This document shows, piece by piece, positions 1 through 35,440 of a stretch of 35,440 nt of DNA. Each line of letters opens with the position of its first letter. The first letter of the stretch is position 1. The notes under the pieces are model-generated. The model saw only the letters and a list, made by a program, of their open reading frames with translations. It searched no databases and was not told the origin of the DNA. This DNA comes from Nautiliaceae bacterium (lineage in GTDB: Bacteria; Campylobacterota; Campylobacteria; Campylobacterales; Nautiliaceae). The position numbers and the translations under genes were made by a program. The stretch is from positions 1-35,440 of the forward strand of contig JAMOSZ010000048.1 of NCBI GenBank assembly GCA_027062625.1, in the 5' to 3' direction.

Positions 1-464
1 ATGTTGTGAGCAAGCTTATATGCACTTGAAGTTACCATTAGATTTAGGGCGTTTATATCCCCTTGAAAGTCAGGAGTCAAGGCTTCAATTTTAGTGGAGG
101 GGTTTAAAGAAGTGATAGTCTCAATTGTTTTATAAAAGTGTAAACTTCCAAAATCTTCTAAATCATCTCTATCAACTGATGTAATAACTGCATATTTTAA
201 ATTAAGCTCTTTTATAGCCATTGCAATTCTTAAAGGTTCACTCTCATCAAGTGGCTTTGGGGTAGCTGATGTTACATTACAAAACTTACAATTCCTTGTG
301 CAGATATTTCCAAGTATCATAAAAGTAGCACTGCCTCTTTTAAAGCACTCAGCTAAATTTGGACATTTTGAAGAGTAGCAGATGGTATTTATATTATATT
401 TTTTAATTATGGTGTTTGTTTTTTGAATAACTTCAAGGCTTGGGGCTTTAACTTTTGGTTTCAT
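1..464 (-). CDS. lipA: Lipoyl synthase LipA, N-terminal part (truncated by window edge)
   Basis: Reading the minus strand from an ATG at 464 gives 154 residues open to the window edge. They carry both LipA cysteine sets: C29-x4-C34-x5-C40, the auxiliary 4Fe-4S cluster that donates sulfur, and C55-x3-C59-x2-C62, the radical-SAM cluster. The family stretches TSVDRDDL, EALTPDFQGD and AHN also appear in order. LipA inserts two sulfurs into protein-bound octanoyl groups to make lipoyl cofactors of 2-oxoacid dehydrogenases and the glycine cleavage system. The start is supported by an AGAGGT ribosome site about 6 nt upstream. The gene follows pgi and a 63-codon ORF on the same strand, whose 3' end overlaps its start by 17 nt, so the three are probably one transcript. 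The C-terminal ~45 % lies outside the window. Confidence 0.95.
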   Translation of the reverse strand, partial: MKPKVKAPSLEVIQKTNTIIKKYNINTICYSSKCPNLAECFKRGSATFMILGNICTRNCKFCNVTSATPKPLDESEPLRIAMAIKELNLKYAVITSVDRDDLEDFGSLHFYKTIETITSLNPSTKIEALTPDFQGDINALNLMVTSSAYKLAHN

Positions 465-639
465 TGAATACCTCTTTTATAATTTTTGTTAAACTCTCTT
501 TTGCATCGTTAATATCTAGAGTGGCAAAGAGAAGGAAGTTTTCTTTAAGAGGAGTTAGCTTTTGTTGGAGGGTTAAAAAATGTTCATACTTTATCAATCC
601 TAAGTCTTTAAAATTTATTTTTGAGGATAACTTTTCCAA
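448..639 (-). CDS. Small hypothetical protein (63 aa) between pgi and lipA
   Basis: A TTG-started 63-codon ORF fills the gap between pgi and lipA. It starts inside the last codons of pgi (32 nt overlap) and ends inside lipA (17 nt overlap). A GGGAG ribosome site lies 6 nt before the TTG. The product is charged, soluble and probably helical, with no motif I recognise. The tight nesting and good ribosome site argue for a real, translationally coupled gene. The non-ATG start and double overlap leave some doubt, and an overlapping plus-strand ORF of similar size in the same place has no supporting context. Confidence 0.5.
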   Translation of the reverse strand: MEKLSSKINFKDLGLIKYEHFLTLQQKLTPLKENFLLFATLDINDAKESLTKIIKEVFNETKS

Positions 640-1783
640 TTTCTACTCCCGGTTGATTGTATGTGTTTATATCAAGTAAACTCCCAATTGCACTTGTTAA
701 GATTTCATAATACATTATGAGCTCTCCAATGTTATAAAGAGTTAGTTTTTCTAAAATAACTTCATCAACTGGATACTCTTTTGCAATTAGTGCTTCTTTT
801 GTAGCTTCTTCTTCTTTATTAATTAACTTTTCAAAAGTTGCTCCATTTACAAAGTTTGTCTCTTCAAGAAAAGGTAGGTTTATATTTGGAATTTTAAGGG
901 GATTTTCAAAATCTTGAATTTTTAAAAAAGTTATGGTTTTGTGTCCCATCCCTTCCATTAAAAGCTGTAAAAATGAGTGCTGATCAATACTTCCTATATG
1001 ACCAACTGGCATAATCTCTTTGCCGTTTTTTCCAAGAGATTCTCCAAAAAGTTGCACATACCACTCTTTAAAAGCATTGAGAATTGTAGAATAAGCAAAC
1101 ATTACATTAACTGGGTAAATTTTATAGTTTCTTGCATAAAAGGCGGCTTTTTTTAGGAGGTGTTCTTCTTTTTTTTCAAAAAATCTATCTCTAAACTCCT
1201 TTGCTCCTTGTAATATTTTTGTTATATCAATTCCAGTTGCTCTTAAAGGCACCATTCCAACAGCACTTAATACTGAAAATCTACCTCCTACATTTTTGGG
1301 GATATTAAAAACCTCTAAGTCCCACTCAATTGCAAATTTTTCAAGGGGTGAGGATGGGTCTGTTATTATTTTTAGGTTTTTTGCTCCTTTTTGTAGATTA
1401 AAATGTTTTATTACTTTTTTAAAGATTGAGATTGTCTCAATTGTTTTGCCCGATTTTGAAATTACAAAAAAGAGAGGATTTTTAATTTGGCTAAATTTGG
1501 TTTCTAAGTCAATTGGGTCTGGATTTTCTAAAAAAATCATTTTTTTTATAGGGTATTTGTTTTTTATCATTTCATAAATTGATTTAGTTCCAAGAGAGCT
1601 TCCTCCAATTCCAATTATTACAACTTCTTCAAAGTTTTTAAATTTTAAATTTTTAAACTTTTTGGAGTGTTCTGGGAGATGATAATATCCAATTTCTTGG
1701 CTTTCATACTCTTTTAAAACTCTTTCGTAAGCTTCTTTTTGAGCTTTTTTGTTCTCATAATCAAAATATAACTTATATTCCAT
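608..1783 (-). CDS. pgi: Glucose-6-phosphate isomerase
   Basis: It interconverts glucose-6-phosphate and fructose-6-phosphate in glycolysis/gluconeogenesis. At ~391 aa it is the short form typical of Campylobacterota, against ~550 aa in enterobacteria. Visible landmarks are the sugar-phosphate (SIS) segment IIGIGGSSLGTKSIYEMI, VISKSGKTIETI, GGRFSVLSAVG, then FGESLGKNGKEIMPVGHIGSIDQHS, the family signature that includes the catalytic Glu and His. The open frame extends to 1819, but I place the start at the ATG at 1783 (MEYKLYF). A TATAAT -10 element at 1802-1807 on this strand lies inside the longer version, so transcription would begin after the upstream ATG. purH diverges from the other side of the 52-bp gap. 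Confidence 0.93.
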   Translation of the reverse strand: MEYKLYFDYENKKAQKEAYERVLKEYESQEIGYYHLPEHSKKFKNLKFKNFEEVVIIGIGGSSLGTKSIYEMIKNKYPIKKMIFLENPDPIDLETKFSQIKNPLFFVISKSGKTIETISIFKKVIKHFNLQKGAKNLKIITDPSSPLEKFAIEWDLEVFNIPKNVGGRFSVLSAVGMVPLRATGIDITKILQGAKEFRDRFFEKKEEHLLKKAAFYARNYKIYPVNVMFAYSTILNAFKEWYVQLFGESLGKNGKEIMPVGHIGSIDQHSFLQLLMEGMGHKTITFLKIQDFENPLKIPNINLPFLEETNFVNGATFEKLINKEEEATKEALIAKEYPVDEVILEKLTLYNIGELIMYYEILTSAIGSLLDINTYNQPGVEIGKVILKNKF

Positions 1784-1801
1784 TATAAGCCTTTTTTCAA
1801 A

Positions 1802-1807
1802 ATTATA
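1802..1807 (-). promoter_or_regulatory. -10 element (TATAAT) for pgi
   Basis: A perfect TATAAT on the minus strand, 19-24 nt upstream of the pgi ATG at 1783, predicts a short leader of about 12 nt. The region is shared with the divergent purH start at 1836. No clear -35 is visible, as is usual for Campylobacterota housekeeping promoters. Confidence 0.6.
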
Positions 1808-1835
1808 GTAAAATTTCACAAAAAAAAGGATATCT

Positions 1836-3356
1836 ATGGCAAAAAGGGCGTTGCTTAGTGTAAGCGATAAGAGCGGGATAGTTGATTTTGCTAAAAATTT
1901 AGTTGAGCTTGGATTTGAGATAATATCAACCGGCGGGACAAAAAGGGTTTTAGAAGAAAATGGTATTAAAGTAACCGATATTAGTGAAGTTACAAAGTTT
2001 CCTGAGTGTTTTGGAGGAAGAGTAAAAACGCTTAATCCTTATGTGCACGGGGGGATTTTATACAGAAGCGGGATTGATGATGAGGAGGCAAAAAGCCTTG
2101 GGATTGAGAGGATTGATTTAGTGGCTGTGAATTTATACCCTTTTAAAGAGACAATTGAACGTACTGACGATTTTGATGAAATTATTGAAAATATTGATAT
2201 TGGCGGACCAACAATGGTTAGGAGTGCGGCTAAGAACTTTAAGGATGTAATTATTGTAACAAATCCAAATGATTATGATATGGTGGTTGATGCTTTAAAA
2301 AATGGGAAGGATGATTTTGAATTTAGAAGAGATTTGATGATAAAAGCTTTTGAGCATACGGCTGCTTATGATTCTATGATTGCAAATTATATGAATGAGA
2401 GATTTAAAGGAGGGTTTGGGGATAAGAGGTTTATCGTTGGTAAGAGAGTGTTTAATACCCGTTATGGCGAAAATCCTCATCAAAGAGGTGCGTTGTATGA
2501 GTTTGAAGATTTTTGGAATGAGCTAAATATTATAAAAGGTGAGCCAAGCTTTAACAACTTAACCGATATTAACGGAGCTGTTAAGCTTGCTGTTAGTCTT
2601 GGGGAAGGGGCAATTACAATCATAAAACACGCAAATCCGTGTGGTGCTGCTAAAAAGGGTGATTTAATAACTACTTGGAAAAAAGCCTTGGAGTGTGACC
2701 CAATTAGTGCGTATGGTGGAGTTGTAGCGGTTAACGGGGTTGTTACAAAAGAACTTGCTGAGGAGATTAATAAAATTTTTGTTGAGGTATTGATTGCTGG
2801 GAAGATAACTGATGAGGCGGTTGAGGTGTTTAAAAACAAAAAAAGAATTAAACTTTTTGACCTTGGAAGAGCTAAGCTTGAAATTCCAGGTGATGTTTGG
2901 GATTTTAAACATATTGAGGGTGGATTTGTATTTCAAGATGCAGATTTTGTAGATGAGGATGAAGTAAAAGAGGCAAAATGTGTAACAAAAGTTTGTGTAG
3001 ATGATAAGAGTGATTTGGAGATGGCTTGGAAGATAGCCGCTTTAACTAAAAGTAATTGCGTTGCTTTTGTAAAAGACTCTCAACTTGTGGCAATTGGAAT
3101 GGGGATGACAAGTAGGGTTGATGCTACAAAATGTGCGGTAGAAAAAGCAAAAAGCCTTGGGCTTGATATAAAAGGTGCTAGTATGGCAAGTGAAGCATTT
3201 TTCCCATTTCGCGATAGCGTTGATTATGCGGCAAGTGTTGGGGTAAAAGCTATTATTCAGCCAGGTGGAAGTATTAGGGATGATGAAGTTATCAAAGCGG
3301 CTGATGAGCATGGGATTGCTATGTATTTTACAGGCAAAAGACACTTTTTACACTAA
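1836..3356 (+). CDS. purH: Bifunctional AICAR formyltransferase / IMP cyclohydrolase
   Basis: It catalyses the last two steps of de novo purine synthesis: formylation of AICAR by 10-formyl-THF and closure to IMP. The 506-aa length is normal. The N-terminal MGS-like cyclohydrolase domain (about residues 1-145) shows [29 protein letters not shown] and [12 protein letters not shown]. The C-terminal transformylase domain shows [33 protein letters not shown] and a C-terminal [11 protein letters not shown]...[14 protein letters not shown] block. An AAAGGAT ribosome site precedes the ATG. The downstream small gene starts 8 nt after the stop. Confidence 0.97.
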
Positions 3357-3364
3357 GGATAGGT

Positions 3365-3799
3365 ATGTTAGAGCCAATAATTAATCATCAAAAAGAGATT
3401 AAAGAGATTTTTAACAAGATGGAATTTTTAAGGGATAACTTTAACTTCCAAAATCCAGCTCCTTTTTTAGAGGAGCTTTGTGATTTAGTTAAAAAGATGC
3501 AAGATGAGCTTGAATACCATTTTAATTTGCAAGTTTATTCAGTTGGTACAAATGAAAAGGCAAAAAAATTTGTGATGGAGAATATGTTAGTTAGAGATAT
3601 CCTTTTTAGGATGCTTAAATTTATAAAAAGTAAGTGTGAAGAGAATTCAATTGATGCATTTTCTAAATTTGATGATTTTGAGGAGATTTTAAAAGCTTAT
3701 CTTAAAAAAGAGAGAGGACTTTTTATTGAACAGTTAAAAAGCGTATTAAGTCAAGATGAAATTTTAGAAATAGAAAGGAAACTTAAATCTCTTTTGTAA
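3365..3799 (+). CDS. Helical protein resembling a degenerate HHE/hemerythrin domain
   Basis: This 144-aa, almost wholly helical protein has an AAGGATAGGT ribosome site and lies 8 nt after purH, probably in the same operon. The layout resembles an HHE cation-binding domain: an N-terminal His (H8, NHQKEI), a helix ending in a second His (H52, LEYHFN), a third helix, and a final helix where HHE proteins carry another metal-binding His-Glu pair (here LKKERGLFIEQL). Most metal ligands expected for an active HHE protein are missing. Membership in that fold is therefore inference, and function is unknown. Its last 17 nt overlap the convergent gene at 3783. Confidence 0.8.
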   Translation: MLEPIINHQKEIKEIFNKMEFLRDNFNFQNPAPFLEELCDLVKKMQDELEYHFNLQVYSVGTNEKAKKFVMENMLVRDILFRMLKFIKSKCEENSIDAFSKFDDFEEILKAYLKKERGLFIEQLKSVLSQDEILEIERKLKSLL

Positions 3800-4082
3800 G
3801 TTTTTTATACTCTTTTTTTGAAATTTTTTTTGAATAATAGAGCCTCTCAGACTTTACATACTCTTTTGGGAGAATTGTTGTTATTGTATTTTCGTTATAT
3901 GCTATTAAAAACTTTTTAGAATAATTTGGCAAAGGGCAATATCCGCTAACATTTAGAGGTTTTAGATTTTTTACAAGCTCATATAATAATTTTTGAGTGT
4001 TTATAATCTCTTCGTGTGTAAGTTTTTCTAATTTTTTTACTCTTTGAAGAAATCTTTTTGCTGCGTGATATGAAACTTCCAT
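3783..4082 (-). CDS. Small hypothetical protein (99 aa) downstream of tRNA-Leu
   Basis: The open frame extends upstream through the tRNA-Leu gene, but I place the start at the ATG at 4082 (MEVSYHAAKRFLQRV), which has an AAAAGG ribosome site 8 nt upstream. The N-terminus has a His-Ala-x2-Arg-x3-Arg pattern and the middle a beta-like stretch ITTILPKEYVKSERLYY. This loosely recalls small RelE/DUF4258-like proteins, but no antitoxin gene is adjacent and I do not assign a function. It lies 59 nt downstream of tRNA-Leu on the same strand and could be read from the tRNA promoter. It is basic (many Lys), consistent with nucleic-acid binding, but that is speculative. Confidence 0.65.
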   Translation of the reverse strand: MEVSYHAAKRFLQRVKKLEKLTHEEIINTQKLLYELVKNLKPLNVSGYCPLPNYSKKFLIAYNENTITTILPKEYVKSERLYYSKKISKKEYKKLTKEI

Positions 4083-4141
4083 TGTAGACCTTTTGAAGAT
4101 TTTCAGCGATGCTAAAAAACTAAAAAACACAATTAATGGAG

Positions 4142-4228
4142 TGGTACCGAAGGTGGGACTCGAACCCACATGGGCAAAAGCCCACCGGATTTTGAGTCCG
4201 GCGCGTCTACCAGTTCCGCCACTTCGGC
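4142..4228 (-). tRNA. tRNA-Leu (anticodon CAA)
   Basis: An 87-nt class II tRNA. The acceptor stem is GCCGAAG paired with CTTCGGT, with a G-T first pair, then discriminator A and an encoded CCA. The anticodon stem is CCGGA/TCCGG around the loop CTCAAAA, giving anticodon CAA for UUG. The long variable arm is TGGGC-TTT-GCCCA and the T loop is GTTCGAGTC. The long variable arm and A73 confirm leucine. A TATAAT -10 at 4242-4247 sits 14-19 nt upstream. Confidence 0.97.
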
Positions 4229-4241
4229 AAGTAGATGTAAA

Positions 4242-4247
4242 ATTATA
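4242..4247 (-). promoter_or_regulatory. -10 element (TATAAT) for tRNA-Leu
   Basis: Perfect TATAAT on the minus strand, predicting a start about 7 nt before the mature 5' end at 4228. It lies just downstream of the hup terminator hairpin, so the tRNA is a separate transcription unit. Confidence 0.6.
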
Positions 4248-4272
4248 GCGAAAAATTCTTTTATTTGCAAGT

Positions 4273-4300
4273 AAAGAGGCTAAGAATTAACTGCCTCTTT
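4273..4300 (-). terminator. Rho-independent terminator hairpin of the HU gene
   Basis: A perfect 8-bp inverted repeat (AAAGAGGC at 4273-4280, GCCTCTTT at 4293-4300) with a 12-nt loop. On the minus strand it reads through the last codons and stop of the HU gene, with the stop codon at the loop/stem border. Only a short T run follows, so efficiency is uncertain. Confidence 0.6.
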
Positions 4301-4555
4301 TAGTTTTTTACCAACTCTAAATCTAACTGAATACCCCTCTGGAATAAAAACTTCTTTGTCGGTTTTTGGAATTTTTGTTTTTCTTGGAGCTCTTTTTACT
4401 CTCTCAAAAGTTCCAAATCCAATAATACTTACTTTTTCATCTTTTTTTAATGCTTCTTGGATTACTTCAATTGCACTCTCAATTACTTTTGATACATCCT
4501 TTTGGCTAAGTCCGCTTCTTTTTGCAACTTCTTTGATTAATTCAGACTTTTTCAT
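4280..4555 (-). CDS. hup: HU-family DNA-binding protein
   Basis: A 91-aa histone-like nucleoid protein of the HU/IHF family, which bends and compacts DNA as a dimer. It shows the family signature GFGTFERVKRAPRKTKIPKTD, where the basic beta-arm region begins, after the helical dimerisation half (KKSELIKEVAKRSGLSQKDVSKVIESAIEVIQEAL). It lacks IHF-specific features, so HU is the better name. A very strong AGGAGGA ribosome site lies 5 nt before the ATG, in keeping with an abundant protein. A candidate -10 (TAAAAT) is at 4583-4588. It is monocistronic, ending in the hairpin at 4273-4300. Confidence 0.95.
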   Translation of the reverse strand: MKKSELIKEVAKRSGLSQKDVSKVIESAIEVIQEALKKDEKVSIIGFGTFERVKRAPRKTKIPKTDKEVFIPEGYSVRFRVGKKLKEAVNS

Positions 4556-4632
4556 TCTTCCTCCTTTTATTGGCCTTAAAAAATTTTACTCTTTTTTTAT
4601 TTTCTCTTCAAGAGGAAAAAGTTAAATTTTGA

Positions 4633-4638
4633 TATAAT
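4633..4638 (+). promoter_or_regulatory. -10 element (TATAAT) for the CoA-binding protein operon
   Basis: Perfect TATAAT 20 nt upstream of the ATG at 4659, predicting a leader of ~14 nt. It is divergent from the HU promoter. Confidence 0.6.
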
Positions 4639-4658
4639 TTTGCTAAAAAAGGCGAAAA

Positions 4659-5105
4659 ATGAATGCTTGTGAGCTTCCAAGTGCTAATAGGGCTGATAAA
4701 AAACTTTGCGAAGTTTTAAAAGAGAGTAAGGTAATTGTAGTAGTTGGTCTCTCTCCAAAAGAGCACAGAGCATCTCACCAAGTTGCAAAATATATGCAAG
4801 AAAAAGGTTATAAGATTGTGCCTGTTTATCCAAGAGAAGAGAAGATTTTGGGTGAGAGGGTTTATAGAAGTTTGGATGAGATTGATTTTGAGGTGGATAT
4901 TGTTGATATTTTTAGAAAAAGCGAAGATACTCCTCCAATTGTTCAAAAAGCAGTTAAGCTTCCAGGGGTTAAGTGTATCTTTTTACAAGAAGGGATTAAA
5001 AACGAAGAATCAAAAAGGATAGCCAAAGAAGCCGGGGTTTTTTATATTGAGGATAAGTGTTTGATGGTAGAGCATAAGAGATGTGAGAGTGAGGGACTTT
5101 TATGA
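4659..5105 (+). CDS. CoA-binding domain protein (YccU-like)
   Basis: A 148-aa single-domain Rossmann-like protein of the CoA-binding family. The nucleotide-binding start VIVVVGLSPKEHRASHQVA is followed by GYKIVPVYPREEKILGERVYRSLDEI, a block typical of the family, and a C-terminal CLMVEHKR segment. Members bind CoA or acyl-CoA but have no settled physiological role. The last 4 nt overlap the ilvA start (ATGA), so the two are translationally coupled, which hints at a link with branched-chain amino acid or threonine metabolism (inference). Confidence 0.88.
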   Translation: MNACELPSANRADKKLCEVLKESKVIVVVGLSPKEHRASHQVAKYMQEKGYKIVPVYPREEKILGERVYRSLDEIDFEVDIVDIFRKSEDTPPIVQKAVKLPGVKCIFLQEGIKNEESKRIAKEAGVFYIEDKCLMVEHKRCESEGLL

Positions 5106-6310
5106 TAAATTTAAAGGATATAAAAGAAGCAAAAAAAAGAATTGAGAAGGTAATTTATAAAACTCCTTTTGCTTATGCTCCAATTCTCTCTCAAAAAGTT
5201 GGGAATGAAATTTTTTTAAAAAAAGAGAATCTTCAAACAACCGGAGCTTTTAAACTTAGAGGAGCTTTTAATAAAATAGCTTCACTTCCTCAAAAAAGAA
5301 GAGAAAAAGGGGTAATTGCAGCAAGTGCTGGAAATCATGCCCAAGGAGTTGCGTTTAGTGCAAATTATTTTAACATTCCATCAATTATCGTTATGCCAGA
5401 AGCAACTCCTCTTACAAAGGTAAGTGGCGTAAAAGAGTATGGAGGTGAGGTTGTACTTGCTGGGAATAATTACGATGAAGCATATGAATATGCCCTAAAC
5501 CTTGCAAAAGAGAAGAATATGGAGTTTATCCACCCTTTTGCCGATTATGATGTAATGGCAGGACAAGGAACAATAGCGCTTGAAATGCTTGATAAAGTGC
5601 CTGATTTAGATGTTATTATTGTGCCAGTTGGAGGAGGGGGGCTTATTAGCGGAGTTGGGAGTGCAGTTAAGCAGATAAATCCTCATATTAAAGTAATTGG
5701 AGTGACGGCTGCTGGGGCTCCTGCTATGAGGCTTAGCTTTTTATCTGGAAGTGTGCAAGATAGTGCTTTTGTAAAAACAATTGCCGATGGGATTGCTGTT
5801 AGGGATACTTCTCCTGTTACTTTTGAGATAATTAAAGAGGTTGTGGATGATATAGTTGAAGTGGATGATGAAGAGATTGCTAATGCAATTTTATTTTTAA
5901 TGGAGAGACAAAAGCTTGTGGTTGAGGGTGCTGGGGCTGTTGGAATTGCTGCACTTTTACACCATAAAATAAAATTTATATCTCCTAAAAAAGTTGGAGT
6001 AATTTTGAGTGGTGGTAATATTGATGTTACAATGATTAATTTGATTATTGAAAAAGGGTTGCTTAAATCTCATAGAAAGATGAAACTTATTATAACCCTT
6101 GTTGATAAACCGGGGGCATTGATGAAACTAACGGAGATTTTTGCAAAAGAGAGAGCAAATATTGTATCAATTGGGTATGATAGGACTGATTTGAATTTGG
6201 CAATAGGCGATGCAAATGTGAGTGTAGCTCTTGAAACCAGAGGAGTTGAACATCAAGAAGCAATAAAAAGAGCGTTGCATAAAGCTGGATTTAGATTTGT
6301 TGTAGAATAA
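5102..6310 (+). CDS. ilvA: Threonine ammonia-lyase (threonine dehydratase)
   Basis: A PLP enzyme deaminating threonine to 2-oxobutyrate, the first step to isoleucine. The PLP lysine is in TGAFKLRGAFNK. The phosphate/substrate loops are SAGNHAQGVAFSA and the glycine loop VPVGGGGLISG. Residues ~325-402 form an ACT domain (LIITLVDKPGALMKLTEIFAKERANIVSI) for allosteric amino-acid sensing. At 402 aa this is the single-ACT form rather than the ~510-aa double-ACT enzyme. It overlaps the upstream gene by 4 nt and is followed by gatB after 15 nt. Confidence 0.95.
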   Translation: MINLKDIKEAKKRIEKVIYKTPFAYAPILSQKVGNEIFLKKENLQTTGAFKLRGAFNKIASLPQKRREKGVIAASAGNHAQGVAFSANYFNIPSIIVMPEATPLTKVSGVKEYGGEVVLAGNNYDEAYEYALNLAKEKNMEFIHPFADYDVMAGQGTIALEMLDKVPDLDVIIVPVGGGGLISGVGSAVKQINPHIKVIGVTAAGAPAMRLSFLSGSVQDSAFVKTIADGIAVRDTSPVTFEIIKEVVDDIVEVDDEEIANAILFLMERQKLVVEGAGAVGIAALLHHKIKFISPKKVGVILSGGNIDVTMINLIIEKGLLKSHRKMKLIITLVDKPGALMKLTEIFAKERANIVSIGYDRTDLNLAIGDANVSVALETRGVEHQEAIKRALHKAGFRFVVE

Positions 6311-6325
6311 AATAAAGGAGAATAA

Positions 6326-7747
6326 ATGAAATATGAAGTAGTAATAGGGCTTGAAGTGCATGTGCAACTTAATACAAAAACAAAGATTTTTTGTTCTTGT
6401 CCTACAAGTTTTGGGGATGAGCCAAATGTCAATACTTGTCCAACGTGTCTTGGGCTTCCTGGGGCTTTGCCAGTTATGAATAAAGAGGCGGTAAAAAAAG
6501 CGGTTATGTTTGGAAAAGCTGTAAATGCTACAATCAATAAAAAAAGCACATTTGAGAGAAAAAATTACTTTTACCCTGACCTTCCAAAAGGGTATCAGAT
6601 AAGTCAATTTGTAGTTCCAATTGTAGAAAATGGGGAGCTTTTTATTCAGACAAAAGATGGTAAAAAAAGGATTGGAATTACAAGGGCTCATTTAGAAGAG
6701 GATGCTGGAAAGAGTATTCACGAAGGAGATTATTCAAAAGTAGACTTAAATAGAGCTGGTACTCCTTTACTTGAAATAGTAAGCGAACCTGATATGAGAA
6801 GCAGTGATGAGGCTATTGCATACCTTAAAAAACTTCACGCAATTGTAAAGTATCTTGGAATAAGTGATGCGAATATGCAAGAGGGGAGTTTTAGGGTTGA
6901 TGCTAATGTTTCAGTTAGACCCCTTGGGCAAAAAGAATTTGGAACAAGAGTTGAGATTAAAAACATAAATTCATTTAAATTTATAAAACAAGCAATTGAT
7001 TATGAAGTTGAGCGTCATATTGAAGCGTATGAATATGATGAGTATGACGATGAGGTTATTCAAGAGACAAGGCTTTTTGATAGTAAAACGGGTGAAACTC
7101 GTTCTATGAGAGGCAAAGAGGAATCAGCAGATTATAGATATTTCCCAGAGCCTGATTTGTTGCCACTTGTTGTGCCGGATGAATTTTTTGATATCAAAAT
7201 TCCAGAGCTTCCAGATGAGAAGAAAGAGCGTTATATTAAAGAATTTGGGCTTAAAGAGTATGATGCTGGGGTTTTAACAGCTGAACCTGAGCTTGCTAAG
7301 TTTTTTGAAGAGATGATTGAGCTTGGGGTTGAGCCTCAAATGGCAAATAGATATCTTGCAATTGAGCTTCTTGGAAGACTTAATAGAGCTGGGCTTAGTA
7401 TTGAAGACTCTCCTATCTCTCCTAAAAAACTATCTCTTATTGCAAAAAGAGAAAAAGAGGCAGTAATTAGTGGAGCTGGTGGTAAAAAAGTACTTGATTA
7501 CTTAATGGAAGAAGATGTTGAAGTAGACGTTGCAATTGAGAAACTTGGATTAAAACAGATAAGCGATGAGGGAGCAATTGAGAAGATTGTTGATGAGGTG
7601 CTTAAAGCAAATGAAGATAAAGTAGAAGAGTATAAAGCTGGTAAAGAGAAGCTTTTTGGATTTTTTGTTGGTCAAGTTATGAAAGCAAGCAAAGGAAAAG
7701 CAAATCCTCAGCTTGTAAATAAAATCTTAAAATCTAAACTTAGTTAA
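6326..7747 (+). CDS. gatB: Aspartyl/glutamyl-tRNA(Asn/Gln) amidotransferase subunit B
   Basis: The 473-aa GatB subunit of the GatCAB complex, which converts mischarged Glu-tRNA(Gln)/Asp-tRNA(Asn) to the correct amide form. It shows the signature [16 protein letters not shown], metal-site cysteines in [10 protein letters not shown] and [24 protein letters not shown], and a C-terminal tRNA-binding YqeY-like helical domain (~residues 330-473). AAAGGAG ribosome site 6 nt before the ATG. gatA and gatC are not in the window, so the subunits are scattered, as is common in Campylobacterota. Confidence 0.97.
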
Positions 7748-7756
7748 AGTTTATAA

Positions 7757-9397
7757 GTGATAAGGACATTTTTTAAATATCTAAAAAGCACAACTCCAAA
7801 AGAGGCTTTTATAAAATCCCTTATCGCTTTTGCTTTTTTTCTTGATTCAAATATAACTTACCGCAAAGTAAAAGAGTTTTTTTGGCGGTTAATGAATGAT
7901 GATAACTTTAAATATAAAAAAATTTTTGATGCTTTTATGTTTGTTTTGGTTTTACTTAGTGTTGGAATTTTGCTTTATGATATTAAAAATGATGTTCATC
8001 CGCTTTTGGAGGATTTTGATTTTTATTTTATTACTACAATTTTTGCTATTGAATATTTGATTAGGTTTTGGGTTTATAATGATGTTCATAAAATTATTAT
8101 TGCAGAGTATGAAGAAGCAAATTTTGTAGGAAGAGAATTTAATTTAAAGAAAGTTTTAAAAGAGATTATTCTTAAAAAATGGGAGTATATTAAATCTCCA
8201 TTTGCAATTATTGACCTTTTGGCAATTTTACCAAGTTATAGGGCTTTAAGAATTTTTAGGATTTTTGTAATTTTTAGGCTTTTTAAGCTTTTAAGATATA
8301 CTAAAAGCATAAATACTTTTATTGAAGTTTTAGCCAATAAAAAATTTGAACTTTTTATTCTCTTTATTGCAGTATCATTTGTTACATTTATAGGAGGAGC
8401 TGTAATTTATGTTTTTGAAGCTCATGCTAATGAAAAGATTCAAAATATTTTTGATGCAATTTATTGGTCGTTAATTACCATTTCCACTGTTGGTTATGGT
8501 GACATTACGCCTGTTACTCATGAGGGCAAAATCCTTACTATGATATTAATTATAATTGGTATTGGTTTTATCTCTTTTGCAACATCAATTATAGCATCGG
8601 CTTTTACCGAAAAACTTGAAGAGCTTAAAGCTGAAAGGGTTGTTAGGTTAATTAAAGGGATGAATGATGTTTATTTGATTTGTGGTTTTTCAAATGAGGC
8701 TGAGATACTTTGTGAGAGGTTTAAAAAAGAAAATCAGGATTTTGTGGTAGTGGATATTGATGAAGAGAGAGTTAAAAAAGCTTCTATGAAAGGTTATGTT
8801 GCAATTAAAGGGGATGTTTCTTTAAAAGATTTTTTAATGAGTTTGGATTTTGAAAAGATTACAAAAGTCTTTGTGTTGACAAATAATGATATTTCCAATT
8901 CTTTTATGATTTTAAGTATTAATGCATTTTGCAAAAGTAAAGGATATGAGGTTGAGATAATTGCGCTTGCAAATTATGAGAGTAATGTATCTAAAATGAA
9001 AAAAGCTGGTGCAAAATATGTAGTCGTGCCAACGACAGTAACTGCACTTTTGATGGCTGAGTATATTGCTGATCCTATTATTTTTGAGGTAATTGATGCA
9101 ATTTTGACTGAAAAGAAAAATGCAGTGGTTGATGAGGTTGTTGTAATTGAGAATTCTATTTTGGATGGAAAGCTTATAGGGGATGTGGATTTTGATAAAT
9201 ATAAGCTTGTTTTATTTGGAGTAATGAAGAAAAAATCATCCTCTTTATTAAAAGCGACCTTAACAATTGAAAAGGGGTATTTTTATTTTAATCCTCCTTA
9301 TGATTTAGAACTTGAAGCTGGGGATATGATAGTTGTGATGGGGTATAGCATTAGCGTTAACTATTTTAAATATCTGGTAGAAAGAAGTAGTATATGA
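7757..9397 (+). CDS. Voltage-sensor-type potassium channel with cytoplasmic RCK (TrkA) domains
   Basis: A 546-aa protein with a six-helix Kv-like channel. The S4 segment RALRIFRIFVIFRLFKLLR carries a basic residue at every third position, the voltage-sensor pattern. The selectivity filter ISTVGYGDITPVTHEGK follows, then S6. From ~residue 300 there is a TrkA-N domain (VYLICGFSNEAEILCERF, with VVVDIDEERV for the adenosine ribose) and a TrkA-C domain at the end (LEAGDMIVVMG). It probably passes K+ across the inner membrane with nucleotide control. The frame starts at a GTG at 7757 with a weak ribosome site, so the first ~45 residues are less certain. It overlaps the next TrkA-like gene by ATGA, and the two probably act together. 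Confidence 0.9.
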   Translation: MIRTFFKYLKSTTPKEAFIKSLIAFAFFLDSNITYRKVKEFFWRLMNDDNFKYKKIFDAFMFVLVLLSVGILLYDIKNDVHPLLEDFDFYFITTIFAIEYLIRFWVYNDVHKIIIAEYEEANFVGREFNLKKVLKEIILKKWEYIKSPFAIIDLLAILPSYRALRIFRIFVIFRLFKLLRYTKSINTFIEVLANKKFELFILFIAVSFVTFIGGAVIYVFEAHANEKIQNIFDAIYWSLITISTVGYGDITPVTHEGKILTMILIIIGIGFISFATSIIASAFTEKLEELKAERVVRLIKGMNDVYLICGFSNEAEILCERFKKENQDFVVVDIDEERVKKASMKGYVAIKGDVSLKDFLMSLDFEKITKVFVLTNNDISNSFMILSINAFCKSKGYEVEIIALANYESNVSKMKKAGAKYVVVPTTVTALLMAEYIADPIIFEVIDAILTEKKNAVVDEVVVIENSILDGKLIGDVDFDKYKLVLFGVMKKKSSSLLKATLTIEKGYFYFNPPYDLELEAGDMIVVMGYSISVNYFKYLVERSSI

Positions 9398-10074
9398 AAG
9401 TAGCACTTTTTGGGTTTGATGATTTTGGAGAGAGGGTTTCTGAGTTTTTAAGTAAAAGAGATGTTTTAGTTGTTGTTTTTGATAAAGAAGAGGAAAAAAG
9501 AGCTAAGAGCAAACTTTTTGATGTTGTAAGGCTTATGGATATAACTGATGATGAGATTAAAAAGCTCGATAAATTTGATATTGCTCTTTGTGTATTAAGG
9601 GATGAAGATAAAAATCTTTTTTTAAGTCTTACTATAAAAGATTTATTTCCTAAGATTCCAATAGTTGCTAAGGTTTCAAATAAAGATAACGAATATAAGT
9701 ATAAATTAGCAGGTGTTGAGAAGACAATTAATCCATATGAAGTTACGGCAAATAGAATTATGACGATTCTAAAAAAACCACTTACATTAAAGCTTATTGA
9801 AGAGATTATCTTTAATGATAATACTTTAATTTTTGATGATATTCAAATTCCCCCAAACTCTTTTTTGGATGGGAAATTTATAAAAGATATTTACAAAGAG
9901 ATAAAGCAAAAGTATAATATTTTAATTATTGCGATTGTAGATAAAGAGATGAGTGAGGATGTGCAGTTTGTTACAAAAGGGATAAATCATAAACTTGATA
10001 GAGATGATATTTTGGTAATAGTTGGAGAGAGAGAAGATATTTTAAGATTTAAAAAGGATTTGCAAGGAGAATAG
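9394..10074 (+). CDS. TrkA-like K+ regulatory protein (RCK-N plus RCK-C)
   Basis: A 226-aa soluble protein: TrkA-N Rossmann domain at the start (VALFGFDDFGERVSEFL, with the acidic FDKEEE after beta-2) and a TrkA-C domain at ~residues 145-220 ending DDILVIVGERED. One TrkA-N/TrkA-C pair is half of an E. coli TrkA and the size of a KtrA/KtrC gating ring subunit. Its coupling to the upstream channel (4-nt overlap) suggests it regulates that channel or a Trk/Ktr transporter elsewhere. gpsA starts directly after its stop codon. Confidence 0.85.
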   Translation: MKVALFGFDDFGERVSEFLSKRDVLVVVFDKEEEKRAKSKLFDVVRLMDITDDEIKKLDKFDIALCVLRDEDKNLFLSLTIKDLFPKIPIVAKVSNKDNEYKYKLAGVEKTINPYEVTANRIMTILKKPLTLKLIEEIIFNDNTLIFDDIQIPPNSFLDGKFIKDIYKEIKQKYNILIIAIVDKEMSEDVQFVTKGINHKLDRDDILVIVGEREDILRFKKDLQGE

Positions 10075-10959
10075 ATGATAAGCGTAATTGGAGCTGGCGC
10101 TTGGGGAAGTGCTATTTTTGAAGTGTTAAAGGTTAATAATAAGGTTATTACATCAAGAAGAAAAAGAGATATTAAAAATTTTGTATCTTTGGATGAAGCG
10201 TTAAAAAGAAAATATATTATTATTGCAATTGCTGCTCAAAGTATTAGAGATTTTTTAAGAGAAAATGGAGATAAATTAAAAGATAAAAAGATTCTTGTAG
10301 CAAGCAAAGGGATTGATACAAAGAGTAATAAATTTTTAGATGAGATTTTTAAAGAGTATGTAAGTGATGAAAATCTTGCTTTTTTATCCGGTCCTTCGTT
10401 TGCAAAGGAGGTAAAAGAGAAAAAACCAACAGCCCTTGTAATTGCTTCAAAAAATCTCTCCCTTGCAAAAGAGTTTGAGGACTTTTTCCCGGAGTTTATT
10501 AAAATTTATACTGATTTAGATGTAGCTGGCGTAGAGATTGCTGGGGCTTATAAAAATGTAATTGCCATTGCTTCTGGAATTTGTGAGGGGCTAAATCTTG
10601 GCAATAATGCAAAAGCAGCTTTAATTGCAAGGGGGCTTGTTGAGATGGATAGGTTTGGTGAGAGATTTGGGGCAAAGAAGGATACCTTTTTAGGAGTTGG
10701 AGGAGCTGGGGATCTGTTTTTGAGTGCGAATTCTCCTTTAAGTAGAAATTATAGGGTTGGATTAAATTTGGCAAAAGGGAAAATGCTTGAAGACATTTTA
10801 AAAGAGTTAAAAGAGGTAGCTGAGGGAGTATATACTGCCAAGGCTATTTATAATCTTTCGTTGAAGTATTCAATTTATACTCCAATCGCAAACGAAGTTT
10901 ATAAAATTTTGTATGAGAAAAAGAGTATAAAAGAGAGTATAAAAGATTTACTCTCTTAG
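10075..10959 (+). CDS. gpsA: Glycerol-3-phosphate dehydrogenase [NAD(P)+]
   Basis: It reduces dihydroxyacetone phosphate to sn-glycerol-3-phosphate for phospholipid synthesis. The 294-aa sequence has the NAD loop ISVIGAGAWGSAIFEVL, SKGIDTKSNKFL, the substrate-binding LSGPSFAKEV, and the catalytic Lys in AGAYKNVIAIASGICEGLNLG. It is slightly shorter than E. coli GpsA (~339 aa). The ATG abuts the preceding TAG and has an AAGGAG site. Its last 4 nt overlap the convergent small membrane peptide gene at 10956. Confidence 0.95.
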   Translation: MISVIGAGAWGSAIFEVLKVNNKVITSRRKRDIKNFVSLDEALKRKYIIIAIAAQSIRDFLRENGDKLKDKKILVASKGIDTKSNKFLDEIFKEYVSDENLAFLSGPSFAKEVKEKKPTALVIASKNLSLAKEFEDFFPEFIKIYTDLDVAGVEIAGAYKNVIAIASGICEGLNLGNNAKAALIARGLVEMDRFGERFGAKKDTFLGVGGAGDLFLSANSPLSRNYRVGLNLAKGKMLEDILKELKEVAEGVYTAKAIYNLSLKYSIYTPIANEVYKILYEKKSIKESIKDLLS

Positions 10960-11066
10960 TTTTTGTTAAGTGGAGACTTTTTAACAGCACTAAATGCAAC
11001 TGCAAGCATTGCAAAAGTGGCACTAACACACAAAACCAATGCCATAAATCCGCTAAATCCATCCAT
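10956..11066 (-). CDS. Small single-pass membrane peptide (36 aa)
   Basis: A 36-codon ORF with an ATG at 11066 and the stop at 10956-10958. An AAGGAG ribosome site lies 5 nt before the ATG, and a TGGTATAAT extended -10 (11094-11099) lies 28 nt upstream. Residues ~5-28 are one hydrophobic segment (FMALVLCVSATFAMLAVAF), followed by a basic tail AVKKSPLNKN, which suggests N-out/C-in insertion. I recognise no family; it is in the size class of small accessory subunits of respiratory or transport complexes. The promoter, ribosome site and membrane-protein composition all agree, so I consider it real. Confidence 0.75.
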   Translation of the reverse strand: MDGFSGFMALVLCVSATFAMLAVAFSAVKKSPLNKN

Positions 11067-11093
11067 TGTTTCTCCTTTTGGTTTTAGTGCTTT

Positions 11094-11099
11094 ATTATA
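11094..11099 (-). promoter_or_regulatory. Extended -10 promoter for the 36-aa peptide
   Basis: TGGTATAAT on the minus strand is a perfect extended -10. The predicted transcript starts about 20 nt before the ATG at 11066. The divergent tlyA promoter lies on the other strand ~25 nt away. Confidence 0.6.
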
Positions 11100-11145
11100 C
11101 CAATTTTTTTTTCAATTTGATAAAATTTCTCAAAAAAGGTAAAAA

Positions 11146-11853
11146 TTGAGACTTGATGAAGCAGTTTCTAAAAAATTTAATCTCTCTCGCAACAAAGCCA
11201 AAGAGCTTATAAAAAATGAGAAAGTAAAAGTTAATCAAAAAATAATAACTAAGCCGAGTTTTAAAGTAGAGGATGAGGAGATTTCGCTTTTAGAGGGTAA
11301 AGTTTATGTAAGTAGAGCGGCTTTGAAACTTAAAAGTTATTTGCAAAAGTACAATATCTCTTTAAAAGATAAACTTTTGCTAGATGTTGGAAGTTCTACT
11401 GGGGGATTTAGTGAAGTGGCACTTGAAGGGGGTGCAAGGGTTGTTGCGGTTGATGTTGGATTTGAGCAGATGCATAAGAAGTTAAGAGATAAGGTTGAGC
11501 TTTTTGAGAATATGGATATAAGGGATTTTAGTTATCCTAAAAAGTTTGATGTTATAGTAAGTGATGTTAGTTTTATCTCTCTTTTAAAGATTTTAAAAAA
11601 GATTGATAGTTTAATTGAAAAGGGGGATATTATTTTGCTTTTTAAGCCTCAATTTGAGGTTGGTAAGGATGCAAAGAGGGATAAAAGAGGAGTAGTTGTT
11701 GATAAAGAAGCTATTAAAATGGCAAAAGAGAGGTTTGAAAAAGAGGCTGAGAGTTTTGGGTGGAGGCTTATAAGAAGTGAAGAGGCTAGTATAAGAGGGA
11801 AAGAGGGGAATGTTGAATTTATCTATCACTTTGTAAAGGGAAAAAATGATTAA
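11146..11853 (+). CDS. tlyA: TlyA-type rRNA 2'-O-methyltransferase
   Basis: 235 aa: N-terminal S4 RNA-binding domain (residues 1-60, [22 protein letters not shown]) and a FtsJ-like SAM methyltransferase domain ([20 protein letters not shown] as the SAM loop; [21 protein letters not shown]). The family methylates 16S/23S rRNA ribose and is needed for full sensitivity to capreomycin; the old name hemolysin A is misleading. The start is a TTG at 11146, with AAAGG 6 nt upstream and a TAAAAT -10 at about 11121-11126. It overlaps ispG by 8 nt. Confidence 0.92.
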
Positions 11854-12889
11854 AAGATACCCTACAAGAAAAATAAAAGTTGGAAATGTTGAGATTGGGG
11901 GGGATGCTCCAATTTCTGTCCAGTCAATGACTTTTTCAAAAACAAAAGATATAAAAGAGACTCTAAATCAGATTAACAGATTATACTTTGTAGGGGCTGA
12001 TATTGTAAGGGTTGCGGTTTTGGATAAAGAAGATGCTTTGGCTTTAAAAGAGATAAAAAAGTCTTCCCCCCTTCCGATAATTGCCGATATTCACTTTAAC
12101 TATAAGCTTGGCTTAAAAGCGGCTGAGGTAGTGGATGGGCTTAGAATAAATCCTGGGAATATTGGGGGAAAAGAGAGGGTTAAGGAGATTGTTAAGGTTT
12201 GTAAAGAGAGGAAAATTCCAATAAGAATAGGAGTGAATGCTGGGAGTTTGGAAAAGCGTCTTGAAAATCGCTATGGTCAAACTCCAAAGGCTATGGTTGA
12301 ATCAGCTCTTTGGCATATTAAATTGTTGGAGGATTTGGATTTTTTTGATATTAAAGTATCTCTAAAAGCAAGCGATGTTATAAGGACGATTGAGGCTTAT
12401 AGAATGTTACGCCCTCTTGTTGATTATCCTTTTCATTTAGGAGTCACGGAAGCTGGGACAAAGTTCCACGCTACAATAAAATCGGCAGCCGCTTTTGGTG
12501 CTTTGTTGCTTGATGGGATAGGGGATACGCTAAGAGTTTCAATTACAGGTGAGCTTGAAGAGGAGATAAGAGTAGGAGAAGCGATTTTGAAGAATTTGGG
12601 ATTAAGGGAGGGGGTTGATATTATTTCTTGTCCAACATGTGGGAGGATTGAAGTTGATTTATTACCTATTGTAAAAAAAGTAGAAAAAGCTGTAAAAAAC
12701 ATCAAAAAACCTCTAAAACTTGCGGTTATGGGATGTGTTGTAAATGCAATAGGGGAAGCAAAAGAGGCTGATTTGGCAATTGCGTGCGGGAGGGGGTATG
12801 GGCTTATAATCAAAAAAGGAGAAATTATAGGAAAATATAAAGAAGAGGAGCTTTTAGATAAGTTTTTAGAAGAGGTTAAGACTATTTAA
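11846..12889 (+). CDS. ispG: 4-hydroxy-3-methylbut-2-enyl diphosphate synthase
   Basis: Penultimate enzyme of the MEP isoprenoid pathway, a 4Fe-4S protein. The 347-aa sequence shows the N-terminal [24 protein letters not shown], the TIM barrel with [14 protein letters not shown] and RINPGNIGG, and the C-terminal cluster ligands in [12 protein letters not shown] plus [15 protein letters not shown] (three Cys and one Glu). It uses reduced ferredoxin or flavodoxin to convert MEcPP to HMBPP. AAAGGG ribosome site within tlyA. It is followed by the non-coding interval 12890-13378. Confidence 0.96.
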
Positions 12890-12941
12890 CTCATTGTGGT
12901 TGATTTGAATTTATACGCTCTTATGCTATATAATCCTTGAT

Positions 12942-13235
12942 ATCCTTTTTGATTCTCTCTTCTTCCTATTAAGCTTTTTAGCAACTCCCGCCAAAACCAT
13001 CGCCATTTATGGCGGTGATGAAAGGCGGATAAAAAATTCTCGGAAATTAAATTTTGTTGGAATTTTTTTATAAATTTTGTTAAAATTATAACAGTAACCA
13101 AGTTAAGTCCATAAAATGAGTAGGACTGGAACAGTCCGATTTTATGCCTGGGAAGGTAGCTCTATCGGGGACAACTTCGGTTGGTTATCTACCCATGAAG
13201 CAGGAAGCTTTACCATTTATGGCGGGGTAGCTCAC
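12942..13235 (+). mobile_element. Miniature IS200/IS605-like element (no TnpA, no full TnpB)
   Basis: What the sequence shows: a left hairpin at 12988-13028 (9-bp inner stem 12998-13006/13009-13017 with a TT loop, and an outer CCGCC/GGCGG pair); an RNA-like body at ~13099-13208; the box AAGCAGGAAGC; a right hairpin at 13208-13227; and the terminal TAGCTCAC at 13228-13235. The two end hairpins share the 13-nt string CCATTTATGGCGG. Known: IS200/IS605 elements have subterminal hairpins at both ends, insert 3' of a short target motif such as TTGAT, and end with an ...AAGCAGGAAGC-hairpin-GTTCAC tail that is the 3' end of the TnpB guide RNA. TTGAT occurs at 12937-12941 and again at 12949-12953, so the left boundary is 12942 or 12954. 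Inference: a deletion derivative of such an element. Confidence 0.72.
13087..13092 (+). promoter_or_regulatory. Candidate -10 (TATAAC) for the omega-RNA-like transcript
   Basis: TATAAC preceded by the AT-rich run 13035-13086 lies about 18 nt before the first base-paired stem of the structured RNA (13110). The predicted start is near 13099. An alternative TAAAAT lies at 13081-13086. Confidence 0.4.
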
Positions 13236-13251
13236 CTCTTTTTGAGAGATG
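13099..13251 (+). ncRNA. Orphan omega-RNA-like structured RNA, locus 1
   Basis: Several perfect or nearly perfect stems follow one another. CATAAAAT (13110-13117) pairs with ATTTTATG (13139-13146), enclosing GGACTG-GAA-CAGTCC (13123-13137). GGTAG (13155-13159) pairs with CTACC (13189-13193), enclosing CAAC-TTCG-GTTG (13172-13183), a stable UUCG tetraloop. The box AAGCAGGAAGC (13198-13208) comes next. The last hairpin, 13208-13216 with 13219-13227, pairs well only as RNA because three pairs are G-U. The tail is TAGCTCAC. This order matches the 3' end of TnpB guide RNAs. Bases after 13235 (start CTCTTTTTGAGAGATG) would be the guide. No intact tnpB is in the window, so any effector would have to act in trans. 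Confidence 0.65.
13107..13240 (+). pseudogene. Probable relic of a TnpB C-terminus inside the omega-RNA region
   Basis: A short reading frame opens after a stop at 13104-13106 and reads MSRTGTVRFYAWEG, then STHEAGSF at the position where the RNA box AAGCAGGAAGC lies. TnpB proteins commonly end with a variable tail followed by a conserved (N/H/Q)EAGS-like peptide encoded by that same box. The frame continues past the element as unrelated codons to 13337 and is not a credible gene. It lacks the RuvC catalytic Asp/Glu and the zinc-ribbon cysteines. Confidence 0.45.
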
Positions 13252-13358
13252 TAAATTGGTTTATGGTTATAGTCTCTTTTTTTAAGCTCTGTTACAAAAT
13301 CTTTAAGATGTCCCATTGCATATTTTTTAAGATTTAAAGCAAGCAATTTTATTTTAAT

Positions 13359-13364
13359 TATACT
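13359..13364 (+). promoter_or_regulatory. -10 element (TATACT) for the dnaB operon
   Basis: TATACT 15-20 nt upstream of the ATG at 13379, preceded by T/A-rich periodic sequence. Between the end of the miniature element (13235) and this site I see nothing else of note. Confidence 0.45.
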
Positions 13365-13378
13365 TAAAAAGGGATTTA

Positions 13379-13675
13379 ATGGATAGTGGTGCTTGGATGA
13401 TATATTTAGTTGGGCTTAGTATTGCATCAATGGCTTTTGTGTTTGTGTTTATGCTTTTAAAAGAGACAAAAGTTACAAAAGAGAGACTTGAAAAGATTTT
13501 GGGCAAAGATGCGGTGGAAGCTATAAAAAAAGCAAAAGATGATGAAGAAATAAAAAAGATAATTAGAACTCTTCCAAAACTTAGAAAAATAAAACTCAAA
13601 ACACTCCTTGAATCCCAAGATATTAGAGATGTTTTAAAAGTAATTCATACTCATATTTTAGGAGATAATAGATGA
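13379..13675 (+). CDS. Small membrane-anchored hypothetical protein (98 aa)
   Basis: An N-terminal transmembrane helix at residues ~6-28 (MIYLVGLSIASMAFVFVFMLL) is followed by a charged cytoplasmic helical domain (RLEKILGKDAVEAIKKAKDDEEIKKII). AAAAAGGGA ribosome site. It overlaps dnaB by 4 nt (ATGA), so it is translationally coupled to the replicative helicase. I do not recognise the family. An anchor or accessory role is only suggested by position. Confidence 0.75.
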   Translation: MDSGAWMIYLVGLSIASMAFVFVFMLLKETKVTKERLEKILGKDAVEAIKKAKDDEEIKKIIRTLPKLRKIKLKTLLESQDIRDVLKVIHTHILGDNR

Positions 13676-15075
13676 ATTTTTATAATTTGGATATTGAAAG
13701 AGGTATTTTAAACGCAATTATTTTTGATGGAAAAGTGTATGAGGATGTTGCCGCAATTTTAGTGCCAAAGGATTTCTATTTACCTTTTCATCAGGCGGTA
13801 TTTGAAGCAATGGAGGAGCTTTATAAAAAAGATTTGCCAATTGATGAGATTTTTTTAAAAGAGGAGCTTATTAAAAAAGGTAAATTTGATGAAGATAAGT
13901 TTTTAGAGATTTTAGCTACAACTCCGGTTGAATATGTAGAAGCTTATGCAAAAGAGTTAAAGGAGCTTGCGTTAAAAAGAGAGCTTTTACACTTATCTAA
14001 TGAGATTAAAAAGATTGTAATGCAAGAGGATAAAAGAGCAATTGAAGAAGTTGAAGAGATTCAAAGCAAACTCTTTGCAATTGCAACTTCAAGTATGGCA
14101 GGAGATTTTAAAGACTCCTCTAAGGTAATAGTAGATACTCTTGAATTTATAAAAAAACAAGCCGCAAAAAAAGATAAAACAGTAACTGGGCTTGATACTG
14201 GTTTTATTGAGCTTAATAGAAAAACGAGTGGATTTGGAGAGGGGGATTTGATAATTATTGCGGCAAGACCTTCTATGGGTAAAACCGCTTTTGCCCTAAA
14301 CCTTGCGTTAAATGTTTTAAGACAAGATAAGGGAGTTGCGATTTTTTCTTTGGAGATGCCAGCAGAGCAGCTGATGTTAAGGATGTTAAGTGCGGCTACT
14401 AAAATTCCTCTTCAAGATATAAGAAGAGGGAATTTAAGTGATAGCGAATGGGAAATTCTTAGTAGAGTTAGTGATGAGTTGGCAAGTAAAGAGTTGTTTG
14501 TAGATGATGAGGGAAGCATTACAATTCATACAATAAGGGCAAAACTGAGAAAACTCAAAGCTCAAAATCCAAACCTCTCTTTGGCAATTGTTGATTATTT
14601 GCAGCTTATTAACTCAAACCAAAAAGAGAGACATTTGGCTATTGCTGAGATTAGTAGAGGGTTAAAACTCTTAGCCCGTGAGCTTCAAATTCCAATTATT
14701 GCCCTCTCTCAACTCAATAGAGCCTTAGAATCAAGACCAAATAGACGTCCTATGCTTAGTGATTTAAGAGAATCAGGAGCAATAGAACAAGATGCCGATT
14801 TGATTATGTTTATTTATAGAGAGGATGTTTATAGGATGCTTGATGCTAAGAAAAAACAAAAAGAGGCAAAAGAAGCAGGAAAGCAAATTGATATAGATTA
14901 TCAAGAAAAAGAGATAGAAGAAGCAGAAATTATTATAGGAAAGCAAAGAAATGGACCAACAGGAACTATTGAGATGCTTTTTCATAAACCATACACTCTC
15001 TTTACGGATAAGGGAGGGGGAGTAAATGAAGTTGATATGAATGAAGCTAATATTGAAATTGCTACTCCTTTTTAG
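13672..15075 (+). CDS. dnaB: Replicative DNA helicase DnaB
   Basis: 467 aa, normal length. The N-terminal helical domain (residues 1-~110, LDIERGILNAIIFDG) binds primase. The RecA-like ATPase has Walker A ARPSMGKTAFALN, the adjoining FSLEMPAEQLMLRML, Walker B SLAIVDYLQLI, and the DLRESGAIEQDADLIMFIYRE motif. The hexamer unwinds DNA at the fork on the lagging strand. The gene is preceded by an AGGAG site and overlaps comEC by 35 nt. There is no intein. Confidence 0.97.
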   Translation: MNFYNLDIERGILNAIIFDGKVYEDVAAILVPKDFYLPFHQAVFEAMEELYKKDLPIDEIFLKEELIKKGKFDEDKFLEILATTPVEYVEAYAKELKELALKRELLHLSNEIKKIVMQEDKRAIEEVEEIQSKLFAIATSSMAGDFKDSSKVIVDTLEFIKKQAAKKDKTVTGLDTGFIELNRKTSGFGEGDLIIIAARPSMGKTAFALNLALNVLRQDKGVAIFSLEMPAEQLMLRMLSAATKIPLQDIRRGNLSDSEWEILSRVSDELASKELFVDDEGSITIHTIRAKLRKLKAQNPNLSLAIVDYLQLINSNQKERHLAIAEISRGLKLLARELQIPIIALSQLNRALESRPNRRPMLSDLRESGAIEQDADLIMFIYREDVYRMLDAKKKQKEAKEAGKQIDIDYQEKEIEEAEIIIGKQRNGPTGTIEMLFHKPYTLFTDKGGGVNEVDMNEANIEIATPF

Positions 15076-16216
15076 TATCGTTAAATTTGAATTTTTGTTT
15101 TTTAATTATCTTAGCTTTATTTATAAACCAAGAAGAGTTATTGAAGCAAGGGTAATAGCTCAATATAAAAAGAGGGATTATTATGTTTTGAAATTAAAAA
15201 ACAGGGAAGTTACTTTTTATACTACAACTTATGAGGATTTGAAAAATTTAATTAACGATAAATTAAGGCTTAAAATTTTTACAAAAAATCTCTCTTTTTT
15301 AGGATATTTAACATCCTTTTACGCTCCAAGTTATGATATTAAGCTTTTGCCTTTATCAAAGGTGGATAAATTTATAGAAATCCAGCATAAAGAGAGGAAA
15401 ATCTCCAATCTTTTTAGGGCGCTGTTTTTGGGAGAGAGTATGGATTATCAAACCCGCTTAGCCCTCTCTTCCCTTGGGATAGCCCATCTTTTTGCACTTA
15501 GCGGTTTGCATCTTGGAATTATCTCTTTTTTGGTTTTTTTTATTGTGAGGCTTTTTTACTCTTTTTTTCATAAATACTTTCCTTACAGAAATTTATACTT
15601 TGATGTTGGCTTGATTGTTTTGGGAGTTGAATTTTTGTATCTTTATTTTACAAACTTTCCTCCTTCTTTAATAAGGGCGTATCTTTTGGAGGTGATTTTG
15701 TTTTTTATGTTTTTTACTCTTAGGGATGTTTTAAGATTTAGGGTGCTTGGTTTACTTTTGGGGGTTAGTTTTTTATTTTTTACTTTTAGCGTGTTTACTC
15801 TTGGATTTTTGCTAAGTTTTCTTGGAGTATTTTATATCTATCTCTTTTTTAACTACTTTAAGCCAAATTTCAAAAACTCCATACTCTTATCTTTTTATCT
15901 TTTTGTTGTTATGAGCGTTTATAGTTTTTACTTTTTTCACAAAAGTAGCGATTTTATTTTTTTAGCTCCTTTTATTACTCTTTTGTTTCCGTTTTTTTAT
16001 GTTGTTGAGGTGGTTTTGCATCTTTTAAATATGGGCGGGAGTTTAGATTTTTTGGTAAAAGGAGTTTTGAGCTTGGGGAAGGTTAGGGAAGTGGATGTGA
16101 GCTTGGTGGAAGTTTTAGTTTTTTTGTTTCTTTCTTTAATGGCAATTAAGAAAAAATGGGCTTTTTATGGTATAAATGTAATAGGATTAATTTTTGTTTT
16201 AAGGAGTTTTTTGTGA
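15041..16216 (+). CDS. comEC: ComEC/Rec2-family membrane channel protein (short form)
   Basis: A polytopic inner-membrane protein of 391 aa with the ComEC core signature SLGIAHLFALSGLHLGIISF at ~residues 145-165 and about eight transmembrane segments. ComEC forms the channel for single-stranded DNA entry in natural transformation. Here there is an N-terminal soluble segment (residues ~30-110, OB-like in location) but no C-terminal metallo-beta-lactamase domain, so the protein is about half the length of Bacillus ComEC; short forms occur in Campylobacterota. The start ATG is the first possible after an in-frame stop at 15038-15040 and has no good adjacent ribosome site, so translation probably depends on coupling to dnaB. 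Confidence 0.88.
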   Translation: MKLILKLLLLFSIVKFEFLFFNYLSFIYKPRRVIEARVIAQYKKRDYYVLKLKNREVTFYTTTYEDLKNLINDKLRLKIFTKNLSFLGYLTSFYAPSYDIKLLPLSKVDKFIEIQHKERKISNLFRALFLGESMDYQTRLALSSLGIAHLFALSGLHLGIISFLVFFIVRLFYSFFHKYFPYRNLYFDVGLIVLGVEFLYLYFTNFPPSLIRAYLLEVILFFMFFTLRDVLRFRVLGLLLGVSFLFFTFSVFTLGFLLSFLGVFYIYLFFNYFKPNFKNSILLSFYLFVVMSVYSFYFFHKSSDFIFLAPFITLLFPFFYVVEVVLHLLNMGGSLDFLVKGVLSLGKVREVDVSLVEVLVFLFLSLMAIKKKWAFYGINVIGLIFVLRSFL

Positions 16217-18150
16217 AACTTAAATTTAAAGATGTAAATGAGTATTATGAGTATTTTAAAGAGCTAATAGACAAAGAAAGAGAGGCTGAGAAAGAGTTTC
16301 ATTTAAATGAGATTAAAAGACTAAGTGGAGTTGAGAGACAAAAAAGAGGAAGGGCAGTTCTTGGACTTAGGATGAGGTATGTTGGGGAGTTTTTGGATTT
16401 TAAGATTTACAGGTTTAATCGCAACAACTTCCCAGAACATCAAATAAAAGTTGGGGATATTGTATTAATTAGCAAGGGTGAGCCTTTGAAATTCAATCAA
16501 GAAGCGGTTGTTAGCGGGGTTGGTAAAAATTTTATTGAAGTTTACAGCAAGGAACCTATTTTTAGAAGTAAGCTTTATAGGCTTGATTTATTTGTAAATG
16601 ATATAACTTTTAAAAGGATGGAGAAAGCCTTAGAGGCTTTAAAAGAGAAAAAGTCACTATTTAATGAAGAGATTATTTTAGGGAATAAAACCCCAGAGCT
16701 TAAAGAAAGTGATATTAGGGACGATAACTTAAACGAATCTCAAAACAGGGCTTTAAGACTTGCTTTAAATAGTGAAGCTTTTTTAATCCACGGACCACCG
16801 GGCACTGGTAAGACTACTACTTTGAGTGAAGTTATTAAAAACAGCATTGGAGAGAAAATTTTAGTTACCGCTGATAGTAATGTGGCGGTTGATAATCTGG
16901 TTGAAAAACTCAAAGATTACAATATCGTAAGGATTGGGCATCCGGCAAAAATTGATAGTAATTTGATGAAATACTCTCTTGATGTAAAAATAAGGCGGGA
17001 TAAGAGGTATAAAGAGGTAGAAAAGATTATAAAGAAAATTGATGATTTAAAATACCTTCAAGAAAAACGCACCAAAAAGCCAACCCCAAGCAGAAGAAGA
17101 GGGATGAGTGATGAGGAGATTTTAGAGCTTGCAAAGGTAAACAAAGGCAAAAGAGGGGTTAAGGCTGAGTGGGTTAAAGAGATGGCTGAGTGGATAAAAA
17201 TCCAACAAAAAATTAATGAGCTTTATGAAGATAAAAATTCAATAATTAAAACTATTATGGAGGATATTTTAGATAATGCAGATGCTATTTTTACTACAAA
17301 TTCAGGAGCTGGGAGTGAGTTTTTAGAAGGAAAAGAATTTGATGTCGTTTTTATTGATGAAGCGGCTCAGGCGATGGAGCCAAGTACTTTAATTCCTCTT
17401 ATAAAGGCAAAAAGAGCAATTTTTGCAGGGGATGATAAGCAGCTCCCACCAACTATTCTTAGTAATGATGATAGGTTAAAAGTGAGTATGTTTGAGAGAT
17501 TTCATAAACTCTATCCGCATAATGCCTATACTCTTGAAATTCAATATAGAATGAATGAAAAGATAAATAATTTTCCAAGTTGCGAATTTTATGAGTGCAA
17601 AGTAAAGACATTTGAAGCTATTAAGGATATTACAATAAAAGACCTTGGTATAAAAGAGGATGAATTTTATGGAGGGGTTGAGCCTTATGTATTTTTTGAT
17701 ACCAAGGGTAAATTTTTAGAGGCTGTAAAAAAAGATTCTCCTTCAAAATATAATCCTCTTGAAGCTGAGTTTGTTTTAAGGCTTATTAAAAGACTTTTAC
17801 AAAACGGGGCAAAAGATGAGTATATAGGGGTAATTACCCCTTATAAAGACCATGAGGAGTATATTAAAAAGCTTTTTGAAAAAGAGAAAATAGGAAGTGA
17901 AGTTAAAAGTGTTGATGGATTTCAAGGAAGAGAGAAAGAGATTATAATTGTAAGTTTGGTTAGGGCAAATGAGAATGAAGAGATTGGGTTTTTGAGTGAT
18001 GTAAGAAGGCTTAATGTAGCCATTACAAGACCAAAAAGAAAACTTATTATTGTTGGGGATGTTAAGACTCTAACTTCACACAAAACTTATAAAGATTTGA
18101 TAGAGTATGTAAAAGCAAACGGAATTTTAAAGGAAGTTGATGAGGGTTGA
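16213..18150 (+). CDS. Upf1-like superfamily 1 DNA/RNA helicase (IGHMBP2-like)
   Basis: A 645-aa helicase with an N-terminal OB-like/stalk region, then Walker A IHGPPGTGKTTTLSEVI (~residue 195), motif Ia VTADSNVAVDNLVEKL, Walker B FDVVFIDEAAQAMEPSTL, motif III FAGDDKQLPPTIL, and motifs V-VI SVDGFQGREKEIIIVSLVR...RRLNVAITRPKRKLIIVGD. This set is diagnostic of the Upf1/IGHMBP2 group. The open frame extends to 16156, but a GTG at 16213 has AAGGAG 6 nt upstream and overlaps the comEC stop by 3 nt, so I take that start. Substrate is unknown; bacterial members are scattered and often found in thermophiles. Confidence 0.92.
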   Translation: MKLKFKDVNEYYEYFKELIDKEREAEKEFHLNEIKRLSGVERQKRGRAVLGLRMRYVGEFLDFKIYRFNRNNFPEHQIKVGDIVLISKGEPLKFNQEAVVSGVGKNFIEVYSKEPIFRSKLYRLDLFVNDITFKRMEKALEALKEKKSLFNEEIILGNKTPELKESDIRDDNLNESQNRALRLALNSEAFLIHGPPGTGKTTTLSEVIKNSIGEKILVTADSNVAVDNLVEKLKDYNIVRIGHPAKIDSNLMKYSLDVKIRRDKRYKEVEKIIKKIDDLKYLQEKRTKKPTPSRRRGMSDEEILELAKVNKGKRGVKAEWVKEMAEWIKIQQKINELYEDKNSIIKTIMEDILDNADAIFTTNSGAGSEFLEGKEFDVVFIDEAAQAMEPSTLIPLIKAKRAIFAGDDKQLPPTILSNDDRLKVSMFERFHKLYPHNAYTLEIQYRMNEKINNFPSCEFYECKVKTFEAIKDITIKDLGIKEDEFYGGVEPYVFFDTKGKFLEAVKKDSPSKYNPLEAEFVLRLIKRLLQNGAKDEYIGVITPYKDHEEYIKKLFEKEKIGSEVKSVDGFQGREKEIIIVSLVRANENEEIGFLSDVRRLNVAITRPKRKLIIVGDVKTLTSHKTYKDLIEYVKANGILKEVDEG

Positions 18151-19285
18151 GATTAAAAAAGAGGCGTATGAGAAGCTAAAAAGGCATTTTCCTTGGATTT
18201 ATCAAAATGAAATTTTAAAAGCTCCTAAGTGTGATAGCGGAAGTGTTGTTGATTTTGTTTATAAGGGGGAGTTTATAGCGGTTGGTTTTTTTAATCCAAA
18301 GAGTAAGATTGCCGGGAGGGTTTTAAGTTTTAAAAAGGTATTGATTGATAGGGGCTTTTTTGAAGAGAGGATAAAAAAGGCGGCTAAGAAAAGGGAGATT
18401 TTTAAAAAGATAACAAACTCTTATAGACTTATCCACTCAGAAGCCGATTTTCTCCCGGGGCTTATTGTGGATAGATATGGGGATAATTTGGTTGTTAGTT
18501 TTACAACTGCTGGGATGGATAATTTTAAAGGAGTAATAGTTGAGATTTTGATTGATATTTTAGCTCCAAAAGGAATTTATGAAAAAGGGGATAAAATTCG
18601 TCAAAAAGAGGGCTTAGAGGTTATAAGCCAAACTCTTTATGGGGAAGTTGATGATGAGTTTGTTATTAAAGAAAATGGCAAAAAGTTTTTGACTTATCTA
18701 AAAGAAGGGCAAAAGACTGGATTTTTCCTTGACCAGAGAAAAAACAGAAAAATTGTGGGTAAATATGGAGGGGAAAAAACACTTGATTTGTTTGCAAACG
18801 CAGGAGGGTTTGGAATTTATGCAAACGCCTCTTTTACCAAGTTTGTTGAAATTTCACCGCTTGCTTGCTCTTTGATTGAGAGAAATTGTGAGTTAAATAA
18901 CCTTGATAATTATGAGATAGTTAGAGAAGATGTTTTTAAGTTTTTGGAAAAAGAGAAAGAGAAGTATGATTTGATTATTGTTGACCCACCAGCCTTTGCA
19001 AAGACAAAAGCGGCTAAAAAAGGAGCGATTAGGGGGTGGAAATATTTGATTGTAAATAGTTTAAAACTTCTTGAAGATGGAGGGTATCTTGCTCTTTTTA
19101 GCTGCTCTTATTCAGTGAGTGAGAAGGATTTGTTGGATTTGGCATTAAGTAGCAGTTTGATTGAGGGATGTGAGTTGGAGGTAGTTGAGTTTTTAAAACA
19201 AGACACTGATCATCCATATATCCTTAGCATTCCAAACTCTTTGTATCTTAGGGGAGTTTTGTTAAGGAGGATTGATGAAGCTTGA
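18140..19285 (+). CDS. RlmI-like 23S rRNA (cytosine-C5) methyltransferase
   Basis: 381 aa from the ATG at 18140 (AAAGGA 5 nt upstream; the TTG before it is too close to the site). The N-terminal PUA RNA-binding domain (HFPWIYQNEI...GSVVDFVYKGEFIAVGFFNP) is followed by a central RlmI-specific region (LIVDRYGDNLVVSFTTAGMD; TGFFLDQRKNRKIVG) and a SAM methyltransferase domain (LDLFANAGGFGIYA; motif IV DLIIVDPPAFAKTK; SCSYSVSE). The DPPAF motif plus the Cys of LFSCSYS is the YccW/RlmI arrangement. It methylates 23S rRNA in E. coli; the exact target here is not shown. Overlaps both neighbours. Confidence 0.88.
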   Translation: MRVEIKKEAYEKLKRHFPWIYQNEILKAPKCDSGSVVDFVYKGEFIAVGFFNPKSKIAGRVLSFKKVLIDRGFFEERIKKAAKKREIFKKITNSYRLIHSEADFLPGLIVDRYGDNLVVSFTTAGMDNFKGVIVEILIDILAPKGIYEKGDKIRQKEGLEVISQTLYGEVDDEFVIKENGKKFLTYLKEGQKTGFFLDQRKNRKIVGKYGGEKTLDLFANAGGFGIYANASFTKFVEISPLACSLIERNCELNNLDNYEIVREDVFKFLEKEKEKYDLIIVDPPAFAKTKAAKKGAIRGWKYLIVNSLKLLEDGGYLALFSCSYSVSEKDLLDLALSSSLIEGCELEVVEFLKQDTDHPYILSIPNSLYLRGVLLRRIDEA

Positions 19286-21065
19286 TGATTTAAAGCACTA
19301 TATAAAAGTTATAGATATCCCTCTTGATGTAAACCTTGAAATTCCTCATCTTGCATACATTGAAGCAAAAAAGAAAAACCCTAAAATTTTAATGTTTACA
19401 AATCCAATGGAAAATGGCAAAAAGTTTGATATTCCAGTTGTTATGAATATTTTTGCAAATGATGAGGTTGTAAGAGAGATTTTTGGTAGAGATTTAGAAG
19501 AGATTGCCAAAGAGATTGAATCTTTAATAAAAATGAAGCCTCCAAAGACTCTAAGTGAGAAACTAAAAGCGTTTGGTAAGCTTTTTGCTATTAAAAACAC
19601 TATTCCAAAAAGAGTAAAAGATGCTGAGTGTCAGTATCATATTTATGAAGGTGAAGCGGCAACTCTTGATAGATTGCCAATTTTAAAAACGTGGGAGAAA
19701 GATGGCGGTAAGTTTATTACAATGGGGCAGGTTTATACAAAAAGTCTTGATGGAAGTGTTAGAAATGTTGGGATGTATAGATTGCAAGTTTATGATAACA
19801 AGCGCCTTGGGCTTCACTGGCAAATTCATAAAGACTCAGCTCATCTATTTTGGGAGTATAAAAAAGCGGGTCTTAAAATGCCAGTTAGTGTAGCAATTGG
19901 AGGGGACCCTTTATGGACTTGGTGTGCAACTGCTCCTATGCCGCCAGGAATTTTTGAAGTTATGCTTTATGGGTTTATAAGAAGAAAAAATCCTCGCCTT
20001 GTTAAGTGTATAAGCAATGACTTAGAAGTCCCAGCAGATGCCGATATTGTGATTGAGGGGTGGTGTGACCCGAATGAAATGGAAATTGAAGGAATGTTTG
20101 GCGACCATACTGGTTATTATACTCTTAAAAAACCATTTCCTGTTATGCACATTAAAACAATTACTACAAAAAAAGAGCCTGTTTATTATGCAACGGTTGT
20201 TGGAAAACCTCCTCTTGAAGATAAGTATATGGGATATGCTACTGAGAGGATATTTTTGCCGCTTTTAAAAACAACGGCACCAGATTTAATTGATTATGCA
20301 ATGCCAGAGAATGGAGTTTTTCATAATCTTATTTTAGCAAAGATTGCTCCAAGATACCCAGGACACAGCCTTCAAATTATGCATAGTCTGTGGGGGGTTG
20401 GGCAGATGAGCTTTGTAAAGCACGCTATTTTTGTAGGTGAAGATGCCCCGCCTCTTAGGGATTATGAAAAAATTACTGAATATATTCTAAATCATTTTGA
20501 CCCTGAGAATATCCTTATCAGTAAGGGAATAGTAGATGAGCTTGACCATTCAAGCATAAAAGAGCTTATAGGTGGAAAACTTGGTATTGATGCTACAAAA
20601 GAGGCTAAGGGAATTGATATTAAGATTTTAGAGGATAAAAAGCTTTTTGAGAGAATAAAAGAGCTTGATGAGAGCGTAGAAGAAGTTAAGCAGTATATGA
20701 CTCATACAAAAAATCCAATTTGCGTAATAAAATACAAAAAAACAAAAAGAGCTCGTGAGATTTTTGATAAGTTAAAAGCACTAAAAAAACATCTTAGAAT
20801 TGTAGTCTTTATAAATACCCCTGAGACTTTTAATCCTTATATGTTAATTTGGAGAGTAACAAACAATATTGATGCGTTGCGTGATATTTGGATTGAAGAG
20901 ATTATTGGAATTGATGGGACAAATAAAGATAAAAATATTGATGAATTTGATAGAGAGTGGCCGCCTGATGTTGATACTACAAAAGAAGTAATTGAAAAAT
21001 TAAAAAACCTTGGACTAATTGAAGGGATAAGCGAAGAGGAGCTTAGGAAGTATCAGGTTATATAA
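19275..21065 (+). CDS. UbiD-family decarboxylase, probably menaquinone (futalosine) pathway
   Basis: 596 aa, a prenylated-FMN decarboxylase of the UbiD family. It shows GMYRLQVYDNKRLGLHWQIHKDS (FMN/metal region), VAIGGDPLWTW, IVIEGWCDPNEMEIEGMFGDHTGYY with the catalytic Glu region, and APRYPGHSLQIMHSLWG. Campylobacterota make menaquinone by the futalosine route, where a UbiD-type enzyme removes a late carboxylate (1,4-dihydroxy-6-naphthoate branch). That assignment is from taxonomy, not from a residue I can point to. Start at the ATG 19275, 4 nt after an AAGGAGG site. A UbiX partner is not in the window. Confidence 0.88.
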   Translation: MKLDDLKHYIKVIDIPLDVNLEIPHLAYIEAKKKNPKILMFTNPMENGKKFDIPVVMNIFANDEVVREIFGRDLEEIAKEIESLIKMKPPKTLSEKLKAFGKLFAIKNTIPKRVKDAECQYHIYEGEAATLDRLPILKTWEKDGGKFITMGQVYTKSLDGSVRNVGMYRLQVYDNKRLGLHWQIHKDSAHLFWEYKKAGLKMPVSVAIGGDPLWTWCATAPMPPGIFEVMLYGFIRRKNPRLVKCISNDLEVPADADIVIEGWCDPNEMEIEGMFGDHTGYYTLKKPFPVMHIKTITTKKEPVYYATVVGKPPLEDKYMGYATERIFLPLLKTTAPDLIDYAMPENGVFHNLILAKIAPRYPGHSLQIMHSLWGVGQMSFVKHAIFVGEDAPPLRDYEKITEYILNHFDPENILISKGIVDELDHSSIKELIGGKLGIDATKEAKGIDIKILEDKKLFERIKELDESVEEVKQYMTHTKNPICVIKYKKTKRAREIFDKLKALKKHLRIVVFINTPETFNPYMLIWRVTNNIDALRDIWIEEIIGIDGTNKDKNIDEFDREWPPDVDTTKEVIEKLKNLGLIEGISEEELRKYQVI

Positions 21066-21381
21066 GAATTGATTTTATATACTCTTCAAATTTTATAAGC
21101 TCCTCTTTATCTTCGCTTTGATAGATAAGTTCTATGTTATAATTCCCTTGTAAATAGACATTAAAAATGCATTCTGGATTTAGAGGATTATTACTTATTA
21201 CTGGGTTTAGTGTGTAAAAGAGAATTGTGCTTTTTTTGAGTTTTATCTCTTTAATCTCAACTTTGTTGAGTTTGACGATTGAGTTGATTTTATTAGTTTG
21301 ATAGGTTTTAAAAAATAGAGCATCAACTGAGAGGTCAATTTCAACTATTTCGTTGTAAATTTCAGCCATTTCTTCATACAT
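21058..21381 (-). CDS. Hypothetical protein (107 aa)
   Basis: The open frame extends to 21516 across the start of the divergent MoxR gene. I choose the ATG at 21381 (MYEEMAEIYNEIVEI), with AAAGGA 8 nt upstream and a TATAAT -10 at 21401-21406 on this strand. The protein appears to be mixed alpha/beta, with a beta-rich centre (KINSIVKLNKVEIKEIKLKKSTILFYTLNP) and a C-terminal helix. There is no recognised motif. It overlaps the ubiD 3' end by 8 nt. Confidence 0.7.
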   Translation of the reverse strand: MYEEMAEIYNEIVEIDLSVDALFFKTYQTNKINSIVKLNKVEIKEIKLKKSTILFYTLNPVISNNPLNPECIFNVYLQGNYNIELIYQSEDKEELIKFEEYIKSILI

Positions 21382-21400
21382 TGCTAAGTCCTTTTTTAAA

Positions 21401-21406
21401 ATTATA
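21401..21406 (-). promoter_or_regulatory. -10 element (TATAAT) for the 107-aa gene
   Basis: Perfect TATAAT on the minus strand, 20-25 nt upstream of the ATG at 21381. The MoxR operon must be transcribed from the same 33-bp gap or from further upstream. Confidence 0.5.
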
Positions 21407-21414
21407 TAAAGGAG

Positions 21415-22269
21415 TTGAAAATTATTCAAGAGATAATTAAAGAAATTGAAAAAGTTGTAAAAGGAAAAAGAGAAAAGATAAAAATTATTCTTGCTACTTT
21501 TTTTGCAAACGGACATACCTTAATTGAAGATATCCCAGGAGTTGGAAAGACAACCATTGCAAAAACGATTGCCAAGGTTTTAGGACTTCAATTTAAAAGA
21601 ATTCAATTCACAGCCGATATGCTCCCAAGCGATATAATTGGGGTTAACTATTTTGATGTAAAGAGTAAAGAATTTGTTTTTAAAAAAGGACCGATTTTTA
21701 CTGAGATTTTGCTTGCTGATGAGATAAACAGAGCCTCTCCAAAAGCTCAGAGTGCTTTGCTTGAAGCTATGGAAGAGAGGCAAGTTAGTATAGATGGGGT
21801 AACTTATAAACTGCCTGAACATTTTTTTGTAATTGCCACTCAAAATCCAATAGAACATGGCATCTATCCTCTGCCTCTATCTCAAATTGATAGATTTGCC
21901 ACTTCTTTGTCAATTGGGTATCCAAGTAGGGAATCTGAAAAGCTAATTTTAAAAAGAGAAGAAGTTAAGCTTAATTCTTTTAGAGATGCGGTTGTGGAGT
22001 ATAAAAAAAGACAAAAAAATATTTTTGTAGATAATAAAATTTATGAGATGCTTTTAGATATTGCTGAGGTTAGTAGGAGTGGAATGTTTGAGATTGGTTT
22101 ATCAACGAGGGGGGTAATTTCGCTTTTAGAAATTTCTAAATCGTGGGCTATGATGAATGAGAGGGAATTTGTAATTGATGAAGATGTAGTGGAAGTTTTG
22201 GGATATGTTATAAATCATAGGTTAAAAGATAATGAAGCGGCTAAAAAGATTCTTAACTCCATTTATTAA
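21415..22269 (+). CDS. MoxR-family AAA+ ATPase
   Basis: 284 aa. Walker A is EDIPGVGKTTIAKTIAKV and Walker B LLADEINRASPKAQSALLEAMEERQVSIDG. Then come sensor 1 VIATQNPIEHGIYPLPLSQIDRF and the lid domain with FEIGLSTRGVISLLEISKSWA. MoxR ATPases act as chaperones, often assembling membrane or metal-containing complexes together with VWA or DUF58 proteins. The first start codon in frame is TTG at 21415, directly abutting the AAGGAG site; an ATT at 21421 would have ideal 6-nt spacing, so the start is uncertain. It overlaps the DUF58 gene by 38 nt. Confidence 0.93.
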   Translation: MKIIQEIIKEIEKVVKGKREKIKIILATFFANGHTLIEDIPGVGKTTIAKTIAKVLGLQFKRIQFTADMLPSDIIGVNYFDVKSKEFVFKKGPIFTEILLADEINRASPKAQSALLEAMEERQVSIDGVTYKLPEHFFVIATQNPIEHGIYPLPLSQIDRFATSLSIGYPSRESEKLILKREEVKLNSFRDAVVEYKKRQKNIFVDNKIYEMLLDIAEVSRSGMFEIGLSTRGVISLLEISKSWAMMNEREFVIDEDVVEVLGYVINHRLKDNEAAKKILNSIY

Positions 22270-22987
22270 AGTAAAAAATACCAAAAAGTTTTGGATAGGT
22301 ATTTTTATTATTGTTTTGCTTTTTATAGCTGGATATGTACATAATAATAATATTGCTTATATTGGGATGTTTTTTGTTTTTTCTCTTATGTCTTTTTCGC
22401 TATTGTTTGGGAGGATTAATATCTCAAAAGCTGAGGTTAGGTTTGAAAAGAGAAGATTTTTTGCAAATGAAGAGTATAAGCTACCTTTAATTGTAAAGGG
22501 AGAAGCGATAGAATTTGATAATAGGGTAAAATTTGATAAAAGAGGATATAACGATTTAGAAATTGAGATTTTTAGTCTATATCCAATAGGAATTGCTAAA
22601 TTTTCAAAAACTATTAAAATAAAAGATATTTTGGTCTATCCTAAATTAAAAGGAGAGTCTTTAAAGAGTGCCTTTTTAAGAGGAGAAGAGATGGATTTTG
22701 ATAGTTTAAAAGAGTATGAGGGGGAGGGTTTAAAATATATCCACTGGGCAAGTCTTGCAAAAGGAGATATTAAAGCAAAAAAATTTGGAGGAGAGAGTAG
22801 GGTTGATAGGCTTTTATTTGATTACTCTTTGTTAAAAGGGGATAAGGAAGAGAGAATTTCCCAGCTTGCAAAATGGGCAAAGGAAGCATTTGATAGTGGA
22901 ATAGAATTTGAGATAATTTTACCGGATAAAAAAATAAGTTCAAAAGAGGGGTTTGATGAGGTTTTTAAAGAACTTGCACTCTATTGA
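22232..22987 (+). CDS. DUF58 membrane protein
   Basis: 251 aa: two transmembrane helices at residues ~18-62 (FWIGIFIIVLLFIAGYV; IAYIGMFFVFSLMSFSLLF), a beta-rich middle, and the DUF58 signature DFDSLKEYEGEGLKYIHWASLAKGD (canonical R-Y-x2-GD-x2-R-x-I-x-W form), followed by KKFGGES. It is the standard partner of MoxR ATPases and TgpA-like transglutaminases, as here. It ends early, without the VWA-like C-terminal part of longer DUF58 proteins. The function is not established in any detail. Confidence 0.9.
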   Translation: MKRLKRFLTPFIKVKNTKKFWIGIFIIVLLFIAGYVHNNNIAYIGMFFVFSLMSFSLLFGRINISKAEVRFEKRRFFANEEYKLPLIVKGEAIEFDNRVKFDKRGYNDLEIEIFSLYPIGIAKFSKTIKIKDILVYPKLKGESLKSAFLRGEEMDFDSLKEYEGEGLKYIHWASLAKGDIKAKKFGGESRVDRLLFDYSLLKGDKEERISQLAKWAKEAFDSGIEFEIILPDKKISSKEGFDEVFKELALY

Positions 22988-24671
22988 TATTTTGCTTTTT
23001 GTTACTTTTTTACCGCTTTTTTTTATACTTCCTGTTTTTATGAAAATTTATGCAATAATTGGGCTTTATTTTGTTTATAAAAAAAGATTACTTCCTCTTG
23101 CTTTACTTGGTGGAATTAGTATTTTGATAAGTTTTTATGATTTAGCTGAGATTAAGAATTTTGAAGTTTATTTGCAGCTTCTTGTTTCTTTGCTTTTATG
23201 GGCTGTTTATATGCAAAGGGTTAGGGGTGAGAATTTTTATCTAAGACTCTCTCCTTATCTCTTTTTTGGGATGGGAATTGTTGCTTTTCAAAATATTTAT
23301 ATGCTTTTTTATGCGGTGTTTGAGGTTTTTGTGTTTTTGTATGTAAATGTTAAGGAGTATTCAAAGTCTCCTTTAAAAGTTGCTACTTTAATTTTTCTCT
23401 CTTCAATTCCAATGGTTGTTGTTTTGTTTTTGTTTTTTCCAAGGACTTCTCAACAACACTTTATTTTTGGTTTTAGTTCAAAGAGTATAGAGAGTGGGTT
23501 TAGTAAAGTAGTAAATAGCAATTCTAAGGACTTAACGCCAACATCTTATCCAGTAGTTGAATTTAAGCTAAATAAAGATTATGGCAAACTCTATTTAAGA
23601 GGGGGAGTTTTTTATAATAATGTAAATGGAGTTTGGGTTAGAGGGTATGGAAGAGATGAGCTTGTTAGTTTTTCCAAAATGATTGAGTATTATTTAAAAG
23701 AGTATCCTACAAATTCAAAAGTTATCTTTGGAGTTGATTTGCCTTTGAAGAGTGATTATGGGATTAATGTGGATTTTATTTTGCTCTCTTTAAAACCTAT
23801 TAAAAAGCCTCTTTTTGTAAAAGTAACTTCTGCTCTTAAATATAAACTAAAACCTTATAGACTAAGAGAGGATATGTTTTTGTATGATAAAAGATTTAAT
23901 AAAAAAGCTCAAATTATTGCTAAGGAGTTAAGGAAAATAAAGGATGAGAGAAAGAGACTTAACAAATTAATAGAAATTTTTAAATCTCAAAAGATTGTTT
24001 ACACTCTAAAAGTTGGAGATGTGGATGGAAAAAATATAGTTGATTGGATTTTTGAGCATAAAAGAGGGTATTGTACTCATTTAGCTTCTGCTTTTGCTCT
24101 TTTTGCGAGGATGGCTGGGCTTGGGAGTAGGTTAGTTGGTGGATATTTAGTAAGTGGGAATGATGGATTTTATAAAGCCTATACAAAAGATGCTCATGTT
24201 TGGGATGAAATTTTGGTAAATGGATTTTGGGTGAGGGTTGATCCTGTGGAGTTTGTTTATAAAGTGGATAAAAAAACAAAAGAGGCACTAACTACTCCAA
24301 CTCTTAGCACTTATCTATCAATGGTAAGATTTATGATTGAGACTTGGATTTTAAGATATAATAAAAAGACTCAGAAAAGATTTTTGGAATCTTTAAAAAA
24401 TAATTTAACTTCATATTTAGTTGGGTTTTTGGGGTTTGTTTTGGTTATTTATCTTGTAGTAAAAAGAATTTATAAAAAAAGAGATATTTTAGAACCTCTT
24501 TATAAAAAACTTGGAAAAAGACCAAATAAGGAGAGTGTTTATCGGTTTTTGAAGGGGTTTAATGATAAGAAACTTGATGAAATAAATGAACTTTATTATA
24601 AAATAACTTACTATAAATCTTCAAAAGAAGACATTAAAAAGCTAAAAAAACTTATAAAAGAGTATAAATGA
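22956..24671 (+). CDS. TgpA-like membrane transglutaminase
   Basis: 571 aa: about six N-terminal transmembrane helices (residues 1-165), a periplasmic transglutaminase-core domain (~residues 320-435) and one C-terminal helix near residue 485 followed by a short cytoplasmic tail. The Cys-His-Asp triad is complete: C373 in GYCTHLASAFALFARMAG, H414 in DAHVWDE and D429 in VRVDPVEF. Known relatives (TgpA of Pseudomonas) are essential or envelope-related. Start at the ATG 22956 with AGAGGGG 5 nt upstream. Overlaps DUF58 and, by ATGA, the Crp/Fnr gene. Confidence 0.92.
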   Translation: MRFLKNLHSIDILLFVTFLPLFFILPVFMKIYAIIGLYFVYKKRLLPLALLGGISILISFYDLAEIKNFEVYLQLLVSLLLWAVYMQRVRGENFYLRLSPYLFFGMGIVAFQNIYMLFYAVFEVFVFLYVNVKEYSKSPLKVATLIFLSSIPMVVVLFLFFPRTSQQHFIFGFSSKSIESGFSKVVNSNSKDLTPTSYPVVEFKLNKDYGKLYLRGGVFYNNVNGVWVRGYGRDELVSFSKMIEYYLKEYPTNSKVIFGVDLPLKSDYGINVDFILLSLKPIKKPLFVKVTSALKYKLKPYRLREDMFLYDKRFNKKAQIIAKELRKIKDERKRLNKLIEIFKSQKIVYTLKVGDVDGKNIVDWIFEHKRGYCTHLASAFALFARMAGLGSRLVGGYLVSGNDGFYKAYTKDAHVWDEILVNGFWVRVDPVEFVYKVDKKTKEALTTPTLSTYLSMVRFMIETWILRYNKKTQKRFLESLKNNLTSYLVGFLGFVLVIYLVVKRIYKKRDILEPLYKKLGKRPNKESVYRFLKGFNDKKLDEINELYYKITYYKSSKEDIKKLKKLIKEYK

Positions 24672-25300
24672 GAGATATTTTTTTGTTTGAGAGTTTGAGT
24701 GAAGAGGAGTTAAAAGAGATTGAGAGTTTTTCTAAGAGGATTTACTTAAAAAAGGGAGATATTGTCTTTTATGAAAAAGAGTTGCCTTTATTTTTGCATA
24801 TAATATTAAAAGGGGAGGCGGTTGTTTATAAAGTAGATTCAAAAGGAAATGAATTAATTGTCCACAAATTTAATGCTCCATCTTTAATTGCTGAGCTTGC
24901 AAATTTAGAAAATATTCCTTATCCTGCAAATTGTAAGGTTATAAGTAATGAGGCAATTATTTTGAAGGTAGATTTTAAGAAGTTTTCTAAATTTTTGCAT
25001 AATCCAAAAATTTGTGTTAAAGTAATGAATTCTCTTTTAAAGAAGATGAGATTTCTTGATAATATGATATTAAATACTTTGGTTTTAGATGTTGAGAGTA
25101 GGATTGCGAAGTTTATTTATGAGAATGAAGAGGCTTTTTTGACTTTAAAGCAGCACAATATCGCAAAACTTTTAAAGATTACTCCCGAGACTCTTAGTAG
25201 AAAACTTAAAAAATTTAAAAAACTTGGGATTATTGAAAATAAAGAAGGGAAATTGGTTATTAAAGACAAAGAAGCAATAAAAAATTACTTCTCTTGGTAA
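24668..25300 (+). CDS. Crp/Fnr-family transcription regulator (HcpR-like candidate)
   Basis: 210 aa: an N-terminal cyclic-nucleotide-binding-type beta-roll (residues ~5-115, YLKKGDIVFYEKELPLFLHIILKGEAVVYK), a dimerisation helix and a C-terminal winged helix-turn-helix (LKQHNIAKLLKITPETLSRKLKKFKKLGII). It lacks the N-terminal cysteine set of FNR, so it should not carry FNR's 4Fe-4S sensor. It lies beside hemerythrin and hcp, and a perfect TTGAT-N4-ATCAA site stands upstream of hcp at 27197-27210. By analogy with HcpR/NssR/Dnr regulators it may respond to nitric oxide. It is coupled by a 4-nt overlap to the transglutaminase gene, so it may be expressed from the MoxR operon. Confidence 0.9.
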   Translation: MRDIFLFESLSEEELKEIESFSKRIYLKKGDIVFYEKELPLFLHIILKGEAVVYKVDSKGNELIVHKFNAPSLIAELANLENIPYPANCKVISNEAIILKVDFKKFSKFLHNPKICVKVMNSLLKKMRFLDNMILNTLVLDVESRIAKFIYENEEAFLTLKQHNIAKLLKITPETLSRKLKKFKKLGIIENKEGKLVIKDKEAIKNYFSW

Positions 25301-25671
25301 AACTCTTCATCTTTGATTGCTTCTTTTAAATAATCAGCCATTATTTTATCGAATGTTTGTATATGCTCTTCCATAAGAGGAATTAAACGATTTTTTATAA
25401 ATTCTAAAAGTTCATCTGGGGATTTGTCTAACATCCTCTCAATTTCTCCAATTATTTTAATATGTTCTTGATTATGGTTTGGAGTCAGGGGATAATTATA
25501 CTTTTCCATTAATTCTATTTCTTGAAAGAAATGAACGTTTAAGTGTTTTAAGAATTTTTCAATCTCTTCATTATATTCTAAGTGATTTTTAATTTTTGCA
25601 ACAACTTTTGCTAAGATTTCAAACTCTTCTTCGTGCATTGTATCAAAATCTTCAAACCCTATTTTTTTCAT
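25285..25671 (-). CDS. Bacteriohemerythrin
   Basis: A 128-aa single-domain hemerythrin with all seven di-iron ligands visible: H13, H47-x3-E51, H66-x3-H70 and H103-x4-D108. Such proteins bind O2 reversibly and in some bacteria deliver or scavenge O2, or protect against NO and oxygen. AAAAGG ribosome site 8 nt upstream. It lies 50 nt downstream of hcp on the same strand, so the two are probably co-transcribed; there is no separate FNR-type box in the 50-nt gap. Its 3' end overlaps the convergent Crp/Fnr gene by 16 nt. Confidence 0.95.
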   Translation of the reverse strand: MKKIGFEDFDTMHEEEFEILAKVVAKIKNHLEYNEEIEKFLKHLNVHFFQEIELMEKYNYPLTPNHNQEHIKIIGEIERMLDKSPDELLEFIKNRLIPLMEEHIQTFDKIMADYLKEAIKDEEFYQEK

Positions 25672-25721
25672 CTTATACCTTTTTTATTTCAATTTTACAA
25701 AAAAGAGACAAAAAAGCAAGG

Positions 25722-27146
25722 TTAGTTTGCTAAATCCTTGCCAAAATCTTTTTGAATGTCACCTGAAATAACACCTAAATTAAATTTTTCTACCAAGAAA
25801 TTTATTATATCCTCGTTTGCAAATTGTGGAGCGTTTGGTCCAATATAGATATCTTTAATTCCAAGACTAAGTAATGCTAAGAGGATAATAATAGCTTTTT
25901 GTTCCATCCACATAAGAGCAATTGATACTGGAAGCTTATTAATATCTTCAATTCCAAGTGCATTTGCCACAGTCAAAGCAATATGTACAGCCCCATTACT
26001 ATCGTTACATTGCCCAAGGTCAATATACCTTGGAATATCAGTCCCAGGTACTACTCCAAAATCAACATCGTTAAATCTAAATTTACCACAGCTTGATGTA
26101 ATAATAATATGGTCTTTTGGAACCGCAAGTGCTAACTCTCTAAAATAATTTCTCTTTTTACCAGGTGCGTCACATCCAGCAATTACCCATACTCTTTTTA
26201 ATTTACCTTCTTTGATTGCATCAAGAACTTTTGCTCCATATGCTTCAAGCACAGTTTTATAATGATGTCCTGTAACGATTTTTTCATCGCTATCAAATCC
26301 AGTAATATCTGGTAATTCAAGAGTGTGGTCAATTAGCGGGTCAAAGTTGTCGTTTTCAATTTTTTTAGCCCCTTCAACTCCTACGATTTTGTAAGTGTAG
26401 AGTCTGTCAATATAGTTTTTAACTTTTGGTGATTTTTCTGGTGGGACTATGCAGTTTGTATTTACTACACAAGTTCCACTCCATTTGCTAAAAATATCAG
26501 TTTGGTCATACCAAGCTTTACCGATGTTTCCTTTTAGTGCTTTGTATTTTTTTAGGTGAGGATATGCGTGAGCTGGGAGCATTTCTGAGTGAGTATAAAC
26601 TCCAATTTTATCACTTAAACCTCTCTCTTCAATTCTTTGAAGTAATTTTTCAAGCATATCAAGATTATGTCCTGATACTAAGATACCTTTTCCTTCGGCT
26701 TTATTTTGAGTAACTTCAACTGGTGCTGGAATACCAAGTGCTTTTGTGTGTAAGTCAGCGAGTAAATCCATTACTTTAACTCCTGCTTGACCAACTTTCA
26801 TAAGTTGAGAGATATGCTCATCAAAATTGAAGTTTACATTTGTTAATGTAAAGTATAGAGTCTCAGCTGTTACATCGTCAATCTCCATTAGTGTATTCCA
26901 TTCATTTTTGCTTCCGTGTTTTTCAATAAGCTCTCTTGCATGTTCTCTATATGCAGATAAACCTCTTAGCCCATAAGTCATAAGGTCTTGAAGTCTTGCT
27001 TTTGTAGCATCTTTACCACAAACCCCTTTGCTCTCTCCATGGCTTCCACATCCACCAGGTGTGCTCATTTCACATTGCCAGCAAAGAAATGGTAAATCGC
27101 AAGATTGTTTTTTTGATTTGTTTTCGTTTTTAAACATTCCAAACAT
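25722..27146 (-). CDS. hcp: Hydroxylamine reductase / hybrid cluster protein
   Basis: 474 aa from the ATG at 27146, which has AAGGAG 5 nt upstream; an in-frame upstream ATG at 27197 overlaps the regulatory box and lacks a site. N-terminal cluster cysteines are C22-x2-C25-x7-C33-x9-C43. Hybrid-cluster ligands are recognisable in VSGHNLDML, YTHSEMLPAH, SGTCVVNTNCIVPP, VIAGCDAPG, DLGQCNDSNGA and WMEQKA. The family reduces hydroxylamine to ammonia and also acts as NO reductase or S-nitrosylase. In Nautilia profundicola a hydroxylamine reductase has been proposed to serve nitrate assimilation, so it may be metabolic as well as protective. No hcr reductase gene is adjacent. Confidence 0.95.
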   Translation of the reverse strand: MFGMFKNENKSKKQSCDLPFLCWQCEMSTPGGCGSHGESKGVCGKDATKARLQDLMTYGLRGLSAYREHARELIEKHGSKNEWNTLMEIDDVTAETLYFTLTNVNFNFDEHISQLMKVGQAGVKVMDLLADLHTKALGIPAPVEVTQNKAEGKGILVSGHNLDMLEKLLQRIEERGLSDKIGVYTHSEMLPAHAYPHLKKYKALKGNIGKAWYDQTDIFSKWSGTCVVNTNCIVPPEKSPKVKNYIDRLYTYKIVGVEGAKKIENDNFDPLIDHTLELPDITGFDSDEKIVTGHHYKTVLEAYGAKVLDAIKEGKLKRVWVIAGCDAPGKKRNYFRELALAVPKDHIIITSSCGKFRFNDVDFGVVPGTDIPRYIDLGQCNDSNGAVHIALTVANALGIEDINKLPVSIALMWMEQKAIIILLALLSLGIKDIYIGPNAPQFANEDIINFLVEKFNLGVISGDIQKDFGKDLAN

Positions 27147-27168
27147 TGTTTCTCCTTTTTTTTTAGGT

Positions 27169-27174
27169 ATTTTA
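27169..27174 (-). promoter_or_regulatory. -10 element (TAAAAT) for hcp
   Basis: TAAAAT on the minus strand predicts a start near 27162 and a 16-nt leader before the ATG at 27146. The TTGAT-N4-ATCAA box is centred at 27203.5, i.e. -41.5, the class II activator position. Confidence 0.6.
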
Positions 27175-27196
27175 GTTATTATTTTGATAAATTTCA

Positions 27197-27210
27197 TTGA
27201 TTTGAATCAA
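27197..27210. promoter_or_regulatory. FNR/HcpR-type operator between hcp and reverse gyrase
   Basis: TTGATTTGAATCAA is a perfect match to the FNR consensus TTGAT-N4-ATCAA and to the HcpR half-sites TTGA-N6-TCAA. The palindrome extends to 16 bp with A at 27196 and T at 27211. It is centred at -41.5 for hcp (activation position). It also overlaps the expected start of rgy transcription if rgy uses GATAAA at 27186-27191, ending 2 nt before the rgy ribosome site, where binding would repress. Confidence 0.8.
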
Positions 27211-27222
27211 TAAAGGAGAGAA

Positions 27223-30200
27223 ATGCTAAAAGCTATTTATAAAAACCGCTGCCCAAGATGTCTTGGGGATATTACATCTATTAGATTATCAAAAGGGGAA
27301 TTTTGTGATAAGTGTATGAGGGAGATTGATAGTTTTGAGTGTGAAGAGTTAGGAGAATTTAAGAGATTTTGCATAGCTTCTAAAAAGTTAGAGGAGTTTG
27401 AGGAGTTTTTTTATAATAAAACTTCAAATTATTTAACATCAATTCAGAAAATGTGGGCTAAGAGATTTTTTCTTGGCAACTCTTTTGCACTTCTTGCACC
27501 AACTGGGATTGGGAAAAGTACTTTTGGCATATTGCTTAGTGCGTTTGTCAAAAATTCATATATTGTTTTGCCAACAAAACTATTAGTTATACAGACATTA
27601 AATGAGCTCAAAGAGTTTGGGATTGATGCTTTGGCTTATACTGGTAGGAAAGAAGAGAAAGAGAAGATAAAAAAGGGAGAATATGATATTTTAATTACTA
27701 CAACTCAATTTCTTTATAAAAACAAAGAGATTATCAAAAAAGAGTTTGAGCTTGTGTTTGTTGATGATGTTGATAGTATTTTAAAATCTGGCAAAAAGAT
27801 AGAGGATGTTTTAGAGCTTCTTGGATTTAGCAAGGAGGATTTAAAAAGAGCTTATGAGTTGATTGAAAAAAAAGAGTATGAAAAACTAAGTGAAATTGCT
27901 AAGAAAAGAAAAGGCAATCTCTTAGTCTCATCAGCTACTGCGAATCCAAAAAGTAAAAGAGTATTACTTTTTAAATATTTGTTAGGTTTTGAAGTTAGCA
28001 AACCAAATCTTAGTTTAAGAAATATTGAGGATTTGTATGATGAGAATTTTTCTTGGGAGAGGTCAATTGAGTGGATAAAAAGGCTTGGGAGGGGCGGGCT
28101 TTTGTTTTTGCCCGGGAATGAGACAAAAGAGAGGTTAAAAGAGTATATTGAGTTTCTTGGAAAAAATGGTATTAAGGCATACTCTTATGAAGAGTTTAAT
28201 GAGTATTTGAATGAGTTTATAAGAGGAGAGTGCTATTTTGTAGGATTTGCAAGTTATCGCAATCCATTGGCAAGAGGGATAGATTTGCCAGAAGCTATAA
28301 GGTATACTCTTTTTATTGGGGTGCCTAAGATGGAGTTTAATTTAAGTAGCGATGATTTTAGAGGGCTTTATTTTATTTTGTTATCACTCTTTCCTTATCT
28401 TCTTAGAAAAAGACTTATAGACTCAAAAAAAGCTTTTGAAATTCAAAATTATATAAATCTTTTAAAAAAATATATCTTTTGGAATTTCAATTTACCAAAT
28501 GAGAGGTTAGAAGAGATAGCAAAAAAAGCAAAAGAGCTTATAAGAGAGTATGAAGAAGAGATAAAAAACTCTCCTGAGATTAGTTTTGATGGAGAGAAGA
28601 TACTCACTGCTGATATTACCGGTTATATTCAAGCAAGTGGAAGAGCAAGTAGATTTTACAAAGGGCATCTTACAAAGGGAATTGCTTTGGTATTGGTTGA
28701 TAATCAAAAAGCTTTTTACTCTCTTAGAAAAAAGCTTAAATGGTTTAGTGAAGCTGAATTTAAGAAGGTTTTAGATGTAAATTTAGATGAGATTTTAAGA
28801 GAAGTTGATGAGAGTAGAAAAGTTGATAAAAAACTTAATTTAAAGACAACTTTTGTAATTGTAGAATCTCCAACAAAAGCAAAAACAATTAGCTCCTTTT
28901 TTGGTAAGCCAAGCAAGAGAATTGTTAATGGAGTTAGTGTTTGGGAAATTTTGCTTGAAGATAGGGTTTTGCTTATTAGTGCAAGTATTGGGCACGATTT
29001 TGATTTGAGTGAGAGGGAGGGAGTTTTTGGGGTTGTTGATAAGTATGTGCCTGTTTTTAGGGTATTGGAAGAAAAAGATAGGATTTTGAATGCTTTTAAT
29101 TTAACAAGTAGTGAGGTTGATGAGATTTTCGTTGCTACTGACCCTGATAGAGAAGGAGAGAAAATCTCTTTTGATTTGAGTTTGAATAATAAGCCATATA
29201 ACCTTAACATCAAAAGAGCTGAATTTCACGAAATTACAAAGTATGCGTTTAGAGAGGCTTTGAAACATCCAAGGGATGTTGATTTGAATTTGGTAGCGGC
29301 TCAATTTGTAAGAAGGATTTTGGATAGGTGGGTTGGATTTAAAGTCTCTTTATATCTTCAAAAACTCTTAAACAACCCCCATCTCTCAGCTGGAAGAGTC
29401 CAAACACCTGTTTTAAAATGGATTTGTGAGAGGACTTTAAAGTTAAAAGAAAAAGTTTATGTAGTAAGGGTTGAGTTTGATGATGTTAGGGTTGAATTTG
29501 AGTTTGATAAAAAAGAAGAAGCTAAAAAATTTTATGAAGAGATAAAAGAGGTTGAAGTAAAAAAGATAGAGGAGAGAAAAGAGGAGCTTTTTGAGATGCC
29601 TTTTAACACTTCTGAGATGTTAAAAGAGGCATCAGTTAAGCTTAAATTTTCTCCTCAAAAGACAATGACCTTAGCCCAAGAGCTTTTTGAGATGGGGTTT
29701 ATTACTTATCACCGCACAGACTCTCATAGAATCTCATCTCTTGGGATGAAAATTGCAAAAGAGTATATAAAAGAGAATTTTGGGGATGAGTTTGTAAAGA
29801 GTAGGAGTTTTGAAGAAGGTGGAGCACATGAGGCTATAAGAGCGACAACTTCAATGGATAAAGAGGATTTAGAGAGTTTTGCACTCTCAAAAGGGATTGA
29901 GCTAAGCTTTGAGCATTTGAGACTTTATGATTTGATTTTTAGGAAATTTATAGCTTCTCAAATGAGAGAAGTTGAGGTTAAAAAAGAGATTTTTGAAATT
30001 ATTTGCAAAAGAGAGGAATTTGTTACTCAAATTTTAAGGGATGGATTTAACTTAATCTATCCTATAAAAGTTTATAATATAAAAGAAGGGATAAAAGAGG
30101 TTAAGAAGAGTTATTTTGAAAAATCAAAGTATCCTCCATTTACATATGCCGATATTATTGAGATGATGAAAAAAAGAGGGATTGGAAGACCATCAACTTA

Positions 30201-30432
30201 CGCTATTACCATTGAAAAGCTACTTGATAGAGGGTATGTTGTAGAAAAAAACGGATACCTTTTTGCAACAAGGCTTGGATTTAAAGTGGTTGAGATAGTT
30301 TATAACTCTTCTTTTAGCGAGTTTGTAAGCGAGGAGTTTACCGCAAAGCTTGAAGAGATTATGGATGAGATTGAAAGAGGAGAGAGGGATTATAAAGAGG
30401 AGCTTACTTTGCTTTTTTCTTTACTCTTTTAA
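27223..30432 (+). CDS. rgy: Reverse gyrase
   Basis: A 1069-aa fusion of an SF2 helicase and a type IA topoisomerase that introduces positive supercoils into DNA. In order: N-terminal zinc finger (C10, C13, C28, C31); Q-motif Q75; Walker A LLAPTGIGKST (K98); DEAD-box equivalent VDDVD; SSATANPKS; helicase domain 2 with GLLFLPGNE, ARGIDLPEA and GYIQASGRASRF. The Toprim start FVIVESPTKAKTISSFFG (~residue 543) follows, then the acidic DPDRE (D640, D642, E644) and the catalytic Tyr829 in ITYHRTDSHRIS. The second zinc finger found in the Toprim insertion of many homologues is missing: no Cys pairs follow GHDFDL. AAAGGAG site 4 nt before the ATG. Probable monocistron, overlapping the convergent hydroxylase gene by 29 nt. 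Confidence 0.97.
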   Translation: MLKAIYKNRCPRCLGDITSIRLSKGEFCDKCMREIDSFECEELGEFKRFCIASKKLEEFEEFFYNKTSNYLTSIQKMWAKRFFLGNSFALLAPTGIGKSTFGILLSAFVKNSYIVLPTKLLVIQTLNELKEFGIDALAYTGRKEEKEKIKKGEYDILITTTQFLYKNKEIIKKEFELVFVDDVDSILKSGKKIEDVLELLGFSKEDLKRAYELIEKKEYEKLSEIAKKRKGNLLVSSATANPKSKRVLLFKYLLGFEVSKPNLSLRNIEDLYDENFSWERSIEWIKRLGRGGLLFLPGNETKERLKEYIEFLGKNGIKAYSYEEFNEYLNEFIRGECYFVGFASYRNPLARGIDLPEAIRYTLFIGVPKMEFNLSSDDFRGLYFILLSLFPYLLRKRLIDSKKAFEIQNYINLLKKYIFWNFNLPNERLEEIAKKAKELIREYEEEIKNSPEISFDGEKILTADITGYIQASGRASRFYKGHLTKGIALVLVDNQKAFYSLRKKLKWFSEAEFKKVLDVNLDEILREVDESRKVDKKLNLKTTFVIVESPTKAKTISSFFGKPSKRIVNGVSVWEILLEDRVLLISASIGHDFDLSEREGVFGVVDKYVPVFRVLEEKDRILNAFNLTSSEVDEIFVATDPDREGEKISFDLSLNNKPYNLNIKRAEFHEITKYAFREALKHPRDVDLNLVAAQFVRRILDRWVGFKVSLYLQKLLNNPHLSAGRVQTPVLKWICERTLKLKEKVYVVRVEFDDVRVEFEFDKKEEAKKFYEEIKEVEVKKIEERKEELFEMPFNTSEMLKEASVKLKFSPQKTMTLAQELFEMGFITYHRTDSHRISSLGMKIAKEYIKENFGDEFVKSRSFEEGGAHEAIRATTSMDKEDLESFALSKGIELSFEHLRLYDLIFRKFIASQMREVEVKKEIFEIICKREEFVTQILRDGFNLIYPIKVYNIKEGIKEVKKSYFEKSKYPPFTYADIIEMMKKRGIGRPSTYAITIEKLLDRGYVVEKNGYLFATRLGFKVVEIVYNSSFSEFVSEEFTAKLEEIMDEIERGERDYKEELTLLFSLLF

Positions 30433-31012
30433 GCTTTTCAATCCCTTTTAAATCCTCTGCACTCCATTGATAGTATGTACCAAAAACTCTATCCCAAATA
30501 TCAGTAGTAATTCCGTGGTTTAATTTTGGTTTTTTGTGATGGACAAAGTGAAACTCTTGCATATATCTCCAATATTTGCTTTTAAATTCTCTTCTGTGCA
30601 TAATATGGTGCATAATCCCATAGTTAAAATATCCAAGAGTCATTCCCCCAACAATTGCCAAAGCATCTGGTAAAGGCATAATAAAATGTAATATCCAAAC
30701 AAAAAATATTGCAATTACCGCACTCATAAAAAATGGCATTGCATCGTAGCTAAAAGGATTTTGATGGTGATGTGCGTGACCTTCTATAAAAACTTTTAGT
30801 GGATGATTTTCGTGAAATAGCCAAGCGTGAACCGCATACTCTAAAAATGTAAAAAAAATAGCTCCAACTACAAAGAATGCAATGCTTGCCCAAATATCTT
30901 TTGAGTAGTAGATGCTAAGAATTAAAAATGTAATTGCGGTTAGAAAGTCAGTTGCTAAGCTTAAATAGTAATTCCATTTGCTTGCGGTCATTTTGAGTAT
31001 TAGCTCTTTCAT
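30404..31012 (-). CDS. Fatty acid hydroxylase / sterol desaturase family membrane protein
   Basis: 202 aa, four hydrophobic segments and the histidine clusters of the di-iron membrane hydroxylases: HAWLFHENH, GHAHHHQNPF, MHHIMHRREF and EFHFVHHKKP. The size and spacing fit the family (PF04116) of carotenoid/fatty acid hydroxylase-like proteins rather than an eukaryotic sterol desaturase. It probably hydroxylates a lipid acyl or related chain, an O2-dependent reaction that is notable in a presumably microaerophilic or anaerobic cell. Perfect AAGGAGGGG ribosome site. It is driven from the palindromic promoter region 31038-31064, shared with the Pqi operon. Confidence 0.9.
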   Translation of the reverse strand: MKELILKMTASKWNYYLSLATDFLTAITFLILSIYYSKDIWASIAFFVVGAIFFTFLEYAVHAWLFHENHPLKVFIEGHAHHHQNPFSYDAMPFFMSAVIAIFFVWILHFIMPLPDALAIVGGMTLGYFNYGIMHHIMHRREFKSKYWRYMQEFHFVHHKKPKLNHGITTDIWDRVFGTYYQWSAEDLKGIEKLKRVKKKAK

Positions 31013-31037
31013 ATCCCCTCCTTAAAATTTTTTTATT

Positions 31038-31064
31038 TATGTTATAATATAAAATTATAACATA
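31038..31064. promoter_or_regulatory. Palindromic divergent promoter/operator between the hydroxylase and Pqi operon
   Basis: A perfect 11-bp inverted repeat with a 5-nt spacer: TATGTTATAAT (31038-31048) and ATTATAACATA (31054-31064). Each arm contains a perfect -10 hexamer: TATAAT at 31043-31048 on plus (for the Pqi operon, start ~38 nt before 31093) and at 31054-31059 on minus (for the hydroxylase, ~35 nt before 31012). A further TAACATA copy lies at 31068-31074, one helical turn (10 bp) from the one at 31058-31064. A dimeric repressor bound here would block both promoters. Confidence 0.65.
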
Positions 31065-31092
31065 TTTTAACATAATTTCGTAAAGGATTTGT

Positions 31093-31671
31093 TTGGAGGA
31101 TATTGTAATTTGTAGTAAATGCGAAACTCCTCAAAAAAGGGTAAAGTTAAAAAAGGGTGAGAGGGCTATTTGTTATTATTGTGGTAGTGAGCTTTATAAA
31201 TATATTCCAAGATTAAGAGAAAAGATTTTGGTCTCTTCTTTGAGCGGTTTTTTGATGATGCTTCTTGGGCTTATTTTCCCTATTTTACAATTTAATATTG
31301 GGGGGATGAGTAAGGATTTTAATTTAATTGATACAATAAAATTTCTTATTGAAAATGGGTATTTAGTTGTTGGGGTGTTTACTCTTTTTAGTGTGGTGCT
31401 TTTTCCTTTGATATTTTTCTTTTTGGTAATTAAACTTAATTTTTTAGCTGATAAAAAGGCATTAGAAATTATTACCCATTTACAAGAGTGGATGGCTTTT
31501 GATATATTTGTAGTTGGGATTTTAGTAGCTATGATTAAAATTTTTAGTTATGGGGAGATTATGTTTAGTGTAGGGTTTGTGGGTTTTATTGGAGCGTTTA
31601 TTGCTCTTTTTTTCCTTACTTCAATTGTAAAAGTAGAATATTATTGGGAGCTTTATTACAAAAATGTATAG
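31093..31671 (+). CDS. PqiA-like membrane protein, first half-unit
   Basis: 192 aa: a zinc-ribbon-like start (C8-x2-C11 and C27-x2-C30: CSKCETPQKR, CYYCGSELYK) followed by four transmembrane helices of one PqiA domain (LSGFLMMLLGLIFPILQFNIGG; VVGVFTLFSVVLFPLIFFFLV; AFDIFVVGILVAMIKI; FVGFIGAFIALFF). E. coli PqiA/LetA has two such domains in one ~417-aa protein; here they are two adjacent genes. The start is TTG at 31093 with AAAGGA upstream. PqiA works with PqiB in lipid transfer between inner and outer membrane. Confidence 0.88.
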   Translation: MEDIVICSKCETPQKRVKLKKGERAICYYCGSELYKYIPRLREKILVSSLSGFLMMLLGLIFPILQFNIGGMSKDFNLIDTIKFLIENGYLVVGVFTLFSVVLFPLIFFFLVIKLNFLADKKALEIITHLQEWMAFDIFVVGILVAMIKIFSYGEIMFSVGFVGFIGAFIALFFLTSIVKVEYYWELYYKNV

Positions 31672-32239
31672 AAGATGTAAGCATTGTAATGCGGTTAATT
31701 TAAAAGATAGTTTGCATTGCAAAAGGTGTGGAGGAGAACTTAAATATACAAATAACCTCTCCCTTGCTTTTGGAATTGCTGGGTTGTTTTTTTATATTCC
31801 GGCAAACATATATCCAATACTTATTTCAAAAAAACTTGCAAAGGTTTATAGCTCCACTATTATTGATGGAATTTTTGCTTTGTGGAGCGAGGGAGATTAT
31901 CCAATTGCGATTATTGTATTTTTAGCATCGGTGCTAATTCCTTTAATTAAATTTTTAATTATTTTTTACCTGCTTTATTCTATAAAATTTAAAAAGTGCG
32001 AGTTTTATAAGTTTAAAGTAAGCTTATACTCTTTTATAAGCGTTAGTGGGCATTGGTCTTTACTTGATGTTTTTGTTGTGGTTGTATTAACTGGGATAGT
32101 CTCTTTTAAGATGATGAGTGTTTTACCAGGAAGCGGGGCTTTATATTTTTTAATTATGGTGATTTTAACTATACTAAGCGTTAAATATTTAGATTTAAGA
32201 GAGTTAGGAGAGAAATGTGCAAAGAGCAAAGAGAGTTAA
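31664..32239 (+). CDS. PqiA-like membrane protein, second half-unit
   Basis: 191 aa: zinc-ribbon motif (CKHCNAVNLKDSLHCKRCGG) and four transmembrane helices (FGIAGLFFYIPANIYPILISKKL, which retains the PqiA N-Y/P-I signature; AIIVFLASVLIPLIKFLIIFYLL; SVSGHWSLLDVFVVVVLTGIV; LIMVILTILSV). It overlaps the first half-unit by 8 nt and PqiB by 23 nt. The SGHWSLLDVFVV segment is typical for PqiA domains. Together with the preceding gene it should reconstitute a full PqiA as a heterodimer (inference). Confidence 0.9.
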   Translation: MYRRCKHCNAVNLKDSLHCKRCGGELKYTNNLSLAFGIAGLFFYIPANIYPILISKKLAKVYSSTIIDGIFALWSEGDYPIAIIVFLASVLIPLIKFLIIFYLLYSIKFKKCEFYKFKVSLYSFISVSGHWSLLDVFVVVVLTGIVSFKMMSVLPGSGALYFLIMVILTILSVKYLDLRELGEKCAKSKES

Positions 32240-33788
32240 AAAAGGGATTAACTTTATTATTTGGAGTATACCGGTTGTTGCGATTGTAGTTTCACTTTGG
32301 CTTATTTACAAATACTACTCATCTCTTGGACCTTTAATTGAGATTAGGTTTGAGAATGCTGGTGGGATTGAGCCAAAGGTATCGCAAGTTAAGTTTAGAG
32401 ATGTAAAGGTTGGGGTTGTTAGTGATGTAAAAATACTTAAAAAAGGAGTTGCAGTTTATGTTAGGATGAATAGTGAGATGAAAGATTATCTAAACGATAC
32501 TACAAAATTTTGGATTGTAAAACCAACAATTGAAGCTGGAAGGGTTAGCGGACTTGAAGCGTTAATTAGCGGTCCTTATATTCAAATGTCAGCCGAGCCT
32601 CTTGGATTTACCAAAACAAAATTTCAAGGACTTGAAGAACCGCCAATTAAAGATATAAAAGATGCTCTTGTTATTAAGCTTGTAGCCAATAATTCATATG
32701 GACTAACTGAGAGAATGCCAGTTTATTATAAGCAAATTGAAGTTGGGTCTGTTAGGAGAGTTAGTTTAAAAGATAATAAAGTCTATATTTATCTTGCAAT
32801 TGATAAAAAGTATTCAATTTATGTTAATGATACGAGTAAATTTTGGAATTTAAGAGGAGTTGATGTTAGTTTTAATAAAGATAATTTAAAAGTTGAGCTT
32901 CCGTCTCTTAGTAGTTTAATTGTTGGGGGGATTGCTTTTGATACTTTGCAATTCTCAGCTCCTCTTACTAAAAGTGAGTTTAGATTATATGCAAGTAGAA
33001 GCGATGCTTATCAAAATAGACTTGGAAGAGACAAATTTAGGGATGTTGTATTTATTGTAAAAAATAATCAAAATGGAAAGCTAAGAGTTGGAAATTCAAT
33101 TGTTTTTAGAAATTTTAAAGTAGGGGAAATTACCTATTTAAAATCAAAATTTGATATTAATACAAACTCAATCATTACAACAGCATATGCAAAAGTTGAT
33201 GAAAGTGCATTTAGAGTTTCTTTGGAAGATGCTATTAAAAGAGGGCTTGTGGCACAAATTAAGACAACTTTTCCAATTTTAGGTGGAATTGGAATTTATC
33301 TTAGTTTTGATAAACCTTATAAGGTTGAATATTTTGGAAAATATTTAGTTATTCCTGTAAAAAAAGGATTTGTAGAAAATAGAATAGTTGCAAAACTCTC
33401 AGAAGTTTTGGATAAATTAAAAAATCTTCCGCTTGATAAGACAATCTCAGATGTTAGCTCTTTTATAAATAATCTTAAAAATTCTATGGGTTCATTTTTT
33501 GCTACAACAACAAAGACTCTAAATACCGCTAACAAAACTTTAAAAGGAATAAACGATTTGAGCTCCACCATAGATGCTATGCTAAAAAAAGAGATTAATC
33601 AAACAATTGATAACTTAAATTCTACTTTACTTACTTTACAAAAGTTAGCTAGTAGCTATTCAAAAGATTCAAAAACTTATCAAAGACTTAATATATTAAT
33701 TGAAAATCTAAATCGCACTATAAAAGTGTATAGAAAAATTGGTAAGCAAATTGACAATAAGCCAAATTCATTGGTAGTAGGAGATTAG
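32217..33788 (+). CDS. PqiB-like MCE protein (three MCE domains)
   Basis: 523 aa: one N-terminal transmembrane anchor (residues ~10-32, GINFIIWSIPVVAIVVSLWLIY) and three periplasmic MCE domains starting near residues 38 (IEIRFENAGGIEPKVSQVKFRDVKVGVV), 154 (VIKLVANNSYGLTERMPVYYKQIEVGSV) and 277 (VVFIVKNNQNGKLRVGNSIVFRNFKVGEI). A helical C-terminal tail (residues ~395-510) should build the needle-like tunnel seen in PqiB hexamers. Start GTG at 32217 with AGGAG and ~6-nt spacing inside the preceding gene. It carries lipids between membranes together with PqiA and PqiC. Confidence 0.93.
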   Translation: MQRAKRVKKGINFIIWSIPVVAIVVSLWLIYKYYSSLGPLIEIRFENAGGIEPKVSQVKFRDVKVGVVSDVKILKKGVAVYVRMNSEMKDYLNDTTKFWIVKPTIEAGRVSGLEALISGPYIQMSAEPLGFTKTKFQGLEEPPIKDIKDALVIKLVANNSYGLTERMPVYYKQIEVGSVRRVSLKDNKVYIYLAIDKKYSIYVNDTSKFWNLRGVDVSFNKDNLKVELPSLSSLIVGGIAFDTLQFSAPLTKSEFRLYASRSDAYQNRLGRDKFRDVVFIVKNNQNGKLRVGNSIVFRNFKVGEITYLKSKFDINTNSIITTAYAKVDESAFRVSLEDAIKRGLVAQIKTTFPILGGIGIYLSFDKPYKVEYFGKYLVIPVKKGFVENRIVAKLSEVLDKLKNLPLDKTISDVSSFINNLKNSMGSFFATTTKTLNTANKTLKGINDLSSTIDAMLKKEINQTIDNLNSTLLTLQKLASSYSKDSKTYQRLNILIENLNRTIKVYRKIGKQIDNKPNSLVVGD

Positions 33789-34259
33789 ATGAGATTTTTG
33801 TGGATTTTTCTTTTTTTAATAGGATGTGGAGAGAGTAGTTATGTTTTTTGGAAAAAGAGCGTTACTTTTCCAAAGAAGTATGATAATACTTATCAAGTAA
33901 GAGTTGAGGTGCCAGATTATATGCTTGCTGGTAATTTTGTTGGAGTTAGGGGTGGGGAGCTTGTGCTTTTACCTTATAAGATAAATTCTCTTCCTTCTGA
34001 TTTTTTTGCAAAGTATAGCGTTTACTCTTTGCAAGATTTAGATAAAAAAGATTTATTTACTTTGAGTGATGGAAAGGTTATTAATATTAAGATTTTAGAT
34101 TATTATGTTGATTTTGATAAGAAAGAAGTTATAATCTATTTTGAGCTAGATTCAAAGCCATATAAGATAGTGTTACCTTATAAGGGAGATTATAAAAAAG
34201 CTTTAAAAGATGCATATGATAAATTAATTTTAAAGGTAAAGGAGAATTATGATTTTTAA
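33789..34259 (+). CDS. PqiC-like outer-membrane lipoprotein
   Basis: 156 aa with a short signal peptide ending in a lipobox (FLFLIGC, Cys at ~residue 13), so it should be lipidated. The mature part is small and beta-rich; the YQVRVEVPDYMLAGNFVGVR and later YKIVLPYKGDYKKALKDAYDKL resemble the ABC-transport auxiliary / PqiC (YmbA) lipoprotein family. In E. coli PqiC sits at the outer membrane and docks the PqiB tunnel. Position directly after pqiB (ATG abuts the TAG, GGAG site) supports the assignment more than the sequence does. Confidence 0.8.
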   Translation: MRFLWIFLFLIGCGESSYVFWKKSVTFPKKYDNTYQVRVEVPDYMLAGNFVGVRGGELVLLPYKINSLPSDFFAKYSVYSLQDLDKKDLFTLSDGKVINIKILDYYVDFDKKEVIIYFELDSKPYKIVLPYKGDYKKALKDAYDKLILKVKENYDF

Positions 34260-34920
34260 GGATAGATTTGAAGCTGGAAAGCTTTTAGCAAAAAGACTAA
34301 AAAAATTAAAAGATGAAGGTAAGATTATAAATCCAGTAGTTGTGGCACTGCCAAGAGGGGGAGTGCCTGTTGGATTTGAGATTGCAAAAGAGTTAAATGC
34401 TCCTCTTGATATTTTATTTGTCAAAAAAATTCCATCTCCTCTTAATGAAGAAACAGCAATTGGAAGTGTTAGTGAAGCTGGTCAGCTTTTTATTAACAAA
34501 GATGCTTTGGAGAAATTAGGAGCAATGGGAATTGAGGTGGATGATGAATATATTCGCAATAAAGCAATTGAAAAAATTCAAGATATGGCAAGAAAAAGGG
34601 ATATTTACAAAGCTGAGCCAATTCCTCTTGAAGATAAAGATGTAATATTGGTAGATGATGGAGTAGCTACTGGGGCAAGTATGTATCTTGCGGCTCAAAG
34701 TGTTGTAAGGGAGCATCCAAGAAGTATTATTATTGCCGTGCCTGTGGCTCCTTTGGATGAGAGCGTTTTGAATATGTTAAGGAGTGTATCTCACCATCTT
34801 GAAATTTTACAAACCCCTCCTTTATTTATGAGTGTTGGACAATGGTATGAGGATTTTCATCAATTAAGTGATAAGGAAGTAAAAGCTTTATTGCAAGAGG
34901 CTAAAAAGTTTACTTCTTGA
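34249..34920 (+). CDS. Phosphoribosyltransferase-domain protein
   Basis: 223 aa, type I PRTase fold. The 13-residue PRPP signature with its acidic pair is DVILVDDGVATGASMY (~residues 127-142), and the N-terminal VVALPRGGVPVGFEIAKEL is the substrate-side loop of this broad family, often annotated as predicted phosphoribosyltransferase. The substrate is unknown. It overlaps the PqiC gene by 11 nt and has AAAGGAG upstream, so it belongs to the Pqi operon. Confidence 0.88.
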   Translation: MIFKDRFEAGKLLAKRLKKLKDEGKIINPVVVALPRGGVPVGFEIAKELNAPLDILFVKKIPSPLNEETAIGSVSEAGQLFINKDALEKLGAMGIEVDDEYIRNKAIEKIQDMARKRDIYKAEPIPLEDKDVILVDDGVATGASMYLAAQSVVREHPRSIIIAVPVAPLDESVLNMLRSVSHHLEILQTPPLFMSVGQWYEDFHQLSDKEVKALLQEAKKFTS

Positions 34921-35070
34921 TAATGAATTAAATTGGATTGATATTCATAAAACCAGAGAGCTTATCAAAGATGTTGGAGCAATTTTATATATTTAACCAA
35001 ATCTCCAAAGGATTTTCCCTCTAAATTAGAAGGAGATGAATTTGGTTTTGCGTTAGCAAGTGTTTTGTGA
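34912..35070 (+). pseudogene. Relic of a GGDEF (diguanylate cyclase) domain
   Basis: Two frames give matching fragments. From ~34912 one reads NELNWIDIHKTRELIKDVGAILYI and then a stop. A second frame across 34987-35070 reads YLTKSPKDFPSKLEGDEFGFALASVL and a stop. Joined with one frameshift near 34990, the segment ELIKDVGAIL...PSKLEGDEFGFAL fits the GGDEF region, where a helix of the same length precedes the (G/E)GDEF turn. No start, no upstream domain and no complete active site remain, so it is a broken fragment. The match is by eye. Confidence 0.45.
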
Positions 35071-35076
35071 TACAAT
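35071..35076 (+). promoter_or_regulatory. Candidate -10 (TACAAT) for the second omega-RNA-like transcript
   Basis: TACAAT preceded by TTGTGA lies 10 nt before the first hairpin stem of the structured segment (35086); the predicted start is near 35083. Confidence 0.4.
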
Positions 35077-35082
35077 AATTAA

Positions 35083-35235
35083 AAAGTAGCGATAGCCAAG
35101 CTACCAAGCAACGATAATCAAGTTACAATCAAGGATGAGATAGCCCAAGGGGTCCTTGCAAAACCTGTTTTGTGGGGTATCCAAAGTGCCTGTGGGGGTG
35201 TGCCAAAAGGCAACCTTTTAAGCAGGAAGCCCTAA
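35083..35235 (+). pseudogene. Relic of a TnpB C-terminal end
   Basis: A frame between a stop at 35080-35082 and the TAA at 35233-35235 reads KVAIAKLPSNDNQVTIKDEI, then KPVLWGIQSACGGVPKGNLL and ends SRKP. It looks like the variable C-terminal extension that follows the zinc ribbon and last RuvC motif of IS605-type TnpB. As in those elements, the final codons coincide with the AAGCAGGAAG box of the guide RNA. Everything upstream of the extension, including all catalytic residues, is absent. Confidence 0.5.
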
Positions 35236-35287
35236 CTATAATCTTTGATTTAGTCAAGGGAATTCAGTTGAAGCTCATAAAGTTCAC
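35083..35287 (+). ncRNA. Orphan omega-RNA-like structured RNA, locus 2
   Basis: Stems in order: GTAGC/GCTAC (35086-35090/35100-35104); a related AAC/GTT stem one 22-nt period later (35110-35112/35122-35124); CAAGG-GGT-CCTTG (35146-35158); CAAAA/TTTTG (35159-35163/35168-35172); GGTgTGCC-AAAA-GGCAACC (35197-35215). Next is the box AAGCAGGAAGC (35220-35230), identical to locus 1, then a terminal bulged hairpin CCCT-ACTA-AATC...GATT-TAGT-AGGG (35230-35260) and AATTCA. The layout matches an IS605-type guide-RNA 3' end. The right boundary is unclear: AATTCA at 35261-35266 or GTTCAC at 35282-35287. No left-end hairpin was found upstream, where the GGDEF relic lies. Confidence 0.55.
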
Positions 35288-35308
35288 ACAGAAGGTTAAT
35301 CCTTCTGT
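35288..35308 (+). repeat. Perfect hairpin ACAGAAGG/CCTTCTGT after the second omega-RNA locus
   Basis: An 8-bp perfect inverted repeat with a 5-nt loop (TTAAT), followed by CAAATATT rather than a T run. It starts one base after the GTTCAC string. It could be a subterminal hairpin of an IS200/IS605-type end (TCAA follows at 35308-35311) or a weak terminator. Position supports the first slightly more. Confidence 0.45.
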
Positions 35309-35354
35309 CAAATATTGTCGTTTTAACAAAAGTGTGATTGTTTTTTTGCTAAAT

Positions 35355-35416
35355 TTTTCAACAAAATTCTTAAAAACTTGCAAAAAAGAGCAATTTTTGG
35401 TAAAATTTGTTGAAAA
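35355..35416 (+). promoter_or_regulatory. Promoter with flanking inverted repeat at the right edge
   Basis: TTGCAA (35378-35383), a 17-nt spacer and TAAAAT (35401-35406) form a near-consensus sigma-70 promoter firing to the right. It is flanked by an 11-bp perfect inverted repeat, TTTTCAACAAA (35355-35365) and TTTGTTGAAAA (35406-35416), the right arm covering the +1 region. The next gene is outside the window; an ATG at 35425 (M-F-E-N-P) has no clear ribosome site, so I do not call it. The remainder of 35236-35440 holds no gene I can support. Confidence 0.5.
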
Positions 35417-35440
35417 TTTAAGAGATGTTTGAAAATCCAA

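Follow-up and report, generated by a model that had tools for sequence, protein, structure and literature searches.

The hcp-rgy locus

The stretch of DNA considered here (the window, 35,440 nt) is a single 35-kb contig from a Nautiliaceae draft genome of 1.48 Mb in 113 contigs. The genes of a Crp/Fnr-family regulator, a hemerythrin-like protein, a hybrid cluster protein (hcp), which deals with toxic nitrogen compounds, reverse gyrase (rgy) and a fatty-acid hydroxylase follow each other in this order (Table 1). The hcp and rgy genes are divergent and separated by 76 bp. A longer, mechanically called ORF would place the start of hcp at 27197; it was rejected, and the ATG at 27146, which has a Shine-Dalgarno box, was preferred.

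Table 1. Genes and candidate regulatory signals of the hcp-rgy locus (positions in the window)
Feature	Position	Strand	Comment
Crp/Fnr-family regulator, helix TPETLSR (P180/E181-type)	24668..25300	+	candidate HcpR-like activator
Bacteriohemerythrin-like protein, downstream of hcp, same strand	25285..25671	-	TIGR02481 3.9e-12, 46.3 bits, below 51.75 cut-off
hcp/har, short-form hybrid cluster protein (hydroxylamine reductase), 474 aa	25722..27146	-	PF03063, TIGR01703 (1e-146)
hcp Shine-Dalgarno box	27156-27152	-	
hcp -10 TAAAAT	27169..27174	-	22 bp from box; predicted start 27162
TTGATTTGAATCAA, FNR/HcpR-type palindrome, candidate hcp class II activator site	27197..27210		kept upstream of hcp in 18/18 Nautiliaceae loci
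Candidate rgy -10s TATTAT; TGA-TAAATT	27177-27182; 27188-27193	+	overlap hcp promoter; unproven
rgy Shine-Dalgarno box AAGGAG	27213-27218	+	
rgy, reverse gyrase, 1069 aa, ATG 27223	27223..30432	+	TIGR01054, 1077 bits
Fatty-acid hydroxylase	30404-31012	-	

The intergenic palindrome is the sole exact copy of this 14-mer in the window. Under a first-order Markov model of the window the pattern TTGAYnnnnRTCAA is expected 0.28 times per 35 kb, or about 0.0006 times per 73-bp stretch; a mismatch-tolerant scan of the window returned 12 near-matches against 20 expected. On the minus strand the box and the hexamer TAAAAT are 22 bp apart. If this hexamer occupies positions -12 to -7, which is how the hcp start was predicted, the box is centred at -41.5. 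The original prediction of a box centred 41.5 bp upstream of the predicted hcp start is confirmed.

Conservation of the hcp promoter

The window genome was compared with 20 related vent bacteria, giving 21 Nautiliaceae genomes. The hcp gene was detected in 20 of them, the exception being an 86% complete genome (G011). All 18 hcp loci with available upstream sequence contain TTGAYnnnnRTCAA, exactly 22 bp and then TA[ACT]AAT. The spacer varies in sequence and is constant in length, and thus has the property that a class II activator site requires; Crp/Fnr class II promoters have the site at -41.5 and a fixed distance to the -10 box, which is the arrangement found here relative to the predicted start. 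The box is retained at hcp with rgy as direct neighbour or at 1.4 kb, and also at loci where rgy is truncated or missing. Candidate TTGAT-N4-ATCAA boxes also precede hcp in other Campylobacterota, whose genomes contain no rgy above the family cut-off, and several of these are 21-23 bp from TA[AC]AAT. For many Campylobacter-type hcp boxes (e.g. loci L156, L158-L161) no -10 box was found at 22 bp. Within Nautiliaceae the invariant spacing strongly supports the proposal that hcp is activated through a class II site. A well supported reading is that the box genuinely switches hcp throughout the family and is placed for hcp alone.

The candidate regulator

The protein encoded at 24668 has the cNMP-binding fold and the HTH_Crp_2 domain (PF00027 and PF13545, both above cut-off) and shares 56-64% identity with 14 aligned orthologues. 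Orthologues are encoded near hcp in 17 genomes, which is the linkage typical of HcpR1, and the helix PETLSR is invariant in the hcp-linked regulators (17/17). G020 has the box, but its 9-kb hcp contig yielded no linked regulator gene. No orthologue was found in G011, the genome in which hcp was not detected. An AlphaFold model of moderate quality (pLDDT 81.7, pTM 0.55) confirms the Crp/Fnr fold only; the fold search retrieved Crp/Fnr proteins generally, the top TM-score among the 50 listed (0.65) belonging to HcpR of P. gingivalis (9day_A).

Three known systems were considered. In HcpR1-type regulators, Ser or Pro at position 180 together with Glu181 goes with TTGACnnnnGTCAA sites (Rodionov et al. 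2005, PMC1274295). By our own alignment to CRP, from which this numbering is taken, the Nautiliaceae regulators have the same combination, with sites of this type upstream of hcp: TTGACnnnnGTCAA is close to the family box consensus. NssR of Campylobacter jejuni is likewise a Crp/Fnr-family activator of the nitrosative stress response and comes from the same bacterial class. However, it binds TTAACnnnnGTTAA and has A180/Q181 (PMC1274295), whereas Nautiliaceae combine TTGAY sites with P180/E181, so that neither the site nor the regulator is of the NssR type. The class II promoters of FNR have TTGATnnnnATCAA centred at -41.5, as does the hcp box. However, FNR contains N-terminal iron-sulphur cysteines, and no N-terminal [4Fe-4S] cysteine cluster is seen in the alignment of the 24668 family, where only C89 and C116 are invariant cysteines. 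FNR as the protein reading the box was rejected for this reason.

The closest counterpart is the HcpR1 regulon of delta-proteobacteria and cyanobacteria, where hcp is also the main target and the regulator gene also adjoins hcp (Rodionov et al. 2005, PMC1274295). The motif wyTTGACnnnnGTCAArw and the Ser/Pro180-Glu181 code are similar, and HcpR regulons include hemerythrin-like genes (PMC1274295), as does the candidate regulon of Nautiliaceae. The likeness is one of linkage, motif and residue code. Unlike HcpR1 sites, the Nautiliaceae sites often have TTGAT/ATCAA half-sites.

The window genome encodes a second Crp/Fnr paralogue (contig C18) with a very similar helix, SAETLSR. One possibility is that this paralogue, or another FNR-type protein, reads the box in place of the 24668 product. 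The helices, (S/T)(P/A)ETLSR, are nearly identical, the box sequence by itself would suit any reader of TTGAT/TTGAC, and G020 has the box with no regulator found beside hcp. However, the linkage of 24668 orthologues to hcp in 17 genomes, and the failure to find one in the only genome without a detected hcp, make this unlikely. The Crp/Fnr protein at 24668, named as the regulator in the original prediction, is a fitting candidate by its linkage to hcp and its PETLSR helix; because of the paralogue, it is the likely, not the certain, reader of the box.

The rgy side of the intergenic region

The same box had also been predicted to lie on the rgy transcription start, in a repressor position. A consensus scan of the plus strand before rgy found no sigma-70 promoter at the consensus threshold. 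The best-fitting -10-like hexamers are TATTAT, with a start at about 27189, and TGA-TAAATT, with a start at about 27200. With such degenerate hexamers the overlap of the box with the rgy start is no more than plausible.

Directly divergent hcp and rgy genes with the box between them were found in nine species. The distance from the 5' end of the box to the rgy ATG in these species is 26, 44, 45, 47, 48, 56, 64, 65 and 160 bp. Relative to rgy starts inferred from candidate -10 boxes, the centre of the box is at about +4 or +15 in the window, and at -24.5, -27.5, -33.5, -35.5, -36.5, -45.5 and -140.5 elsewhere. In six adjacent relatives (G003, G004, G006, G008, G014, G015) a TAnnnT hexamer precedes the rgy ATG by 24-26 nt, and it is this distance that is kept, not the one between hexamer and box. 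Similar hexamers, TATTAT or TATCAT, occur at this place in three genomes in which hcp does not adjoin rgy (G007, G011, G013), and no box was found upstream of rgy in these three. In the window the box occupies the place of the relatives' hexamer, and thus the hcp and rgy promoters of this species probably overlap. Activation of rgy from the hcp box was rejected: in the nine adjacent species no -10 box stands 22 bp from the box towards rgy.

Among Nitratiruptoraceae (we take family f8 to be this family) five genomes contain rgy, and none of the five has the box upstream of it; the three rgy-bearing genomes of this family listed in the hcp search gave no hcp match. The box as an element travelling with rgy was rejected, since it is absent both here and at unlinked rgy genes of Nautiliaceae. 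The box has remained at hcp, 1.4 kb from rgy, in three genomes (N. profundicola, G018 and G002); the interval in N. profundicola encodes a 441-aa protein, read as ClC-like. The original prediction looked to conservation of the box between hcp and rgy in relatives. It is conserved there, but equally so without rgy, and thus its conservation says nothing for rgy. The constant relation between box and rgy promoter that would be expected of a regulon member was not found across species.

Several loci show changes of rgy itself. In G016 (locus L106, contig C4, positions 1600-3109) the rgy remnant beside hcp and its box is without the N-terminal helicase half and is broken by a stop codon; reverse gyrase is apparently being lost in this genome. 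In G009 (L107, contig C65) rgy is missing and hcp, with an intact box, is next to the fatty-acid hydroxylase gene; these two genes flank rgy in the window. Metagenome-assembled genomes labelled Flavobacteriales (L114) and Caldisericaceae (L116) contain rgy genes 64% and 56% identical to that of the window, by transfer or binning error; no hcp or box was found in the available DNA of these two loci.

Candidate regulon

Pattern searches for boxes covered the window genome and five relatives and returned few. The 22-bp rule, a TAnnnT -10 box at exactly that distance on the strand of the gene and none on the other, holds for candidate sites upstream of YgbA_NO genes (PF11756) in G002 and G015, a rhodanese gene in G002 and its counterpart in G018, and a rubrerythrin-like gene (family score just below cut-off) in the window genome and N. 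profundicola. It likewise holds upstream of a hemerythrin gene in G015 and of feoA in the window genome, both named from sequence and not by family search. The boxed rubrerythrin-like gene adjoins a gene that by eye is pdxA (L053, 1501-1514; L192, 1503-1516) and is a candidate shared member. The feoA box (L060, 1501-1514, window genome contig C52) has TATTAT at 22 bp towards feoA and feoB, both named by eye, a candidate link between the regulon and iron uptake. A box also precedes the gene of a dCache_3/HAMP sensory protein in N. profundicola and G018 (L177, L178); it is a probable chemoreceptor by a domain scan of the N. profundicola copy. In the window genome alone the statistics are weak, the 22-bp rule holding for 3 of 30 box strands versus about one for each neighbouring spacing. 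These genes suggest that the activator serves a small regulon concerned with nitrosative stress and iron. Compared with the HcpR1 regulon, the candidates added in Nautiliaceae are YgbA_NO, rhodanese, rubrerythrin-like and feoA genes.

Discussion

The box is very probably a class II activator site of hcp, read by an HcpR-like regulator, with rgy as a bystander. A Crp/Fnr regulator of this type, most likely the 24668 product, would bind the box under nitrogen-oxide stress, the signal probably being NO or a related species, and would contact RNA polymerase at the hcp promoter. This would switch on hcp, possibly together with the downstream hemerythrin gene. The hcp box would be one site of a small regulon sharing the 22-bp geometry. 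In most relatives the region from the box to the ATG seems to contain the rgy promoter, which stands in no fixed relation to the box; in the window species, with its 12-bp spacer on the rgy side, it probably overlaps the hcp promoter.

The alternative contained in the original prediction is a conserved switch designed for both genes, with a single box serving hcp as activator site and rgy as repressor site. The nine divergent arrangements with a box between the genes speak for it. However, the predicted position of the box relative to the rgy start drifts over the whole range given above, the box persists where rgy is distant, truncated or absent, and unlinked rgy genes in Nautiliaceae, as well as those of Nitratiruptoraceae, have none. 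In N. profundicola rgy is induced more than 100-fold by heat (Campbell et al. 2009, PMC2628731, where the rgy neighbourhood is given in a supplementary figure), and 1.4 kb separate it from the nearest box. Judged by titles, we found no paper linking reverse gyrase to nitrosative stress or to promoter repression. Dual control as a conserved property is most improbable.

A local effect has somewhat better chances, but is still rather unlikely: in the window species alone, loss of spacer may have moved the box onto the rgy start, and rgy would then be blocked by the regulator or by RNA polymerase bound at hcp. The box ends just before the rgy ATG, where relatives carry their -10-like hexamer, and the remaining plausible plus-strand candidates overlap the hcp promoter. 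On the other hand, no plus-strand promoter reaches the consensus threshold, the start could be further upstream or depend on another sigma factor, and the overlap is seen in one genome, a draft in many contigs. Such lineage-specific mutual exclusion of hcp and rgy is compatible with the bystander reading, and repression or occlusion of rgy in this species is possible. It is unlikely that in the 76-bp region the hcp box has become an obligatory roadblock for rgy, such that nitrogen-oxide stress switches off reverse gyrase, unlike in relatives. The rgy link is at most a by-product of compaction in the window species.

The hcp reading is largely known in kind. The site CATTGACcgcaGTCAATG before har (hcp) of N. 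profundicola was attributed to NnrR/DNR-like regulators (Campbell et al. 2009, PMC2628731); it is the same site of the orthologous gene (genome G017) as the window box. It was published for one species, whereas the fixed class II spacing across the family is described here. In N. profundicola har mRNA was up 11.7-fold on nitrate, with P > 0.10 (PMC3701875). New are the family-wide geometry, the candidate regulon, the recognition code of the regulator and the finding that rgy is not a consistent partner. If the overlap in the window species did act on rgy, it would be unusual in tying a topology enzyme to nitrosative stress; nothing here requires this. The analysis does away with a connection between the sensing of nitrogen oxides and reverse gyrase that was appealing but lacks support, and gives in its place a clean family-wide definition of a predicted HcpR-like class II site in vent Campylobacterota, together with a candidate regulon for nitrosative stress and iron.

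Follow-up and report, generated by a model that had tools for sequence, protein, structure and literature searches.

Does a reverse gyrase lacking the second of its zinc fingers, encoded in the genome of a campylobacterium of the family Nautiliaceae, represent a working gene of that lineage, and does the missing finger have anything to do with life at moderate temperature? The locus that raises this question lies in a 35,440-nucleotide stretch of DNA (hereafter the window), which is one contig of a 1.48-Mb Nautiliaceae genome with 99.92% completeness and 0.02% contamination. The accessible parts of two earlier papers establish that the presence of reverse gyrase in Nautiliales has been known since 2009 (PMC2628731) and the variability of the second finger since 2019 (PMC6878951); what is novel here beyond these points is the tracing of the finger deletion to a single old event that also covers Aquifex, together with a relic of the gene in one Nautiliaceae genome and copies of it in two other phyla. 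Our analysis identifies the gene of the window as a real but ordinary reverse gyrase of vent Nautiliaceae, and we consider it very probable that it is functional and vertically inherited, with its finger lost once on the stem of a large branch. The intact gene, its motifs, predicted fold, neighbourhood and clade, and a deletion that amounts to one change on an unrooted tree, are what the analysis shows directly.

The open reading frame of rgy, for which the first-pass annotation had given exact coordinates, strand and frame, reaches 1077 bits over the whole protein with TIGR01054, the NCBIfam model for reverse gyrase (cut-off 471.7), and the Pfam models zf_Rg, DEAD, Toprim and Topoisom_bac each score above their own cut-offs in its product (Table 1). 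The latter three domains, together with the comparison of a structural model with PDB entry 4ddt, define a single chain in which a helicase-like domain at the N-terminus is joined to a type IA topoisomerase at the C-terminus. All helicase motifs are present, and further motifs were located at residues 181 (DDVD), 236 (SSAT), 350 (ARGIDLP), 470 (QASGRASR) and 547 (VESPTKA); Tyr829, E548, D640, D642 and E644 are invariant across 41 aligned sequences. Each of the motifs named in that annotation as retained, namely the N-terminal Cys4 finger, Walker A, the DxDxE cluster and Tyr829, was thus found at its place. The protein has nine cysteines in total (10, 13, 28, 31, 40, 50, 337, 735 and 928), of which those of the first finger are conserved in 81/82 (C10), 82/82 (C13), 83/83 (C28) and 83/83 (C31) of the aligned rows having a residue there. 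Two further cysteines after this finger, C40 and C50, which that annotation did not mention, are likewise Cys in 75/79 and 76/83 rows with a residue; since the pair is family-wide, we rejected its interpretation as a replacement metal site peculiar to the finger-less group.

An AlphaFold2 model built from 41 aligned sequences has a mean pLDDT of 88.2 and a pTM of 0.85. Structure comparison matched it to the Thermotoga maritima reverse gyrase (8ofb, Z 40.8; 4ddt, Z 39.7 over 1020 residues) and to that of A. fulgidus (1gku, Z 37.5), in agreement with Foldseek, and these matches span nearly the full length of the model (954-1024 residues aligned). The whole fold and all catalytic motifs are hence held in common with the T. 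maritima enzyme. The same genome also contains two other type IA topoisomerase-like genes, at C11:25698-27332 (with a TopA-like match) and C23:17323-18849.

Table 1. Features of the reverse gyrase locus, with positions in the window.
Feature	Position	Strand	Basis
rgy, reverse gyrase, 1069 aa, intact	27223..30432	+	ATG to stop; profile, domain and structure-model matches
N-terminal Cys4 zinc finger, residues 10-31 (C10, C13, C28, C31)	27250..27315	+	zf_Rg PF17915, 38.3 bits; motif
Walker A APTGIGKST, residues 92-100	27496..27522	+	motif
Toprim stretch GHDFDL to DPD, residues 590-640, expected site of second zinc finger; insert deleted, Cys 0	28990..29142	+	alignments, motif
Acidic cluster DPDREGE, residues 640-646 (DPDRE 640-644)	29140..29160	+	motif
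Active-site TYHRTDS, residues 828-834 (Tyr829)	29704..29724	+	motif
hcp, hybrid cluster protein / hydroxylamine reductase, divergent neighbour of rgy	25722..27197	-	TIGR01703 489 bits, cut-off 360.8; Prismane PF03063
Fatty acid hydroxylase-type gene, conserved downstream neighbour	30404..31012	-	PF04116
Crp/Fnr-family regulator, conserved neighbour	24668..25300	+	PF13545, PF00027
FNR/HcpR-like palindrome TTGATTTGAATCAA, between hcp and rgy	27197..27210	.	pattern match and conserved position

The Cys pairs expected after the GHDFDL motif of the Toprim domain are gone, as had been claimed: by both sequence and alignment, no Cys occurs in residues 590-640, from GHDFDL to DPDREGE, and a clean gap stands at the finger insert when the protein is aligned with relatives that keep it. 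T. maritima, whose enzyme is the nearest PDB sequence, retains the Cys-pair insert, in contrast to the window. In the model, blocks of residues 601-640 have pLDDT values of 91-94. We compared the Toprim insert across 88 reverse gyrases, comprising that of the window, those of the other genomes of families f1 (Nautiliaceae) and f18, and loci from a contig scan (best 80 of 313 relatives), with 15 of 102 locus proteins omitted (10 repeats of included genes and 5 TopA or partial loci). The insert is absent in 72 rows, the window's included, present with four or more Cys in 11, and present with two or no Cys in 5. Because the set was picked by similarity to the Campylobacterota enzymes, these shares cannot be extended to reverse gyrases in general. 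Proteins at five loci (L077, L082, L101, L098 and L099) retain the insert with two or all four of the Cys gone, and are possible intermediate states of finger loss. According to the accessible part of a 2019 survey (PMC6878951), only 62% of reverse gyrases conserve the second finger, and its absence accordingly does not decide membership in the family.

We then mapped the insert on an unrooted tree of 79 rows (the 88 minus 7 near-identical and 2 short), built without the insert columns. Its presence or absence amounts to one change, which covers all 65 finger-less rows, Aquifex among them. The finger-less side of the tree holds the Nautiliaceae, Nitratiruptor-like, Hydrogenothermaceae, Aquificaceae (including Aquifex), Brockarchaeota, Mnemosynella and Woesearchaeota enzymes along with a few other rows. 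Among the Aquificaceae, Calderobacterium is said to have been the source of an early reverse gyrase purification; a search of the accessible literature for reverse gyrase in this genus found no report. The Nitratiruptor-like and Persephonella/Hydrogenothermaceae enzymes, at 45-53% identity to that of the window, belong to the same large branch and have the same deletion. The deletion is therefore one old event common to the Nautiliaceae and Aquifex enzymes, which is what this analysis adds, and its direction would be a loss of the finger rather than a gain. Accordingly, a reading of the absence as special to the window enzyme is not supported: it is shared with Aquifex and other Aquificota, and incomplete conservation of the finger has a precedent in the accessible text of PMC6878951.

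How might such an enzyme work? Family knowledge and the published induction of the Nautilia profundicola gene, which exceeds 100-fold when the temperature is 20 C higher than the optimum (PMC2628731, in its accessible part), suggest ATP-driven positive supercoiling or DNA protection in heat pulses as the likely role. The helicase-like half would spend ATP to drive the type IA topoisomerase half (with Tyr829 and the Toprim acids) through strand passage, which would in turn generate positive supercoils and protect DNA as vent heat rises. The second finger would have been lost once, in the stem lineage of a large reverse gyrase branch and long before the Nautiliaceae arose, and the Toprim loop would close without it, such that the finger-less enzyme may still supercoil positively. 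Alternatively, positive supercoiling might be gone, leaving mainly a heat-inducible DNA chaperone or an ATP-stimulated relaxase; supercoiling-independent chaperoning by reverse gyrase is the subject, to judge by its title, of a work that PMC2628731 cites. We regard this as improbable, given that the helicase and topoisomerase residues are all retained, that the same deletion occurs in Aquifex and other Aquificota rows, that part of the second finger is often missing from the TopR1-like enzymes of Crenarchaeota (PMC6878951, in its accessible part) and that the S. solfataricus TopR1, to judge by the title of a cited work, controls supercoiling.

A much smaller chance still attaches to a recent loss of the finger within Nautiliaceae that would have adapted the enzyme to moderate temperature. 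All the Nautiliaceae and Nitratiruptor-like enzymes do lack it, and their hosts, as far as known, are moderate thermophiles; however, the one change on the tree that accounts for all 65 finger-less rows, those of Aquifex included, already contradicts this. Aquifex is well established as a hyperthermophile, and its position on the finger-less branch uncouples the loss from moderate temperature. We accordingly reject a link between the missing finger and moderate temperature.

The surroundings of the gene are those of its own family. In all 12 other Nautiliaceae neighbourhoods hcp lies on the same side of rgy, one of them having only a relic of the latter. The fatty acid hydroxylase gene follows rgy in 11 of the 12, the twelfth contig stopping within rgy; the Crp/Fnr-type gene likewise occurs in 11, the exception being a contig that begins within the surroundings of hcp. 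These hcp, hydroxylase and Crp/Fnr neighbours were not found around rgy in either of the two Nitratiruptor-like genomes examined. Because the neighbours are conserved across Nautiliaceae and not in the Nitratiruptor-like genomes, this pattern points to a single arrival of rgy at the hcp site in the ancestor of Nautiliaceae, followed by vertical descent. N. profundicola, which with Caminibacter mediatlanticus was treated by Campbell et al. in 2009 (PMC2628731, in its accessible part), belongs to the same host family and has the orthologous gene; in a genome that is probably that of this species (G013), the protein is 64-65% identical to that of the window, likewise lacks the second finger and is encoded near hcp, with a spacing of about 1.4 kb as against 74 bases in the window. 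The true start of hcp is probably an inner ATG at 27146, as suggested by a ribosome-binding site and the alignment of homologues.

Phylogenetic analysis places the rgy of the window in the Nautiliaceae clade with a support of 99 in both of two trees (79-row and 34-row), with no placement as a hyperthermophile contaminant. Contamination from a hyperthermophile, to which the otherwise predominant occurrence of reverse gyrase in organisms growing above 65 C (PMC6878951, in its accessible part) might lend some appeal, is contradicted by this clade, the conserved neighbours, the matching G+C content (0.325 in rgy vs 0.323 in the window) and the 0.02% contamination of the genome, and has next to no likelihood. 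Neighbourhood, composition and tree speak equally against misassembly, and the gene stands as one of a Nautiliaceae chromosome, as had been proposed.

Reverse gyrase had previously been reported in N. profundicola, C. mediatlanticus, Nitratiruptor and, by PCR, Lebetimonas acidiphila (PMC2628731), as well as in L. natsushimae and Ni. tergarcus (PMC6878951), and almost all Nautiliales genomes are said to carry it (PMC10696704), in each case according to the accessible part of the source. Among the matches listed for the 21 Nautiliaceae genomes searched, 13 have an intact rgy, one (G002) has it cut by a contig end, one (G005) has a fragment at a contig end and one (G011) has a relic; among the same matches it was not found in 5, all of them incomplete (57-89%). 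In a sample of the phylum, 18 of 397 genomes match at an E-value of 1e-110 or better, of which 9 belong to Nautiliaceae (the relic included) and 9 to f18. The supposed rarity of the gene thus holds for the phylum and fails for Nautiliaceae. In G056, an 82% complete genome of a family (f22) outside these two, L130 3719-4156 and L131 3724-4428, each at a contig end, hold one end apiece of a Nitratiruptor-like reverse gyrase; the other searched genome of its genus (G041) showed no reverse gyrase above the cut-off.

The relic in G011, a 99% complete Nautiliaceae genome, lies beside hcp at L129 1569-3118, beginning 91 bases from the hcp match. Its first half is gone and it has one frameshift; it matches residues about 563-613 and, after the frameshift, about 619-1070 of the sister protein, and no N-terminal reverse gyrase part of this genome was found among the matches listed. 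This lineage has lost the gene, whose function is therefore dispensable in some Nautiliaceae.

The next relatives of the Nautiliaceae clade are two Caldisericaceae sequences, which form its sister group with a support of 100. Beyond these come the Nitratiruptor-like and Hydrogenothermaceae groups, in a branching order that the trees do not fix. A single origin of rgy in Campylobacterota received a support of 81 in the 34-row tree, on which the topology tests were run; the alternative of Nautiliaceae with Hydrogenothermaceae is equally good (p-AU 0.537). Transfer of the gene is plausible for the vent clade as a whole. The two Caldisericaceae sequences (L029 493-3729 and L030 1575-4808), along with a third (L142 from 2850), are 56-57% identical to the protein of the window. 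Reverse gyrase is present in 6 of 18 Caldisericaceae genomes, 3 of which, the query genome included, have this Nautiliaceae-sister type and 3 another type (46-47% identity).

A full-length Nautiliaceae-type reverse gyrase of 1081 aa, 64% identical to that of the window, was also recovered at L027 5992-9237, on a 159 kb contig of a genome (G060) of the Flavobacteriales (Bacteroidota). It is nested inside the Nautiliaceae with supports of 98 (79-row) and 95 (34-row), a placement outside them not being rejected (p-AU 0.207). The copy sits with a thioredoxin-like gene between recN and fabI, which adjoin each other in the nearest congener (G199); this adjacency occurs in 1 of the 6 congeners fetched (7 genomes had a recN match, G060 aside), and the order dnaB, 436-aa gene, recN is kept in 6/6 congeners. 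Its G+C of 0.481 differs from that of its flanks (0.38-0.40) and of the Nautiliaceae loci (0.27-0.33), and it is hence not a plain Nautiliaceae fragment. Among 120 genomes of its family, the Nautiliaceae-type copy is found in G060 itself alone. Transfer of reverse gyrase into Kryptonia, of the same superphylum as Bacteroidota, has been described (PMC4737851, in its accessible part); a literature search on horizontal transfer of reverse gyrase in this direction found none into Bacteroidota proper.

The gap between hcp and rgy holds a candidate FNR/HcpR-like box. Its palindrome is the only match to TTGAYNNNNRTCAA in the window, which is weak when taken alone, with 0.30 expected by chance. However, a TTGA[TC]NNNN[AG]TCAA box occurs upstream of hcp in 13/13 Nautiliaceae neighbourhoods, the window included, and resembles the published consensus sequences of HcpR (TTGACnnnnGTCAA) and FNR (TTGATnnnnATCAA) in the accessible part of PMC1274295. 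In 8 of the 13, rgy starts no more than 220 bases from the hcp match, which puts the box in the gap between the two genes; in one the gap leads to the rgy relic, and in the other 4 the box remains beside hcp, with rgy 1.4-7 kb distant. The box most likely serves hcp, and these last cases leave control of rgy by it unsupported as a general rule.

Tempting as it is to connect the loss of the second finger with life at moderate temperature, these results show the connection to be wrong. Somewhat more tentatively, at a likelihood we would place a little below even, the whole finger-less branch, from 40 C vent bacteria to Aquifex, may consist of working enzymes, with the Nautiliaceae form being a heat-tolerance gene that is portable among vent bacteria, as its copy in a Bacteroidota chromosome and the sister type in Caldisericaceae suggest, and that can be lost, as in G011. 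If a natural finger-less branch does work, positive supercoiling in vivo would not require the second finger. The Nautiliaceae offer a compact, culturable family for testing that requirement, and for comparison there are one relative that has naturally lost the gene and the copies in two other phyla.
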